From Balneolaceae bacterium (GTDB lineage: Bacteria > Bacteroidota > Rhodothermia > Balneolales > Balneolaceae), in assembly GCA_009711805.1 (NCBI GenBank), contig VEMX01000043.1:1-60412 (forward strand): a stretch of DNA of 60,412 bases. The letters are read 5' to 3'. Under the pieces are notes generated by a model, which searched no databases, was not told the DNA's origin, and was given only the letters and a program-made list of their open reading frames with translations. The translations under genes and the position numbers were made by a program. Below, one piece after another: positions 1 through 60,412 of the stretch. The stretch's first letter is position 1. Every line of letters starts with the position of its first letter.

Positions 1-51
1 ATATAGAAGAATAGTGTTTAATCTTTATGAGAGCTTGGGTACTTTCAGTTT

Positions 52-311
52 ATGATAAAAAAGCTGTGTTATATACTTTTTTTAGGGCTGATGCTTTCTT
101 GTACAAGCACCCGCACCTTTGTGGATACGGAAAAAAAGGGAATCCTCTTGAACTAAGTCCGCCGCTGGCCCAAGAATTATTGTACCGGGTGTTTTTGATT
201 GGTGATGCAGGGGGAAATATTCGACTTCGTTTTGTGGTAAAACCAGATGGCGATCCCTTCATCGAGTTTCTTGATGAAGAGGGAAAAGCTGTTAAACGTC
301 TTGAGCCGTAA
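52..311 (+). CDS. Small lipoprotein whose reading frame needs a -1 shift
   Basis: An ATG at 52 opens a frame with a clear lipoprotein signal: basic MIKK start, hydrophobic stretch, then LMLSC with the lipidated Cys at about residue 17. This frame stops soon afterwards, near 156. The frame continuing from about 138 to the stop at 311 carries a protein-like body ending in a PFIEFLDEEGKAVKRL-type segment. The two join if the ribosome slips -1 at A-AAA-AAG (132-138), or if one A has been lost from the A7 run at 131-137. The frame that opens at 27 gives an implausible N-terminus, so I prefer the start at 52. Function unknown. It may be a decaying gene, a phase-variable gene, a programmed frameshift or a sequencing error. 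Confidence 0.5.
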
Positions 312-447
312 TAAATCATCAGACATTCCGGGGGATGGAGAGGTGGGTTTGTTCAACTCAAGATATGGTTGCTACTAATCTAATTTTTTGGATTTTGAAA
401 AGGAAATAATCATCACAAAAACCCAATCAAAGAAACTCAAAAATGAT

Positions 448-831
448 ATGAACTTAAATCAAGTCACTGTACCCTCACAAGATTTATCCGTATCCGTTCC
501 ATTTTATCAAAAGCTTGGGCTGAAACTCATTGTGGATGCACCACCTCATTATGCCAGGTTTGAATGTCCGGATGGTGAATCTACATTCTCTATTCATAAA
601 ACGAATGAACGACCATCAGGGTCGGGTGTTTATGTTTATTTTGAATGTGAGAATCTGGACGAAACGGTTGAAGGGCTTATCAAGAAAGGAATTAAGTTCG
701 ATGAAAAACCAACCGATAAACGATGGCTTTGGCGCGAAGCCAGATTAAAAGACCCCGATGGCAACCAGTTGATTCTATTCTATGGTGGTGAGAATAGAAA
801 AAATCCCCCGTGGAGGATTGAGGATGCGTAG
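448..831 (+). CDS. VOC (glyoxalase/bleomycin-resistance) family protein
   Basis: A protein of 127 residues with the vicinal-oxygen-chelate pattern: an N-terminal strand (NQVTVPSQDLSVSVPFYQKLGL) followed by the late signature LKDPDGNQLILFY typical of single-domain glyoxalase-like proteins. Such proteins bind a metal and act as lyases, isomerases or dioxygenases; the substrate cannot be read from sequence. The frame is open from a TTG at 388, but the ATG at 448 places the first VOC strand at the N-terminus as in relatives, so I chose it. It sits alone between two degraded genes in AT-rich DNA, which suggests an accessory region. Confidence 0.75.
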   Translation: MNLNQVTVPSQDLSVSVPFYQKLGLKLIVDAPPHYARFECPDGESTFSIHKTNERPSGSGVYVYFECENLDETVEGLIKKGIKFDEKPTDKRWLWREARLKDPDGNQLILFYGGENRKNPPWRIEDA

Positions 832-984
832 TCGCCGGTAATAGAATCCAATAACTTTTTCTAATTGGTTGCGTAGCTGGTTAAGTCTTATAGTTCCATT
901 AATGTTCCTTTACTAATAAAAACATACAGTACAAATCATTATTTACATGATAAGAAATGTTCACTTTCCCCTTGGCCGCCGTCT

Positions 985-1284
985 TTGTTTTTTAAAAAAA
1001 ACTTAGCTTTCTTTTTGCTCTCAGTAATAATTTCACCCAATTTATTTGCCCAAGATTCGGATTTATCAGACAGTAAATACAAAATCCAAGACCCTGTTCA
1101 TATCCCCACCCAAAGCGGAGTTGATATATCTGCTATTATAGTCAGTAATAAATTAGTTGAAGAGCCTGTGCCAGTTGTACTTTTTTATACCACATATCAT
1201 CAGGGGGGAGGGGATGCGGGTGAGCCATTAGAAATTCAATGGTATAATAATAGTTACATTGAGATTCCGGTTTGGAAAGATTAA
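985..1284 (+). pseudogene. Remnant of a secreted CocE/NonD-type hydrolase
   Basis: A TTG-started frame of 99 residues with a signal peptide (FFKKNLAFFLLSVIISPNLFAQ). It is followed by the N-terminal strand pattern of X-Pro dipeptidyl-peptidase/CocE-type alpha/beta hydrolases: VHIPTQSGVDISAIIV, then PVPVVLFYTTYHQGGGD. Intact members run to 550-650 residues with a GxSYxG nucleophile elbow, absent here. The last 20 or so residues (EIQWYNNSYIEIPVWKD) read like a natural hydrolase C-terminus, so a large internal deletion that kept both ends is likely. Almost certainly non-functional as an enzyme, although a short secreted product could still be made. Confidence 0.6.
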
Positions 1285-1335
1285 TCTGAAATACTTCAGC
1301 GTGACTACTTCAATTTTATCTGAATTGGATAGACA

Positions 1336-1806
1336 ATGACTGCAAAACAATATTTTAAGTACGCATTTCTGAGTCCGCTTATATTTCCAGTCATAGTGTT
1401 GCTACTTGAAACATTGATAAGCTCATTTACCGGCTGGGATTTCGGTGAACTTACCGGATTCCTGTTAATGACAGTTACTTTGGGTGGGATTCCCTACCTG
1501 ATCTTTTTAATGGGATTTTATCGATGGATAAAGGATAAAAGTGAGAGTCAAATTCACTTTTCCAGTTATCTGTTTCCAGTGTTTTATATGCTTATTTTTC
1601 TTATTTGGTTAGTTGTCTATAGTCTGATTGTAAGCCCTGAAAATTTTGATAATCTATTTTCTTTCCTTACCAGTGAATACTTATGGGATTCTTACTATAC
1701 ATTTGGTAAGATCGCGGTTGTTGTCGCCTATTCATATATACTTCTAATTAACTTAGGCTATTGGGTACTCAAAATTGGTAATAAGTTTTCTATAAATAGT
1801 AATTAA
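1336..1806 (+). CDS. Four-helix integral membrane protein, function unknown
   Basis: A 156-residue protein with four predicted membrane helices at about residues 10-30, 38-62, 77-99 and 122-145, and no recognisable catalytic or binding motif. I do not recognise the family. It starts with ATG shortly after the hydrolase remnant and is AT-rich like its surroundings. There is no obvious operon partner, because about 600 bp without genes follow. Confidence 0.6.
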   Translation: MTAKQYFKYAFLSPLIFPVIVLLLETLISSFTGWDFGELTGFLLMTVTLGGIPYLIFLMGFYRWIKDKSESQIHFSSYLFPVFYMLIFLIWLVVYSLIVSPENFDNLFSFLTSEYLWDSYYTFGKIAVVVAYSYILLINLGYWVLKIGNKFSINSN

Positions 1807-2413
1807 ACTCAATGCGTTTATCTTAGTATGTGTTAGTGCGTGCTATAACCTCTTTCAACGCGTTTATGCATTAGAAAGTCAACTTATTTCGTACTTCTCC
1901 TTAGGTCCTGACAAATAAGTTGACAAGACACCTTTATGATCAAAAGTTGTTGGGCTGCTTGACCGCTTTTCCTCCTCCCGGATGTACGAAACTTTTCTGT
2001 AAGTGGACATGAATCCAGTCCAGGCGTTTAGCTGAGACTACCTTACTTTTGAAAGGCGTCTATTATCTTATATGGCTTAGTATTCTCCCAAGGGGATTCC
2101 TTCGGTAAAAAGATGGCCGGGGGGGGCTAACCGGACGTGAATCTTACCAACGAATGGGTAGATTATGCGTTGAAAATAGCCTCTCCCGACCAGATCCCAA
2201 ACTTAAATATGAAACAAACTTTTTCCCACAAAAGCCGGGTACCGGCTAATTCAAAAAATAACTACGTTGTTAACCTACACAAGCAAGCAAGACTCCCAGA
2301 CACACTAATTGGGTAAGTACCGTTTTATCACATTCGGGACAAAGGTTTGTTTTTGTGGTGCCTCCCACCCCGGACTTCACCTTTCACTCCTGCAACCAAC
2401 CAAGAGAATAAAA
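1807..2413. other. Gene-free spacer with a 12-bp inverted repeat
   Basis: About 600 bp in which I see no convincing gene on either strand. It contains a perfect 12-bp inverted repeat, GTCAACTTATTT (1878-1889) and AAATAAGTTGAC (1913-1924), with no T-run after it, so it is not a classical terminator. It also holds a G8 run near 2119-2126. It lies between a plus-strand and a minus-strand gene that converge, in a stretch already rich in broken genes, so decayed DNA is the likely content. Confidence 0.4.
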
Positions 2414-3220
2414 CTACTTCGGCCTCAGCTTTGTAAAACAGACGATGCCTTTGGTGAGCTGTTCTTCTACCCGAAATCCCGCCTGGTTGAATAGTTTGTT
2501 GCTTTCATCAACGGTCCAGAAACGAATCCCTCCTAACGAAACAGATTCCTGAAGCAGCCGGCCGTACCATGCATCTGCTTTGATAAGGTGCATCATAAAA
2601 AATACGCCATCTTCTTTAATAACGCGGTGGGCTTCATATAATACTTTCAATTCTTCGGTGAGCTCGTTTAAAGTACCCCCCATAACAATGCCATCAAACG
2701 TTTTACTGAAAAAGGGGAGGTTTCGGCCATCGGCCCTCAGCAGGAACAAATCTGTTTCATCTGCTTCGGCTTTAAAACGGGCTTCTTCCAGCATCTGTGA
2801 AGAAAAATCGAGGGCTACAATATCTGCCTTTTTCTGGGCTGCTTTAAGAGCACGCCCATACAAAGCAGTAGAACAACCAAAGTCCAGGTATAAGCCGCCT
2901 TCTTTGGGTGCGGTCCATTCTATTAATAATTCATGCTCTTTTTCAATAGGAAAGTCTTCGCCCGATAACAAAGACAATGAGCGTTTACGCCATATATCTT
3001 CATAGATTGCCGCCGTAAGTTTCCAGTGGTTCGTACTTTGGGCTATAGAAGTAAAACCAGGTTCTTCTCCCAACAAATCAATTATATTATTTGTTACCTG
3101 GTACTCATCTCCATCCTGAGAACACACAGCCCCGTTAAAAGGAGTTGCTAAAGATGATACTTCATCCGGTACCATGATGTCTGCCCTTTCATTTACCGGT
3201 GAGCGTAGTTCAAGTGTCAT
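2414..3220 (-). CDS. Class I SAM-dependent methyltransferase
   Basis: A 268-residue protein with a Rossmann methyltransferase core. Motif I is LDFGCSTALYG (about 112-122), motif II is the acidic end of strand 2 (IVALDFSSQML), and post-motif LLRADGRNLPFFSKTFDGIVMGGTLNEL matches the Methyltransf_11 layout of small-molecule methyltransferases. The first 60 residues contain no Cys4 zinc site, so this is not an obvious RlmA-type enzyme. The substrate is unknown. It lies downstream of the SAM hydrolase and dnaN on the same strand with an 85-bp gap, so it may be co-transcribed; the neighbouring SAM hydrolase hints at a SAM-related context only. Confidence 0.8.
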   Translation of the reverse strand: MTLELRSPVNERADIMVPDEVSSLATPFNGAVCSQDGDEYQVTNNIIDLLGEEPGFTSIAQSTNHWKLTAAIYEDIWRKRSLSLLSGEDFPIEKEHELLIEWTAPKEGGLYLDFGCSTALYGRALKAAQKKADIVALDFSSQMLEEARFKAEADETDLFLLRADGRNLPFFSKTFDGIVMGGTLNELTEELKVLYEAHRVIKEDGVFFMMHLIKADAWYGRLLQESVSLGGIRFWTVDESNKLFNQAGFRVEEQLTKGIVCFTKLRPK

Positions 3221-3305
3221 GACTGTTCTATTTTTGAATTCGCAAGTGGAGTACGCCTATATGTTGTTGGTGTTACACTATCAACTATAAAGTTTTTGCC
3301 TGAGA

Positions 3306-4094
3306 TTATTTCTGTAACACTATTGAAATTTGTGCACCCTTATCAACACTTAACATCTTGCTGGCATTTCCTTTGTTGATCCCTATTTCAAGCATGCCCG
3401 AACTTCCTATATAAGCGGCCGGTTCGCCTTCTTCCACTTCCCCAAATGTATTCACAAATTTTGCGAGCATGGTATTGCCCACATATATTTTCACCTCGCC
3501 CGAATCTATGGTGTCTTTTACTAAATCATCCGGAATATTGGTAACCAGGTTCCCAAACCGGTCGATGTGCACAATCCAGCCCTGTAATCCATCTTTATCG
3601 GCAAGCGGTACGGCCCAGTGATAGGTAACCAGATCATCGACAGGATCTCCAAGCTGCCCGATGGGAGTTCCATTGCCAAGATGAGCTGCAACGGGAGCAA
3701 AAACATCTCTCCCATGAAACGTATTTGACGGGTGTTCTCGCCAGAACTCCTTTTTGTTCAGCTTATATGCTTCAACTTCGAACTCATCATAGAAAAGGGA
3801 AAAAATGCCATTATCAGGGCCTACAAAAAACTGATCTTCAATTTTGAGAGCGATAGGATTCCGGCTGGTTCCTACTCCGGGATCCACTACCACCAGGTGA
3901 ACTGTTCCCTCCGGAAAAAGTAAAGCAGAATTGCGAATAACCCATGCCCCTGCCATAATATCCTGAGGCGGAATATCATGCGATACATCAATCAGGCGAG
4001 CTTCAGGTGCCAGTCCCAGCATAACCGCCTTCATGGCGCTTACATAATAGTCCTGTAAACCAAAGTCAGTAGTGAGGGTTATAATTTGGCTCAT
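3306..4094 (-). CDS. SAM hydrolase (DUF62 / SAM hydroxide adenosyltransferase)
   Basis: A 262-residue protein of the family that includes fluorinases and chlorinases; non-halogenating members convert S-adenosylmethionine and water to adenosine and methionine. Visible family motifs are the N-terminal ITLTTDFGLQDYYVSAMKAVM, VVDPGVGTSRNPIAL with the conserved Arg, FVGPDNGIFS and FHGRDVFAPVAAHL with the conserved His and Asp. The C-terminal domain (residues about 170-262) has the GWIVHIDRFGNLVTNI pattern. I chose the ATG at 4094, whose A is the last base of the dnaN stop (TGATG), over an in-frame TTG one codon upstream. The overlap indicates translational coupling to dnaN. Confidence 0.88.
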   Translation of the reverse strand: MSQIITLTTDFGLQDYYVSAMKAVMLGLAPEARLIDVSHDIPPQDIMAGAWVIRNSALLFPEGTVHLVVVDPGVGTSRNPIALKIEDQFFVGPDNGIFSLFYDEFEVEAYKLNKKEFWREHPSNTFHGRDVFAPVAAHLGNGTPIGQLGDPVDDLVTYHWAVPLADKDGLQGWIVHIDRFGNLVTNIPDDLVKDTIDSGEVKIYVGNTMLAKFVNTFGEVEEGEPAAYIGSSGMLEIGINKGNASKMLSVDKGAQISIVLQK

Positions 4095-5209
4095 CAAGCA
4101 TAGTTATTGAGCATTACCGGCATTACCAGCATTAGTATATCTTCGTTTTCATCCTCTTCGGATGGTTTTACAATACCTGCGCGGTTGGGAGATGAAAACT
4201 CAAAAGTTACTTCATCGTCATCAATATTACTTAGCACATCACCCAGGTACTTCGCATTGAAGCCAATCTCCATAGCTTCTTCGGTATATTCGCAACTGAT
4301 GGTTTCCTTAGCCTCACTGCTCATATCCAAATCCTCGGCACGTATGGTCAGCTTGTCTTCTTCCAGCTGAAGACGGATTTGGCGGGTGGTTGTGCTTGAA
4401 AAGATTGCGACCCTTTTAACCGTCGATAGCATCTGATCTTTACTAATGGTTAAAAACTTGTCATTATCCCGGGGAATTACAGAGTCGTAATTTGGATACT
4501 GTTCATTAATTAAGCGGGTGATCACAATGGTACTTTCGCTCTTAAAACGGGCGTGATCTTCTGTAACATTCAAATCACAGCTTTCACCCGAAATTGTTTT
4601 CTGTATCAGGCTGAGTGCTTTATCCGGCACAATAAAATTGACATCGTTATCTGCCGTAATATCTTTGTTGGAATATTTCACCAGCCGGTGGCCATCGGTA
4701 GCCACAAACTTACTGTCTTCAGTTCCGATCTGGAAATATACCCCCATCATGGCAGGTCTGAGATCATCACTGGAAACTGCAAACAATGTTTTTTGGATGG
4801 CCTTATGAATATTATCTGAAGTTGTACTAATGGAGATACCATCGTCCAGGTTGGGAATTTCGGGGAATTCATCTGCATCGTCACCAACCAGTTTATAGGT
4901 TCCTTTATCGGTGCGGAACTTAATATTCTTTCGTTCATCTACGTCAAAGAACACACGTATATCCGGTAATTGGCGAAGTGTTTCCAGCAATCTTCTGGCT
5001 GGTATGGCAACAGCTCCATCTTCTTCAATATCGGCATCTATATATTCAATGATCGATATTTCAAGATCCGTGGCTGTCAGCTTGAGCTTCCCATCTTCGC
5101 TTTCAAAGAGGATCGTTTCCAGGATAGGCAAGGTTGCTTTTGAAGGAACAGCCCCGATTACCGCCGACAAGCCCTTATTCAGTTCGCTACTTGATACAGA
5201 AAATTTCAT
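4094..5209 (-). CDS. dnaN: DNA polymerase III sliding clamp, beta subunit
   Basis: A 371-residue protein matching the usual length of the beta clamp (366-380). It begins MKFSVSSSELNKGLSAVIGAVPSKATLPILE and contains the LLETLRQLPD, ATDGHRLVKY and MLVMPVMLNNYA elements. The C-terminal MPVML feeds the hydrophobic pocket that binds polymerase and other clamp-binding peptides. The ring-shaped dimer tethers replicative polymerase to DNA. The gene is not next to dnaA or recF; instead a SAM hydrolase gene overlaps its stop codon and a divergent porV-like gene lies upstream. No cluster of DnaA boxes is seen, so this is probably not the replication origin. Confidence 0.97.
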   Translation of the reverse strand: MKFSVSSSELNKGLSAVIGAVPSKATLPILETILFESEDGKLKLTATDLEISIIEYIDADIEEDGAVAIPARRLLETLRQLPDIRVFFDVDERKNIKFRTDKGTYKLVGDDADEFPEIPNLDDGISISTTSDNIHKAIQKTLFAVSSDDLRPAMMGVYFQIGTEDSKFVATDGHRLVKYSNKDITADNDVNFIVPDKALSLIQKTISGESCDLNVTEDHARFKSESTIVITRLINEQYPNYDSVIPRDNDKFLTISKDQMLSTVKRVAIFSSTTTRQIRLQLEEDKLTIRAEDLDMSSEAKETISCEYTEEAMEIGFNAKYLGDVLSNIDDDEVTFEFSSPNRAGIVKPSEEDENEDILMLVMPVMLNNYA

Positions 5210-5232
5210 GAATTCGATTTTTAAATAAGTTT

Positions 5233-5262
5233 AAGGGCAATTTTATCCCCAAAGTTGCCCTT
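5233..5262 (-). promoter_or_regulatory. 8-bp hairpin in the dnaN leader
   Basis: AAGGGCAA (5233-5240) and TTGCCCTT (5255-5262) form a perfect 8-bp stem with a 14-nt loop, about 24 bp upstream of the dnaN start, on the transcript of that gene. No T-run follows directly, so it looks like an mRNA leader hairpin or operator rather than a terminator. Inference only. Confidence 0.35.
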
Positions 5263-5395
5263 TCATTGAAGTGTGCTTATACTAAGAAATACTCGGTCTC
5301 TCTGCAACACGTAAGAGAGCAAAATTCTACTCAAATAAGTCCCCATATATATCGTTTAAGCGCTACTGTCACTATATAATCTACAATAGTTATCA

Positions 5396-6469
5396 ATGAT
5401 TCGTTTTTTCTCAGCGCTTGTATTAACTGCTTTTCTTTATCCGGTTCAGCTTACAGCTCAGTCATCGCAGGCTAAATACGGCAATGATTTTTTGAGTACC
5501 GGCGGCGGCGCCCGCGCCCTTGGCATGGGAAGTGCTCAAGTAGCGCTGGCTAATGATGTAACCGCCGGATACTGGAATGTAGCAGGACTTACAGCCATGG
5601 AGCAACCTCAACTCATTTATATGCATGCTGAACGCTTCAATGGCATTGTGGGATATGATTATGGAGCCGCTGCCATGCCGCTGGATTCTGATAAAGGAGT
5701 AGTAGCCCTTAGTTTTTTCCGGCAGGGAGTGGATAACATTGCCAACACGTTGAACGCCTGGGATCGCGAACGAAATCAGCCCAAAGAAAATGTAGAAGAC
5801 TATATCACCAAGTTCAGTGCAGCGGATATGGCCCTGTTTTTCTCTTATGCCAAAAAGCGCAGTCAGCACCTTTCCTATGGTGCTTCCGTCAAAATCATCC
5901 ATCAAAAACTGGGGCCTTTTGCCCAGGCCTGGGGGTATAGCCTGGATGTAGGTGCCACTTTAAAAACTTCTATTGCCGATTTGGGTATCTCGGTTCGGGA
6001 TGTCACAACTATGCAAAAAATGTGGAGTATTGACGAGGATCAGTTTGAAGGAGTAGCAACCCAATTCGACAGCCTTGGAGCTACTCTGCCCACCGGCCAG
6101 AATGAGTTTGTACTTCCTTCTCTGAAGATAGGGGCTTCCCGTATGTTTAACGTTCGTGATTTTGATATTCTTGCAGCTGTGGATGCAGATCTCTTGTTTG
6201 AAAACCGACAGGCTTATTACATCAACATGGGGAGCATGAGTGTGGAACCTCATATTGGAACGGAAGTCACCTACAAGAACCGTATCAGTCTGCGTACCGG
6301 GTTAACTGATTTTGTCACCGACCCCGAAGCCGGTTTTTCGGTTTCTCCTACACTGGGTATGGGACTTAAGCTTTCCTCTTTTGTGCTGGATTATGGCTTT
6401 GCGAGCTTTGCCGGCGCTTCCAGTAACCTGGGATTTACCCATCGCATTTCGTTGCGTTTTGATATTTGA
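5396..6469 (+). CDS. PorV/PorQ-family outer-membrane beta-barrel protein
   Basis: A 357-residue protein with a signal peptide (about residues 1-22, ending LTAQ) and the family's N-terminal signature GGGARALGMGSAQVALANDVTAGYWNVAGL. This signature is shared by PorV/PorQ (type IX secretion) and related FadL-fold barrels. The rest has barrel-like alternating strands and ends in FTHRISLRFDI, a C-terminal aromatic or hydrophobic residue pattern expected for Bam-dependent insertion. A role in type IX secretion is possible but cannot be decided here, because no other por genes are nearby. Its last 137 bp plus 38 bp beyond the stop are duplicated at 8855-9029. Confidence 0.8.
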   Translation: MIRFFSALVLTAFLYPVQLTAQSSQAKYGNDFLSTGGGARALGMGSAQVALANDVTAGYWNVAGLTAMEQPQLIYMHAERFNGIVGYDYGAAAMPLDSDKGVVALSFFRQGVDNIANTLNAWDRERNQPKENVEDYITKFSAADMALFFSYAKKRSQHLSYGASVKIIHQKLGPFAQAWGYSLDVGATLKTSIADLGISVRDVTTMQKMWSIDEDQFEGVATQFDSLGATLPTGQNEFVLPSLKIGASRMFNVRDFDILAAVDADLLFENRQAYYINMGSMSVEPHIGTEVTYKNRISLRTGLTDFVTDPEAGFSVSPTLGMGLKLSSFVLDYGFASFAGASSNLGFTHRISLRFDI

Positions 6470-6507
6470 ATTTTAGTTTCTGGCAATATCAAAGAGGGGG
6501 AACCAGG
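6333..6507. repeat. 175-bp direct repeat, copy A (3' end of the porV-like gene)
   Basis: This copy spans the last 137 bp of the porV-like gene and 38 bp past its stop. It matches 8855-9029 over 175 bp with four mismatches that I counted by eye. The two copies bracket the AT-rich island 6508-8854. Copy A is part of the intact gene; copy B is the orphan. Confidence 0.9.
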
Positions 6508-6868
6508 ATTACGTAGGATTAGAGGAATTAGAGGGATGGTTCTTATAATCCTGTCAACTCGATCAGCCATATTAATGGAATAGAATCGTTTATGAGCTTT
6601 ACTAAATGTCTGTTGACGCAATTTAGAGGTGTTCCGAAACATTGCACTTGAAAGAAACAGGGTTCCACTTTAGTCATCGAAACAATACCCTATACTCTTG
6701 CTAAAGAAGCTTAGAGACAATCTTTTCTAAGCCGTTTGCTTCATCAGCCCCCTTACAAAAATTTCAACTCAATTAATAAATTTTGTAAGGAATAACAATA
6801 ATATTGCTCTTACTGATAAATTAGTTCTGTTAGAATATCTTTTTTGAAAATGTAAAACCATTAATACT
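6508..6868. other. Spacer at the left edge of the inserted island
   Basis: About 360 bp without a convincing gene. The first 50 bp carry short GGATTAGAGGAATTAGAGG-type iterations and then a matching TATAATCCTG, a weak palindromic arrangement (AGGATTA near 6510-6522 against TAATCCT near 6546-6552). A short frame on the minus strand here has no coding character. The rest is AT-rich and probably contains the promoter of the downstream regulator gene. Confidence 0.4.
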
Positions 6869-7249
6869 ATGAAAGAAGAAAGGAAGCCTATAGAAATATC
6901 AATTACTGTCCTAAAGAAAAATTTAAATCTCATAGCCACTATCCAAGAATGGGCAGAGTTTATGTGCTATGAAAATTCCAAATTATTTTCAAGGCATTTT
7001 ATAAGATATTTTCACGCTACACCGATCAAAGTATTAATAGAAGTAAGAATTAAGAGCATTATTAAAGAGTTGAAGCGCAACTCATATACTTGTAGACAAA
7101 TTGCTTCGCATCACAGCTTGCCTGATGAAAAAGCACTGAATAGCTTTATGAAGCGGCATCTTGGGAAACCTCCCACACGCATAAGAAACATGTCCAAGGA
7201 GGATTCACTCAAATTAATGGAAAAAAAGAGGAGTAACATTAAGGAGTAA
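6869..7249 (+). CDS. AraC-type DNA-binding domain protein (HTH only)
   Basis: A 126-residue protein that is almost entirely an AraC/XylS DNA-binding domain. The first helix-turn-helix lies around residues 28-52 (AEFMCYENSKLFSRHFIRYFH), followed by the TPIKVLIEVRIKSIIKEL linker helix. A second HTH ends in FMKRHLGKPPTRIR, the counterpart of the usual F-K-x-x-G-x-(T/S)-P-x-x-(Y/F)-R tail. There is no ligand-binding domain. It is the first gene of the island and probably regulates the secreted-peptide and propeller genes that follow on the same strand. Confidence 0.65.
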   Translation: MKEERKPIEISITVLKKNLNLIATIQEWAEFMCYENSKLFSRHFIRYFHATPIKVLIEVRIKSIIKELKRNSYTCRQIASHHSLPDEKALNSFMKRHLGKPPTRIRNMSKEDSLKLMEKKRSNIKE

Positions 7250-7317
7250 AAATGAGGATTTATAATTAAATAATGAATTCTTATAATCCTATATCAATTT
7301 TAACGAGCAGGAATACT

Positions 7318-7593
7318 ATGAAAAAATTCTTACTTATTTTTACCACATTATTCTTATTAACAATAATGCCTTTCAACAAGATAACTAATGCTCAGGACCC
7401 TGGATGGTTCGGAACCAGATATACTTGTGCTACTGATCATTGTGATATTCGTTTATACCAGAATGAAGTATTTTTTATTTATTGGGAACTTGAGGTACGA
7501 TGTCTCAATGACAGTGGTAATTATGTAAGAGGTTCTTATTCTGGAAGTGGAGTCTATCCAGGTTCTCTATGTAATGGTGCTGTTGCACTGTAA
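7318..7593 (+). CDS. Small secreted peptide with four cysteines
   Basis: A 91-residue product with a Sec signal peptide (MKKFLLIFTTLFLLTIMPFNKITNAQ, cleavage about residue 26). The mature part is about 65 residues with four Cys (YTC, DHC, VRC, SLC) and is Gly/Ser/Tyr-rich near its end. The frame is open from 7273, but the ATG at 7318 starts exactly at the signal peptide. I do not recognise the family. Its position directly before a 6-bladed propeller lipoprotein recalls Bacteroidota NVEALA-type peptides, although the NVEALA motif itself is absent. Compare the analogous gene at 48655. Confidence 0.55.
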   Translation: MKKFLLIFTTLFLLTIMPFNKITNAQDPGWFGTRYTCATDHCDIRLYQNEVFFIYWELEVRCLNDSGNYVRGSYSGSGVYPGSLCNGAVAL

Positions 7594-7605
7594 ATAAGAC
7601 TAAAT

Positions 7606-8655
7606 ATGAGAATATTAGCACTATTTTTGGCAGGAACTATATCAACAGTTCTAACCTTGATAAGTTGCAATACTCCGAATGAAAGGCAGGTTGAAACTTA
7701 TATAGCAAGTTTGTCAGAGGTGGATGATCTGAAACAGAGGGTGAATTTGTTAGATATTCAAGAGCCATACCTCCTTTCATTCTTTTCTACCATACAGGCT
7801 GCAAAAGGTGGATTAGTTTTGACACCAGCTACATCTTCATCCGAAATTGCACTGTTAAATTTAAGCCATACGGATCAGCAGATATGCTGCCCCACCTTAT
7901 CTTCTCTGGCCGTAAAAGGCAGAGGACCGGGGGAGGTGAAGGGAATATCATCAAGCACCAAGAGCATTTTCTCAGACACTTTGATATTTTACTCCCTTAT
8001 TGATGCCAAATTTTTACTCTACAACAAAAACCTGAGATTAATTGATGAATGGCTTTTCAGCCAGAGAAAATTAACAATAAGTGGTAATTTTGCTTACGGA
8101 AATAGAAAACTTATAATCCCAACTACTCCGAGGAGTAACAATGGTTATCTGCTAAATATTTATGATGTGGGAACGGGAAAAAGTATCAATGCAATACCGG
8201 CCCGGGTGCCGACAGGCTATCAACCGGCGGTCAGGAATTCTATTTCAGCAATAGCGGCAACTCCAGAGTATATCGTACTTGCATTTGTTGGTGACAGGGA
8301 ATTTCAGGTATTGAACTACGCTGGGAAGTTAGTAGGCAAGATTAGAATGGGGAAGAACGATCCTATAGGTGAACCTTTTCAGATACAAAATCCAATGCAT
8401 GCTCCTAAAGGTACTGAATATATCCCTAAAATAGAATATTATAATCGCCACCTGGTGGTGCTGTACAATACAAAATTACTACTGTTTGAAATGCGGGATT
8501 TTGAGCTTAAAAAGCAGTTAACTTTTTATTCAGGTGGAATAGAAGAAGAAGCTTTGAAGATATCAGATTTCAGTATTGGTGATGGACTTTTATATCTCCG
8601 CAGTGGAAGAAGTAAGCTTTACAAAGCCCCCATAAATCAATTCTGGAAAGATTAG
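7606..8655 (+). CDS. BF3164-like 6-bladed beta-propeller lipoprotein
   Basis: A 349-residue protein with a lipoprotein signal (TLISC, lipidated Cys 21). The body has features of the TolB-like/BF3164 propeller family: LAVKGRGPGEV (the (G/A)-x-G-x-GPGE motif), repeated I-Y-D/L-Y-N blade ends and a late IPKIEYYNRHLVVLYNTKLLL blade. It probably faces the periplasm or cell surface. It follows the four-Cys peptide gene by 12 bp, so the two are likely co-transcribed. The same pairing recurs at 48655-50031, and in both propellers the lipidated Cys is residue 21. Confidence 0.7.
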   Translation: MRILALFLAGTISTVLTLISCNTPNERQVETYIASLSEVDDLKQRVNLLDIQEPYLLSFFSTIQAAKGGLVLTPATSSSEIALLNLSHTDQQICCPTLSSLAVKGRGPGEVKGISSSTKSIFSDTLIFYSLIDAKFLLYNKNLRLIDEWLFSQRKLTISGNFAYGNRKLIIPTTPRSNNGYLLNIYDVGTGKSINAIPARVPTGYQPAVRNSISAIAATPEYIVLAFVGDREFQVLNYAGKLVGKIRMGKNDPIGEPFQIQNPMHAPKGTEYIPKIEYYNRHLVVLYNTKLLLFEMRDFELKKQLTFYSGGIEEEALKISDFSIGDGLLYLRSGRSKLYKAPINQFWKD

Positions 8656-8668
8656 AGGCCATGAGACT

Positions 8669-8812
8669 ATGACTACTTTTGGAATTCCTGAACTTATTGC
8701 AATCATTGTAGCTGTTATTATAGTATATGTAATAATAGCCATCCGAAGAAAAAAAACTAAGTATTTAACTGTACAGGATGGCATAGCATCCCGATACTTC
8801 CACTTTACCTAG
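8669..8812 (+). CDS. 47-residue single-helix membrane protein
   Basis: A short ATG frame 13 bp after the propeller gene. Residues about 8-25 form one strongly hydrophobic helix rich in Ile and Val (ELIAIIVAVIIVYVIIAI), followed immediately by a basic RRKKTK cluster (inside-positive) and a short polar tail. No family is recognised. It is the last possible gene of the island before the repeated porV tail. A single hydrophobic helix can arise by chance in AT-rich DNA, so confidence is limited. Confidence 0.4.
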   Translation: MTTFGIPELIAIIVAVIIVYVIIAIRRKKTKYLTVQDGIASRYFHFT

Positions 8813-8854
8813 TGGTAGCAGACAGTAGCAAACTGGTTAAAGCTCACATAAACA

Positions 8855-9029
8855 GTTTTTCGGTTTCTCCTACACTGGGTATGGGACTTAAGCTCTCCTC
8901 TTTTGTGCTGGATTATGGCTTTGCGAGCTTTGCCGGTGCTTCCAGTAACCTGGGCTTTACCCATCGCATTTCGTTGCGTTTTGATATTTGAATTTTGGTT
9001 TCTGGCAATATCAAAGAGGGGGAACCAGG
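8855..9029. repeat. 175-bp direct repeat, copy B (orphan porV 3' end)
   Basis: The second copy of 6333-6507, with four mismatches that I counted by eye. It contains the C-terminal codons, the stop and 38 bp of downstream sequence of the porV-like gene, but no start. It marks the right edge of the island. Copy B continues directly into a palindromic repeat element, whereas copy A continues into different sequence. Confidence 0.9.
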
Positions 9030-9132
9030 GAGATCCCGCATCTTCGCCTTCGCTGCGTGCGGGATGACTGCCCTTGTTGTTTAGATTTAACTAACAAGTC
9101 ATCGCGGGCCCAGACCCGCGATCTCCCTGGTT
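9023..9132. repeat. REP/BIME-like paired palindromic element
   Basis: A 110-bp element with 13-bp terminal inverted repeats: AACCAGGGAGATC at 9023-9035 and its complement GATCTCCCTGGTT at 9120-9132. Inside are two hairpins: TCCCGCA against TGCGGGA with a GC-rich loop, and ATCGCGGG against CCCGCGAT with a 6-nt loop. This is the layout of bacterial interspersed mosaic elements (two REPs in opposite orientation). The apparent reading frames across it are artefacts of the palindrome. Confidence 0.7.
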
Positions 9133-9315
9133 GGGGTAATGTGGATGAACAAGGCGGCGATAGCCCGTGCCGGGTCACTTGGTATAAAACCATGAAGCCA
9201 CTTTAATCAAAAAATTCCCCGGTAGTTCATTCTATCGTACTCCTCTCAAACTCACCTTAACTTATTCCCTCTCTTTGTTTACCTTTCCTCAAATCAAATT
9301 CCAAAACTCTACATT

Positions 9316-10233
9316 TTGAGAATTATCATTCTTGGTCCTACGGCAGCGGGTAAAACAGAGCTGTCTTTACAAATAGCTGAGGAACTTGGTGTCCCCGTCA
9401 TCTCAGTCGACTCCCGCCAATGCTACAAGCACATCAATATTGGTACTGCAAAACCAACCTCCGAAGAGCTCAACAGGGTGAAGCACTATAATATTTCGCT
9501 GCTGAACCTGGACGAAGATGACAGTGCCATTCAATTTCAGAAGAGAGCTGAGCAATGGGAAGAGGAAATACTGGCCAACCACGAGCATGTGCTCTATGTC
9601 GGCGGCAGTACCCTGTACCTGCAGAGCCTGATCCAGCCTTTCGATGAAATTCCTGATTCCGATCCTGCAAACATTCAGAAACTGGAACAGCGAATTGAGC
9701 GGGAGGGATTAGAATCCGTGTATGAGATTCTTAAACAAGCAGATCCCGCCTATGTACAAAAGATAGATGGAATGAACCGACAACGTATCATCCGGGCGTT
9801 GGATGTGTGGATGCAGACCGGAAGACCATTTAGCGACTTCCATCAGAATAAAGCCATAGAACCGGATAACAACACACTCGTTTTTGGCTTACAGTATCCC
9901 CGACAGGCAATCTACGATCGCATAAACCGGCGGACAGATCAAATGATTGAAGCTGGATTGGTTGAGGAGGTGAAGTCTCTTTTGGATCAGGGTTATTCCA
10001 AAAACCTTCAGGCGTTGAACACCGTTGGCTACAAAGAAATATTTGAATATCTGAATGGGGATTGGAAACTGGATAAGGCCATTGAGAAGGTCAAAACACA
10101 CACGCGGCGCTACGCAAAACGTCAACTCACCTGGTTTCGTCGTTGGGAGTTCATTAAGTGGCTCTCAGCAAATGATCAAAAACCAGAAAAGCTCAAAGAA
10201 ACAGTGCTGCAGGAGTTAAATCGTTTATCGTGA
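9316..10233 (+). CDS. miaA: tRNA dimethylallyltransferase
   Basis: A 305-residue protein that transfers the dimethylallyl group to A37 of tRNAs reading UNN codons. The Walker A (GPTAAGKT, residues 7-14) sits right at the N-terminus, as in all MiaA, followed by VISVDSRQCYKHINIGTAKP with the catalytic Asp and the tRNA-contacting region. Further motifs are YVGGSTLYLQSL, MNRQRIIRALDVW and the C-terminal TRRYAKRQLTWFRR. The TTG start at 9316 is chosen because only six residues precede the P-loop in the family. It is a single gene, 88 bp upstream of purS. Confidence 0.95.
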   Translation: MRIIILGPTAAGKTELSLQIAEELGVPVISVDSRQCYKHINIGTAKPTSEELNRVKHYNISLLNLDEDDSAIQFQKRAEQWEEEILANHEHVLYVGGSTLYLQSLIQPFDEIPDSDPANIQKLEQRIEREGLESVYEILKQADPAYVQKIDGMNRQRIIRALDVWMQTGRPFSDFHQNKAIEPDNNTLVFGLQYPRQAIYDRINRRTDQMIEAGLVEEVKSLLDQGYSKNLQALNTVGYKEIFEYLNGDWKLDKAIEKVKTHTRRYAKRQLTWFRRWEFIKWLSANDQKPEKLKETVLQELNRLS

Positions 10234-10321
10234 ACAAATCTCTTGAAAATATCCACTGATGATAGTTAGCAGCTAAGCTGCAGAAAGGTTAACTTTGGAC
10301 ATCATTTAACCAAGCCAGAAT

Positions 10322-10564
10322 ATGTACAAAGCAAAAGTAAATGTAACCCTGCGACCCTCTATCCTCGATCCAAAGGGGAAAGCGACCCACCATGCCTTGC
10401 AAAATTTAGGTTTAGATGAGGTGGAACAAGTCCGTATAGGAAAATTTATTGAATTAGATGTGAACGCCAATGATGAAGAATCGGCCCGGGCTGTAGTAGA
10501 AGCTGCCTGCTCAAAATTATTGGCCAATGAAGTAATGGAAGATTTCGAGATCGAATTAGAATAA
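10322..10564 (+). CDS. purS: Phosphoribosylformylglycinamidine synthase, PurS subunit
   Basis: An 80-residue protein, the usual size for PurS. It has the N-terminal YKAKVNVTLRPSILDPKGKAT motif, then LGLDEVEQVRIGKFIELDV and a C-terminal ACSKLLANEVMEDFEIEL. PurS bridges PurL and PurQ in the three-part FGAM synthase of purine synthesis. It is followed two bases later by clpS and then purQ; purL is not in the window. Confidence 0.95.
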   Translation: MYKAKVNVTLRPSILDPKGKATHHALQNLGLDEVEQVRIGKFIELDVNANDEESARAVVEAACSKLLANEVMEDFEIELE

Positions 10565-10566
10565 CA

Positions 10567-10902
10567 GTGCTTCCTGATACCAGACATATTATATCTTCAG
10601 CCACACCCGGCTCGGAACCCGATACTATTGAAGTTACCGAGACTCATGAAAAAGAAGAAACCGAAGAATCGGTCAACTCTCCCTGGCGTCTGATATTATA
10701 CGATGACGACATCCATACCTTTGATGAAGTCATTGAGCAGCTTATGAAGGCTACCGGATGTAGTCTTTCAGAAGCAAAAGACCTCACATGGCAGGTCCAC
10801 AATAAAGGTAAAGCCATTGTTCATGAAGGCGAATTTGAAGAATGCCTTAAAATTGATGGCGTATTAAAAGAAATTCAACTTGTTACTGAAATAAAAGGAT
10901 AA
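10567..10902 (+). CDS. clpS: ATP-dependent Clp protease adaptor ClpS
   Basis: A 111-residue protein with a GTG start two bases after purS. After an acidic N-terminal extension of about 40 residues comes the ClpS fold: WRLILYDDDIHTFDEVIEQLMKATGCS, then AKDLTWQVHNKGKAIVHEG. The acidic-patch and hydrophobic-pocket residues (DD.HTF, the His of VHNKG) that bind N-degron N-termini are present. It delivers N-end-rule substrates to ClpA/ClpC. Its last stop base is the first base of purQ (TAATG), so it is embedded in the purine operon. Confidence 0.9.
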   Translation: MLPDTRHIISSATPGSEPDTIEVTETHEKEETEESVNSPWRLILYDDDIHTFDEVIEQLMKATGCSLSEAKDLTWQVHNKGKAIVHEGEFEECLKIDGVLKEIQLVTEIKG

Positions 10903-11603
10903 TGATGCCCACATTTGGAGTAATTGTATTTCCAGGATCCAACTGCGATCATGATGCATACCATGCTATGAAACATGTAATGAATGCCGAGGTCAGGTTT
11001 TTATGGCATAAAGACACTGACCTTTCCGGTATTGATTTTCTCATTGTTCCCGGTGGGTTTTCGTATGGTGATTATTTGCGTTCTGGTGCCATCGCCCGTT
11101 TCTCACCTATTATGCAGGAAGTGATTAAGTATGCCGAAAAAGGAGGACCGGTCATGGGAATTTGTAATGGATTCCAGATACTGCTTGAATCCGGACTGCT
11201 TCCCGGTTCCATGATGCACAACCAAAAACTTCGGTTTGTGTGCAAAAATGTATACCTCCGCTGCGAGAGTACCGACTCCCTCTTTACAAACTCCCTTGAT
11301 AAGGGACAGGTTTTCGATATCCCCGTATCCCACGGCGAAGGCAATTACTTTATTGAGGACGACGGACTTAAATCACTGCATGACAACGATCAGGTCTTAT
11401 TTCGCTATTGCAATGAAGATGGCGAGCTGACTGAAGAAGCCAATTTTAACGGCTCTGTAGATCACATCGCAGGCATCTGCAACACGGGAAGAAACGTACT
11501 GGGCATGATGCCTCATCCCGAAAGAGCCATGGAAGGCATTCTGGGATCCGAAGATGGGAAACCTATTTTTGAATCTATTCTCAATGCCTTGTCTGTTGCA
11601 TAA
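10902..11603 (+). CDS. purQ: Phosphoribosylformylglycinamidine synthase, PurQ subunit
   Basis: A 233-residue class I glutamine amidotransferase that supplies ammonia to PurL. It shows VIVFPGSNCDHDA at the N-terminus, VPGGFSYGDYLRSGAIA, the nucleophile elbow GICNGFQILLESGLLPG with catalytic Cys, and the C-terminal MMPHPERAMEG with the His-Glu pair. The start overlaps the clpS stop; a second ATG directly follows (MMPT). Translational coupling with clpS and purS is likely. Confidence 0.96.
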   Translation: MMPTFGVIVFPGSNCDHDAYHAMKHVMNAEVRFLWHKDTDLSGIDFLIVPGGFSYGDYLRSGAIARFSPIMQEVIKYAEKGGPVMGICNGFQILLESGLLPGSMMHNQKLRFVCKNVYLRCESTDSLFTNSLDKGQVFDIPVSHGEGNYFIEDDGLKSLHDNDQVLFRYCNEDGELTEEANFNGSVDHIAGICNTGRNVLGMMPHPERAMEGILGSEDGKPIFESILNALSVA

Positions 11604-11622
11604 GAATTGATTACTTACCTCC

Positions 11623-12390
11623 ATGAGCCATGATTCCGACCAACAACTGATCTTACATAGCAAAGGGCTGGTAAAGCGCTATGGCAAGAGAACCGTTGTT
11701 CAGGACGTCTCCATTAAAGTAAGACAGGGCGAAATTGTAGGACTGCTCGGGCCCAACGGAGCCGGAAAAACCACAACTTTTTATATGATGGTAGGGTTGG
11801 TAACTCCCAATGCCGGACGCATATATCTTAATGAAGAGGACTTAACCGGCAAGCCCATGTACAAACGTGCACGCCTGGGCTTGGGTTATCTTGCCCAGGA
11901 AGCCAGCGTATTTCGCAACCTGACTGTACGTGAAAACCTTGAATCCGTACTTCAGTTTCTTTCCCTGCCAAACAAAGAAATCAAAAAACGAGTAGACAAG
12001 GTTATTGATGAGTTCGGCCTTCAGACAGTAGAAGACAGTAAAGGATACAGCCTATCCGGAGGTGAACGAAGGCGAACAGAAATAGCCCGTGCCTTGGTTA
12101 CCAACCCCAAATTTATTTTATTGGATGAACCTTTTGCCGGAGTAGATCCTATTGCTGTAGAAGACATACAGGAAATTGTATCTAACCTCAGGCATCAGAA
12201 TATTGGGATTTTGATAACCGATCATAATGTTCATGAAACACTGGCTATCACTGACAGAGCCTACCTGATGTTCGAAGGAGAGATCCTGATGGAGGGGTCT
12301 GCCGACAAACTTGCGGAAGATAAGAATGCCCGACGGCTCTACCTCGGCAAACAATTTAAATTAGACCGATATATTAAATCTAACGATTAA
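11623..12390 (+). CDS. lptB: LPS export ABC transporter ATP-binding protein LptB
   Basis: A 255-residue ABC ATPase with Walker A GPNGAGKTT, Q-loop region YLAQEASVFRNLTVRENL typical of LptB, signature LSGGERRRTEIARAL, Walker B FILLDEPFAGVDPIAVEDI and switch His in ITDHNVHETL. It powers LptFG extraction of lipopolysaccharide from the inner membrane. The YLAQE and ERRRTEIARAL wording separates it from amino-acid transporter ATPases. It follows purQ by 19 bp and precedes the rhodanese gene by 6 bp. Confidence 0.94.
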   Translation: MSHDSDQQLILHSKGLVKRYGKRTVVQDVSIKVRQGEIVGLLGPNGAGKTTTFYMMVGLVTPNAGRIYLNEEDLTGKPMYKRARLGLGYLAQEASVFRNLTVRENLESVLQFLSLPNKEIKKRVDKVIDEFGLQTVEDSKGYSLSGGERRRTEIARALVTNPKFILLDEPFAGVDPIAVEDIQEIVSNLRHQNIGILITDHNVHETLAITDRAYLMFEGEILMEGSADKLAEDKNARRLYLGKQFKLDRYIKSND

Positions 12391-12396
12391 CTACCT

Positions 12397-12723
12397 ATGG
12401 AAATTCAAGAAATAACTGTTCAGGAACTAAAAGAGAAAAAAGAAAATAATGAAGATTTTTTTCTGCTTGATGTTCGCGAAGACGTAGAATACCTCGTATC
12501 CAACCTCGACGGACACCATATCCCTCTTGGGCAATTGAAGAATCGCATCGGTGAAATTGAAGAGCATAAGGGCGATGATGTATACGTAATGTGCCGAAGT
12601 GGCAACAGAAGCTCTAAAGCAGCTTCTATTTTGAGCAACAATGGCTTTGAAAATGTTTACAACCTTAAAGGTGGAATGAAAGCCTGGGCAAAGGAGATTG
12701 ATCCTTCTACACCGGTAGCATAG
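12397..12723 (+). CDS. Single-domain rhodanese-like protein
   Basis: A 108-residue protein with one rhodanese fold. It has the N-terminal FLLDVREDVEYLVSNLDGHHIPLGQL and the active-site loop MCRSGNRSSKAA, with Cys in a CRSGNR loop, which is the six-residue size of sulfurtransferases and not the longer phosphatase loop. It probably carries persulfide or sulfur. It ends with the GGMKAWAKEIDP signature. It begins 6 bp after lptB, so it is probably co-transcribed. Confidence 0.88.
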   Translation: MEIQEITVQELKEKKENNEDFFLLDVREDVEYLVSNLDGHHIPLGQLKNRIGEIEEHKGDDVYVMCRSGNRSSKAASILSNNGFENVYNLKGGMKAWAKEIDPSTPVA

Positions 12724-12736
12724 TGCTTACCGAGTT

Positions 12737-14464
12737 TTGAATGCACCATACTCCATATCGACTTCTGTTTTCTTAACGGCTATACTCATTCTGCTCTGTG
12801 GAATGAATGCCAACGCACAGGAACGTTTCGAGTATGACTACATACTGACAGATGCCCGCATTTATGATGGCTCCGGCAACCCCTGGTACAAGGCCGATGT
12901 TGGTATTACCGATGGCGTTATACAACATATAGGAAAGCTGGATGCAGAAACTGGAAAAGAAGTTATAGCATTAAATGGGCTATATCTGTCTCCTGGTTTT
13001 ATCGACATCCACTCTCATTCCTATGGCCCGCTTGCCATCAACGATGGCCTGGCATCTGAAGATCAAAGACGAAGGGAAGCACCTAACTTGGTTTCCCAAG
13101 GCATAACAACTGTTTTTGCCAATCAGGACGGGCGTTCTCCCGATCAACCCATCAAAGAGCAGCTCAACAATTTATCCGCCAAAGGTATTGGGGTAAATGC
13201 CGGCTTGATGATTGGACACAATTACGTACGGGCAAAAGCCCTGGGAGATGATTACCAACGCCTGTCTACCGCTGCAGAGATCCAACAAATGCAAGAGCGG
13301 GTAACCCAGGCTATGCAGGAAGGAGCTTTTGGCCTCTCGTCCGGGCTTGAATACGTTCCTGGCCGATGGAGTAACACCAACGAAGTAGTTGCTCTTGTAC
13401 AAATGATTGCACCATATGGCGGGGTATATATAGCACACCAGCGCAGCGAAGCAAAAACTCCCATGCTTTGGCTTCCAAGTGATAATACTGAACTACCTCC
13501 TCCTACCCTGCTGGATGCCATAGAAGAAACCATAGAAATTGGCGAGCGAACCGGAGCTACCGTTGTCGCCTCTCATTTAAAGTCGCGCGGAGCCAATTAT
13601 TGGGGAGGCAGTAAAGCGGCTATATCACTTATTCAGCAAGCCCGAGACCGGGGAGTATCCATCTATGCCGATCAATACCCCTACAACACCAGCGGAAGTG
13701 ACGGCAACACCCGTCTTATTCCCTACTGGGCACTGAATGCCGAAGAACTGGGATTAGAAAGTGAAGGTCCTGACGACTACACCCAACCGTTGATATTTGT
13801 ACTTCAGGATTCCGCTCTCCGTAAACAGCTGTATACCGACATTAAACACAGCCTTGCTTATCGAGGTGGTGGAGAACGCATCATTGTGTTTGAGTACCCC
13901 GACTCAACTTATATAGGAAAAAGTATAGCCCACTTAGCGGACCAGCATGGAATCACTATACCAGAAATGGTTGTTAAATTTCAGATGGAAGGATTTAAAA
14001 ACAGGGCAGGAGGAGCCCGGCTCAGGAGTTTTTCCATGCATGAAGATGATCTGAATGCCATAGCCAAAACAGACTGGACAGCCACTTCTACGGATGGTAT
14101 GATTACACTTCCTGAAGATGGACCCAACATTCACGCTCGGTATTACGGCACTTTTCCCCGTAAGATTTATAAATATGCAATTACAAATCAAACGATATCC
14201 ATAGCTCATGCTATTCGCTCTTCCACCAGTCTTCCGGCTCAGATTATGGGACTTAAGAAAAGGGGATTAGTACAGGAGGGATATTATGCTGATCTGGTCG
14301 TTTTTGATAAAGACCAGATACGTGACCGTTCTACTTTTTTTGAACCTCACCAACATTCCTCAGGCATTCATTTTGTATTTGTGAATGGGGTTCCTGTGAT
14401 GAAGAATCAAGAACACACACATGCCTTGGCTGGTAAAGTACTCAAGGCCAACACATCTGAATAA
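12737..14464 (+). CDS. Secreted N-acyl-D-amino-acid deacylase (amidohydrolase)
   Basis: A 575-residue amidohydrolase with a signal peptide (hydrophobic 10-24, ending NANAQ) from a TTG start 14 bp after the rhodanese gene; no suitable ATG lies before the signal. Family motifs are the N-terminal beta domain DYILTDARIYDGSGNPWYKADVGI, metal site PGFIDIHSHSYG, ISTVFANQDG-like strand (GITTVFANQDG), GLEYVPG, HQRSEA, VASHLKSRG and the late TSTDGMITLPEDGP. The order is that of D-aminoacylases, which free D-amino acids from N-acyl forms. Periplasmic location suggests recycling or scavenging of D-amino-acid compounds. Confidence 0.82.
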   Translation: MNAPYSISTSVFLTAILILLCGMNANAQERFEYDYILTDARIYDGSGNPWYKADVGITDGVIQHIGKLDAETGKEVIALNGLYLSPGFIDIHSHSYGPLAINDGLASEDQRRREAPNLVSQGITTVFANQDGRSPDQPIKEQLNNLSAKGIGVNAGLMIGHNYVRAKALGDDYQRLSTAAEIQQMQERVTQAMQEGAFGLSSGLEYVPGRWSNTNEVVALVQMIAPYGGVYIAHQRSEAKTPMLWLPSDNTELPPPTLLDAIEETIEIGERTGATVVASHLKSRGANYWGGSKAAISLIQQARDRGVSIYADQYPYNTSGSDGNTRLIPYWALNAEELGLESEGPDDYTQPLIFVLQDSALRKQLYTDIKHSLAYRGGGERIIVFEYPDSTYIGKSIAHLADQHGITIPEMVVKFQMEGFKNRAGGARLRSFSMHEDDLNAIAKTDWTATSTDGMITLPEDGPNIHARYYGTFPRKIYKYAITNQTISIAHAIRSSTSLPAQIMGLKKRGLVQEGYYADLVVFDKDQIRDRSTFFEPHQHSSGIHFVFVNGVPVMKNQEHTHALAGKVLKANTSE

Positions 14465-14526
14465 ATACCTGTGCCCAAGATGAATTGGGTATGAGAGAAA
14501 GTTGCTTTTCAGGCTTGCTGGTTTTC

Positions 14527-15738
14527 TTAAACCAAGGCCGCAATCTGATTTAACAGTTCCTGGTTACTGTCGGTGTTTTTGAGCACCTTTAACAGGCCGA
14601 GCATCGATTCTTTGGGGGATTTTTTTAGGAGATAGCGTCTCACCATGTTGCGTTCTTCCAGGGAATCCGTAATAAACTTGTGTTCATTCCTGGTTCCTGA
14701 AGCACCGATATTAATAGCCGGATAGATACGATCGTTCGCCAGTTCGCGATCTAATACAAGCTCCATATTTCCAGTTCCTTTGAACTCTTCAAAGATCAAA
14801 TCATCCATCCTGGAATTGGTTTCGATAAGGCAGGTGGCTATGATCGTAAGAGAGCCGCCTCCTTCAATTTTGCGTGCAGATCCAAAAATCTTCTTTGGTA
14901 TTTCCAGTGCCCGTATGTCCAGCCCTCCGGAAAGGGTACGCCCGCTACTCGTCTGTACGGCGTTGTAGGCTCGGCCAAGACGTGTTAGTGAGTCGATAAG
15001 CAGCACGGAGTCTTCACCCATCTCCGCCTTACGTTTAGCGTATCCAAGCGCCATTTCGGTAATTCGAATATGGCTTTGTGTTTTATTGTCGTTCGACGAA
15101 GCAAAGACTTCAGCAGAGGTGGAGCGGATGAAATCCGTCACTTCTTCAGGGCGTTCATCCACCAGCAGCACACTCACATGTATATCGGGATGATGTAGTT
15201 TAAGGCTCTTTGCAATTTGTTTTAACAGAACTGTTTTCCCGGTTCTTGGGGGAGCTACTATTAACGAACGTTGTCCTTTCCCTATGGGTGCTACAAGATC
15301 AATCACCCGCATTTCTACATTCTCGGCTTCATCCCCAAGCTTGATCCAGTCTACCGGCATAATGGGAATTTGTCGCTCAAAACGACTCGATTTTTTCCAG
15401 GCATCAACAGGACGACCGTTAATCACATCTACCGAATGCACATGCTTATGGCCTTTGTTATCCTCTTCGAATTCTCCTTCCAACACCAATCCCGGGCGCA
15501 AATCAAGTTCTTTCACCTCATCCGGTTTTAGGAATGGATCTTTCGGGTTGTATGAGAATTCATAATCCAGTTTTCGGATAAACCCCCAGCCTTTGGAATT
15601 AATTTCGAGTACCCCGGCATATCTACCTGCGACCCCTTGATTTTTTTTCCAGTAGAATTTTGGGATAAAGACATTGCCGCCTTTATTTCGTTTTTTGTTC
15701 TTATTCCGGTTTTTGTACTTCTTTCGATTACGTGCCAT
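14527..15738 (-). CDS. rho: Transcription termination factor Rho, short form
   Basis: A 403-residue Rho. It has a very basic N-terminus (residues 1-20, Lys/Arg/Asn-rich) and an OB-fold RNA-binding domain with GVLEINSKGWGFIRKL (RNP1-like GWGFIR). The P-loop is APPRTGKT (about 162-169), followed by LLVDERPEEVTD, VLLIDSLTRLGRAYN, the Q-loop region around GGGSLTIIATCLIET and the R-loop KGTGNMELVLDR. The helical Rho-N domain that precedes the OB fold in standard Rho is absent and replaced by the basic tail. It could be the only Rho or a second paralogue; the window cannot tell. It is isolated, with a terminator upstream at 15824-15846. Confidence 0.92.
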   Translation of the reverse strand: MARNRKKYKNRNKNKKRNKGGNVFIPKFYWKKNQGVAGRYAGVLEINSKGWGFIRKLDYEFSYNPKDPFLKPDEVKELDLRPGLVLEGEFEEDNKGHKHVHSVDVINGRPVDAWKKSSRFERQIPIMPVDWIKLGDEAENVEMRVIDLVAPIGKGQRSLIVAPPRTGKTVLLKQIAKSLKLHHPDIHVSVLLVDERPEEVTDFIRSTSAEVFASSNDNKTQSHIRITEMALGYAKRKAEMGEDSVLLIDSLTRLGRAYNAVQTSSGRTLSGGLDIRALEIPKKIFGSARKIEGGGSLTIIATCLIETNSRMDDLIFEEFKGTGNMELVLDRELANDRIYPAINIGASGTRNEHKFITDSLEERNMVRRYLLKKSPKESMLGLLKVLKNTDSNQELLNQIAALV

Positions 15739-15823
15739 TAATAAATCTTGTGTTGTCTTAAAACAAGTGCTTAAGAGCTTATTTAGAAAATTCGTGTGTT
15801 TTTACAGGAAGGCGAGAAAAATG

Positions 15824-15846
15824 GGTGCGGATATTATTTCCGCACC
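15824..15846 (-). terminator. Rho-independent terminator after the TPR gene
   Basis: GGTGCGGA and TCCGCACC form a perfect 8-bp stem with a 7-nt loop. Read on the minus strand it is followed by CATTTTTC, a short T-run. It lies 52 bp past the stop of the TPR gene and before rho. Confidence 0.65.
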
Positions 15847-15897
15847 ACTTTAATTCAATAGATAAGAAAAGATACAAATGTTTTCCCTGATAGCAAA

Positions 15898-17238
15898 CTA
15901 ACGTGCTGTAGTTGTCTCGTTAATCCAGCTATAGCAAGGCATCAGTGATCCATCAATTTTCACTTTTTCACCTTTTTCAAGATTGAGTGTTAAAAATCTA
16001 TCATCTGTAGTTGGTGTTACAGGTTCATATGCAGAGAGCTTGCTGTTTGCTGCATTAGATACGGAAGAATCAATTCGTTTGGCTTTATTCAGGTAATCTA
16101 CTACCAACCAGTATACGGTTCTGTCTTCAGCTTCCAATTTGCGATCCTCTGAGCAGTTTGTAACTGCACGCGCATATATATCGGCCAGTTTGATGTAAGC
16201 TCTTCCATTATTAGAATCCAGATTCAGCACTTCCCGGATATAGTTTCGGGCTGTTTGCAGATTATCCTGGTTAAAAGTGTTATTAGCCAGTTTCATATTA
16301 AGTTCAATCCGCTGATCGTCGGTTGTAGCTTTTGCCAGGGCCTGTTTCAAGTAATCTATAGCAGCCGCATAATTGGCATTGCCGCTTTCAATTTCAGCTA
16401 ATTCTACAGCTGATTCATAAGTTGGGTTAATTTCATGAATTTTTTTTCTAACCTTCGCTAATTCTTCCCTGTTATCCAGCTGTGCATGTGCATCTGCAAT
16501 AGCATTTAATGCTTCAAGGTCATTGGGTTCATTTTCCAACACTTCCAGGTAATACTCCAATCGCTCTGTGGGAGAACCCAGCAACTCTTTCTGTTGTTCA
16601 TTCAAAAAATCAAGGTTTTTCCCACTTGCATGGGGCATCAATAAATCAATTAGTTCCTGGGCTCTTTCTTTTTCACCCTTACTTACAAGGTAGTCGAGCG
16701 TTATGTTCATATAGTATCCTTCACCAAGGCTGATGGCTTTCTCAGGATCCAATTTAATCGCTTCTTGGTATGACTGGTAAGCTTTGCCCAAGCCATCTTC
16801 TATATAGTCATAATTAGTTTGGTAAAAACGCCCCTTCTTAAGAATAAGATCGAAACGCTCCCCTTTATCCTCCCCAAAAAGATCCAGGCTTATATCATAA
16901 ATGGCAAGTGCTGAGTCTAAATATGCGGAACGAATGGCAGGATCTTCTTTAGTTTTGCCAATACTCTCGTAAGTATCAATTAACTTATTGAACCGACTCT
17001 GCAGGTTAAAACTTGATCGTCCTTCCAGCGTCATTGGCTTGGCACACACCAGCCAGCGCCCAAATCTTAGTGCAAATTCGTAATCTCCGTTCTTATAGTT
17101 AGAATCAAATAATGAAACAGCAGCAAGAGGATCCATTCCGTCAGGCGGTGTTTCATTACAATCGGTTTGTGCTTTTGCTTGCGTTAAACTTGAGCTTGCT
17201 ACTAATAAGAACCCTAAAAATACTATTAGTTTTTTCAT
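15898..17238 (-). CDS. Secreted tetratricopeptide-repeat protein
   Basis: A 446-residue protein from the ATG at 17238, which starts at the signal peptide (MKKLIVFLGFLLVASSSLTQAKAQ). The open frame extends 48 bp further upstream, but that would add a non-signal extension. The body contains several degenerate TPR units, for example around EKAISLGEGYYMN, ALNAIADAHAQLDNREEL, YAAAIDYLKQALAKAT and ARNYIREVLNLDSNNGRAYIKLADIY. A Cys-containing segment near the N-terminus (TDCNETPPDGMD) and a C-terminal MPCYSW follow the style of periplasmic TPR proteins in Bacteroidota. It is probably an envelope scaffold; the partner is unknown. Confidence 0.78.
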   Translation of the reverse strand: MKKLIVFLGFLLVASSSLTQAKAQTDCNETPPDGMDPLAAVSLFDSNYKNGDYEFALRFGRWLVCAKPMTLEGRSSFNLQSRFNKLIDTYESIGKTKEDPAIRSAYLDSALAIYDISLDLFGEDKGERFDLILKKGRFYQTNYDYIEDGLGKAYQSYQEAIKLDPEKAISLGEGYYMNITLDYLVSKGEKERAQELIDLLMPHASGKNLDFLNEQQKELLGSPTERLEYYLEVLENEPNDLEALNAIADAHAQLDNREELAKVRKKIHEINPTYESAVELAEIESGNANYAAAIDYLKQALAKATTDDQRIELNMKLANNTFNQDNLQTARNYIREVLNLDSNNGRAYIKLADIYARAVTNCSEDRKLEAEDRTVYWLVVDYLNKAKRIDSSVSNAANSKLSAYEPVTPTTDDRFLTLNLEKGEKVKIDGSLMPCYSWINETTTAR

Positions 17239-17315
17239 TGATTTTCTGTTTGTTGCTACAGTTACATAAGTAAACCGGGGCGACAATCTAAATATTATAC
17301 TAATACAATGTCTAT

Positions 17316-18617
17316 TTATCTGAGTCTTCTTTTGAAGAACATCAGCTCTGCTAAATTAACAGAGAAGTTAATGGCCCAGATTTCTTCTTTCACTAAATTA
17401 TTGGTAGTTGTACCTCTAAATCCGTACCGAAAACTAATGTCAACGGTAGATTGTGACCTCTGAGGAGAAATTATCCCTATTCCCGCTGAAAGCCACAGTG
17501 TTTGTATATCTTGATCACTGAGGGTAAGATGCCCGGTATCATAAGTTAAACCGGCACTATACCTGAATTGAGAGAGAAACCGGTCGGATCCCAAACGGTA
17601 TGCATGATATTGACCTCCTAATCCCAGTTGGTATCTATCACTCATTACCTGTTCAGTAGCAGAATTGAGTTCGTATTCAAACTCACTCCACTTTTGCATT
17701 TGTCCCTCTAATGATACATTGACCAAGTTACTTGGATAATAAGTTAATCCCGTATTTATTTCTAATGGTAAATTTAAATTTCCAACCTGGGTATCTCCTA
17801 TCTGAACTTCCTGCGGTTCACCGTTAATAAACCGGTCTGTTTTAGTGCTTTCTTCCACTTCAAAATTGACAGGTAAGGTTAAAGAAGCACCAATACTGAG
17901 CCGGTCTCTATTGCGAAAAAAGTTGTTTTGTGACAACAGTACCCCAAAACGATGTCCAATTCCTGTGCCCCGTACTTCATTTCGGGTGTTTGCTGAACTA
18001 AACTCTGACTGACCCAGATAAATCTCTTCTGCCTTGATCTTTGTCATAAATACAAAAGAGGGTGCATATCCAACTGAAATGTTCTCATTTATTTTCCACC
18101 CCAATCCAAACTCCAACTTATTAATCCCGCCTACGCCCTGGTTATCGGAAGTATATGTTAGTGTATCGGAAGGGCCGGGGTATATTGTTTGTTCCTCTAA
18201 TATTCGGTAATTAGATCGAGTCACCGGGTACAGGGATGCAGACAATCCAAGTTTTTCTCTGGATATGGGCAGTGTTAATTGTAAAAAAGAAGCCTCCAAC
18301 GTTCCATTCTTGCTTTTGGTTTGTAGATCGGTTGCTGAATAACTGTTAACATCAAAACCAGATGTTGCCGTTGTAAACGCATTCCTACCCCATATAGCTG
18401 GATTTTGCAATGTGCTTACCTGCGAGTTATCAAGAGATACACCTAAAATACCCATTCCTCTTTCCTGACCTACACTCAGGTTCACCGGGTAACCTGCTCC
18501 ATAAAATGAGTAAAACGACCCATTCTTCATTTCGCTTGCATTACCATCCTGCGCCTGGGCCGAAATAGTAACTAAAACTGCTACCAATGATAGAATAAAA
18601 ATTCTTGTTAATCTCAC
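17316..18617 (-). CDS. Outer-membrane beta-barrel protein (OmpP1/FadL-like)
   Basis: A 433-residue protein with a signal peptide ending AQAQ and long alternating barrel strands. It includes an N-terminal GAGYPVNLSVGQERGMGILGVSLDNSQVSTLQNPAIWG, the asparagine-proline (NPA) motif typical of PorV/OmpP1/FadL-type barrels. Further strands are LEFGLGWKINENISVGYAPSF and LPLEINTGLTYYPSNLVNVSLEGQ. The gene overlaps the upstream lipoprotein gene by 4 bp (18614-18617), so the two proteins may work together at the outer membrane. Substrate unknown. Confidence 0.7.
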   Translation of the reverse strand: MRLTRIFILSLVAVLVTISAQAQDGNASEMKNGSFYSFYGAGYPVNLSVGQERGMGILGVSLDNSQVSTLQNPAIWGRNAFTTATSGFDVNSYSATDLQTKSKNGTLEASFLQLTLPISREKLGLSASLYPVTRSNYRILEEQTIYPGPSDTLTYTSDNQGVGGINKLEFGLGWKINENISVGYAPSFVFMTKIKAEEIYLGQSEFSSANTRNEVRGTGIGHRFGVLLSQNNFFRNRDRLSIGASLTLPVNFEVEESTKTDRFINGEPQEVQIGDTQVGNLNLPLEINTGLTYYPSNLVNVSLEGQMQKWSEFEYELNSATEQVMSDRYQLGLGGQYHAYRLGSDRFLSQFRYSAGLTYDTGHLTLSDQDIQTLWLSAGIGIISPQRSQSTVDISFRYGFRGTTTNNLVKEEIWAINFSVNLAELMFFKRRLR

Positions 18618-19834
18618 TGTCCTTCCTCCTCACTTAATGAGGTAATAATTAATTTTGGCTTTAGCCCTTCTTCAGCGTCTTTATTATATAAGAGGGCAGA
18701 TAGCAATAGTCCCGTCTCTGACCCCGTACTTATGTAGATGTATTCCGAATCAAGAGATCCAAAGATGTAGTTATTAACAAGAGAAGTAATGTTAAACCTG
18801 AATTTATTTTCTGTGGTATCTCTTATAGCTGTCACATCATCTCTCCCGGATAATTCAGAAAACTGAAGTTCATACAACAGATCCAGCCCGGAACCGGCAT
18901 CCATCCTAAGCCCGCCTAAGTAGGGGCGCACTTCAGATATCCCTATACTTTGATCTAAAGCTTCGGAGGCTTCCTGCAGTTCTAATACAACCCGGGTATA
19001 GGGTTTATTCTTTAGCTCTTTCAGATTAAGAGAAGCCGTATCAATTCGGATTACATTCTCCAACGTATTGTGTATAGCTAATGTGTTTTCCGGTAAACTT
19101 ACTTCGGAACGGTTTACCGTATACCCCCAATCACGTGCGGCTATGGTTACAGTGTCTTCGGTATTATGCAGCATAAAATTGACTGGCATATTAGCAAATT
19201 TCACTTTGGAAGAGGCACTGTCTGGAATAAGAGCCAGGCCATGAAAATTGTTGTTATAGAGGGAATCCAGATTCTCAGTGCTGTCGTTATTGAAATATAC
19301 CGCATATTTTTCTTTCCAGCTATCTGCCAAATCAATTTCTATGGTATCTTCATTGGCAAGGGTGAAAGCTCCAATGGGGTTTCCCTGATCGTAACTGAAT
19401 TCATCACCAATCTTCCAGTCAGACCCTCTCCAGGCACTGTTTACCTCATATACTGTAAAGTTTGTTTGAGCGAGAGTGTCTCCATACACCTGAAGTGAAT
19501 CGAAATTCAACACCAGTTTCATGGAATAATTCTCATCAATTACATCTTGATTAGAGGTTCGGGTTTGAAACGAGGGTTTTACCAGGCTTCGAACACTAAT
19601 CTTTCCATATACAGGGTCATGATATCGACCCACCGGTAAAAGATTGGTTCCCCCTGAATATCCATTTAGCTGTATTTCGTCGATACCGGAAAAAGCCAGG
19701 GTATCGTACACTAATTCTGAATTATTGACTAATCCACCTCCAACATTTCCAGGATTTTCACAACCTGAAACTACTATAAGCAGAGCCACCAAGGGGATGC
19801 ATAGAGATATGAATCCCTTCCTAATACTACTCAT
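18614..19834 (-). CDS. Outer-membrane lipoprotein, DUF4270-like
   Basis: A 406-residue protein with a lipoprotein signal (VVSGC, Cys 25), then NPGNVGGGLV and a long beta-rich body of the type LVLNFDSLQVYGDTLAQTNFTVYEV. It contains a DNQ-like repeated strand pattern and a C-terminal YIYISTGSETGLLLSALLYNKDAEEGLKPKLIITS. It resembles the DUF4270 lipoproteins of Bacteroidota in layout; I recognise it only loosely. It is the first gene of a two-gene unit with the barrel protein downstream. The very acidic, Asn-rich composition fits a surface or periplasmic position. Confidence 0.55.
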   Translation of the reverse strand: MSSIRKGFISLCIPLVALLIVVSGCENPGNVGGGLVNNSELVYDTLAFSGIDEIQLNGYSGGTNLLPVGRYHDPVYGKISVRSLVKPSFQTRTSNQDVIDENYSMKLVLNFDSLQVYGDTLAQTNFTVYEVNSAWRGSDWKIGDEFSYDQGNPIGAFTLANEDTIEIDLADSWKEKYAVYFNNDSTENLDSLYNNNFHGLALIPDSASSKVKFANMPVNFMLHNTEDTVTIAARDWGYTVNRSEVSLPENTLAIHNTLENVIRIDTASLNLKELKNKPYTRVVLELQEASEALDQSIGISEVRPYLGGLRMDAGSGLDLLYELQFSELSGRDDVTAIRDTTENKFRFNITSLVNNYIFGSLDSEYIYISTGSETGLLLSALLYNKDAEEGLKPKLIITSLSEEEGQ

Positions 19835-19863
19835 CTAATACGTCCTTTGAAGTTCTCTTAAAA

Positions 19864-20682
19864 TTATTCTTCTTCGTCTTCGGTATACCCAGTGATTGTT
19901 TTGTAGTACTCTGCAAATTTGTTTGACACATCTTCGGGAGAACCTTGAATTTTTTCCGGACTGATGTTCAGTTCTTCAAAAATACCATCAAATTCATCTT
20001 TCAGATAATTCCCAGTAACTACATGATCACTATACTTTAAACCAAGTTTTAGCAGATCTACCCTTCCATCTTTGGTTAGGTTATCAATATCCATATCCTG
20101 AGGTAGCCCCAACAACTCGAGTATTCGTGATGAATCAGAATCACCCTCATTTAACGGGTGGTGCAGATTGTATACAATTTCTGTATTCTGAAAAATCTTC
20201 TCGTCCTTATACTTGGTACGTACCAGCATGGGTATTAATCCTGCAGGCCAGTCATGACAATGAATAATGTCTGGTTCCCAGCCGAGTTTCATAACTGTTT
20301 CCAGAACGCCTTTATTGTAGAAGGCCAATCTTTCGTCATTATCTTCGTAGTATTCGTCTGTATCGGGGTCCTTGAAGAGTCCTTTTCTCTTGAAATAGGT
20401 ATCGTTATCCAGAAAGTATACCTGTAGTTTTGCATTTGGGATACTTGCCACTTTTATTTTCATGGTTTCCACTTTATCTCCCACTTCTACCTCTATCCCA
20501 GAAAGGCGGATCACTTCATGCAGCCTGTTCCGACGGTCATTAATGGTTCCATATTTGGGGAGTAAAATCCGAATCTCGAAGCCCTTGTCCTGCAAAGAAG
20601 CAGGCAAAAAGCGAAGAAGATCGGCGGTGTAGGTCATTCGTGCAAATGGTGAGATTTCTGCTGCAGCGTAAAGTATTTTCAT
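19864..20682 (-). CDS. N-terminal-only glycogen synthase homologue
   Basis: A 272-residue protein matching only the first Rossmann domain of GT5 glycogen/starch synthases: MKILYAAAEISPFARMTYTADLLRFLP at the start, FEIRILLPKYGTIND, and HCHDWPAGLIPMLVR (141-155). Full GlgA is about 480 residues with a second domain that holds the catalytic Glu and much of the nucleotide-sugar site; that domain is missing. The KTGGL loop that binds ADP-glucose is replaced by ARMTY (14-18). It is probably non-catalytic or a partner subunit. It follows comA-like, malQ and glgB on the same strand, so a role in alpha-glucan metabolism is inferred from context. Confidence 0.75.
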   Translation of the reverse strand: MKILYAAAEISPFARMTYTADLLRFLPASLQDKGFEIRILLPKYGTINDRRNRLHEVIRLSGIEVEVGDKVETMKIKVASIPNAKLQVYFLDNDTYFKRKGLFKDPDTDEYYEDNDERLAFYNKGVLETVMKLGWEPDIIHCHDWPAGLIPMLVRTKYKDEKIFQNTEIVYNLHHPLNEGDSDSSRILELLGLPQDMDIDNLTKDGRVDLLKLGLKYSDHVVTGNYLKDEFDGIFEELNISPEKIQGSPEDVSNKFAEYYKTITGYTEDEEE

Positions 20683-20699
20683 AAATTTATCTTCGGTAT

Positions 20700-21518
20700 T
20701 TACTCTTCGTTAGAGATTGAGTTGTCTTTCATTACTTTATTTAATTCTTCCTCGTCTTCCAGAGAATAAAAATCGAGCACGGTGTCACCGCGCAACCCTA
20801 AACGCAGGGTCTCCAGCGAAATTACCTCTGAAGGCTGAATATTCCCAAGATTCACATTGCTGCCAAACTTGCGAATAAACCAGACTTGCTGTTCTTTTTG
20901 AGGAGCTTCAAAAATCAGCTTTTCAAATGGAATTTGGTCGGTAATCTCTTCGATTAAACCAGACCGAACTTCTCCATTTGGACGAAAAACTCCGACTGTA
21001 CCACTCTCCCGAGCCTCACAAATTACTTTTTTGGCTCCAGCCTCTAGTTCCTTTTCGATAATGCGCACCCATTTATAGGGTGGAATAATATCATTGGGGT
21101 TCTTGCTACCTACCTCTGACAATACATTAAACTCTGTACTCAGGTCTTTAATAATGGCTCTTTTTTTATCATCAGATAACCAGATGGTACCATTAGACAC
21201 CTCAACATATTTAATGTCAAAACGCTTTAAGAGCTTTACATAAGCATCCAGCTGATCCCGGAGCATATATGCCTCAAAAAGAGTTCCCCCAAAGTATACA
21301 GGGATGCCAGCTTCTTTATAAACAGCCAGCTTCTCATCAAGATTCTGAGTTACGTAAGCAGTACCCCAGCCAAGTTTGATAATGTCCATATAGTCGGAAC
21401 AGACTTCGCAAACATCTTCTGCCTGCCGTACACTGTATCCTTTATCAAGGACAAGAGAAAGCCCCTTTTTTCGGGGTTTGGTTGTTCTATTTGGTAAATG
21501 ATTTAATGAAAACGACAT
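20700..21518 (-). CDS. Phosphosulfolactate synthase-like (ComA family)
   Basis: A 272-residue protein of the ComA family, TIM barrels that add sulfite to phosphoenolpyruvate to give (2R)-3-phosphosulfolactate. Visible motifs are SVRQAEDVCEVCSDYMDIIKLGWGTAYV, KEAGIPVYFGGTLFEAY, the strand FDIKYVEVSNGTIWLSD, LSEVGSKNPND and KKVICEARESGTVGVF. The family sits in coenzyme M synthesis in archaea and in sulfolactate or sulfonolipid routes in bacteria. No comB, comC or cysteate genes are next to it. It lies between malQ and the glgA-like gene; the link to glycogen genes is unexplained. Confidence 0.8.
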   Translation of the reverse strand: MSFSLNHLPNRTTKPRKKGLSLVLDKGYSVRQAEDVCEVCSDYMDIIKLGWGTAYVTQNLDEKLAVYKEAGIPVYFGGTLFEAYMLRDQLDAYVKLLKRFDIKYVEVSNGTIWLSDDKKRAIIKDLSTEFNVLSEVGSKNPNDIIPPYKWVRIIEKELEAGAKKVICEARESGTVGVFRPNGEVRSGLIEEITDQIPFEKLIFEAPQKEQQVWFIRKFGSNVNLGNIQPSEVISLETLRLGLRGDTVLDFYSLEDEEELNKVMKDNSISNEE

Positions 21519-21599
21519 AGATTATGTTGTTGGAACTAAGCTTGGAATATACAAAAACTGTCTATGATTCTGAAATCAAGCTTATTTGAAAGTTCAAGT

Positions 21600-23096
21600 T
21601 TACTTTTTAGTTCTGTTACTCAGTTTGATCAATTGCCTTATCCTGTTATCATCTACGGCTTCCAGCATTTCTTCGGTATATCGCCAAAGCCAATTTCCAG
21701 ACGATGTCCCCGGTATATTCATCCTGCCTTTGCTACCCAGCCCCATATAATCCTGTAACGGAAATATGACCTGATCAGCCACAGACAACATACCAAGACG
21801 TATAAATTCCCAATTGATCTGTTCGCCAGACGAACGGGTATAAGTGCGAGCCCGGTGCCGTTCTTCTTCTTTGGTTGTATTGTACCACCCGATAGCCGTG
21901 TCATTGTCGTGTGTGCCGGTATAAGATACACAATTTTGAGAGTAGTTATGAGGAAGAAAACTATTGGTGGAATCTGAGTCGAAGGCGAACTGTATAATCT
22001 TCATCCCGGGGAAGTTATAATTATCGCGCAGCTCTTCTACTCCTTTTGTCACAAAGCCAAGATCTTCCGCTATAATAGGCAACTGTCCGCATTCCTTTAG
22101 TATGGTATCAAAAAGTTTTTCGCCCGGACCTTTAACCCAACGTCCGTTTTCTGCGGTTTTTTCATCGGCTTTCACCTCCCAATAGGCTTCAAAACCCCGG
22201 AAATGATCTACCCGGATAGCATCACAAGTTTTAAACATATGTTTGAACCGGCTGATCCACCATGAAAAATTATCCTCTTCCAGCTTGCCCCATTTATATT
22301 GTGGGTTTCCCCAAAGCTGGCCGGTTTTACTGAAATAATCGGGAGGTACACCGGCAACAAGTACCCGGTTTCCTTCTTCATCTACTTCAAAGTATCCGGG
22401 ATTGGCCCATACATCAGCACTGTTATGATCTACAAAAATCGGGATATCCCCAATTATGCGAACTCCCCGCTCATTGGCATATTGTTTTAAGTCCATCCAT
22501 TGGTTGTAAAACTCAAACTGCAGCCAATACTGGTAATCTATCTCTTTGCTGAACTTTTTACGATAACTTTTTAGCGCTTTGGGCTTGCGGGTAGCTATAC
22601 CATTATCCCATTTATTCCATGGCTTCTTCCCAAAATGCAACAGGCAAGCCATAAACAACACATAATCATCCAGCCAAAACTGATGTTCTTTCTTAAATAC
22701 TTCAAATGCTGTTTTTTCTTCCCCCTTCAAGTTGGTATAAAATCGCCGTGACGCCTTCTTAAATAAACGATCCTTGTGTTCAAAAGCATGGTTGTAGGCG
22801 GTTTGTGTAGATGAGGGTATCTCAGCAGATTGCAGCTCATTTTTGGTAAGCAGTCCCTTTTCTGCCAGTATATCGGGACTGACCAGGTATACATTTCCCG
22901 CAAATGCCGAATAACTTGCATATGGAGAGTTCCCATACCCTGTGGGGGTAAGCGGGAGTACTTGCCATATCGTTTGTTGGGTATCCACCAAAAAATCAAT
23001 AAAACTGCGGGCTTCAAATCCAAAATCCCCAATCCCGTATTTACCAGGAAATGATGTTGGGTGAACCAATGCGCCACACGAGCGTGGAAATCTCAT
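21600..23096 (-). CDS. malQ: 4-alpha-glucanotransferase (amylomaltase, GH77)
   Basis: A 498-residue GH77 enzyme that transfers maltooligosaccharide units between alpha-1,4-glucans. It has RSCGALVHPTSFPGKYGIGDFG at the N-terminus, GDIPIFVDHNSADVWANP, GVPPDYFSKTGQLWGNPQYKW, nucleophile region DAIRVDHFRGFEAYWEV, acid/base region PIIAEDLGFVT and the transition-state Asp in SYTGTHDNDTAIGW. Length is typical of bacterial MalQ. It overlaps glgB by 4 bp (ATGA), which indicates coupled translation with the branching enzyme. Confidence 0.96.
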   Translation of the reverse strand: MRFPRSCGALVHPTSFPGKYGIGDFGFEARSFIDFLVDTQQTIWQVLPLTPTGYGNSPYASYSAFAGNVYLVSPDILAEKGLLTKNELQSAEIPSSTQTAYNHAFEHKDRLFKKASRRFYTNLKGEEKTAFEVFKKEHQFWLDDYVLFMACLLHFGKKPWNKWDNGIATRKPKALKSYRKKFSKEIDYQYWLQFEFYNQWMDLKQYANERGVRIIGDIPIFVDHNSADVWANPGYFEVDEEGNRVLVAGVPPDYFSKTGQLWGNPQYKWGKLEEDNFSWWISRFKHMFKTCDAIRVDHFRGFEAYWEVKADEKTAENGRWVKGPGEKLFDTILKECGQLPIIAEDLGFVTKGVEELRDNYNFPGMKIIQFAFDSDSTNSFLPHNYSQNCVSYTGTHDNDTAIGWYNTTKEEERHRARTYTRSSGEQINWEFIRLGMLSVADQVIFPLQDYMGLGSKGRMNIPGTSSGNWLWRYTEEMLEAVDDNRIRQLIKLSNRTKK

Positions 23097-25312
23097 GAAT
23101 TACTAATGTCTTTTAGTTTTAAAATTACTCCCGCCAGAGGGGGTATGGTCAGTTTTATATAGGCCTTTTGTCCATGCCATTCCCCCCATTCCGCCTCAAC
23201 AACTTCGCTGCCGGCATTACTTCCTCCGTAATATTCCGAATCACTATTCAGTATAACATTGTATGTACCTTTATGGGGTACCCCAATCTTGTAATCGTAA
23301 TGTACTGTAGGAGTAAAGTTCAATATAATCACCAGAAAATCTTCCGGGTCTTTTGCTCTCCTAATAAAAGAAATGATACTGTTATCTGCATCACTTATAT
23401 CAATCCATTCAAAACCGGCCCCGTCGAAGTCTACTTCATGCAGTGCTTTTTCCTGCCTGTCGAGTTTATTTAAATCAGTAACCAGCTGCTTAATTCCTTT
23501 ATGCGTTCCCCAATCGAGTAAATGCCAATCCAGCGAACGGTCTTCACTCCATTCGCCCCACTGCCCGAATTCACCTCCCATAAAAAGAAGGTTCTTGCCG
23601 GGGTGTGTATACATATAAGTATAGATCAACCGCAGATTTGCAAACTTCTGCCAATCGTCTCCGGGCATTTTTGACAACATAGATTGCTTCATATGCACCA
23701 CTTCATCGTGCGAATACGGCAAGATAAACCGCTCGGTAAATGCATAGACCAGAGAGAAGGTAAGTTGATCCTGGTGATACTTTCGGTGTACGGGGTCTTT
23801 TTCAATATAGGTCAGCGAATCGTTCATCCATCCCATATTCCATTTGTAATCAAATCCAAGCCCTCCGGTTTCCGTAGGCCGGGAAACACCCCCCCATGAA
23901 GTTGATTCTTCGGCAAAAGTAACTACACCCGGATAATTCTCATGTACAGCATCATTAAACCGCCTTAAAAAATCAATGGCTTCCAGGTTCTCGCGTCCGC
24001 CATACTCATTGGGCACCCATTCGCCTTCCTCTTTAGAATAATCCAGGTATAGCATAGAGGCCACAGCATCAACCCTGAAACCATCCACATGATATTTTTC
24101 GCACCAGTACATTGCATTCGATATCAGGAAATTGATTACCTCGGTTCTTCCGTAGTTGAATATGCAGGTACCCCAATCTTTGTGCTCTCCCTTGCGGGGA
24201 TCATCATGCTCATACAAACCAGTTCCATCAAATTGGCGAAGGCCATGGTCATCTTTGGCAAAATGCGCCGGAACCCAATCCAATATCACCCCTATACCGG
24301 CCTGGTGCATCTGATCTATGAAGTACATAAAATCTTCGGGGGTCCCAAAGCGGCTGGTGGGAGCATAATAACCGGTAAGCTGGTAACCCCAGGAAGGATC
24401 ATAGGGGTGTTCGGCCACCGGCAACAATTCAATATGGGTAAAACCTGTTTCCTTGACATAAGGGATTAACTCATCAGCCAGTTCTCTATAATTCAGAAAA
24501 CCCGGTTCTTCCCCCGCTTTCCTTTTCCATGAACCCAGGTGCACTTCATAAATTGAAATAGGTTGATCTGAAGCTTGCTGTTTATCCCGCTTGTTAAGCC
24601 ATTCATCATCGCCCCATGTGTAACCTTCAATATCACAAACAACAGATGCTGTACCCGGTCGTACCTCGGCATAAAAAGCATAAGGATCTGATTTTTTCAA
24701 GGGGGCTTCCCGTGCGGATGTTTTAATCTCAAATTTATATAAGTCACCAAGCTGAGCCTCAGGTATAAAAATATCCCAAACCCCCTGATCATGAAGCTTA
24801 CGCATGGAGTGTACCCGGCCGTCCCATTCATTAAATGAGCCAATCACACTTATCCGATCGGCGTTGGGTGCTGTTACTACAAAATGCATTCCCTTAACCC
24901 CTTTCACTGTTTTGGGATGAACCCCCATAAATTCATATGCCTGGGTGTGGTTTCCTTCTCCCCATATCTGCAGATCAAAATCGCTGATCAGCGAGTCATA
25001 GGCATAGGGATCTTTCAATAGCTGTACTTCTCCTTCGTGGCTTTCAGCTTCAAGTGTATAGTCGAAGAAATTCTTTCGGCGGGAAAACACATGCTCAAAC
25101 AACCCTGCTTCCGAAAGCCGTTGAAGGGAGTACTTCTTCTTAGCCGCCACAACCTTCACCGTTTTAGCCTCAGGCCTGAATACTCTTATTACTAGTTTTT
25201 CTTTACCTTTAATCCTTATTTTTTGCAGCCCTAATACTGCAAAAGGATTATTACATGTACCATCCGAAAGGGAAGCAATTATTTCTTTTGTGAGCGTTGA
25301 CGCCATTTCCAT
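23093..25312 (-). CDS. glgB: 1,4-alpha-glucan branching enzyme (GH13)
   Basis: A 739-residue enzyme that creates alpha-1,6 branches in glycogen. It has an N-terminal N1 domain (LVIRVFRPEAKTVKVV), a CBM48 domain (FVVTAPNADRISVIGSFNEWDGR), and GH13 regions I-IV: DWVPAHF, GFRVDAVASMLYLDY with the nucleophile Asp, TFAEESTSWGGV with the acid/base Glu, and LPYSHDEVVH. The C-terminal beta domain ends near PPLAGVILKL. It is the first gene of a minus-strand cluster glgB-malQ-comA-like-glgA-like. No ADP-glucose pyrophosphorylase gene sits in the cluster. Confidence 0.97.
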   Translation of the reverse strand: MEMASTLTKEIIASLSDGTCNNPFAVLGLQKIRIKGKEKLVIRVFRPEAKTVKVVAAKKKYSLQRLSEAGLFEHVFSRRKNFFDYTLEAESHEGEVQLLKDPYAYDSLISDFDLQIWGEGNHTQAYEFMGVHPKTVKGVKGMHFVVTAPNADRISVIGSFNEWDGRVHSMRKLHDQGVWDIFIPEAQLGDLYKFEIKTSAREAPLKKSDPYAFYAEVRPGTASVVCDIEGYTWGDDEWLNKRDKQQASDQPISIYEVHLGSWKRKAGEEPGFLNYRELADELIPYVKETGFTHIELLPVAEHPYDPSWGYQLTGYYAPTSRFGTPEDFMYFIDQMHQAGIGVILDWVPAHFAKDDHGLRQFDGTGLYEHDDPRKGEHKDWGTCIFNYGRTEVINFLISNAMYWCEKYHVDGFRVDAVASMLYLDYSKEEGEWVPNEYGGRENLEAIDFLRRFNDAVHENYPGVVTFAEESTSWGGVSRPTETGGLGFDYKWNMGWMNDSLTYIEKDPVHRKYHQDQLTFSLVYAFTERFILPYSHDEVVHMKQSMLSKMPGDDWQKFANLRLIYTYMYTHPGKNLLFMGGEFGQWGEWSEDRSLDWHLLDWGTHKGIKQLVTDLNKLDRQEKALHEVDFDGAGFEWIDISDADNSIISFIRRAKDPEDFLVIILNFTPTVHYDYKIGVPHKGTYNVILNSDSEYYGGSNAGSEVVEAEWGEWHGQKAYIKLTIPPLAGVILKLKDISNS

Positions 25313-25410
25313 TTTTGGAGTTGAAAAGGGCGAATAAGATACTAAATCTTTAACAAAACTTGGCAGCTATTTAAAATGCTTCCCACCAGCTTATTATATA
25401 CCTTGGATAT

Positions 25411-26637
25411 ATGAAGAATACCGGATTTATAGCACGGCGATATCTATTTTCCAGAAAGCACATATCGCTTATTTCCACCCTTACTTTTATCAGCATTACC
25501 GGCATCACCATTGGCACAGCTTTACTGATTGTGATTTTGTCTGTCTTTAACGGTTTTTTTGATGTCATTAAGGGATTTCTTCTCTCCTACGATCCCGACA
25601 TACGTATTGAGTCGGCTGAGGGAAACATATTCTCTATGTCTCCTGATCAAATGGAGCAGATCAAAACTCTTCCGGAAGTACAGGTTCTCTCACCTTATGT
25701 AGAAGGGAAGGCTTTGTTTGCCATCAAGGGGGCTAATAATGAAGTGGTAGAAGTAAAAGGGATAAACCGCGAACTTTTCTTTCAGTTGGTGGATATTGAG
25801 GACAGTATCACAGAAGGAGTCTTCGATGTTAGTGTCCGAAACAGAAAGCCGGGGATTATTGTGCATCAGAATTTATTAGCCCGGCAGCGGCTGTCTCTGG
25901 GAGATGAAGTAGTTTTGTTGAGCGCCGCCGGGATGAAGAACGCCCTCACCCAGATTACCGTACCCCGAACTTATCGTTTTGAACTGCGGGGCTCTTATTT
26001 TCTACAACAAATATCCGGGGGACCTAAGGTATTTGTAGATATAGAAGCAGCCCGCCGACTCTTTAAAAGCCGGAATGGACTTACCGGTATCGACCTCAAG
26101 CTCACTGATAATGATAAAGCGGTACAGGTGAAGAGCGAACTCTCGGCTATATTGGGAGAAGGTTATACCATCTCCACCTGGTACGATCTCCAGAAACCCC
26201 TGTATGATGTCATGTATCTTGAGAAATGGGTGGCCTATGCCATATTGATGCTTATTGTGATTGTTGCTGTACTCAATATTGTCGGTTCTCTTACGATGAT
26301 TGTGATCCAGAAGAAAAGAGATATTGGTATTTTGATTTCGATGGGATACAGCAAAAAAGACATCAAAATGATCTTCCGCAAACAAGGGCTGTATATAGGC
26401 TTGATAGGCTGCGGTTTGGGAGGTACACTGGGCTTTTTGCTGAGCTGGCTTCAACAGGTATACGGCCTGGTAAAACTATCGTCTGCTTTTCTGATTGATG
26501 CCTATCCTGTGTTAATCCAGCCGCTGGATGTAGCGATCATCCTGACCGGGAGCCTGATTTTATGCGTATTGGCCAGCTGGTATCCCGCCCATCACGCTTC
26601 CATGGTACAACCTGCAGATGCTGTCCGATACGAGTAG
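25411..26637 (+). CDS. Lipoprotein-releasing ABC transporter permease (LolC/LolE)
   Basis: A 408-residue FtsX/MacB-type permease. An N-terminal FIARRYLFSRKHISLISTLTFISITGITIGTALLIVILSVFNGFF segment (first helix) is followed by a large periplasmic domain (about 50-265), then three helices (about 270-300, 320-345 and 365-395). The EKWVAYAILMLIVIVAVLNIVGSL and KRDIGILISMGYSKKDIKMIF motifs are diagnostic. It extracts lipoproteins from the inner membrane for transport to the outer membrane. Which of LolC or LolE it represents cannot be told; many relatives use a single LolF-like protein. No lolD gene is adjacent. Confidence 0.88.
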   Translation: MKNTGFIARRYLFSRKHISLISTLTFISITGITIGTALLIVILSVFNGFFDVIKGFLLSYDPDIRIESAEGNIFSMSPDQMEQIKTLPEVQVLSPYVEGKALFAIKGANNEVVEVKGINRELFFQLVDIEDSITEGVFDVSVRNRKPGIIVHQNLLARQRLSLGDEVVLLSAAGMKNALTQITVPRTYRFELRGSYFLQQISGGPKVFVDIEAARRLFKSRNGLTGIDLKLTDNDKAVQVKSELSAILGEGYTISTWYDLQKPLYDVMYLEKWVAYAILMLIVIVAVLNIVGSLTMIVIQKKRDIGILISMGYSKKDIKMIFRKQGLYIGLIGCGLGGTLGFLLSWLQQVYGLVKLSSAFLIDAYPVLIQPLDVAIILTGSLILCVLASWYPAHHASMVQPADAVRYE

Positions 26638-26830
26638 GGAAAAAGAGAATCCAGCTGTAAACTGTACACTCTGAAACACCAAGCTGAGGTAAAAAAAACC
26701 GCATAGAAAAGATCTCAAAAAAAGAAGTAAGATCTCCCCAGGAAACTGCATCTACTACGGTAAAGAATGAATGGACCATACATAATGGCTCACTGTTCAT
26801 CGCTAAAGTTACATTCACTCTATATATGAA

Positions 26831-27916
26831 ATGAATTCCCTGTTTAATAACCGAGCAATAAAACCGCTTGAAGAATACATGGTGGTATGGCTTAAGGGTG
26901 GAACCGGCATCTATGAAGTTGACTTCCAAACGTATACTTTTGAGCATGAGCAGGCATTATTCCTTTCGCCCAATCAATATTTCCGGGTACTTCATGGCGA
27001 ACTTGATGTCTTTACCATCTCGCTATCCTCTTTGTTAAACACCCCCGACTCTACCCCTCACGACCAACAAGCGCGTGTGCTTTTTGACCATGTTATTGAA
27101 GTGGGCTCCGTTAAAATTACCCCTTACGCTTCCGATGTATTCAACCAACTGAAGTCCAACAAAGCTGACTCTCGGAAAAATCCGTCAACCGACCTGATTA
27201 AACGGTCTGTTGAGCTGTGGCTGGCCCAACAGCCTTTTGGTAAAATATCACCAGATGAACTTGACGTGGTTTTTGATTTGAAGGGACTTATTGACCGTTA
27301 CTTCAAAAAGCAACCGGACACGAATTTTTATGCTGATAATCTTAAGATTAAACAAAGGGAGTTGTACAAGATTACAAAAACCGGACTCGACCGCACACTT
27401 CCACAACTCCAGGCTCAACGTGTTCTTTTAGAAGCAGAACGGAACCTTTTCTTTACCACCAAAAGCAGTAAAGAAATCACCTATGACCTTGGATTTAATG
27501 ATCCCGCTTATTTCAACAGGTTTTTTAAGCAAAACACGGGATTAACCACTATGGAGTTCCGGCAAAGATACCATGAGTTCAAAGACCAAATTTTTGTTAA
27601 TGACCTGCTTGAGCTCATCGAAATGAACTACAAAGACCACAGAAGCGTCTCATTTTATGCTTCCAAACTTCACCTCTCTCCTAAATCCCTCTCCGCTAAG
27701 GTCAAAAAAAGTATAGATAAGAACGTCAGTGATTTAATCAGTTCCAAAGTTGTAGCAGAAGCTCACAAACGCCTGCTTGATCCTGACATAAAAATATCTT
27801 CGATTGCCTACGAACTTGGCTTTGATACCCCCTCACAATTCAGTCACTTCTTTAAAAGAAATAAAAGCGTTTACCCTTCCAAATACAGGTCTGCTCACCT
27901 TCAAGCAGCGCATTAA
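26831..27916 (+). CDS. AraC-family regulator with two tandem HTH domains
   Basis: A 361-residue protein. Residues 1-130 resemble an AraC_binding cupin-like sensor (GGTGIYEVDFQTYTFEHEQALFLSPNQYFRVLHGEL). Then come two successive AraC DNA-binding domains: about 150-250, ending EITYDLGFNDPAYFNRFFKQNTGLTTMEFR, and about 256-356, ending ISSIAYELGFDTPSQFSHFFKRNKSVYPSKYR. One domain is the norm, so the duplication is unusual. It may bind an extended or double operator. It precedes the SnoaL, DUF4142 and cupredoxin genes by 110 bp and may control them. Confidence 0.85.
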   Translation: MNSLFNNRAIKPLEEYMVVWLKGGTGIYEVDFQTYTFEHEQALFLSPNQYFRVLHGELDVFTISLSSLLNTPDSTPHDQQARVLFDHVIEVGSVKITPYASDVFNQLKSNKADSRKNPSTDLIKRSVELWLAQQPFGKISPDELDVVFDLKGLIDRYFKKQPDTNFYADNLKIKQRELYKITKTGLDRTLPQLQAQRVLLEAERNLFFTTKSSKEITYDLGFNDPAYFNRFFKQNTGLTTMEFRQRYHEFKDQIFVNDLLELIEMNYKDHRSVSFYASKLHLSPKSLSAKVKKSIDKNVSDLISSKVVAEAHKRLLDPDIKISSIAYELGFDTPSQFSHFFKRNKSVYPSKYRSAHLQAAH

Positions 27917-28026
27917 GGCCGGCCGCTGCAAAATTGTACAATAATCGGGGAAATGCCAACATGTACATCCATTGGGGTGATTTATAATTTTCTCTCGTCT
28001 TAACAAGAACTATAAAACACCTGATT

Positions 28027-28377
28027 ATGGATTTATATACCCGAGTGTTGGAGCTGGATCGATTGACCTCTTCCGGTCGCTTTATGGAAGCACTGGAGAA
28101 ATTCTATCATCCTGATGTAACAACCCGGGAAGGTAATCAGGTACCTGTAATTAGCAGGGAAGCTCATCAGGTAAAGCTTATCAGCTTTTTCTCAAACATC
28201 GAGCGTGTAAACAGGATAACCCTTCATCGTGTAGCTGTGGGTAATGACGTCACTATGTCGGAATACACTTTTGACCTCCAAAATAAAGAAGGTCACCGCA
28301 TTCTATGGAATGAAGTACTCCGCCGCCGATGGAAAAATGGGCTCGTTATTGACGAACGATATTATACCGCATCCTGA
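28027..28377 (+). CDS. SnoaL-like (NTF2-fold) protein
   Basis: A 116-residue protein with the SnoaL/NTF2 pattern: a long first helix (VLELDRLTSSGRFMEALEKFYHPDVTTREGN), then HRVAVGNDVTMSEYTFDLQNKEGHRILWNEVLRRRWKNGLVIDERYYTA. Such proteins bind or isomerise small molecules; no catalytic set is evident. It lies 34 bp before the DUF4142 gene and may share its promoter. Confidence 0.7.
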   Translation: MDLYTRVLELDRLTSSGRFMEALEKFYHPDVTTREGNQVPVISREAHQVKLISFFSNIERVNRITLHRVAVGNDVTMSEYTFDLQNKEGHRILWNEVLRRRWKNGLVIDERYYTAS

Positions 28378-28411
28378 ATTTATCTATTAACTATAATCAA
28401 AAAGGTAAACC

Positions 28412-28984
28412 ATGAACAAGATAAAAAAACACTTATTCGCTCATTCATTGATTGCAGTATTTACACTTGCACTTTTTGCAATGACGAATGCCGACTTAAA
28501 CACATACTCAATAGACAACACTGAAAGACTGGATGATATGGAAATAGCTCATATCGCATATACGGCCGGCAATATCGACATCCGATACGCCCATCTTGCA
28601 TTAGCGATATCCGAGAATCCGGAAGTACGCAATTTTGCTCAAACTATGATTCGTGATCATAATAAAGTAAATGAACTGGCTTTGGGATTGCTTGACGAAC
28701 TGGGTGCTACCCCAAAAAATAACTCCACCAGCCGAAAGCTCATGAAAGATGCCGCTGCAATGCGTGAAGAATTGATGAGCCTGAAAGGATCTGCTTTTGA
28801 TAAGCGTTATGCTGAAAATGAACTGGCTTACCACCAGTTTGTTAACAAAACCGTAGAAAATTCTTTCATCCCTTCAGTTCAAAACAAACAATTCAAAAAT
28901 CTGTTAGGTCAGGCTCTTGATATCTTTAAGGTGCACGAACGACATGCAGAAAAAATGAACAGAAAACTCATGAGCATGAACTGA
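28412..28984 (+). CDS. DUF4142 (ferritin-like fold) exported protein
   Basis: A 190-residue protein with an N-terminal hydrophobic signal (LIAVFTLALFAMTNA) and the DUF4142 helix-bundle pattern: IAHIAYTAGNIDIRYAHLALAISENPEVRNFAQTMIRDHNKVNELALGLL, then FDKRYAENELAYHQFVNKTVENSFIP and a terminal HERHAEKM. The His and Glu spacing recalls DUF305/ferritin-like bundles, but metal binding is not proven. The stop overlaps the cupredoxin start (TGATG), so the two are translationally coupled and probably act together in the periplasm. Confidence 0.82.
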   Translation: MNKIKKHLFAHSLIAVFTLALFAMTNADLNTYSIDNTERLDDMEIAHIAYTAGNIDIRYAHLALAISENPEVRNFAQTMIRDHNKVNELALGLLDELGATPKNNSTSRKLMKDAAAMREELMSLKGSAFDKRYAENELAYHQFVNKTVENSFIPSVQNKQFKNLLGQALDIFKVHERHAEKMNRKLMSMN

Positions 28985-29361
28985 TGACATTAGCAAGAAA
29001 AAAGATTGTAATCATTTACATGACAATCATTTTTGGCGTCATCTTCTCATATATAGCTGTAGACTCCATAGGCCCTTCCGTTGATAGCGGGGGCCTCTCT
29101 TTTCAAGCTGAGAGACATGTAATTGAAATTGAAAACCTCTCTTTTAAAGACTCTGTGCTTACCGTACAGGAAGGAGATACCATTGTTTGGGTTAACAAGG
29201 ACTTTGTACCCCATACCGCAACGGCCGATGATGACTCCTGGGATTCCGAGTCTCTCAACGAAAATAAAAGTTGGTATTTAATTGCTGAGAAAGGGAAAAC
29301 CGATTCATATTATTGCCGTTTTCATCCAAATATGGTCGCAAAATTTACGGTAACCGACTAG
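28984..29361 (+). CDS. Membrane-anchored cupredoxin (type 1 copper protein)
   Basis: A 125-residue protein with one N-terminal membrane helix or uncleaved signal (about 8-27) and a plastocyanin/amicyanin fold. The four type 1 copper ligands are visible: His77 in FVPHTA, then Cys111, His114 and Met117 in YYCRFHPNM. The short Cys-x2-His-x2-Met loop is of the amicyanin or pseudoazurin kind, suggesting a one-electron carrier in the periplasm. The partner is unknown; the upstream DUF4142 gene overlaps it by one base. Confidence 0.88.
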   Translation: MTLARKKIVIIYMTIIFGVIFSYIAVDSIGPSVDSGGLSFQAERHVIEIENLSFKDSVLTVQEGDTIVWVNKDFVPHTATADDDSWDSESLNENKSWYLIAEKGKTDSYYCRFHPNMVAKFTVTD

Positions 29362-29384
29362 TTTCCCCTAAAAGAGAGAACCAT

Positions 29385-29430
29385 AAAAGACAGGTTTTAA
29401 GAGCCCCCCTCTTATTGCCTGTCTTTTTTT
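29385..29430. terminator. Bidirectional terminator between convergent genes
   Basis: AAAAGACAGG and CCTGTCTTTT pair as a 10-bp stem, followed by further T residues on the plus strand and by T residues on the minus strand. It lies 23 bp past the cupredoxin stop and 36 bp past the stop of the convergent Mur ligase gene, so it can serve both. Confidence 0.8.
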
Positions 29431-29466
29431 GGTTACACAAACTCCCCTTGCGCTCAGTCCTTCTGC

Positions 29467-31158
29467 CTACTCTTCGTTATACACATCCGGCAGATCATTT
29501 TCGTAGAGAATGATATCGCCGGAACTGGCATGTTCTTTAACCAGGTCATTGGCCTCGAACAGGCTGTTTACCACCTGCACATTCTGCATTTCCCCATTTG
29601 CTACCTCTATGCCCTTTAATATAGGTTGAGCCCGTTCTTCTCCAACCAGTATCACCAGGTCGAGTGAGGCCCGGGCTATGGCTTCCCCAAATTTCCGGTT
29701 TTCTTCATATTCTATATCCCCCAGTTCAATCATACCGGGAGTAATAATAATCCGGTTGCCGCTGTTAAACTGTCCCAATATCTCCACGGCATTCCTGGCT
29801 CCAACCGGATTTGAATTAAAGGCGTCATCAATAACAATCAAGTCTCCGTTTCTCTTCAGCTCAAGTCGGTGCTCTACCGGTTCAATGCGAGAAGCTGCCA
29901 ACGCCATAGTCTTAAGCCTTATCCCAAAATGATGGGCTACTCCGATAGCGAGCAACAGGTTTTGCACATTATGAGCCCCCAGCAGTTTGGTCTTAAATGT
30001 TTCGCTGTTACCGTTTATTTCTACCTGAAACTGCATGCCTGAGGTATCATAACTGATCTCTGATCCCCGAATTTCACCTTCATTCAAACCCGTCATTATC
30101 CGTTCGATGTCGGGCCGGTTATTCCCCATCAGGCGAACCAGCTCATCATCTGCATTCAGCACGGCTACTCCGCCATCCAGCAGGTTATCTACCAGCGTGC
30201 CTTTTTCGGTGGCGATTACTTCTTTAGAGCCAAAAGTCTCCAGGTGAGCTACCCCAACGTTGGTGATGACCGCAATGTCTGGCTGAGCAATATCGCAGAG
30301 CTCTTGTATATTGCCTTCATAACGTGCCCCCATCTCCAGTATCAGTACCTGGTGATTTGCTTCCAGGTCGTTATTAATGACTTTACAAATTCCCATGGGA
30401 GTATTGTAGCTTCCCGGTGTAGAACACACATTAAACCGTTCTTTGAGTAAATCACGCAGCATGAATTTGGTACTGGTTTTACCATAACTACCGGTAATGG
30501 CAACTACTTTCAGCTCTGGCATAGATTCCAGCTTACGCCGGGCCTGCTTCTTAAATCCCCGCTGTATATACCGCTCTACCGGTCGGGTTAGAAAACTGGC
30601 AACAAACAGCAGGAAAGGAACCAATATAGTTCCAAACGCCCATCCAAAAGTTAACAACAACAGATCGAAAGAGAGCAAACCAGCATAATAGTTCGGAAGC
30701 GGAATCTGGTAATATGGAATCATCCCCGAAAACGAAAGCCAGCTAAAAAACCCCGGAAACAAAGCTACACCCAAAACAAAAGGAATGGTCAACCGAATAA
30801 CCCGGGGCGTAAATACCAGCGGTTTCTTTACCTTATCTGCTTTATAGACTTTAATGGAACCAAACCAGTAAGAACTTAAAATAAAAAAGAACACACTCAC
30901 CGAAGTAATGGTCAGGTGCTCATATACCCACTCATCAAACCAAAGCATAAGAAAAATCAACACATTAAGAGTTGCCAGGCTGGACGGAATCACCTTCGTG
31001 TCCCAGTTCTCTTTCAGCCACTGCCAATACTCATTGTGTTTGTAACCCAGCTGTTGAAACACCTGCAGAAAATACTTAAGCCGGTACCAGTTGTACCTTA
31101 TAAAAATCAAGCAAAAAAGAATTGCTCCAAGATTGAGCAGTTTGTAATACCAAATCAA
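29467..31158 (-). CDS. Membrane-fused Mur ligase (MurF-like)
   Basis: A 563-residue protein. Residues 1-200 hold about five membrane helices (near 6-22, 60-78, 82-100, 122-145 and 160-192). Residues 215-563 are a Mur ligase: P-loop TGSYGKTST (222-230), LEMGARYEGNI, TNVGVAHLETFGS, LLGAHNVQNLLLAIG and RLELKRNGDLIVIDDAFNSNP, as in MurF. Standard MurF has a soluble substrate-binding N-domain instead; here it is replaced by the membrane part. It may ligate a D-Ala-D-Ala-type unit or another amino compound at the membrane. The TTG at 31158 is used because a stop lies just upstream in frame. Confidence 0.78.
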   Translation of the reverse strand: MIWYYKLLNLGAILFCLIFIRYNWYRLKYFLQVFQQLGYKHNEYWQWLKENWDTKVIPSSLATLNVLIFLMLWFDEWVYEHLTITSVSVFFFILSSYWFGSIKVYKADKVKKPLVFTPRVIRLTIPFVLGVALFPGFFSWLSFSGMIPYYQIPLPNYYAGLLSFDLLLLTFGWAFGTILVPFLLFVASFLTRPVERYIQRGFKKQARRKLESMPELKVVAITGSYGKTSTKFMLRDLLKERFNVCSTPGSYNTPMGICKVINNDLEANHQVLILEMGARYEGNIQELCDIAQPDIAVITNVGVAHLETFGSKEVIATEKGTLVDNLLDGGVAVLNADDELVRLMGNNRPDIERIMTGLNEGEIRGSEISYDTSGMQFQVEINGNSETFKTKLLGAHNVQNLLLAIGVAHHFGIRLKTMALAASRIEPVEHRLELKRNGDLIVIDDAFNSNPVGARNAVEILGQFNSGNRIIITPGMIELGDIEYEENRKFGEAIARASLDLVILVGEERAQPILKGIEVANGEMQNVQVVNSLFEANDLVKEHASSGDIILYENDLPDVYNEE

Positions 31159-31506
31159 ATTAGTGTGCTACTTTAGTTTAGGTTGATGATGTCTGTTTTT
31201 CTGAACCGTCTGTACTATGACTCCTGGTACCCGTTGTCCGAAATGTTTCCCGGATCAAGGTTAAGGAGATATTAAGTTAACAAAGGATACTCGAAATTGG
31301 CCAAGAACCCTCCTATATTCATTTCCTTCTAGAGCGCTTTGCAAAACCGGTCTTTTACCCAATGTCTGCGTTATCCGTGGTTGAAATCCTCGATATAAAG
31401 TCTATGCTGTGGTTTCAACCTCCTTTTGGCCTTGACGTTGAACAAAATCCTTGGGTTTTCAAAGCCCTCTTCTAATAAAAATGTTTCAACAAATACGTTC
31501 GAATAT
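31159..31506. other. Divergent promoter region of the Mur ligase and the nucleotidyltransferase
   Basis: About 350 bp without a gene. It contains an imperfect inverted repeat, GGTTGAAA (31379-31386) against TTTCAACC (31413-31420) with a 26-nt loop, before the nucleotidyltransferase start. It probably holds both promoters. No clear consensus boxes were identified. Confidence 0.35.
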
Positions 31507-32517
31507 ATGAAATTAATTATCCCAATGGCTGGTCGCGGTACCAGAGTCCGTCCTCATTCACATACTGTGCCCAAACCTTTGCTTCCGGTAGCCGGCACCA
31601 TGATTGTTGAGCGCATTGTTGAAACCTTTAACCGCACGCTCGACCGCCCCATAAACGATATTGTATATATTTTGGGGCCAGATTTTGGAGAAGACATCAA
31701 ACAGCCCTTGCGGGAAATGAGCAAAAGACATGGAGCCAACGCTCTTTTTAAAGTTCAGGAAACAGCCCTTGGTACCGCGCATGCTGTTGCCTGTGCCGAA
31801 GAAGAGCTGGAAGGAGAAGTCATCATTGCTTTTGCCGATACCATCTTTGACAGTGAAGAGCCCTTTGAACTGGGGGATGCCGACAGTGTAATCTGGCTAA
31901 AGAAAGTGGAAGATCCCTCCCGCTTTGGGGTAGCCGTATATGATGGGGATACCATCACCGGTTTTGTAGAAAAACCCGAAGAATTTATCTCCGATCTCGC
32001 GATTATCGGGGTGTACTATTTTAAAGACGGAGAAGCCCTGAAAGCCAAGGTTGAAGAAGTGATGACCAATGACATGAAAGGCCCCGGCGGGGAATATTTT
32101 CTGACGGCCGCACTGGATATGATGATTAAGGAAGGTAAAATATTTAAAACCGCCACCGTTGATGAATGGCTCGACTGCGGCACCCTGCCCGCCTGGCTGG
32201 AAACCACCGGCATTATCACCGAAAAGGAATATGAGGAAGGTTCAACAGATCAACATCCGTTCAAAGAAACCAAAATTATCCCGCCTGTTTATATAGGTGA
32301 GGGCGTTGAAATTGAAAACAGCATCATCGGCCCCAAAGTCAGTATTGAAGCCCATACCTCCATCAAGAATTCCACCATCCAGCATTCCATTATCAGGGAT
32401 CACGCTATGCTCGAAAAAGTAGATACCAAGGGTTCTACCATAGGAGCACACACCTCCCTGAAGAATGTAAAAGGAGAGGTGCATATAGGCGATCACTCCG
32501 CCCTGGATATTGGTTAA
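31507..32517 (+). CDS. Sugar-1-phosphate nucleotidyltransferase with left-handed helix tail
   Basis: A 336-residue protein with an N-terminal nucleotidyltransferase domain: MKLIIPMAGRGTRVRPHSHTVPKPLLPVAG, then QETALGTAHAVACAEEEL, FADTIF and FVEKPEE. A left-handed beta-helix tail from about residue 245 has hexapeptide-type repeats (IIGPKVSIEAHTSIKNSTIQHSIIRDHAMLEKVDTKGSTIGAHTSLKN). It activates a sugar phosphate, probably as NDP-glucose or NDP-N-acetylhexosamine for envelope glycans. The frame is open from 31426, but the ATG at 31507 gives the family's N-terminus. No acetyltransferase activity is implied by the short helix. Confidence 0.88.
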   Translation: MKLIIPMAGRGTRVRPHSHTVPKPLLPVAGTMIVERIVETFNRTLDRPINDIVYILGPDFGEDIKQPLREMSKRHGANALFKVQETALGTAHAVACAEEELEGEVIIAFADTIFDSEEPFELGDADSVIWLKKVEDPSRFGVAVYDGDTITGFVEKPEEFISDLAIIGVYYFKDGEALKAKVEEVMTNDMKGPGGEYFLTAALDMMIKEGKIFKTATVDEWLDCGTLPAWLETTGIITEKEYEEGSTDQHPFKETKIIPPVYIGEGVEIENSIIGPKVSIEAHTSIKNSTIQHSIIRDHAMLEKVDTKGSTIGAHTSLKNVKGEVHIGDHSALDIG

Positions 32518-32632
32518 TTTGAAGGTTTACCCAGACTTTGTTTCTAATACCGTACCTCTTGGTAATCCAGATTAAAACCTTGGTTCATAATGCGGGTGTT
32601 CCATTGGAAAACAATCTGTATCTTCATCCAAA

Positions 32633-32851
32633 ATGATCACATATATGAAAGAATTAGAGTCTTATAAACTGGGAAATGTACAGGTAACGGTTAGTGAAAC
32701 GGAGAAAGAAAACAAGCTAAAGGTTGAATGTTTTGACGGTGAATACCACTCAGAATTTACTGTAAGTCCCTATGAGTTTACCAACTACCGCCGATTGATG
32801 AACCAACGCATCACCCAGGCCTATAAAGCACAGCATAAAGAAGGAGAATAA
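32633..32851 (+). CDS. Conserved-looking small protein, function unknown
   Basis: A 72-residue, charged, cytosolic-looking protein with alternating strands (SYKLGNVQVTVSETEKENKLKVECF) and a C-terminal helix (NYRRLMNQRITQAYKAQHKEGE). There are two possible ATG starts, 32633 and 32645. The family is not recognised. It is on the same strand 115 bp after the nucleotidyltransferase gene. Confidence 0.5.
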   Translation: MITYMKELESYKLGNVQVTVSETEKENKLKVECFDGEYHSEFTVSPYEFTNYRRLMNQRITQAYKAQHKEGE

Positions 32852-32986
32852 GCAATTAGGGGATGTGTTCTTTCTTGGCCAAAGAGAACAGAAGATGTTT
32901 TAGTTACTCCTGGCTTTTTTACTTATCTATTGTTCATGCTTCCATCAGTTGTTTGCTGCATATAAACAATTTGCTGCCGCAACATC

Positions 32987-33559
32987 CTACATAGAGATAC
33001 TTCCCGATGCCACCAGGTAAACAAAAATGAAGCTCAGTACCGAACACGTTAAGCCTACCATAAAAAGGTTGTAAGCAATCCGCAGCAGTCGAAATTTTTC
33101 AGCCAGCACCACACCCAGCCCATGCAAATCTCGGGCCATGTTGTCATACAGTTTTTCGTTATCCAGCATCAGCTCTTCCATACCGCGCACATAATCTTCC
33201 CGAGGTAGTTTGTAGAAGTTTCCGAAGAACAGAATATTGGCTTTGTTATTTTGCACATCTTCGAGTGTTATCTCTTCCTTGCTCACCCTGGGGCGTGCAG
33301 CCAGTACCGCATACACCAACGAACTAAGGCAGGTAATCAATAATATAGAAGTTGGAATGAGCAGCCAGGGATTAGAGTCTATTTTAGGAGAAATAGAAGC
33401 AATGACGATAGAAATGATAATCCCATTAATGCTAATCATAATATTAGACTTATTATCTGCAATGGAACTCAGGTCAATGTGAGTACGATATGAAGTCCTG
33501 AACATATCGGAAACACCCCGCTTCCGGGAACCAAGTTTTTTGGGATCGTCGTCTGCCAT
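32987..33559 (-). CDS. PycTM/DUF5706 transmembrane protein (Pycsar effector-type)
   Basis: A 190-residue protein with three membrane helices (about 40-57, 64-88 and 160-184). The N-terminal RTHIDLSSIADNKSNIMISINGIIISI block is the hallmark of the Pycsar effector transmembrane domain family (formerly DUF5706). Pycsar effectors of this type permeabilise the membrane after cCMP or cUMP is made by a uridylate or cytidylate cyclase. Many DUF5706 proteins in Bacteroidota stand alone or fused to HD domains and need not be defensive. No cyclase gene is present here, only a TetR gene upstream, so the role is open. Confidence 0.78.
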   Translation of the reverse strand: MADDDPKKLGSRKRGVSDMFRTSYRTHIDLSSIADNKSNIMISINGIIISIVIASISPKIDSNPWLLIPTSILLITCLSSLVYAVLAARPRVSKEEITLEDVQNNKANILFFGNFYKLPREDYVRGMEELMLDNEKLYDNMARDLHGLGVVLAEKFRLLRIAYNLFMVGLTCSVLSFIFVYLVASGSISM

Positions 33560-33616
33560 GTCGTTTTATTTATGAGGCTGAAGTGTACTGGTGCCTGATG
33601 AATATAACCTTTTCAA

Positions 33617-34195
33617 CTACTTCTTCATCACTCCGCTTAAAATAAAATTCGTAATCTGCCGATTCAACTCAACAGGATTTACTTCTTCCGTGTGATTTAT
33701 ATACCAATCATACAGCCAGCGGACCGATGAAAGCACCAGATGCGTAACCACATCCAGGTCAAATGCATTCAAGTCACCCGCCTCTATACCTTCCTTAATA
33801 ATTTCCCTCACCTTAGATTGATATTCCGCTTTCTCATCCAGAAAGTTACTCAGCTTCGGCTCCTTCAGGTTTCTCCATTCGTTCACCAACAACCCCACTT
33901 CGTATGGCTTGTTCGTGGTTAGTTGCACATGCAGCGAGATCACCGCCTTCAGTTTTTCAGTAGGGGACAAAGCAGAGTTGCAGATCTGATTGGCTCCCTT
34001 GTGGAACTCCCCGGATATATCAAACAGATAGCGCTCCAGCAGCGACTGCTTGGAATCGATGAAATTATAAATATTGGAGACTTTGTACCCCATACGCTCG
34101 GCCAGATCACGCATAGTAGTAGCCTTAAAACCCTTCTCATGAATAAGCTGCAGGGACTCCTCTAACAATAGATCTCTTTTGGTAGGTGTATTCAT
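33617..34195 (-). CDS. TetR/AcrR-family transcriptional regulator
   Basis: A 192-residue protein with an N-terminal HTH (TKRDLLLEESLQLIHEKGFKATTMRDLAERMGYKVSNIYNFIDSKQSLLERYL) and an all-helical ligand domain (about 60-190). It is divergent from the homogentisate operon, whose start region carries a 14-bp TetR-style palindrome, so it probably represses that operon and senses a pathway acid or CoA ester. Ligand unknown. Confidence 0.9.
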   Translation of the reverse strand: MNTPTKRDLLLEESLQLIHEKGFKATTMRDLAERMGYKVSNIYNFIDSKQSLLERYLFDISGEFHKGANQICNSALSPTEKLKAVISLHVQLTTNKPYEVGLLVNEWRNLKEPKLSNFLDEKAEYQSKVREIIKEGIEAGDLNAFDLDVVTHLVLSSVRWLYDWYINHTEEVNPVELNRQITNFILSGVMKK

Positions 34196-34244
34196 ACTTG
34201 ATAACGCCTAAAGCTTTGTAAATGCAAATGAGTATTTTATATTA

Positions 34245-34258
34245 TGAACAAGCGTTCA
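34245..34258. promoter_or_regulatory. Candidate TetR operator upstream of hmgA
   Basis: TGAACAAGCGTTCA is a TGAAC-N4-GTTCA inverted repeat of the kind bound by TetR/AcrR proteins. It lies 50 bp from the divergent TetR gene start and would sit inside the coding sequence if hmgA started at 34244. Together with the matching homologue length, this favours the downstream ATG at 34274. Confidence 0.5.
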
Positions 34259-34273
34259 CAAAATCAGGAACAC

Positions 34274-35440
34274 ATGCCAATATATCACAAACTCGGAAAA
34301 ATTCCTCCCAAGCGGCACACCATTTTTAAAAAGCCCAACGGAGAGTTGTACTACGAACAGTTATTTGGAACCATAGGCTTCGACGGGATGTCGACTCTAT
34401 CCTACCATGTACACCGGCCTACCATGGTAGAAGAAATAGGAGACCCCATTGATGTATCACCCAGGGTGGCCATCGAAAACAACATAACCTCCCGTTTGCT
34501 CAAGGGGTTTCATGTTGAACCTAAAGATGATTACCTGGAAAGCCGGGAAGCCATCCTGACCAATAGCGATGTGACCCTGCACCTGGCTGCCCCAAAGAAA
34601 TCGCTCACCGATTATTATTATAAGAATACCGACGCCGACGAACTCATTTTTGTGCATAAAGGAACCGGCACCCTGCGTTCTTTCCTGGGAAATATCACGT
34701 TTGAAGAAGGAGATTACCTGTTGATCCCCCGCGGAGTCATCTACCAGATTGAATTTGACGGAGAAGAGAACCGGCATTTTATCACAGAATCACATGTGCC
34801 TATTTACACTCCCAAACGATATCGAAACTGGTTTGGGCAGCTTCTGGAACATTCGCCTTTCTGTGAACGCGATTATAAGCTTCCGGAAGAACTGGAAACC
34901 TACAATGAAAAAGGGCAGTTCCTCATGAAGATTAAAAAGCAAGGAAAGATCCACCAGTTAACCTATGCTTCGCATCCTTTTGATGTGGTAGGATGGGATG
35001 GGTACAATTATCCCTATGGATTCTCGATTCATAATTTTGAACCTATAACCGGACGTGTTCACCAGCCTCCTCCCGTTCACCAGACATTTGAGACTTCGGC
35101 ATTCGTAGTGTGTTCGTTCTGTCCGCGTTTGTATGATTATCATCCCAAAGCCATACCATCTCCTTATCATCATTCTAATATAGATTCGGATGAAGTGTTG
35201 TATTATGTAGATGGTGATTTTATGAGTCGGAATCATGTAGAACAAGGCCACATCACCTTGCATCCGGCCGGTATTCCGCATGGACCTCATCCCGGAGCTT
35301 ATGAACGAAGCATCGGCAAAGAGAAAACCGAAGAGCTGGCCGTGATGGTAGACACCTTTAAGCCATTGATGGTTACTGAAAACGCCCTCAACATTGATGA
35401 CGGCGAGTACTATGAATCGTGGCTGGAAAAACACAAATAA
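34274..35440 (+). CDS. hmgA: Homogentisate 1,2-dioxygenase
   Basis: A 388-residue cupin-type iron dioxygenase that opens homogentisate to maleylacetoacetate. It begins MPIYHKLGKIPPKRHTIFKKPNG, has LFGTIGFDGMSTLSYHVHRPT, and the iron-ligand region SPYHHSNIDSDEVLYYVDGDF (His and Glu) with HPAGIPHGPHPG (second His). The frame is open from an ATG at 34244, but the operator-like palindrome overlaps that start and the family begins at MPIYH. It is the first gene of a four-gene operon (hmgA, fahA, flavin reductase, acetoacetyl-CoA synthetase) with gaps of 23, 2 and 12 bp. Confidence 0.93.
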   Translation: MPIYHKLGKIPPKRHTIFKKPNGELYYEQLFGTIGFDGMSTLSYHVHRPTMVEEIGDPIDVSPRVAIENNITSRLLKGFHVEPKDDYLESREAILTNSDVTLHLAAPKKSLTDYYYKNTDADELIFVHKGTGTLRSFLGNITFEEGDYLLIPRGVIYQIEFDGEENRHFITESHVPIYTPKRYRNWFGQLLEHSPFCERDYKLPEELETYNEKGQFLMKIKKQGKIHQLTYASHPFDVVGWDGYNYPYGFSIHNFEPITGRVHQPPPVHQTFETSAFVVCSFCPRLYDYHPKAIPSPYHHSNIDSDEVLYYVDGDFMSRNHVEQGHITLHPAGIPHGPHPGAYERSIGKEKTEELAVMVDTFKPLMVTENALNIDDGEYYESWLEKHK

Positions 35441-35463
35441 CCTAATCCCAAAGTCAATCTCGC

Positions 35464-36717
35464 GTGCAACAAAAGCTAACAAGCTGGATACCCGTACCAG
35501 AACATTCTGATTTCTCTATCTACAACCTCCCCTACGGAATCTTTTCCAAAGATTCGCACACCCCTCGTATAGGTATGGCGATCGGAGAACATATTGTAGA
35601 TCTGAAAAGAGTAGCCGAAGCCGGTCTGTTTCATGACCTGCATGCAGACCTCTCTGTCTTTGATCGTACTTCGCTGAACGATTACATCAGCCTGGGCAAA
35701 GAAGTCACAACTGAGATCCGCAAACGAGTACAGCAGGAACTTTGTGACGAGCATTCTTCTCTGAAGGAAATGAGCTCCGCGATCGTACAACAATCGGAAT
35801 GCAAACTGCATCTGCCGGTGAAAGTTGGAGATTACACCGATTTCTATTCCAGCATTGAGCATGCCACGAATGTAGGCAAGATGTTTCGTGATCCGGAAAA
35901 TGCCCTTCTCCCAAACTGGAAGCACCTGCCGGTAGGCTATCATGGCAGAGCTTCGTCTATAGTGGTATCCGGCACCCCGGTTCAGCGCCCCAATGGGCAG
36001 TTAAAACCAGACGATGATAAGCCCCCGGTATACGGCCCCAGCCAGCGCCTCGACTTTGAGCTGGAAGTGGGCTTCATTGTCGGCAAAGAGAATCAGTTGG
36101 GTAATTCCATTCATGTACAGCAGGCAGAAGACCATATCTTTGGACTCTTGCTGTTTAATGATTGGTCGGCCCGCGACATCCAGAAGTGGGAATACCGCCC
36201 CCTGGGACCTTTCCTGGGTAAGAATTTTGCATCATCCGTCTCGCCCTGGATAGTCCCTCTCGAAGCTCTGGACCCCTTCCGGGTGCAAGGACCAGAACAA
36301 AACCCAGAGGTATTGCCTTACCTTCGAACCCAAGGCAAAAAAAATTACGATATCAACCTTGAAGTAGATCTGCAACCCCAGGGTCAGCCTGAACCTACGA
36401 CCATAAGCCGCACAAATTACCGGTATATGTACTGGAATATGGTACAACAGCTTGTTCATCATACCTCGGGAGGTTGTAATGTACGCATCGGAGACATTAT
36501 GGCCTCGGGTACCATCTCCGGTACTGATCCCCAATCATATGGTTCTCTCCTTGAATTGTCCTGGTCAGGATCGACCACTTTGAAGCTGAAAGGAGGACAA
36601 GAACGCACCTTCCTTGAAGACGGCGACCGGGTCACCATAAAAGGTTTTGCCCGGAAGGATGATATCAGGGTTGGTTTTGGCGAAGTAACTTCAAAAATAT
36701 TACCAGCAAAAATTTAA
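35464..36717 (+). CDS. fahA: Fumarylacetoacetase
   Basis: A 417-residue enzyme that splits fumarylacetoacetate into fumarate and acetoacetate, the last step of tyrosine breakdown. Motifs are DFYSSIEHATNVGKMFRDPEN with metal and catalytic His, LPVGYHGRASSIVVSGTP, LDFELEVGFIVG with metal Glu residues, LLFNDWSARDIQKWEY with metal Asp, LGKNFASSVSPWIV and ASGTISGTDPQSYGSLLEL. It has a GTG start, 23 bp after hmgA. Maleylacetoacetate isomerase is not in the window. Confidence 0.95.
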   Translation: MQQKLTSWIPVPEHSDFSIYNLPYGIFSKDSHTPRIGMAIGEHIVDLKRVAEAGLFHDLHADLSVFDRTSLNDYISLGKEVTTEIRKRVQQELCDEHSSLKEMSSAIVQQSECKLHLPVKVGDYTDFYSSIEHATNVGKMFRDPENALLPNWKHLPVGYHGRASSIVVSGTPVQRPNGQLKPDDDKPPVYGPSQRLDFELEVGFIVGKENQLGNSIHVQQAEDHIFGLLLFNDWSARDIQKWEYRPLGPFLGKNFASSVSPWIVPLEALDPFRVQGPEQNPEVLPYLRTQGKKNYDINLEVDLQPQGQPEPTTISRTNYRYMYWNMVQQLVHHTSGGCNVRIGDIMASGTISGTDPQSYGSLLELSWSGSTTLKLKGGQERTFLEDGDRVTIKGFARKDDIRVGFGEVTSKILPAKI

Positions 36718-36719
36718 TC

Positions 36720-37631
36720 ATGACAGACACTTTCATCACATTAGACGCAAACACCCTCAGTAATAAAGAAATTCACGGTTACCTGGTATCGGCTATAGCA
36801 CCCCGGCCTATCGCCTTTGCCAGCACCATCAACCAACAAGGCAAGGTTAACCTAAGCCCCTTTAGCTATTTCAATGTGTTTTCCACTAATCCGCCTATTG
36901 TAGTGTTCTCGCCGGCGCGGAGCGGACGCACCAACGAAACCAAACACACCCTCGACAATGTACTGGAGGTGCCGGAAGTATGTATTGGTATTGTAAATCA
37001 TCCCATTGTAGAAAAGATGTCGCTGGCCAGTACAGCTTATCCCAAAGGGGTTAATGAGTTTGTGAAAGCCGGTTTTACTGAACAGCCCTCCGAAGTCATT
37101 AAGCCGCCGCGTATCCGGGAATGTCCAATATCCATGGAGTGTACGGTAGATGAAGTCATTGCCCTGGGTGATCAGGGGGGAGCCGGCAACCTGGTGGTAT
37201 CGCGAGTGCAGCGTATCCACATCAATAAAGAGTATCTGAACGAAGCCGGCAAGCTGGACTCCACTAAACTGGATCTGGTGGGAAGAATGGGAGAGAGCTG
37301 GTACTGCCGGGCTGATGAAGATTCCATGTTTGAAATACCCAAACCCCTCCGCACCACAGGAATGGGCGTTGATCAGCTGCCGGAATCAATCCGGAACAGC
37401 CCCACACTTACCGCCAATAATGTAGGACGCCTGGGAAATTTGGAGGAGCTCCCCTCCAAAAAAGCCGTCAACACTGCCCGGGGCATCGAGCAGGTACAGC
37501 TGATTCTTGAAAACCAAAATCATTCTACCCAGAAACAGCTGACCGAATTACAGCTGCTGGCAAAATCATACCTGGAAGCTGACGACATTGACAACGCCTT
37601 CAGCATTTTAATGATTGCAGACGAACTTTAA
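36720..37631 (+). CDS. Flavin reductase-like FMN-binding protein
   Basis: A 303-residue protein with a flavin reductase-type split barrel: VSAIAPRPIAFASTINQQGKVNLSPFSYFNVFSTNPPIVVFSPARS at the N-terminus, then EVCIGIVNHPIVEKMS and QRIHINKEYLN. An extra C-terminal helical part of about 90 residues (GRLGNLEELPSKKAVNTARGIEQVQLILEN) follows. It lies 2 bp after fahA and 12 bp before the CoA ligase gene, so it is linked to aromatic acid breakdown, but its exact reaction is unknown. It may reduce flavin for an upstream oxygenase encoded elsewhere. Confidence 0.82.
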   Translation: MTDTFITLDANTLSNKEIHGYLVSAIAPRPIAFASTINQQGKVNLSPFSYFNVFSTNPPIVVFSPARSGRTNETKHTLDNVLEVPEVCIGIVNHPIVEKMSLASTAYPKGVNEFVKAGFTEQPSEVIKPPRIRECPISMECTVDEVIALGDQGGAGNLVVSRVQRIHINKEYLNEAGKLDSTKLDLVGRMGESWYCRADEDSMFEIPKPLRTTGMGVDQLPESIRNSPTLTANNVGRLGNLEELPSKKAVNTARGIEQVQLILENQNHSTQKQLTELQLLAKSYLEADDIDNAFSILMIADEL

Positions 37632-37643
37632 CCCCACAATCCC

Positions 37644-39614
37644 ATGGCAGACTACCAAACCGTTGTATGGCAACCCACTAAGGAATTCATTGAGCAGTCA
37701 AATTTAAAACAGTACCAGCAATGGTTGCTGAAGAAGAAAGGGCTGTCTTTTGAACGTTATGATGAGCTATGGGAATGGTCGGTTAACCATGTGCCCGATT
37801 TTTGGGAAAGCCTGTGGGAGTATTTTGACGTCCAGCACTCCAAACCTTACCAGTCGGTATTATCTTCAATGGATATGCCCGGCCCTGATTGGTTTAAAGG
37901 AGCCGAACTCAATTACGCGGAACACATCTTTCGGGCACAAACAGAGGAACACCCGGCCCTGGTGTTTGCTTCCGAAAAGGACCACCCAACTACTGTATCG
38001 TGGCATGAATTGCATACTAAGGTGGCAAAACTGCGGACCTACCTCAAACAACAAGGTATAGGCAAAGGCGACCGGGTAGCGGCCTATCTGCCTAATATCC
38101 CTGAAGCCATTATGGCCTTTCTGGCGGTAAACTCGCTGGGTGCTATCTGGTCGTGCTGCTCTCCCGATTTTGGAGTAAGTACCGTCATAGACCGTTTTTC
38201 TCAAATTGAACCCAGCCTGCTGATAGCAGCTAACGGCTACCAGTACGGAAGTAAAAAACTGAACCGTATCCAAGAAGCCCGGACTATATCAGAGGAGATC
38301 TCTTCTATAGAAGAAGTCATTATGATCCCTTATATGGAAGATATGCCGCTTCCCCGGCGCAGCAACTTCACCCCTTGGCAAAACATCCTGAAAACCGATG
38401 AAGAACCGCTGGAGTTTGAACAGCTTCCATTCAGTCATCCCATCTGGGTGTTGTATTCATCCGGCACCACCGGTAAACCCAAAGCTATCACACATTCACA
38501 TGGCGGAGTGCTGCTGGAACACCTCAAGTACCTGCACTTACAGAATGATGTTAAAAAGGGAGAGTATTTTTTCTGGTTCACCACCACCGGCTGGATGATG
38601 TGGAATTTTCTGCAAGCCAGCATGCTGGCGGGTGGCGTACCGGTACTTTATGACGGAAGCCCGGGTTACCCCGACCTGAATACACTCTGGAAACTAAGCG
38701 AAGAAATCCCTATCCACCACTTTGGAACCAGTGCCCCGTACCTGGTGGCCTGCATGAAAGAAGAACTGAAACCGGGAACTGATTTTGATCTTTCCAAGCT
38801 GCGGTCCATAGGTTCCACCGGAGCCCCACTGCCACCTGAAGCCTTCGATTGGGTGTATGAAACGGTCAGTGACAAAGTGTGGCTGTGCTCTATGAGTGGC
38901 GGCACCGATGTGTGCACTGCTTTTGTAGGAGGCACTCCTTATGAGCCTGTGCACCGGGGAACCATACAATGCCGAGCCCTGGGTTGCGACCTTCGGGCTC
39001 TCAATGAAGACGGGGAAGAAGTGTTCGGTCAACTGGGGGAGATGGTAATAAGTAAACCCATGCCTTCGATGCCGGTCTTTTTCTGGGGAGATGATGATCA
39101 CCGCCGGTATAAAGCCAGTTATTTTGAAAAATTCCGGGGGAAATGGTGTCACGGTGACTGGATTAAGGTTTTCAACAACGGCAGCCTGATTATACAGGGC
39201 CGCTCTGATGCCACCCTGAACCGTAAGGGAGTTCGCATTGGTACGGCAGAGATCTATGCCGTACTGGATAAGATCCCCGGCATCAAAGACAGCCTGATTG
39301 TAAACCTGGAACAAGCTGATGGTGATGATGTGATGCCCCTTTTTGTGATGCTGGAAGAAGGCTATAACCTGGAAGGGCTGGCTCCAACAATTAAATCGGA
39401 ACTGAAGTCCCAGTGTTCCCCCCGACACGTGCCCGATCAAATAATAGCCGTACCGGATATCCCTTATACCCTCAGCGGCAAGAAGATGGAAGTCCCCATA
39501 AAGAAAGTACTGATGGGCATGGATGCGGCCAAAAGCATGAACAAAGACGCGGCCCGCAACCCTGAAGCTATAGATTATTTTATAAGCCTGAGAGAAGAAC
39601 TTATAAACGGCTAA
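37644..39614 (+). CDS. Acetoacetyl-CoA synthetase
   Basis: A 656-residue AMP-forming ligase. It has an N-terminal ACAS domain (LSFERYDELWEWSVNHVPDFWESLWEYFDV), adenylation motif VLYSSGTTGKPKAITHSHGG, GSTGAPLPPEAFDWVYE, SGGTDVCTAFVGG, HGDWIKV and the catalytic Lys in TLSGKKMEVPIKK. The WNFLQASMLAGGVPVLYDGSPG wording is specific to acetoacetate-CoA ligases. It activates the acetoacetate released by fumarylacetoacetase to feed thiolase, which completes the operon logic. It is the last gene; degraded DNA follows. Confidence 0.93.
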   Translation: MADYQTVVWQPTKEFIEQSNLKQYQQWLLKKKGLSFERYDELWEWSVNHVPDFWESLWEYFDVQHSKPYQSVLSSMDMPGPDWFKGAELNYAEHIFRAQTEEHPALVFASEKDHPTTVSWHELHTKVAKLRTYLKQQGIGKGDRVAAYLPNIPEAIMAFLAVNSLGAIWSCCSPDFGVSTVIDRFSQIEPSLLIAANGYQYGSKKLNRIQEARTISEEISSIEEVIMIPYMEDMPLPRRSNFTPWQNILKTDEEPLEFEQLPFSHPIWVLYSSGTTGKPKAITHSHGGVLLEHLKYLHLQNDVKKGEYFFWFTTTGWMMWNFLQASMLAGGVPVLYDGSPGYPDLNTLWKLSEEIPIHHFGTSAPYLVACMKEELKPGTDFDLSKLRSIGSTGAPLPPEAFDWVYETVSDKVWLCSMSGGTDVCTAFVGGTPYEPVHRGTIQCRALGCDLRALNEDGEEVFGQLGEMVISKPMPSMPVFFWGDDDHRRYKASYFEKFRGKWCHGDWIKVFNNGSLIIQGRSDATLNRKGVRIGTAEIYAVLDKIPGIKDSLIVNLEQADGDDVMPLFVMLEEGYNLEGLAPTIKSELKSQCSPRHVPDQIIAVPDIPYTLSGKKMEVPIKKVLMGMDAAKSMNKDAARNPEAIDYFISLREELING

Positions 39615-39697
39615 TTGTACTGTAGTTCCCGGTTTTTGGCTTGGATATGTCTGCTTCTGCTCAGCTGGCGGATGAAGAAGACAGGCTCTTTTCCTTT

Positions 39698-40149
39698 TCA
39701 AATTCTATCTTGAGGCAGCGTTGGTATATGACTTCCTGAAATCCCCTCCCGATAACCGAGTGCATCTTCATCGCCAGCCCGATGACTTGATGGGTGAGTT
39801 TTGCACAAAATCTCGCTAATCATTGCCGGTCCCATACCTTTGATTATTTTTCGAAAACGATCCCAGCGTTCTTCAATGTCCTTATCCGACCAAAGCAGTA
39901 TTTTTAGCTCCTGCTTGATAGTATCCAGCCCATTATCTTCAACAAGCTTATCCACCACGTAGCGCTTATTCCCCAAAATTAACATGGCCCAAAGAGGGGA
40001 GATGTATTCATACAAATCCTCTTCATCCATAACTTTAATTCTTTCAAGGGAGAAGCTTTTATAAACCTCTACAATCTCTTTTCGCTCTTGGAAGTCCTTA
40101 CGCTCTTTTTCAGGATTGTTGGCTCGTTTTTGGAGGAGTTTTTATTCAT
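39698..40149 (-). pseudogene. Frameshifted and truncated hypothetical gene
   Basis: A frame from an ATG at 40030 gives MDEEDLYEYISPLWAMLILGNKRYVVDK and KGMGPAMISEILCKTHP, a soluble protein pattern. Coding character continues upstream without a start (KERKDFQERKEIVEVYKSFSLERIKV). A separate ATG at 40149 opens MNKNSSKNEPTILKK in another frame, which suggests a frameshift at an A5 run near 40103-40107. After CKTHP the sequence becomes unlike a protein and stops, so the 3' part is lost. Family not recognised with confidence. It is the first of several broken genes in this stretch. Confidence 0.5.
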
Positions 40150-40212
40150 AACCTTTGTTGTGTTAGAGTCTGAAATGAATTTGCGTACGCCAAGCCTATC
40201 AACACTTATAAA

Positions 40213-40308
40213 CTATTTATTGACGATAATTTGATCAAGGCGATTCAACCGCTTTATACCAGTAGGAAACCCTTCAGGCGAGGTCTTTTTGATCTTATTT
40301 AGTTTGTT
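40213..40308 (-). pseudogene. Coding-like remnant (about 30 codons)
   Basis: A minus-strand run reading NKLNKIKKTSPEGFPTGIKR and onward to a TAG at 40213 has protein-like composition but no start, and ends just before the AbiEii remnant begins. It is probably the tail of a lost gene. Weak evidence. Confidence 0.25.
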
Positions 40309-40320
40309 TAGTGCCCGGCA

Positions 40321-40624
40321 TTAAAGAACCTGATCTATAAATACCTCGATTTCCGAGACCACCTCTTCAAATGATGAATCTATATCGATGGAAGAGCGGT
40401 TTAAAAACGCCTGCCACTGGCCTCCAGTTTTTCTGCTATAGCTGATTCCAGTGAATACACTTTTATATTCGGAGGAGAAAATTATCCCTGTGGGCTGACT
40501 TCTCCAGTCGAGCCAAAAATCGTTCCTGAAGATATTGAATACCTATAAAATTGAACTCTTTACCCGTATTACGGGCAATATTTCTCAGACGATCTTTAAC
40601 CGATTGCTCTAAGCGTTTACTCAT
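40321..40624 (-). pseudogene. AbiEii-type toxin, wrecked by internal deletion
   Basis: Right after the antitoxin gene (ATGA overlap at 40621-40624) a frame starts MSKRLEQSVKDRLRNIARNTG followed by KEFNFIGIQYLQERFLARLE, the N-terminus of AbiEii nucleotidyltransferase toxins. It soon meets a stop. Further on, in other frames, YSLESAIAEKLEA and a terminal WQAFLNRSSIDIDSSFEEVV ending in EIEVFIDQVL match the middle and C-terminal ends of AbiEii. The central nucleotidyltransferase motifs are gone. An intact member has about 280-300 residues; only about 100 remain. The toxin is therefore dead while its antitoxin gene is intact. Confidence 0.75.
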
Positions 40625-41220
40625 CCTGATACCAGTGCCTTCAGATAGGGTTTCATTACGGTCTTAACACGACTGATTTTCATGTACTCTTGCAGTTCAT
40701 TGAGGTTGGCCTCCGTAAGATCCAGGTAGTTTTTCAGTCCTTCAAAGGCAAGGTCTTCCCCGACTTTATTCCGGTAATGAAACATGTCGCAGACCGTTTT
40801 CGGTTTATTGTAAATTTTGAAACTTCCGTACGAACGGTCAACTTTTGTGATACCGGCCTTGTAGATATTCTCTCTGTAGAAGTAAACATCTATGGGGGGA
40901 TAGTCCAGCTCAAACCGGTCCGTATTATTTGGAACTGCCACGGTTATTTTTGAGGGATTAAAGGTGGTGAGTTCATGATAAGCCAGGGCCGATGAAAGGC
41001 AAATAACCGCGTTCTCGTTGGCCATATGGATATCCACAAAGCTCTCATATTCATCTCGTTGATGATCTCTGAGCTTGTAAAGGCCCGGCTTGATCTTATT
41101 GATAAGTCCCTCCTCAAGAGCCTCTTTTACTGTTCGGGTATGGATGCCGGCCTCTTTCAACTCCTTCATGGTGGCATATCCCCCCTTGTTGCGCATTATT
41201 TCCAGTATCGATTCAGTCAT
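40621..41220 (-). CDS. AbiEi-type antitoxin / transcriptional regulator
   Basis: A 199-residue protein with an N-terminal winged-helix (ILEIMRNKGGYATMKELKEAGIHTRTVKEALEEGLINKIKPGLYKL) and the AbiEi C-terminal fold with NENAVICLSSALAYHELTTFNPSKITVAVPNNT and KTVCDMFHYRNKVGEDLAFEGLKNYL. In type IV AbiE systems it represses its own operon and counteracts the AbiEii nucleotidyltransferase toxin. Here it is complete and followed in the usual overlap by a broken toxin gene, so it is an orphan antitoxin. Confidence 0.85.
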   Translation of the reverse strand: MTESILEIMRNKGGYATMKELKEAGIHTRTVKEALEEGLINKIKPGLYKLRDHQRDEYESFVDIHMANENAVICLSSALAYHELTTFNPSKITVAVPNNTDRFELDYPPIDVYFYRENIYKAGITKVDRSYGSFKIYNKPKTVCDMFHYRNKVGEDLAFEGLKNYLDLTEANLNELQEYMKISRVKTVMKPYLKALVSG

Positions 41221-41340
41221 ATTAGGCGGTTCATTTTCAAGGTCATTTATTTAAAACGACCTTGGATTCGAACCAAAATATGGGTTTTTTGATAAATAAG
41301 CTACTGGCATGGCAGGGTTCAAATGCTTGGGGAAGGCCTG

Positions 41341-41482
41341 TCAAATCAAGGTTGACGGCACACTACAATAGATCAGCCCGTTATCCTCGGTCAGCTTATC
41401 CGACGATTGAGACCATTCATACCGGAGGTTGAAGAGCGGTAATTCTTCTTCAAGCAGTTCATAGAGTTCGATGGCTCCTTCC
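41341..41482 (-). pseudogene. C-terminal fragment of an unknown gene, cut at a repeat edge
   Basis: An open minus-strand frame of about 46 codons without a start reads EGAIELYELLEEELPLFNLR and onward to a TGA at 41341, with normal protein composition. Its 5' side ends within a few bases of the border (41485) of the duplicated tRNA-terminator segment, so the rest of the gene was removed at that junction. Family not recognised. Confidence 0.4.
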
Positions 41483-41484
41483 CG

Positions 41485-41571
41485 AGAACCGTCGGTTCAA
41501 TATTTTTAGGCACAAAAAAACCCCAAATCATATTTCAGATCTGAGGCTGTTTTGTGGGACCGGGCGGATTT
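41485..41571. repeat. 87-bp direct repeat, copy 1 (tRNA-Phe 3' end plus terminator)
   Basis: This copy matches 41593-41679 with one mismatch, at a spacing of 108 bp. It contains the last 17 bases of the tRNA-Phe gene followed, on the minus strand, by the same terminator. Copy 1 has no rest of the tRNA, so it is an orphan and resembles the displaced attachment site left by an element at a tRNA gene. Confidence 0.85.
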
Positions 41572-41592
41572 AGCCAAAGGCATTCCTTCGGA

Positions 41593-41662
41593 AGAACCGT
41601 CGGTTCAATATTTTTAGCCACAAAAAAACCCCAAATCATATTTCAGATCTGAGGCTGTTTTG

Positions 41663-41679
<17 letters not shown>
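41593..41679. repeat. 87-bp direct repeat, copy 2 (native copy at tRNA-Phe)
   Basis: The native copy that joins the intact tRNA-Phe gene. It differs from copy 1 at one base near 41619. The 21 bp between the copies hold a short CATTCCTTCGG segment. Confidence 0.85.
41622..41654 (-). terminator. Terminator of tRNA-Phe
   Basis: On the minus strand CCTCAGAT and ATTTGGGG pair (with two G-T pairs), followed by seven T residues, 8 bp past the tRNA 3' end. The same hairpin is present in the upstream repeat copy (41514-41546). Confidence 0.7.
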
Positions 41680-41735
<56 letters not shown>

Positions 41736-41789
41736 TTAACAAGAGGACGGCAAAGATAAAACGTTTGCCAACCTAATACAATAGAGAAT

Positions 41790-43499
41790 TTAATTTTTTG
41801 GGATGTGAATATCCTTTAACCGCAATTGCAGAGTCCGGCGACCGTTCCAGTTATTTTCTTCCAGCACATAGGCAATATCAAACGGTTTGTCGTTGCGAAC
41901 GGCTGGCAGATATTCGTGCATGTTAAAACCGATGGTATCAAAAATACCCGAGTTGTTTTGTGTGACCCGCATCTTCAGATGACCGTTGCCTACAATCGTA
42001 GGCTCGCCGGCTACTTTCACTCCCTTACTCACAAATATAGGCCGGAGGTTGGCCGGACCAAAAGGCTCAAACTGACTGAGCAGTTTCCAGAATTTCATAT
42101 CCACTTCCTTCAGATTCAGCTGGGTATCAATCAGCAGTTCCGGCTCAAAAGAATTCTCAGACAAATCCAGGTAGGCCAGCTCATTCATACGGCGGCGGAA
42201 CTCAGACAGCTTGCCTTCACTGAGGGTGAGCCCGGCGGCATACTCATGCCCCCCGTACTGCTCCAGCAAGTCATCACATTTCTTAATGGCGTTATAGATG
42301 TTAAACCCCTTAATACTACGCGCAGATCCTTTGATCTTTCCATCCACATTGCTGAGCATAATGGCCGGACGGTGGTATAAATCTACCAACCGCGAGGCTA
42401 CAATACCGATGACGCCCAGGTGCCAGTCTTCATCGTACAACACAATGGTGGCTGTCTCGTCCATATTAAAATCTTCATCGATCTGTTCCATGGCCTCTTC
42501 CATGGTGCGGCTGTCGGTGTCCCTGCGTTTCAGGTTAATGGATTCCAGCTCATAGGCATGCGATTTGGCTTCCGACAGGTTTTCCGAGATCATCAGCTTT
42601 ACAGCTGTAGCAGCATCTCCCATACGTCCAGCGGCATTAATACGCGGGCCTATGGAAAACACAATCTTAGAGGTGTTAATATCTTCACGATCCACCTTAA
42701 TCATTTCCAGCAGCGCCCGGACGCCTACCCGGGGAGAACGGCGGATCATTTGCAAACCGGCTTTCATCAGCACCCGGTTTTCATCAATAATAGGTACAAT
42801 ATCCGAAGCAATGGAAATGGCAATCAGGTCCAGGAATTTATAGGAGATGGTTTGAGGCAGGCCCAGCTTCTTGAGTGTCCCCTGTATAAGTTTAAAGCCC
42901 ACACCTGCGCCGGAGAGTCCGTCGAAAGGGTAGTTGCAGTCGGGACGCTTAGGATCGAGAACGGCTACTGCATCAGGTATGCTGTCACCCACCGTATGAT
43001 GATCACAGATAATCAGATCGATGCCTTTTTCTTTGGCGGAAAGGGCTTCATCAATAGCGGTAATCCCACAGTCGACCGAAACGATGAGGTCGGCTCCTAT
43101 TTTGTCGGCATACTTAATGCCTTCGGGATTAATACCGTAGCCCTCTTTAAACCGATGAGGAATATAGTAATCAGTCTCCAGCCCAAATTCTTTCAGAAAG
43201 GTGTAGATAGAAGATGTAGCCGTAGTACCGTCTACATCGTAGTCGCCGTAAACGAGTACCTTTTCACTTTTTCTAATAGCTAATGCCAGACGTTCGGCGC
43301 CTGCATTCATATCCCTCATTAAGAAAGGATCGTGAAGAAGGTCTATCGAAGGTCTGAAAAAGGATTTTGCATCATCAAATGATTGTATGCCGCGGATAGC
43401 CAGTAATCGGGCTATTTTAGCCGGTATGTTGAGCTCTTGCTCTAAGGAAGATGTATTGATATCTTCTTCCGGCTGCGCGAAAACCCAGCGAAATGACAT
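41790..43499 (-). CDS. recJ: Single-stranded-DNA-specific exonuclease RecJ
   Basis: A 569-residue DHH-family 5'-3' exonuclease used in recombination and mismatch repair. Motifs are VYGDYDVDGTTATSS (motif I), LIVSVDCGI, LIICDHHTVGD (DHH), DPKRPDCNYPFDGLSGAGVGFKL, FSIGPRINAAGRMGDA, and the DHHA1 region VIGIVASRLVDLYHRPAIMLSN with QYGGHEYAAGLTL. The C-terminal OB domain ends near TLQLRLKDI. Length is typical. Confidence 0.96.
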   Translation of the reverse strand: MSFRWVFAQPEEDINTSSLEQELNIPAKIARLLAIRGIQSFDDAKSFFRPSIDLLHDPFLMRDMNAGAERLALAIRKSEKVLVYGDYDVDGTTATSSIYTFLKEFGLETDYYIPHRFKEGYGINPEGIKYADKIGADLIVSVDCGITAIDEALSAKEKGIDLIICDHHTVGDSIPDAVAVLDPKRPDCNYPFDGLSGAGVGFKLIQGTLKKLGLPQTISYKFLDLIAISIASDIVPIIDENRVLMKAGLQMIRRSPRVGVRALLEMIKVDREDINTSKIVFSIGPRINAAGRMGDAATAVKLMISENLSEAKSHAYELESINLKRRDTDSRTMEEAMEQIDEDFNMDETATIVLYDEDWHLGVIGIVASRLVDLYHRPAIMLSNVDGKIKGSARSIKGFNIYNAIKKCDDLLEQYGGHEYAAGLTLSEGKLSEFRRRMNELAYLDLSENSFEPELLIDTQLNLKEVDMKFWKLLSQFEPFGPANLRPIFVSKGVKVAGEPTIVGNGHLKMRVTQNNSGIFDTIGFNMHEYLPAVRNDKPFDIAYVLEENNWNGRRTLQLRLKDIHIPKN

Positions 43500-43770
43500 G
43501 GTTTATTTTTGCTTTTATTTTATACATAGAGGTAATGCGGCGGTCAAACCAAAAAACCAATGCAACAATCTGCATTTAATTACCCATAAAATACAATTTA
43601 CTGCGACAAATACATCACATTTAATTGGGAGATTGGTTATTTGGGAATTAGTGATTGAGTATTGAAGTGAGACGGCAGAAGACAAACGTGAAAAGTGAAA
43701 AGTCAGGGTGGGTTCGATAATGGTAAGAATATATGGTTGCATGGAGAAATCAAGTCGGTCTCTAACCAAA

Positions 43771-43865
43771 GCTGTCATCCCGAATGCCCCAGCAGAGTTA
43801 TAGGCATCGGTAGTAGCACAGAGGGATCTCAAACCTTGAACTACCCGCTACCTTGTTTATTTGAG
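43771..43865. repeat. 95-bp interspersed repeat, copy 1
   Basis: It starts GCTGTCATCCCGAATGCCCC and includes GGCATCGGTAGTAG and CTCAAA elements, ending TTTGAG. It aligns without gaps to 44093-44187 over 95 bp with many but scattered differences. This is the style of short mobile or REP-like intergenic elements carrying a GTCATCCCGA core. Confidence 0.7.
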
Positions 43866-44092
43866 GGGGTTGGTTGGAGCGTTGAATGAGCGTATTAGCC
43901 CGTTTTCTATTTCCTGACCACCACAACACCCACCGTCTCAGCACAAATGGAGGTTTGCTTTTCAATTAACTCGGTGTGCTGAGCCACCTCCCTGGAGGGA
44001 GGACTTTTGTGGGGCACGAATAAGGTATGGAACAGATCCTCGATGAGGCAGCCAATTCACTCTGTGGATGAACCAATACACTCATTATCAAT

Positions 44093-44187
44093 GCTGTCAT
44101 CCCGAATGCCCCACCAAAGCTATGGGCATCGGTAGTAGTACAGAGGGGTCTCAAATCTTGCACTACCTGCCCTTTTGTATATTTGAG
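44093..44187. repeat. 95-bp interspersed repeat, copy 2
   Basis: The partner of the 43771-43865 repeat, same orientation, 322 bp downstream. The shared parts include GCTGTCATCCCGAATGCCCC, GGCATCGGTAGTAG and the TTTGAG end. Confidence 0.7.
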
Positions 44188-44520
44188 CCCCTTCCCCTTG
44201 GGGATGTCTGGGGCACGCGATCCTATTTCCCTCCTTGTTCGAGCGGGATGGAATCGGCAACAAGCTGCCGCTATTTCCATATACGATGGTGGTAACAGAC
44301 TTTAATAAGTAGTATTTTTCGCTTCAAATTCTGAGCTATTCAGCATTTTTGTCCGGTTACTTCAGACGATAGAATCATGTGAAGTATCCTCTTCTTGCTT
44401 ATGCTACATGAGCCAACACAAATTTACATTCATAAGAGGGTTCCGAATTTGAGAATGATAAAATAAATGGTGAGCTTTGGAAGCGTTTCCATACGCCCGT
44501 TTAATACAAATTGTAATTCA

Positions 44521-45684
44521 ATGACTACAGATATTAAAGTGAAAGAAGAAGTAAAATCGAACTTCCCGATATTTGATACCCTTCAATCCAGTGAACATGA
44601 ACAGGTAGTTATCTGCTCAGATCCCGACACAGGTTTGAAGGCCATTATAGCTATTCATGATACTACTCTTGGGCCGGCCCTGGGTGGAACGCGCATGTGG
44701 CAATACGAAAGTGAACAAGCAGCCCTGCGCGATGTTCTCCGGCTCTCCCGGGGAATGACCTACAAAGCCGCTATTTCGGGATTAAACCTCGGTGGTGGTA
44801 AAGCAGTTATTATAGGCGATTCCCGCACAGACAAGACAGAAGCTCTCTTCCGTTCATTTGGGCGTTTTGTTGATGGGCTTGGAGGAAGATACATCACAGC
44901 AGAAGATGTGGGAATGACCGTCCGCGAGATGGAATGGATTTATTCCGAAACAAAATATGTAACCGGTATCCCAAAAACTCTGGGCGGCAGTGGTGATCCT
45001 TCTCCCGTAACAGCCTATGGGGTGTATATGGGAGTAAAAGCCTGCGCCAAAAAAGCCTATGGCAGCGACTCACTGGGAGGCAAAAAGATTGCACTTCAGG
45101 GCGCTGGTAACGTGGCCAGCTACTTTGCCCGCCATGCTGCCGGGGAAGGAGCCAAGCTTTACCTTTGTGACATCTATGATGAAAAAGCTAATGCCCTGGC
45201 TGAAGAAGTAGGAGCCGAAGTAGTAGCCCCCGAGGCTATCTACGGGCTGGATGTAGACATCTACACCCCTTGTGCTTTAGGCGGGGTTATTAATGATGAA
45301 ACGCTGGAACAGCTAAGCTGTGATATTATTGCCGGTGGAGCAAATAATGTGCTTGATGAAGAAGATCGACACGGGCAGTTACTGCTGGACAAAGGCATCA
45401 TTTATGCCCCTGACTATGTGATTAATGCCGGTGGGCTTATTAATATTTCCAGCGAACTGGAAGGGTATGACGAAAAGCGGGCACTGCAGAAAGCCGGTAA
45501 TATCTACAACACCATTACCGATATTTTAAGTTACTCAGACGAGCATGGTATTCCAGCCCACAAGGCATCCAATGCACTGGCTGAAAAACGCATCAAGACG
45601 ATTGGGGACATCAAGAACACCTATTCCTCAAAAGCAGGCATCTCCGGGCGACTTGGTGAAGTATACAAACGTTTTCAGGATTGA
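44521..45684 (+). CDS. Leucine dehydrogenase (Glu/Leu/Phe/Val dehydrogenase family)
   Basis: A 387-residue NAD-dependent amino acid dehydrogenase. The signature is LGPALGGTRMW, then LSRGMTYKAAISGLNLGGGKAVIIGD with the catalytic Lys, GGRYITAEDVGMT, GSGDPSPVTAYGVYMG, nucleotide fold IALQGAGNVASYFARHAAGEGAKLYLCD and CALGGVINDETL. It interconverts branched-chain amino acids and 2-oxo acids. The length and GGTRMW wording point to leucine dehydrogenase, but valine or phenylalanine use is possible. The frame is open from 44467; the ATG at 44521 fits the family N-terminus. A strong terminator follows. Confidence 0.9.
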   Translation: MTTDIKVKEEVKSNFPIFDTLQSSEHEQVVICSDPDTGLKAIIAIHDTTLGPALGGTRMWQYESEQAALRDVLRLSRGMTYKAAISGLNLGGGKAVIIGDSRTDKTEALFRSFGRFVDGLGGRYITAEDVGMTVREMEWIYSETKYVTGIPKTLGGSGDPSPVTAYGVYMGVKACAKKAYGSDSLGGKKIALQGAGNVASYFARHAAGEGAKLYLCDIYDEKANALAEEVGAEVVAPEAIYGLDVDIYTPCALGGVINDETLEQLSCDIIAGGANNVLDEEDRHGQLLLDKGIIYAPDYVINAGGLINISSELEGYDEKRALQKAGNIYNTITDILSYSDEHGIPAHKASNALAEKRIKTIGDIKNTYSSKAGISGRLGEVYKRFQD

Positions 45685-45712
45685 TAGCTGAATATTTCAA
45701 TACTTTAAAATC

Positions 45713-45744
45713 AAAAAGCCCGTCAGTGTTGACGGGCTTTTTTT
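45713..45744. terminator. Strong terminator after leucine dehydrogenase
   Basis: AAAAAGCCCGTCA and TGACGGGCTTTTT pair around a 4-nt loop, followed by further T residues. It lies 28 bp past the stop and before the stop of the convergent peptidase gene, so it can work in both directions. Confidence 0.92.
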
Positions 45745-45781
45745 ATTTCTTGCGGGATTGTTGACTAAGAAAAAAACCAGG

Positions 45782-48355
45782 TTAGTTGGTTGTGCCCCCG
45801 CTGATGGTATGGCCGAAAAAGATAGCATTGGCAAACAGCTTATTGGTTCCATACCAGAAGGCGCGGAAGTTGGGATTATCTGTCATCGCTATCACTTTCC
45901 CTCTGCCGTATCCGCTTACAACAACAGCAGCTGATCCGGCAAGTTTCTCCACATTTTCATCAGAGATATACCCACTTGCAAGGGGATCATCTGTGTAGTA
46001 AAGAGGGGTAGAGTATGGGTTTTCTCCTTTTTTCATAAACATGGTGCTGTTTCTGAAAACGGTTAAATCATCATCATTAAAACCATATCCCATCGGATGT
46101 GTCAAATCCAGCTTGGCATTAAAAATAGCACCTCCTATATACTGAGCTCCGGAATCGTTACTCTGCTTTACGTATGGACGAACTTCGACTTCTTCCTCCT
46201 CCTCATCACCATCGTTTCCGCTAACAAATTCTATGTCAGCAAGCCCACTGGACTGTGCCCAGCGCGCGCCATACTTATAAGCCACAAGGGTACCTCCTCC
46301 CCGCAGCCAGTCTTTCAGGTTTTCAGCGGCTGATTCGGACAGGCCGTATCCACTGGTAACAATTACGTTGTAACGGCTCAGGTCTATTCTGCCTACATCG
46401 TCTGCCTCTATAATTGAAGCCGGCATGTTATACCGCTGATCGAGCAGGTGCCAGGCCTCGCCCACTTCATAAGAGCTGGTTCCGGATCCCCCTATAATGG
46501 CCACTTTGGGATCGCGGAGCATCTCGAAATTTCCGCTTCCAAAATCCATTCCTGTCGGGGTCAGTCCTGTGGAGGCCGAATACACGGTAATACCGTCTTC
46601 TTCGGTAATGGTCTCAACGATGTCGTGCACTTTTTCCTGGTCATCTTGTACTCCAAGCGGAATCATGATGGTACCATAGTCAAACTCTTTAGCACCTTCA
46701 TCGGTCACTGAAGTAAAACGCTTTGATGCTACTTTCACGCGTACCCCCTCCGAAAGCAACCGGTAAACGGCCCGCGGGGCATAGTACTCATCCCATTCAA
46801 ACAAATATGCATAATTGGACTCACTGCCAATAAGCTCACCCTCAAGAGGTTCACCGATGGTAAAAGCATCCCCGTGCAGATCTGTATCGTAGCCGCTTTC
46901 AATTTCTTCAAAAGGCAGGTTAAAAGCATAAGGCATGGTCCAGGCAGACACATCGTAAAACAGACTGTCGTTAAAAGTTGTGCGGCGCTCAAAGAGGGCG
47001 GTTATAAGCTTGTACTGCTGCTGGTTGGCAGGCACTATATAAGCTTTACCTGCTTTAAAGTTGTTATGATTTTCAGCCAGCTCATACACATTCACCTGGT
47101 GGCGGCTCAACATTTCGGCTAAATGCCTGGTTCGTGCCTGATCGTGTTCCTCACCAAATACATAGGCTTTGATGTCGGCGTCTTCGGCTTCTGTAGCTGC
47201 TTCTTTATAGAACTCTCTCATATTGCCCAACAGCTCTTCCTTCATACCCACTGCAGCCTCAAGCGTAGAAAGGGATGCTGTAAACTGGTTTTTTATGGTG
47301 AATGGAAATCGCAGCAGTCCATGGATACTTTCCTGGGCATGCCCGCGTGAGCTGGCTTGCTCAAACAAGATCCCAATAGAACCGTTTACGTCTGGGTAAG
47401 TAGATCCTTTACCGTAATAGAAATCGTCAAAGCTTTCCTTGGAGTAATACAGAGACTGAATTTCATCTAAAGCATCTGCATGGTATTCGCCTATAGCACC
47501 TGTTAAGTCCTGGTTACGCTGTGGAGTTAATGGGTGGGTGCGCTGTGGAATACCCGGCTGAAAGAAAAAGGTGGAGTTGGTGCCCATCTCGTGGTGATCG
47601 GTAAGTACGTTGGGTTTCCACTCATGAAATTTGGCAACTCGTCCTTTACTCTCAGGGTGCTGCAATAACAGCCAGTCGCGGTTCAGGTCGAACCAGTAGT
47701 GGTTCGTACGCCCGCCGGGCCAGTTTTCACCAAACTCGCGGCTATTGGGATCTGATACCAACACATTCTTGCTTTTATGGATGTTAGCCCAGTGTGCAAA
47801 CCGGCTTAGCCCATCGGGGTTGATGCTGGGATCAATCAGTATCACTACATCATTTAATAATTTATCAATTTTATTGCCCTGGGCCGCAGCGAGGTAATAG
47901 ACCACAGCCAGCGAGGCATTAGAGCCACTGGGCTCATTCCCATGTACACTATATGCCATGGTTATAACCGCCGGCATGGAGGAAAGGTCTAACTCATCCG
48001 AAGCAGATGCATCCGTGAGTTTAAGGTGCTCACTTTTAATCTCATTTATATTCGAATGATTATTGGGCGAAGTAATGGTAAGCATGAGCAGCGGGCGATC
48101 CTCGTAAGTACGGGCATATTCAGAAATAGTAAGCCGGTCAGAGGCTTTTGCCACCGCATACATATACTTCGCAAGCTGATCGTGGCGCACGTGCCATTCT
48201 CCAACCTCCGTTCCAAGAACCGATTTTGGTGTAGGAACACTTTGGTCATAAGAAACATCGTCAGGTAAATAATAATCCAGAGTAATCGGCTGAGGCTGAG
48301 CCTGTACCAATACCCCAAAGAGCAAAAATACGAATAAAGAAAAGTGGGCTTTCAT
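45782..48355 (-). CDS. Secreted M14-family zinc carboxypeptidase
   Basis: An 857-residue exported protein (signal about 1-19, ending VQAQ). It has an M14 domain: zinc ligands His138 and Glu141 in SVHGNEPSG, PSINPDGLSRFAHW, FDLNRDWLLLQHPES, and DHHEMGTNSTFFF with the third zinc ligand. A second part from about residue 615 (KVAIIGGSGTSSYEVGEAW, IDLSRYNVIVTSGYGLSESAAENLKDWLRGGGTLVAYKYGARW) resembles a class I amidotransferase-like fold. It probably degrades peptides or peptidoglycan-derived peptides outside the inner membrane. It is a single gene. Confidence 0.85.
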   Translation of the reverse strand: MKAHFSLFVFLLFGVLVQAQPQPITLDYYLPDDVSYDQSVPTPKSVLGTEVGEWHVRHDQLAKYMYAVAKASDRLTISEYARTYEDRPLLMLTITSPNNHSNINEIKSEHLKLTDASASDELDLSSMPAVITMAYSVHGNEPSGSNASLAVVYYLAAAQGNKIDKLLNDVVILIDPSINPDGLSRFAHWANIHKSKNVLVSDPNSREFGENWPGGRTNHYWFDLNRDWLLLQHPESKGRVAKFHEWKPNVLTDHHEMGTNSTFFFQPGIPQRTHPLTPQRNQDLTGAIGEYHADALDEIQSLYYSKESFDDFYYGKGSTYPDVNGSIGILFEQASSRGHAQESIHGLLRFPFTIKNQFTASLSTLEAAVGMKEELLGNMREFYKEAATEAEDADIKAYVFGEEHDQARTRHLAEMLSRHQVNVYELAENHNNFKAGKAYIVPANQQQYKLITALFERRTTFNDSLFYDVSAWTMPYAFNLPFEEIESGYDTDLHGDAFTIGEPLEGELIGSESNYAYLFEWDEYYAPRAVYRLLSEGVRVKVASKRFTSVTDEGAKEFDYGTIMIPLGVQDDQEKVHDIVETITEEDGITVYSASTGLTPTGMDFGSGNFEMLRDPKVAIIGGSGTSSYEVGEAWHLLDQRYNMPASIIEADDVGRIDLSRYNVIVTSGYGLSESAAENLKDWLRGGGTLVAYKYGARWAQSSGLADIEFVSGNDGDEEEEEVEVRPYVKQSNDSGAQYIGGAIFNAKLDLTHPMGYGFNDDDLTVFRNSTMFMKKGENPYSTPLYYTDDPLASGYISDENVEKLAGSAAVVVSGYGRGKVIAMTDNPNFRAFWYGTNKLFANAIFFGHTISGGTTN

Positions 48356-48654
48356 AGTGGAAGGAATTTATTAAATGTTGATGTCTATAATAACGGGCTG
48401 TATGGTACCAGTTCAAAATGAAAAAAGTTTTAAAATTTGGGAAAGGAGTTCAATAATAAATCCCACGGATTCAAGCGTGAGATTAGGAGTTCTTGTATTA
48501 GGGGTGAGGCCAAGCCTCGGTTAAGCGTTCCGCAGCGGAGCAACGGAATTAGGAAAGGCGGCAGCAGAAAGAATTTGACTCTCATTATATATATAATTGT
48601 AATTAGATTACTCACATAGGAGTATCTATAATCATAATAAAAATCAATAATCTG
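48356..48654. other. Spacer upstream of the second secreted-peptide locus
   Basis: About 300 bp without a gene. It carries an imperfect GATTAGGAGTTCTTGTATTAGG-type tract and a TTCCGCAGCGGAGCAACGGAA segment (short inverted repeats GCGTTCCGC against GCGGAGC), similar in style to the degenerate intergenic repeats elsewhere in the window. The 80 bp before 48655 are very AT-rich and probably contain the promoter. Confidence 0.4.
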
Positions 48655-48921
48655 ATGAATATTTTTAAAATTACGGGGATTTTATTATTCCTTATTATCT
48701 TATTTTGTAACCTACAAATAACATCTGATAGCTATGAGATAAGCTTTACCGGTGAAAAGGCATACGCTCATTTTGGTGAGGTCACTTGTTACTCAATGTA
48801 TGAGAGTGACTGTGGTTTTTTTGAAGATTGCTCAAATTTCTACGATTGTGGACCTTGTACAATGGTTGATAATTTCAGTGATTGGCAAGCACCCGGACAT
48901 TGTGCATATACTCAAGAATAG
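48655..48921 (+). CDS. Small secreted Cys-rich peptide (NVEALA-like)
   Basis: An 88-residue protein with a hydrophobic N-terminal signal (ITGILLFLIILF). The mature part has six Cys (VTC, SDC, EDC, YDC, GPC, GHC) and is acidic and aromatic. Size, a GEKAYAHFGE stretch before the first mature Cys, and its place directly before a BF3164-type propeller gene recall NVEALA-type peptides of Bacteroidota, although the motif itself is not conserved. Export followed by disulfide formation is likely. Function unknown. Confidence 0.6.
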   Translation: MNIFKITGILLFLIILFCNLQITSDSYEISFTGEKAYAHFGEVTCYSMYESDCGFFEDCSNFYDCGPCTMVDNFSDWQAPGHCAYTQE

Positions 48922-48987
48922 ACCAGGTCTTAAAACAAGGCAGGGACAGAAATCCCTGCCATTATATATTAATTTTATCTTAATGAA

Positions 48988-50031
48988 ATGAATAGGTACG
49001 TTTTATTTATCAGCGCTTTTATTATACCAATGTTTGTATTTGTTAGCTGTAATTCAGCAAATAATGATGTCACAAGCATTAAAGCATTAAATCCTGTCAA
49101 TGCATCAGTTACTGAAGCTTATACTTTACAAGAAAATGATGTCCCTATAAATCCTTTGGATATCTTAAATTTAAATGACAAATATTTGATTGTTATAAAT
49201 AAAAAAGATCAAGGGGTGTTTAGGGTTTACAGTCTTCCAGAATTAGATTATCTATATTCATGGGGACGAATGGGCAGGGGACCTGATGAACTTTCATTTG
49301 TCTCTTTGTCGCAAATTAATACCAATTCATCAGGACTTATCTTATTAGAAAATGCAATAGCACAGCTCAAACATTATGAAATTAATGACACGGGTTTTGT
49401 CTTAAAAAAGAAAGCCAATCTGGCTTACCCTACCAAAAAACAACCTTTCAATAATCTTATACGAGTAAATGATAGTACATATTATGCTCGGTATGGATAT
49501 GATAAGACAACAGATAAGGAGTTTATAGCCCTTCGACCAGAATTTAATGAAGCACTATTTACTTTTGGAAAATATCCCGGTGGTTCAGATTTAACAGGAG
49601 CAGCTCGTTCTCAGAAATATTCAAAAATATCCACTGCACAACCTCAAGGAAAACTCTTTGCCTCCTTTTATCGATCTCTAAATCAATTCAAGATATTCAA
49701 TGATCGTGGAGACCTGGTAAGAAATATTTCAATAGATGATGAATATATATCTGAAGCATCAAGTGATGACTTTATTTACAGAGCATATGTTACCTCTACA
49801 AATAAACATATTTACACATTAGGGGTTTTCAATACAGAAGAAAAGTTAAGTCAAGATCCTGATAATTTTTCACCTATGATTGGGGTTTGGTCATGGGAGG
49901 GTAAGCCGATTAAAAGACTTAAAATAGATCAAAAAATTCATCGCTTCGCTGTTTCAGATAAATATGAAACGCTTTATGGATTTTCAATATTTGATCCATC
50001 TAAAATATATACATACAAGTTAGATCTTTAA
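48988..50031 (+). CDS. BF3164-like 6-bladed beta-propeller lipoprotein
   Basis: A 347-residue protein with a lipoprotein signal (VFVSC, Cys 21), then repeated blades. The diagnostic WGRMGRGPDELSFVSLSQI carries the GRGP(D/G)E motif, followed by NNLIRVNDSTYYARYG, TFGKYPGGSDLTGAARSQKYS and a terminal KIYTYKLDL. It belongs to the TolB-like/BF3164 group and is related in architecture to the protein at 7606-8655. It starts 66 bp after the Cys-rich peptide and is followed 4 bp later by the fasciclin gene, so it is in the same operon. It is very AT-rich compared with neighbours. Confidence 0.75.
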   Translation: MNRYVLFISAFIIPMFVFVSCNSANNDVTSIKALNPVNASVTEAYTLQENDVPINPLDILNLNDKYLIVINKKDQGVFRVYSLPELDYLYSWGRMGRGPDELSFVSLSQINTNSSGLILLENAIAQLKHYEINDTGFVLKKKANLAYPTKKQPFNNLIRVNDSTYYARYGYDKTTDKEFIALRPEFNEALFTFGKYPGGSDLTGAARSQKYSKISTAQPQGKLFASFYRSLNQFKIFNDRGDLVRNISIDDEYISEASSDDFIYRAYVTSTNKHIYTLGVFNTEEKLSQDPDNFSPMIGVWSWEGKPIKRLKIDQKIHRFAVSDKYETLYGFSIFDPSKIYTYKLDL

Positions 50032-50035
50032 ATCT

Positions 50036-50569
50036 ATGCGACCATTATTATTAACCCTTTTCCTTTCCCTACTTCTTAATTCGTGTATGCAGGATAAGAA
50101 ACCTGTCCCACAACAAAATCCAGAAGTTCCAAATAATATTATGTCTGAAGAAATGACCATTCTGGATTTTATTTCAGAGAAAGAAGATTTCTCGAATTTC
50201 TTACACCTTATAAAACATGTAAATCTTGACGATACTTTAGACCAAGAAGGTTCCTTTACATTGCTAATACCCTCTAATAAAGCAATGGATAAAATTTCTC
50301 CTGAAAAGATTGAATATCTTCTAAAAAAAGAAAACAAAGGGTTACTTACTGAAATTATAGAGCTACATTTTGTAAGGGAAAAATATAGATTAAATGAGTT
50401 AACGAATAAGCAAGAATTAAATACATTTCGCCCAACATCTAATATTCACGTCAGAATAAAAGAGAACTCTTTAACCCTCAGCCAAGGCATACCAGTTAAC
50501 TCATTTGTCGGTTTCAGTAATGGAAATATCATCGTTGTTGACAGAATACTTGTTCATTTAACAATTTAA
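50036..50569 (+). CDS. Fasciclin (FAS1) domain lipoprotein
   Basis: A 177-residue protein with a short signal and lipobox (LLNSC, Cys 17), then one FAS1 domain: TILDFISEKEDFSNFLHLIKHVNLDDTLDQEGSFTLLIPSNKAMDKI (H1 region), IIELHFV, and a late NGNIIVVDRILV. FAS1 domains mediate adhesion or ligand binding at the cell surface. It lies 4 bp after the propeller gene and 12 bp before the CxxC protein gene, so it belongs to the same operon. Confidence 0.75.
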   Translation: MRPLLLTLFLSLLLNSCMQDKKPVPQQNPEVPNNIMSEEMTILDFISEKEDFSNFLHLIKHVNLDDTLDQEGSFTLLIPSNKAMDKISPEKIEYLLKKENKGLLTEIIELHFVREKYRLNELTNKQELNTFRPTSNIHVRIKENSLTLSQGIPVNSFVGFSNGNIIVVDRILVHLTI

Positions 50570-50581
50570 AAACACCTTCAT

Positions 50582-51136
50582 ATGAAGAAATCAACTTTTA
50601 TTTTTATCACATCTTTGCTCATACTATTAAATGTTTCTTTACTCTTTCAGGTATCTCATTTGAATAATAAAGATGACAATAGTTCCAATGCTATAGAAGT
50701 TTTTGATAAATGGGGCCTGGAAAGTATCGGTACAAGCCATGCAAAGATCAATCATTCTGAAATTGAAATTCCTGATTCAGGTATCTTTTTTGTTGTGGTA
50801 ATGACTGATGTTGGCTGCAGCTCATGTATGGTAAATGAAATACGCTTGTTAAATAAGCTTTATAATGATTTTCCCAATAAAATTGATGTTTATCTCCATT
50901 CTAATAGTGATTCCTATTTAGAACAATATAATAATACATTTCCTGTGCAAGTAATTTCAAATAAAGAAAACATTCTTGACAATGGTTTTGAGTTTACAAA
51001 CCCTGTAGGTCTCATTATAGACTCTAATAAATTAATTCAGGATATACACCTCGCAAAACCTGAAAACCCAGGCAATCGAAATTTTTATTACAAAAAGATA
51101 AAATCATTGTTTAACTCATTAAAAACAAAAACATAA
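50582..51136 (+). CDS. Membrane-anchored thioredoxin-like protein (CxxC)
   Basis: A 184-residue protein with an N-terminal hydrophobic anchor (about 5-22) and a thioredoxin-like fold. Strand and active site are FFVVVMTDVGCSSCMVNEIRLL with CSSC at 79-82, followed by helix and strands to NPVGLIIDSNKLIQDIHLAKP, where the Pro after the strand fits the thioredoxin cis-Pro region. It is probably a periplasmic thiol reductase or oxidase. As the fourth gene of the Cys-rich peptide operon, it could shape the disulfides of that peptide (inference). Confidence 0.7.
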   Translation: MKKSTFIFITSLLILLNVSLLFQVSHLNNKDDNSSNAIEVFDKWGLESIGTSHAKINHSEIEIPDSGIFFVVVMTDVGCSSCMVNEIRLLNKLYNDFPNKIDVYLHSNSDSYLEQYNNTFPVQVISNKENILDNGFEFTNPVGLIIDSNKLIQDIHLAKPENPGNRNFYYKKIKSLFNSLKTKT

Positions 51137-51454
51137 CAATTCACTCTCTTCATAAAGCTCAAATGAGTAACGAGGTTAAAGATTGAGGCTGAGCCATTCC
51201 AAAGCCTTGGGTCATTCCGCAACAGAGTATCGGGACAAAGGTAAGGAGAGGCTTTTAAAATATATCAACTCAGCGAAGAGTAGATGAAATGCCAGCATTG
51301 CTTATCTGTCTTCCATAGCTTTTACAAGGGCTAAAACAGGGATAAAAATGAATTTTGCCCTTGAGCTTTGCACAAGTGGACGCCTTGCGTTGGTTTGGAA
51401 CAACGGTTTATTTAGCTAACCCTCCCGCCAATTCTATTTCAATTTCCCTCTTCA
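51137..51454. other. Spacer between convergent genes
   Basis: About 320 bp without a gene. The part around 51186-51260 has a TTCCGCAACAGAGTATCGGG segment similar to one at 48529-48549, so both edges of the Cys-rich peptide locus carry related degenerate repeats. Confidence 0.4.
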
Positions 51455-52425
51455 CTATTCATCTCCTTCTTCATCATAATACCATTTGATATAGTACCAC
51501 CATGTAGCAGAATCTCCACCAGGGTGAGGCATTTCTTTGATAAATTTCATTCCCCTGCCTGTATTATGGAAAAATTGAAGTACCTTATCGTTAGTTTCAG
51601 TTAGCCCGGTTATCATTAATAGCTTACCGTGCTTGCTCCATTGCGGCCTCCCTTCGAATTTCAGATCGGTTTCCAGCTCCAGGATCTTCTGGGTTTTAAT
51701 CTCATATAAATAGACGGCCTCCTCAGAGTCCCCATCCCAGGTATAGGCTATATAATCATCCCTGGGGCCCCATACCGGTTTTCTTGCCATCCCCGTTGTG
51801 GTAATACGCTGTGCGTCTCCGTTTCTATTTGCATTTCTAACATATAAGTCCTCCCGCGAACGGTCTTCCCTTCTGGATGAAAACACAATATACTTGCCAT
51901 GCGGACTCAACGATGGGCTCCTTCCCCAGTCAATAAAGATCCATTCATTTGTCTTCAGGTCAATAGTTGACATCCCTCCACAACTATATGCACAAGCATT
52001 GAACAAAATTTTATTGCCCTCCGGACTCCATAAGGGTTTTATACCATTTAAAACTAAGGACGTATCATAATATGCATATTTAAGCACCTGGGCATTACTC
52101 CCGTCTTCATTCATTACATACAAACACCCGTGTTGATATCCACATAATGAACTGGAGTAGGCAATTTGGCTCCCATCCGGGCTCCAGGATGGGAAGTATG
52201 CTTCATAAGTAGAATTGTCAGTCAGCTGATTAAATTCGCTGCCGTCTATGTTCATGGAAAAGATTTGCTTTTTCCCCGTCACCGAGTCTGGCATAGAGAG
52301 CACCAGCTTTCCGCCTATCGGGGGCGGATCTTCAGGCAACGGTTGGGGGGAGTACTTTTCTCCTGTAAGGGAACAAGCGCCAAAAAAATGAGTAGTGCTA
52401 AACAACCAATACGTCTAAAAATCAT
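51455..52425 (-). CDS. TolB-like PD40 lipoprotein whose frame needs a -1 shift
   Basis: The body (frame from 52405) is a WD40/PD40 propeller with repeated PxWSPDGSQIAY, LWSPEGNKILF, SLSPHGKYIVF, VWGPRDDYIAY and QWSKHGKLLMI blades. Its natural N-terminus lies in another frame: the ATG at 52425 gives MIFRRIGCLALLIFL, and a -1 slip at T-TTT-TTG (52387-52381) continues as GACSLTGEKYSP, which makes a perfect LGAC lipobox. Without the slip, the ATG frame stops about 36 codons in. The frame that the body offers alone (MFSTTHFFGACS) has no proper signal. A one-base loss in the T7 run or programmed slippage explains it. Confidence 0.7.
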
Positions 52426-52542
52426 AATTTTTCTCCTAACAACTTTTGTTACAGAAAAAATTGAAAATATGAAAATTGCAGGTACAAAGATTTGTTTGTC
52501 CAACCCATTTCCATTTTTTTCTTTATAATCATCCCGAATTAA

Positions 52543-53826
52543 ATGTTAAACTATCGGGATATGAAATCTGATCAAGTAAAATCAACATTCAAATATGCCC
52601 TTGGACCGGGCCTTATACTGGCTGCAGCCGCGGTTGGAGTGTCTCACCTTGTACAGTCTACCCGGGCGGGCGCAGGCTATGGCTTTACATTAATTTGGGC
52701 CGTTATTCTCGCAAATATTTTTAAATACCCTTTTCTTGAGTATGGTCCGCGCTATGCCATAGCTACGCACAAGAGCATGATTTCGGGATATAAAAAACTG
52801 GGCAAGTGGGCCTTATGGCTGTTTGTGATTTTTACCGTAGGCACCATGTTCATTATCCAGGCAGCTGTAACTATTGTGACGGCCAGCCTTGCAATTGAAC
52901 TCACCGGGATTAATTTATCGCTGCTGGTATGGAGCGCCATCATTTTGGCCATTTGTGTTTTCCTGCTTTTAAGAGGGCAGTATTCTGCACTCGATTCCAG
53001 TATCAAGGTCATTATGGTAGTACTTACTATTTCCACATTTGCGGCCGTTATAGCTGCCTTCACCCAAACATCTCCTGCCCAGATAACGCAGGCCCCTACT
53101 ATTTGGGATGTAGCTGGTGTTTCTTTCCTGATAGCTCTTATGGGATGGATGCCTATTCCCATAGATGGAGCCGCCTGGCATTCGCTCTGGTCGCTGGAAC
53201 GTATAAAACAAACCAAACATACACCCAGCATGCGGGAAAGCCTCACCGATTTTAACATCGGGTATATCGGGGCCGGCATCCTGGCTTTGGCTTTTTTATC
53301 GCTTGGGGCCCTGGTGATGTTTGATTCCGGGGTAGAATTTTCATCCAGCGGAGCCGGTTTCGCAAAGCAGTTGGTTGGACTGTATACCCAAAGTTTGGGT
53401 GAGTGGGCGCATTGGATCATTATTATATGCGCTTTCACCACCATGTTTAGTACCACCCTGAGTGTGACTGATGCTTATCCCCGTGTAAGCAGAGAAATAA
53501 TCTCTGTGATCAGAGATCGTGAATCGGAGGATGCTGAAGAAACAGCTATATTCTCCTACAAATGGCTTTTGATTAGCATTTCTGTATTATCTTTGCTGGT
53601 GTTATATATTACCGGAAGCCGGTTTACTTTTATGGTTGACCTGGCAACTACACTCTCGTTCCTGACAGCGCCCATACTGGCCTTCATCAATTACCGGCTG
53701 GTGATGCACGAGCATTTTCCCAAGGAACACCGACCACCCCGATGGCTGCAATGGCTTAGCTGGGGAGGTATTTTATTTTTAAGCGGATTTGCTTTGCTTT
53801 ATATCTACTGGCAGTTCAGTTATTAA
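52543..53826 (+). CDS. Nramp-family-like transporter with altered metal site
   Basis: A 427-residue protein with about 11 helices and the Nramp order: LGPGLILAAAAVGVSHLVQSTRAGA in helix 1 and WMPIPIDGAAWHS in helix 6. In true Nramp metal carriers helix 1 has DPGN and helix 6 a MPH motif. Here these are replaced by VGVSH (31-35) and MPIPID (203-208), so the ion is probably not the standard Mn/Fe. An ATG at 52561 is an alternative start. It heads an operon with HlyIII, the peptidase-barrel and DUF2911 genes (gaps 39 bp, overlap, overlap). Confidence 0.75.
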   Translation: MLNYRDMKSDQVKSTFKYALGPGLILAAAAVGVSHLVQSTRAGAGYGFTLIWAVILANIFKYPFLEYGPRYAIATHKSMISGYKKLGKWALWLFVIFTVGTMFIIQAAVTIVTASLAIELTGINLSLLVWSAIILAICVFLLLRGQYSALDSSIKVIMVVLTISTFAAVIAAFTQTSPAQITQAPTIWDVAGVSFLIALMGWMPIPIDGAAWHSLWSLERIKQTKHTPSMRESLTDFNIGYIGAGILALAFLSLGALVMFDSGVEFSSSGAGFAKQLVGLYTQSLGEWAHWIIIICAFTTMFSTTLSVTDAYPRVSREIISVIRDRESEDAEETAIFSYKWLLISISVLSLLVLYITGSRFTFMVDLATTLSFLTAPILAFINYRLVMHEHFPKEHRPPRWLQWLSWGGILFLSGFALLYIYWQFSY

Positions 53827-53865
53827 CCATCTGCCAATAATTCCAATATTATTAACCTGACTTCA

Positions 53866-54528
53866 TTGGCCAAATTATCCCCCCCCAGAGAATCTTTTAA
53901 TGCCTGGTCTCACTTTGTGGGAGCTGTTATTGCAGCGGTATTCCTGTTTTTGCTGATACAAGCTTCCGCTCAGGACCCGTTGGGCCACCAGGTAGCTTTT
54001 TGGGTGTATGGTATTTCCGTAATATTAATGTTTTTTTCCAGCTACCTATACCATAGTATCAGGGGGGCAGCCAATATCATAGTCCAGTTTCGCCGCATCG
54101 ATCATTTTATGATATACACTGTGATAGCCGGCACCTACACTCCGATATGTGCCATCCCGCTGGAAGGCGGCTGGCAACTGGGAATGCTGACAGGAATCTG
54201 GGTATTTGCCCTGGCCGGCATCTTTAAAAAGATATTCTGGCTGAATGCACCCCGCTGGTTCTCTACCGTTATTTATTTGTTTATGGGATGGGTGGCTGTA
54301 CTCATATTTCCAACGCTTTGGGAGGTATTGCCCAAAACCTTCTCATATTGGATTGCAGCCGGAGGTGTATTTTATACCATCGGGGCTGTGATCTACGGCA
54401 TTAAAAAACCCAACCCCATTCCTGGGCGGTTTGGGTCCCACGAAATATGGCATCTGTTTGTGATGGCCGGCGCGTTTTGTCATTTATGGGCTATTTATTA
54501 CTATTTGCCGGGTTTCAACCTATCATGA
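53866..54528 (+). CDS. Hemolysin III / PAQR family membrane protein
   Basis: A 220-residue seven-helix membrane protein. Visible are ESFNAWSHFVGAVIAAVF, FSSYLYHSI with the metal-site Ser/His, DHFMIYTVIAGTYTPICAIPL and HEIWHLFVMAGAFCHLWAIYYY with two further His. PAQR proteins bind zinc with three His; many are probable lipid amide hydrolases. It has a TTG start 39 bp after the transporter gene, and its stop overlaps the next start (ATGA). Confidence 0.9.
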   Translation: MAKLSPPRESFNAWSHFVGAVIAAVFLFLLIQASAQDPLGHQVAFWVYGISVILMFFSSYLYHSIRGAANIIVQFRRIDHFMIYTVIAGTYTPICAIPLEGGWQLGMLTGIWVFALAGIFKKIFWLNAPRWFSTVIYLFMGWVAVLIFPTLWEVLPKTFSYWIAAGGVFYTIGAVIYGIKKPNPIPGRFGSHEIWHLFVMAGAFCHLWAIYYYLPGFNLS

Positions 54529-57467
54529 CGGTTATGAACAATCTGAAACTGCTAATACTTACTTTATTCTTATGCATGCCGCTACAGGCATCTTCCCAGT
54601 TTTACGACTCTTTTGTAAAACACCGCCCTCAGGGCTTAAACTGGCAGCAACTCAATACCGATCACTTCCGAATTATCTATCCTGATGGGGAAGACTCCCT
54701 GGCCTACAGAACCGGGGCCATTCTCGAAAACCAATATCCGCTTGCATCAAAGTTAACAGGGGGTTTACTGGAAAATTTCCCGGTAGTGCTTGACAACTAT
54801 AACGATCTCTCAAACGGTTTTGTAACATCGCTCAATTTCAGATCAGAAGTTGTACTTGCCCCCTTTAAAGGAAAAGGGATGAACCCCCGAACAGGAGACT
54901 GGCTGGAAGGTGTATTGTCGCATGAACTGGTGCATGCAGCTCATGTAAATGTGCAGCTTCCTCAGGAGGAGAGAAAATTCAGTTTTTCCGGGCTTCTCAG
55001 TTATGTCTCTCCCGATGCGGCCCGATCCATCCATTCTTTTGTCCCCGTGGGGTTGCACGAAGGGTTGGCAGTATATCATGAGAGTAATGCCGTTTCAACC
55101 GGGGGAGGACGGGGAAACTATACCTATTTCAACAACCGCTTTAACTCAAACTTTACCAGCTCTAAACAGTGGAATATGGGACAAACCTTTATTCCATCCG
55201 ATTACACATTGCCCTATAACCGGCACTATCTTTCCGGTTATCATTTTATGGACTGGCTACAGGACACCTATGGGGAAGAAACGGCACGTAACTCTATTCG
55301 TTTCCATTACTATTACTTTTTTATGGGCTATGGATTTTCTCTATATCATACGACCGGAAAATGGCCCTGGGAATTATATGATGAGTACATAACTCAATTA
55401 AAGAAGGAAGAAAAAGACCGAAAGTCACTAATTGAAAACAATACTACCTCCAAGTCTACGGTCATCGATATTCCATTTAAAGGGGAGTTGTTGCGGAGCC
55501 CAAAGTGGATATCTGAGCAGAAATTACTCACATATGGCAATTTTTACAATGGGGATGTCGGATTCTACTCTTATAACTTAGAAGACCATTCTTTTCGACT
55601 CATAAGAGAGTCCTTTACTGTAGACTCTTATAACTATGAAATTGCTCCGTCTAAAGATGAGATGTTATACAGCAGTTATAAGAAGGACCCGCTGTATCCA
55701 GGAGTATTTAAAAGCAAGATATATCAGCTTGATATCAACACGGGTGAGCAAACGGCTGTAAGTGAACAACAACGAATATACAATCCAACCAGTAATGGAA
55801 ATCGCATATTGGCTTTACAGACCAAAGGAGCATCGGCACGCATTGTTGAGATCGAAGATTCAGGACAGCTTTCAGTAATAAAAGAATTTATGAATGCCAC
55901 ACCGGTAGCTCTTAAATTTAACCCTGTAAATCCAGCTCAAATTGCCGTAATTGTGAACCGAAGAGGCACCCAGGCTCTTTGGATTGCTTCTTCCGAAACA
56001 TTGTCTGAAGACCTGGACAACCAGCCCACTGTAGCTTTTAAAAACGCTTCTGTATTTGACCCTGAGTGGCATCCATCGGGAAAGCAATTGCTTTTTAGTG
56101 TAGATGCAGAGCCTGCGATGAATGTTTATGAACTGGACCTTCAAAACGATACCATCGCCCAGCTCACCAACTCCCGGTATAATGCTTTTGAAGCTTCTTA
56201 TGCTCCGGATGGGAACCGTATTGCTTATGTGCTCCAACAGGGAGATGAACAAAAACTGGCCGTTTTGGATCGCCGTCACTTCTCACAAAAGGTATTGTCC
56301 GGCAACCAACTTATGACTACTGAAGAAGTCCGGGAAGCTTTTTCGAAGCCTCTTCTTGGGGCCGCCTTATTGACGGATAACAATTGGACTAAATCGGACT
56401 ACAAATCAGATCTTTCCTGGCTGAAGCCCCGCATTGTTTTCCCCGTCATCCGCGAAAACTCCAATGAAATTCAAACGGGTGTCTTGATATCCAGCTCGGA
56501 TGTACTTACCAGCCAGGGATACTATGCCGAGATAACCGGCATACAAAACAGGCTGTGGTACAATCTCTCATACAATAACAAGACGTTCTATCCCGGCTTT
56601 AAGCTATCTGCCTATAGTGACCCTGATTTTTTTGTCCTCACCGACCCTGGCGCCGACCAGGGTTTTGGGGTGATGAGGGAAGAACGGGGATTTGAGCTGA
56701 ACGTACCCTTTAACTATACCTTTAAAGGAGATACCCGGCTTAGTTCTGTTTCTGTGAGTTCAGGAATTGGCCTGGAACAGCATAAATATTATGACTTACA
56801 GCCTGATGCCCTTTCCGATTATTCGAACCGGCTTACCGCTGAATGGTCCGCACAATTAAACCTGGGCATACTTAACCGCCGAAGAGATATACAACCTTCT
56901 TCGGGCTTCGGACTCTTTGGATTAATTGATAAAACATTAAATACTCCCAAAACTCAACTTCGCTATCCCAGCGGGGCCATCAGAGATATCACACTAAGCG
57001 ATCAATGGGCGGTTTATTATGGAGTTTTTGGATATCTATCCCCATTGAGAGAACTAAACCAATCCCTCCGGTTAGATGTGCAGTTTCTTCAACAAAGTAA
57101 AAGCCCGGTATACAGTACCAATACAATTGTACCTATGGGGTTTTCCGAAAACCCCTTCCCCTCTTTTGTAGATAATGATGTGAATAACTCTTTGGCTCGT
57201 ATAAGCAGCCGGTACACCGTGCCCCTGTTTTATCCCGATACAGGAGGGCTCACCGTACCTCTTTATTTAAGCAGTATATATTTGACTGGATTTAGCCATA
57301 CATTAACATCTCTTGATGCCAATAACCTCATAGATGCCAGCCGCAGTATTTTCGGTGCCGGTTTTCATATTCAGTTTAAAGTATCTAATTTAATGTTCGA
57401 TTTTGGTGTTGGTATCGCTTTTGAACCCTCACGTAATGAAACCCAGCTTATTATAGGACAATTTTAA
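54525..57467 (+). CDS. Fusion of a gluzincin peptidase, beta-propeller and outer-membrane barrel
   Basis: A 980-residue exported protein from the ATG at 54525 (signal ending LQASSQ). Residues about 25-320 form a metallopeptidase MA-like domain with HELVH (133-137) and a downstream GLHEGLAVYHE helix that should supply the third zinc ligand Glu. A TolB/PD40-type propeller follows (for example DPEWHPSGKQLLFS and EASYAPDGNRIAYV). The final 330 or so residues are barrel strands ending near IIGQF with C-terminal Phe. The whole resembles a surface protease tethered to an outer-membrane pore. An in-frame start upstream at 54447 lies inside the HlyIII gene and gives no signal. Confidence 0.75.
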   Translation: MTVMNNLKLLILTLFLCMPLQASSQFYDSFVKHRPQGLNWQQLNTDHFRIIYPDGEDSLAYRTGAILENQYPLASKLTGGLLENFPVVLDNYNDLSNGFVTSLNFRSEVVLAPFKGKGMNPRTGDWLEGVLSHELVHAAHVNVQLPQEERKFSFSGLLSYVSPDAARSIHSFVPVGLHEGLAVYHESNAVSTGGGRGNYTYFNNRFNSNFTSSKQWNMGQTFIPSDYTLPYNRHYLSGYHFMDWLQDTYGEETARNSIRFHYYYFFMGYGFSLYHTTGKWPWELYDEYITQLKKEEKDRKSLIENNTTSKSTVIDIPFKGELLRSPKWISEQKLLTYGNFYNGDVGFYSYNLEDHSFRLIRESFTVDSYNYEIAPSKDEMLYSSYKKDPLYPGVFKSKIYQLDINTGEQTAVSEQQRIYNPTSNGNRILALQTKGASARIVEIEDSGQLSVIKEFMNATPVALKFNPVNPAQIAVIVNRRGTQALWIASSETLSEDLDNQPTVAFKNASVFDPEWHPSGKQLLFSVDAEPAMNVYELDLQNDTIAQLTNSRYNAFEASYAPDGNRIAYVLQQGDEQKLAVLDRRHFSQKVLSGNQLMTTEEVREAFSKPLLGAALLTDNNWTKSDYKSDLSWLKPRIVFPVIRENSNEIQTGVLISSSDVLTSQGYYAEITGIQNRLWYNLSYNNKTFYPGFKLSAYSDPDFFVLTDPGADQGFGVMREERGFELNVPFNYTFKGDTRLSSVSVSSGIGLEQHKYYDLQPDALSDYSNRLTAEWSAQLNLGILNRRRDIQPSSGFGLFGLIDKTLNTPKTQLRYPSGAIRDITLSDQWAVYYGVFGYLSPLRELNQSLRLDVQFLQQSKSPVYSTNTIVPMGFSENPFPSFVDNDVNNSLARISSRYTVPLFYPDTGGLTVPLYLSSIYLTGFSHTLTSLDANNLIDASRSIFGAGFHIQFKVSNLMFDFGVGIAFEPSRNETQLIIGQF

Positions 57468-58036
57468 TGAATCGATTTTCCCCCTTACCAGTATTTTTGG
57501 CTGTACTTCTCAGTGGCTTGATGGTTTTATCCGCTTGTGAAAGGCAAAAACCTGACAGCCCACAGCCGGTCATCCCCGGTAACCGGAAAAGCCCAATAGC
57601 CATTTCTTCTGTTAAAGAAAATGGTACATATATAAAAGTTGTGTACGGGCAGCCCTACCGCAAAGGACGATCTATCTTTGGAGACTGGGAACCTTATGGA
57701 GAAGTGTGGCGCACCGGAGCCAATGAAGCTACGGAAATCACGATTACGAACACCATTTTAATGGGCAATGAACCTATAAGTGCGGGCACTTATACACTCT
57801 TTACCATACCTTACCCTGACAAATGGACCCTTATCCTGAACAGTACTCTTGGGCAATGGGGTGCCTTTGAATATAATTCAGCAACTGATTACAAACGCAT
57901 GGATTTCCCCGTTATCCCTCTTGAAGATCCTGTTGAAGCTTTTACAATCGAATTTTCCGAAGTAAATACCGATTTAACAACTATGTCCCTCAGCTGGGAT
58001 ACGGTTCGGGTAGAAGTTCCTATTCGTTTTTATTGA
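57467..58036 (+). CDS. DUF2911 lipoprotein
   Basis: A 189-residue protein with a lipoprotein signal (LSAC, Cys 24) and the DUF2911 pattern: IKVVYGQPYRKGRSIFGDWEPYGEVWRTGANEATEI, SAGTYTLFTIPYPDKWTLILNSTLGQWGAFEY and the terminal TMSLSWDTVRVEVPI. The family is widespread in Bacteroidota with unknown function. It overlaps the stop of the peptidase-barrel gene by one base, so it is translated with it. Confidence 0.88.
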   Translation: MNRFSPLPVFLAVLLSGLMVLSACERQKPDSPQPVIPGNRKSPIAISSVKENGTYIKVVYGQPYRKGRSIFGDWEPYGEVWRTGANEATEITITNTILMGNEPISAGTYTLFTIPYPDKWTLILNSTLGQWGAFEYNSATDYKRMDFPVIPLEDPVEAFTIEFSEVNTDLTTMSLSWDTVRVEVPIRFY

Positions 58037-58078
58037 TCAATTATTGATTTATAACTGATTCACTGTTCCCCGATTCCC

Positions 58079-58417
58079 CTATACCAATTCCAACAACTTT
58101 TCGGGCACTTCAACATCCATCCGCAGCACCTGTGATGCATGTGTTTTACCTTGGGCATCCAGCTTCAGAGAAACCGTTCCGCCTCCTCCCAAGCTCTCAT
58201 TCAGAATAAAGTTGAGTGCTCCTATGTTCGGAAGTTCATATCGCTCAACCTCGCCCTTACACACATGTTTCATATGCTCTTTCACACGTTCGGCTGTAAG
58301 GGTTTCTTGCAGGAAAGGATAAATATCGGGATGGCGGGCTATGATACCTACGTTGGAACCATTTCCTTTATCGCCGCTGCGGCCGTGTGCAATTTTAAGA
58401 AGCTTTACTTTTGGCAT
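58079..58417 (-). CDS. AtuA C-terminal-type protein (ferredoxin-like fold)
   Basis: A 112-residue protein matching the C-terminal domain found in AtuA-related proteins: KLLKIAHGRSGDKGNGSNVGIIARHPDIYPFL and IGALNFILNESLGGGGTVSLKLDAQGKTHASQVLRMDVEVP. The AHGRSGDKG motif is the hallmark. AtuA belongs to the acyclic terpene and leucine/isovalerate pathways; the larger AtuA N-domain is not encoded here and is often a separate gene. No partner genes are seen in the window. Confidence 0.82.
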   Translation of the reverse strand: MPKVKLLKIAHGRSGDKGNGSNVGIIARHPDIYPFLQETLTAERVKEHMKHVCKGEVERYELPNIGALNFILNESLGGGGTVSLKLDAQGKTHASQVLRMDVEVPEKLLELV

Positions 58418-58497
58418 AAAATCGTTTGAAATAATTTTTTCTGAAGATATTGGTTTTATTGGCTACTTGATAGTCATGTAAAAAATGCTATTCTTTA

Positions 58498-58515
58498 TGT
58501 AACATTTATTTTACA
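58498..58515. promoter_or_regulatory. Inverted repeat upstream of the XRE regulator operon
   Basis: TGTAACATTTATTTTACA is a TGTAA-N8-TTACA palindrome, 45 bp before the start of the membrane gene and in its likely promoter. A small HTH protein encoded next (59013) could bind it. A clear AAAGGAG ribosome site then precedes the ATG at 58560. Confidence 0.4.
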
Positions 58516-58559
58516 TTACGTATGGTTTTTTTGACCATCAAATTTAAAAGGAGTTTTAC

Positions 58560-59009
58560 ATGTCAAAAAAAGAAATCTATGTCTGGGCATCGTTTGGATC
58601 TACCACGGCCATTCTTGGTTATTATCTGATTACTGTTTTTGGACTTTCCGAAGCCGCCCCGGAAGTTACCGCCAGGCTGGAAAGTTTATTTGTCCGGGTG
58701 TTTCTCATTGCTTTTGTTATTGAAATAGGTTTGGATGTTTTCAGAAGCATCAATAAAAAAGAAATCTATGCGGATGAACGTGACAAACAAATTGAAGCAA
58801 GGGGCACAAAAAACGCCTACTACTTTTTGGTAGGGGCTATATTCGTGGTTGCCGGACATGAAATCTTGAACAGCTTTTTTGGTAATCTGAATTTGGATAC
58901 AGGATACGGAGCACTTCCATACCTGACGGTACACCTGCTGTTCGTAAGCGCATTCCTGGGAATGATGATTAAATCAGCAACTCAATTGTTCTTTTACCTG
59001 AGGGGGTAA
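58560..59009 (+). CDS. Membrane protein, DUF2178-like, paired with an XRE regulator
   Basis: A 149-residue protein with four hydrophobic helices (about 8-28, 42-62, 86-106 and 118-142). Between helices 2 and 3 lies RSINKKEIYADERDKQIEARGTKNAYYF, with the DERD-x-x-I pattern typical of small membrane proteins (DUF2178 type) that are commonly encoded with a tiny HTH regulator. It has a strong Shine-Dalgarno sequence, rare in this window. The regulator gene follows 3 bp later. Confidence 0.7.
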   Translation: MSKKEIYVWASFGSTTAILGYYLITVFGLSEAAPEVTARLESLFVRVFLIAFVIEIGLDVFRSINKKEIYADERDKQIEARGTKNAYYFLVGAIFVVAGHEILNSFFGNLNLDTGYGALPYLTVHLLFVSAFLGMMIKSATQLFFYLRG

Positions 59010-59012
59010 CTC

Positions 59013-59231
59013 ATGCATGATTGTGAAATCAAAAATAATATCCGGAGCCTGCGGTTCCACCATAATGAGATGACGCAAAAACAACTAGCGAACCAGTCCG
59101 GAGTAACCCGCCAAACCATAAATGCTATTGAGGCCGGAAAATACTCCCCCTCCCTGGAGCTGGCCTTCCGTATAGCACAGGTATTTGATGTTCCTATCGG
59201 GGAGGTTTTCAGATATGAGAAAAAGAAGTGA
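59013..59231 (+). CDS. XRE/Cro-family HTH regulator (YgzD/YozG type)
   Basis: A 72-residue single-domain HTH protein: [65 protein letters not shown]. The (V/I)[19 protein letters not shown] wording marks the group of small regulators that pair with a membrane protein. It probably represses its own two-gene operon, perhaps through 58498-58515. Confidence 0.9.
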
Positions 59232-59338
59232 ATACGGAATTCAACGGTTTTCTGCTTGGTGAGGTGGCGGATTTTTAACACCAAAGTTCATTAGAAGCAC
59301 AACAGTTTGTTTAACCACAAAAGTGTTATAGAAGCACG

Positions 59339-59376
59339 TCACCCGCCATTTTGCCAAACTGCTGTTAGCAGTAGTT
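59339..59376. repeat. Palindromic segment next to PhzF, cassette-like edge
   Basis: Directly after the PhzF stop, read on the minus strand, come CTGCTAACAGCAG (a near-perfect palindrome) and GTTTGGCAAAATGGCGGGTGACG. Related CTGCCAACGTGTTTGTATAAGG sequence is found on the other side of the gene. Such paired imperfect repeats around single genes resemble the edges of the gene cassettes common in Bacteroidota. Weak evidence. Confidence 0.35.
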
Positions 59377-60165
59377 TTATTCCGTCCAGAGATTTCCAAT
59401 GGAATATGTTTTTGCTTGTCCACTAATAATAACTCGGTCTCTTCTGTCTTCACAATATAGTTTGCCCATTCTTTCTGATACTTGTTGAGCATAAAGTTCT
59501 TTCTTATTGAGTCTTTTAGCCCAAAATGGAATTAAGGAACAATGTGCAGAACCTGTTACAGGGTCTTCTAAAATTGATGCTTGTGGTGTAAAAAATCTTG
59601 AAACGAAATCACAGCTATCTCCAATTGCTGTTACAATTACGCCTCCAGGGTCAAGATTTATTTGGTCAAATAATTGTCTGTCAATTTTTATACTTCTGAT
59701 TTCCGTTTCGTTTTCATATACCAAGACATAATCTCTTGATTTTAGAATTTCTCTCGGTTGAATATTTAAAGATTTTGAAATTGTTGATGGTAAATTGTCG
59801 GCAACAGGCATTCTTGATGGGAAGTCCATTTTATATTGTCCATTTTCAACTTTGACAATTAAGTCGCCACTTAAAGTTTGAAAAACAATTTCATCTTTCT
59901 GGTAGTCCAGTATAGTCGTTAAACAATGAGCACTCGCAAGTGTAGCGTGACCACACAAATCCATTTCAATTTCGGGTGTAAACCACCGTAAATGGATTTT
60001 ATCTCCTTTGTCAACAAAAAAAGCTGTTTCTGCAACTGCGTTCTCTTTTGCAATTTTCAACAAGATTTCGTCTGGCAACCATTTGTCTAGCGGTACCACA
60101 CAAGCAGGATTTCCTCCAAAAATTGTGTCAGAAAAAGCGTCTATTTGATATAATCTATGTTCCAC
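59377..60165 (-). CDS. PhzF-family isomerase-like protein
   Basis: A 262-residue protein of the PhzF fold, two similar halves. Visible are YQIDAFSDTIFGGNPACVVPL, the catalytic Glu46 in NAVAETAFF, LRWFTPEIEMDLCGHATLASAH with the conserved Asp-x-CGHAT loop, and SRFFTPQASILEDPVTGSAHCSLIPFW with the matching second-half motif. PhzF-like proteins isomerise or hydrate small molecules; most are not phenazine genes and the substrate is unknown. The gene is more AT-rich than its neighbours and looks like an acquired cassette. Confidence 0.9.
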   Translation of the reverse strand: MEHRLYQIDAFSDTIFGGNPACVVPLDKWLPDEILLKIAKENAVAETAFFVDKGDKIHLRWFTPEIEMDLCGHATLASAHCLTTILDYQKDEIVFQTLSGDLIVKVENGQYKMDFPSRMPVADNLPSTISKSLNIQPREILKSRDYVLVYENETEIRSIKIDRQLFDQINLDPGGVIVTAIGDSCDFVSRFFTPQASILEDPVTGSAHCSLIPFWAKRLNKKELYAQQVSERMGKLYCEDRRDRVIISGQAKTYSIGNLWTE

Positions 60166-60412
60166 GGTATCTGTTTTCTAAAAATTACTGCCAACGTGTT
60201 TGTATAAGGTTAGTTGCGTGTTTTAAGCACTAAAGTTAGCAAATAAATCACAGATAGAAAGTCCGCGAGGACTTTCGTAAGCAGGCTAGGAGCCTGTCGG
60301 ACTTTCTGAGGTTAAATTATTAGTTTAGGTTGAACTTCCAATGAACCAAAAATACTTTAATGTCTGTTAATTTTCGCTTGGTGGATCGTGAGACTGCCTA
60401 TTTGCTTCCTCC
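60166..60412. other. Window end, no gene seen
   Basis: About 250 bp with no convincing gene. It starts with the CTGCCAACGTGTTTGTATAAGG segment at 60188-60209 and contains GAAAGTCCGCGAGGACTTTC (60259-60278), an interrupted palindrome with a further AAGTCCGACAGGCTCC-type complement nearby. The sequence is cut by the end of the window. Confidence 0.4.

What the first reader, a model, noticed from the sequence alone, without database searches (positions are those of the whole stretch)
48655..51136. Four-gene secreted Cys-rich peptide operon with its own envelope thiol protein
A 6-Cys secreted peptide is followed by a BF3164-like propeller lipoprotein, a FAS1 lipoprotein and a membrane-anchored CSSC thioredoxin-like protein, with gaps of 66, 4 and 12 bp. 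All four carry export signals and all are much more AT-rich than the neighbours. Peptide-plus-propeller pairs are known in Bacteroidota (NVEALA and BF3164 families), but their role is unknown, and I know of no described unit with this FAS1 and CxxC complement. A plausible reading is a matured, disulfide-bonded surface or signalling peptide with dedicated folding, binding and display proteins.
Basis: partly seen in the sequence, partly recalled or inferred. Interest (0 to 1): 0.75.

Follow-up and report, generated by a model that had tools for sequence, protein, structure and literature searches.

The report
Secreted disulfide-peptide cassette with propeller partner
A bacterium carries about a dozen copies of a small gene cassette that makes a short exported cysteine-rich peptide together with a protein that can shape its disulfide bonds and a propeller protein that appears to match the peptide; the same logic recurs in gut Bacteroides, but no paper we could search describes it.

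Summary
In detail: four co-directional genes lie at 48655-51136, with the stated gaps, six cysteines in the predicted mature peptide, four export signals and 31.6% GC against 43%. The unit is not unique. This genome holds at least 12 peptide+propeller cassettes, 10 of them with a membrane-anchored Trx-like gene, and relatives hold more. Of 30 assessable Trx genes found by profile, all sit next to a propeller and 25 next to a short TM-plus-Cys peptide. The FAS1 gene is an accessory seen only here.

New findings: mature peptides almost always have an even number of cysteines (35 of 36; 36 of 36 if one membrane Cys is excluded). A strong RNA hairpin separates peptide and propeller genes (z<-3 in 19 of 26; controls 1 of 42). 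Sister cassettes add a catalytically intact signal peptidase I, MauE and a small AraC regulator. Bacteroides NVEALA loci show the same parts and hairpin. Peptide cores track their propeller, not their Trx.

Best reading: a precursor-peptide cassette in which peptidase and Trx mature a disulfide-bonded secreted peptide, and the propeller is its specific partner. The peptide's target (signal or bacteriocin) is unknown.

The parts
48655..48921 (+). Precursor-peptide gene, 88 aa: hydrophobic segment (about residues 3-20), about 20-residue spacer ending in AYA (residues 36-38), then a mature part of about 50 aa (HFGEVTCYSM...) with six Cys
   Evidence: homologous in leader and core to the Fodinibius roseus peptide and grouped with four cassette peptides in A4
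48769..48918 (+). Predicted mature, disulfide-bonded peptide (inferred cleavage after A38)
   Evidence: AxA between leader and Cys core in most of the family and even Cys number in 35-36 of 36 peptides; cleavage itself not shown
48939..48960 (+). Intercistronic RNA hairpin GGCAGGGA-CAGAAA-TCCCTGCC between peptide and propeller genes (attenuator or mRNA-stabilising element)
   Evidence: mfe -16.1 kcal/mol, z -2.8 against dinucleotide shuffles; structure without sequence conservation in 19 of 26 cassettes against 1 of 42 control gaps
48988..50031 (+). Six-bladed beta-propeller lipoprotein, PF15869 (TolB_like); proposed specific partner of the mature peptide
   Evidence: E 6e-14; confident propeller model, best PDB matches NHL propellers and B. 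fragilis BF0058
50036..50569 (+). FAS1/fasciclin lipoprotein, PF02469; accessory gene found only in this cassette
   Evidence: E 7e-22
50582..51136 (+). Membrane-anchored TlpA/ResA-like thioredoxin-fold protein
   Evidence: further paralogues in the genome
50816..50827 (+). CSSC active site (C79, C82) of the Trx-like protein
   Evidence: both Cys invariant in the seven own-genome paralogues, with N140-P141 at the cis-Pro place

Best explanation
The cassette makes and matures a small secreted peptide. (1) The peptide gene is transcribed first; a hairpin after it attenuates or protects the transcript, so the peptide is made in excess of the downstream proteins (inferred from a conserved structure). 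(2) The pre-peptide is inserted in the inner membrane by its hydrophobic leader and cut at AYA by a signal peptidase I. In sister cassettes that enzyme is encoded in the cassette; here it must come from elsewhere in the genome, for instance from the short-type enzyme on contig C10 (inferred). (3) In the periplasm the membrane-anchored Trx-like protein forms or reshuffles the disulfides of the Cys-rich core, three in this peptide (inferred from CxxC, the fold and Cys parity). (4) The propeller lipoprotein is the peptide's own partner: it binds it as carrier, receptor or immunity protein (inferred from synteny and covariation). (5) The released peptide acts outside the cell, most likely in antagonism or signalling between neighbours. 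FAS1 is an extra surface protein picked up by this copy.
For: Co-occurrence: a Trx profile search gave 30 assessable loci, all 30 with a propeller next to the Trx and 25 with a peptide (C10 peptide). Propeller genes have a peptide-like ORF just upstream in 43 of 73 cases, control genes of the same loci in 15 of 220 (Fisher p 2e-19). Cys parity: 35 of 36 peptides have an even number of Cys after the membrane segment; the exception is the window's, whose odd Cys sits at the edge of that segment. Hairpin between peptide and propeller genes: z<-3 in 19 of 26 against 1 of 42 control gaps (p 3e-10), and in 7 of 11 NVEALA gaps. Signal peptidase I (PF10502) in the cassettes of G066, G068, G074, G017 and own contig C10, with invariant Ser, Lys and DSR box. 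MauE in the C10, G017 and G068 loci. Trx: first active-site Cys in all 30 (24 CxxC, 6 CxxS/Q/R). Mature-peptide distances follow propeller distances (r 0.69; 0.60 with Trx held constant) and not Trx distances with propeller held constant (-0.07). NVEALA loci of Bacteroidaceae carry PF15869 propellers, CxxC lipoproteins and signal peptidase I.
Against: No experiment shows export, cleavage or disulfides. The peptide part of the joined AlphaFold model is disordered (pLDDT about 30) and docks nowhere. The window cassette has no signal peptidase gene of its own. Six of 30 Trx proteins have lost the second Cys, so ordinary CxxC catalysis cannot be essential in every cassette. The peptide-propeller covariation falls to r 0.18 (p 0.002) with ranks and to p 0.06 after thinning close relatives, 0.004 with Cys masked. 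Counting sequences as independent overstates the parity and hairpin p values.
Confidence: 0.68

Rival explanations
1. Bacteriocin-like weapon: the peptide kills or inhibits close relatives, and the matching propeller lipoprotein protects the producer (immunity by sequestration).
For: Many divergent copies per genome, AT-rich cassettes with patchy distribution, hypervariable Cys-rich cores that track the propeller. In own contig C86 the peptide before a propeller has a GG leader just under the TIGR04149 RiPP cut-off and hits bacteriocin-like leader models, with C39-peptidase fragments beside it. RND pumps often lie next door.
Against: No dedicated exporter through the outer membrane in most cassettes; no activity known; propellers are not known immunity proteins; several cassettes per genome would have to be maintained at once.
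Confidence: 0.35
2. Signalling: the peptide is a secreted pheromone sensed through the propeller lipoprotein, with the small AraC or LuxR protein as output.
For: Stand-alone AraC HTH (PF12833) directly beside cassettes in L063, L066, L040, L103, L106, L229 and L231 (a like frame in L239), and a LuxR HTH in L107; excess peptide synthesis implied by the hairpin.
Against: No transmembrane sensor in the cassette to carry a signal from a lipoprotein to a cytoplasmic HTH protein; the window copy has no regulator beside it.
Confidence: 0.25
3. Envelope-stress or redox unit: the peptide is an internal substrate or sensor of envelope thiol status, and the propeller is a general periplasmic scaffold; nothing is secreted.
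For: Trx and MauE association; the published iron-stimulon table for B. thetaiotaomicron lists a 6-bladed propeller (BT0664) and, three locus tags on, a signal peptidase I (BT0667) (PMC10434189).
Against: Signal-peptidase genes and Cys parity fit a processed, oxidised product; cores are hypervariable, unlike a sensor of a general condition. Of the two genes only BT0664 has a low p value in that table.
Confidence: 0.15
4. The peptide ORF is a spurious reading frame, and the unit is only a propeller plus Trx.
For: The window peptide is short and has no database family.
Against: Homologues with conserved leader and core in four other loci, Cys parity, the enrichment test and the hairpin placed after the ORF.
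Confidence: 0.03

Closest known systems
NVEALA (PF14055) peptides with BF3164/TolB_like (PF15869) propellers of Bacteroides
   Same: Same propeller family; same order of leader, AxA and Cys-rich part; related leaders (hhalign 94%, score 42 against 20-23 for control anchors); nearby CxxC Trx-like lipoprotein and signal peptidase I; hairpin after the peptide gene
   Different: The window peptide and its nearest relatives have no NVEALA match up to E 10; the Trx here is a membrane-anchored single domain, there a lipoprotein often fused to DUF1573; FAS1 only here; the window cassette lacks signal peptidase
GG-leader RiPP and bacteriocin precursors of Bacteroidota (TIGR04149, C39 export)
   Same: Cys-rich short precursor beside the same type of propeller in contig C86 of this genome
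   Different: The window peptide has a TM leader and AxA site, no GG motif and no C39 transporter
TlpA/ResA/DsbE membrane-anchored thiol-disulfide proteins
   Same: Fold, CxxC, cis-Pro place, N-terminal anchor
   Different: Matches no Pfam thioredoxin family; tied to a peptide gene, not to cytochrome maturation
MauE/MauD pair of methylamine utilisation
   Same: Sister cassettes carry MauE (PF07291) in place of, or beside, the Trx
   Different: No methylamine dehydrogenase genes seen in the loci; peptide, propeller and signal peptidase instead

Membership tests
NVEALA peptide family (PF14055) | Match to the family profile above cut-off (27 bits) | tested here: not met
   No match for the window peptide or nine relatives up to E 10; no match at E 0.001 anywhere in G000
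NVEALA peptide family (PF14055) | TM leader, spacer, NVEALA-type AxA, short Cys-rich tail | tested here: met
   Layout met (EKAYA in the NVEALA place); leaders related by profile comparison with controls
NVEALA/BF3164-type locus | Peptide gene followed by a PF15869 propeller | tested here: met
   Window propeller PF15869 E 6e-14; propeller beside an NVEALA gene in L148 PF15869 E 1e-81
NVEALA/BF3164-type locus | Linked signal peptidase I | tested here: not met
   Absent from the window cassette; present in the own C10 cassette, G066, G068, G074, G017 and NVEALA loci
TolB_like propeller (PF15869) | Profile match above cut-off and propeller fold | tested here: met
   52.4 bits against cut-off 29.2; model matches NHL six-bladed propellers and BF0058
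Thioredoxin fold, TlpA/ResA type | Fold, CxxC at helix start, cis-Pro, membrane anchor | tested here: met
Thioredoxin fold, TlpA/ResA type | Thiol-disulfide exchange activity | not testable with these tools
   needs an enzyme assay
Fasciclin (PF02469) | Profile match above cut-off | tested here: met
   78.4 bits against 22
Bacteriocin or RiPP precursor | GG or other known RiPP leader, modification or C39 export gene | tested here: not met
   No NCBIfam hit; none of these genes in the window cassette
Bacteriocin or RiPP precursor | Antagonistic activity with cognate immunity | not testable with these tools
   needs a killing assay

The most novel reading that the evidence does not exclude
A phylum-wide, undescribed class of secreted disulfide-bonded peptides (bacteriocin-like or pheromones) in Bacteroidota, with a dedicated maturation kit (signal peptidase I, Trx or MauE), an attenuating hairpin, and a beta-propeller lipoprotein that is the peptide-specific receptor or immunity protein, present in a dozen versions in one genome and also in gut Bacteroides.
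Probability: 0.4. Interest if true: 0.87.

Novelty: new variant of a known kind. Interest (0 to 1): 0.68.

Why it matters
NVEALA and BF3164 genes have been catalogue entries without a role; the open library searched here has no paper that mentions NVEALA and one that names BF3164. Tying them to a disulfide protein, a signal peptidase, a regulator and a conserved hairpin turns two unknown families into one testable system, in environmental Balneolaceae and in human gut Bacteroides. If the peptides are released, they are a large unseen set of natural disulfide-rich peptides with built-in maturation enzymes and matched binding proteins.

Tried and rejected
Direct Pfam and NCBIfam hits for the peptide and Trx: none. 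A scan of the named genome collection with the window propeller found nothing; with A7 it found three loci, among them Fodinibius roseus. Sequence search of the PDB for the Trx gave only a weak hit (8t4c, E 0.019). Docking of the peptide on the propeller in one joined chain failed. FAS1 as a core part was rejected. Mobility by flanking repeats: the intergenic flanks have no copy in the other own-genome loci examined. Sigma-70 promoter scan: no more sites than in shuffles. Literature searches for this combination gave nothing relevant apart from one transcriptome table.

Full report
What is there. The four ORFs are real and exactly placed. They form a stand-alone + strand unit between a divergent M14 peptidase gene and a convergent PD40 gene. 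The propeller belongs to PF15869 and the third gene to PF02469; the peptide and fourth gene match no Pfam or NCBIfam family. The fourth protein has the thioredoxin fold: AlphaFold pLDDT 84.8 with most of the globular part above 90, and Foldseek matches to DsbE, ResA, StoA and CcmG. Its two active-site Cys are conserved in all seven own-genome paralogues aligned, with an invariant Asn-Pro at the cis-Pro position. GC is 0.316 against 0.432 +/- 0.032 for windows of the same size.

It is one of many. Searching the window's own genome with the Trx protein alone gave paralogues that turned out to lie next to propellers and short Cys-rich peptides. With the PF15869 search and an enlarged Trx profile the genome shows at least twelve peptide+propeller cassettes: contigs C20 (window), C18, C10 (two), C55, C50, C40, C47, C2, C9, C35 and C81. 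Ten of these also have a Trx-like gene (all but the second C10 cassette and C81). Every one of ten other own cassettes measured is poorer in GC than its flanks (0.31-0.38). In the class the Trx profile is patchy: 18 of 245 genomes. Of 30 Trx loci that could be assessed, all 30 have a propeller gene adjacent and 25 a peptide gene; four have none visible and one is cut by a contig end (the C10 peptide is missed by the automatic criterion but seen). One seed of the profile (C47) had been chosen for its context; the others were found by Trx sequence.

Controls on chance. Under one fixed peptide criterion, 43 of 73 propeller genes and 15 of 220 other genes in the same loci have such an ORF within 300 bp upstream (p 2e-19). 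The cysteines after the membrane segment are even in number in 35 of 36 peptides; the one odd count is the window's, because Cys18 lies at the membrane boundary. The Cys spacings differ widely, so the parity is not one inherited pattern, but the 36 are not fully independent.

A structural element nobody had flagged. The gap between peptide and propeller contains a strong stem-loop: 48939-48960 here, -16.1 kcal/mol, z -2.8 with dinucleotide shuffles. With mononucleotide shuffles, 19 of 26 cassettes have z below -3, against 1 of 42 same-strand gaps of like length between ordinary genes of these loci (Fisher p 3e-10). The sequences of the stems differ, so structure is kept, not sequence. The same element lies after the NVEALA gene in 7 of 11 Bacteroidaceae gaps. 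In known precursor-peptide operons such a hairpin lets the peptide be made in excess of the proteins that process it (established knowledge; here inference).

Sister cassettes supply the missing parts. In G066, G068 and G074 a signal peptidase I gene follows the Trx gene (PF10502, E 1e-28 to 3e-37). In own contig C10 (L229) and in G017 (L231) the order is MauE, peptide, propeller, signal peptidase, with a small AraC HTH gene at one end. Ten such peptidases, including those of Bacteroidaceae, keep the catalytic Ser, the Lys and the DSR box. In most of these peptides the AxA lies some 12-30 residues after the hydrophobic segment, farther than in ordinary signal peptides, which may be why a special peptidase is kept. 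The window's genome has three S26 enzymes: the long type on C64, the C10 one and one on C63.

Link to NVEALA. Bacteroidaceae-type loci found with PF14055 carry NVEALA peptides, PF15869 or PF17170 propellers, CxxC lipoproteins (Thioredoxin_8-like, partly fused to DUF1573) and signal peptidase I. The Fodinibius roseus peptide (L102, named through) bridges the two sides: 38% identity over the leader to an NVEALA peptide and leader-plus-core similarity to the window peptide. The profile comparison of window-type and NVEALA peptides scores 42, controls with other membrane anchors of the same loci 20-23, and NVEALA with its post-leader columns permuted 30-34. So the leaders are related, but the window peptide fails the PF14055 test and is not filed as NVEALA.

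Who partners whom. Over 24 complete cassettes the distance between mature peptides follows the distance between propellers (Mantel r 0.69; 0.60 with Trx held constant, p 0.0005), while mature peptide and Trx are unrelated once propeller is held constant. With rank statistics the effect is smaller (0.18, p 0.002), and with one member per close group p is 0.06, or 0.004 with Cys masked. This is modest support for the propeller as the specific partner and the Trx as a generic tool. A joined AlphaFold model gave a good propeller and a disordered peptide, so no contact was seen.

FAS1. Among 29 FAS1 relatives examined in other Balneolaceae loci none has a propeller or Trx of this kind beside it, and no other cassette has FAS1. 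It is an accessory of this copy.

Mechanism and limits. Shown by computation: the parts, their co-occurrence, Cys parity, the hairpin and the catalytic residues of linked peptidases. Inferred: cleavage at AYA, three disulfides made or shuffled by the Trx, binding by the propeller, action outside the cell. Open: what the peptide does. Antagonism is slightly favoured over signalling because of copy number, hypervariability and the GG-leader relatives in contigs C86 and C9, but neither is shown.

Noticed in passing
L229, L231, L239, L241/L068, L242/L104, L244/L063, L246/L102: A conserved RND1-MFP-RND2 efflux operon is a hotspot for these cassettes in several genera of the family, although genomes have only about 12-23 RND matches each. 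Functional link or insertion hotspot not resolved.
   Followed up: partly
L032 4931-6241; L037 3577-5522: Two cassettes of the same genome pair a propeller with a Cys-rich peptide that has a GG-type instead of a TM leader: C86 with C39-peptidase fragments and a TIGR04149-like leader, C9 followed by a split DsbA/thioredoxin-like gene.
   Followed up: partly
L063 3259-3591, L066 2848-3180, L040 2594-2902, L103 1991-2446, L106 2520-2897, L229 6143-6463, L231 7797-8186, L239 3746-4078: Stand-alone AraC-type HTH proteins of 100-150 aa, with no other domain found, sit beside these cassettes.
   Followed up: partly
L064 3426-5161; L103 2531-4531: Cassettes whose peptides have only two Cys have a Trx that lost the second active-site Cys (CGNS, CEKS).
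   Followed up: no
L148 3804-4667; L147 6496-7365: CxxC lipoproteins in NVEALA loci combine a weak Thioredoxin_8 match with DUF1573.
   Followed up: no
L003 3800-4021: A second Cys-rich peptide frame in the C18 cassette lacks an in-frame ATG, GTG or TTG start before its hydrophobic segment; it may be broken.
   Followed up: no
window 7273-8655: ORF 7273-7593 meets the same peptide criterion just upstream of the 349-aa ORF 7606-8655; its nature was not examined.
   Followed up: no
L065 3993-5089: The propeller gene of the G013 C4 cassette is split over two overlapping frames.
   Followed up: no
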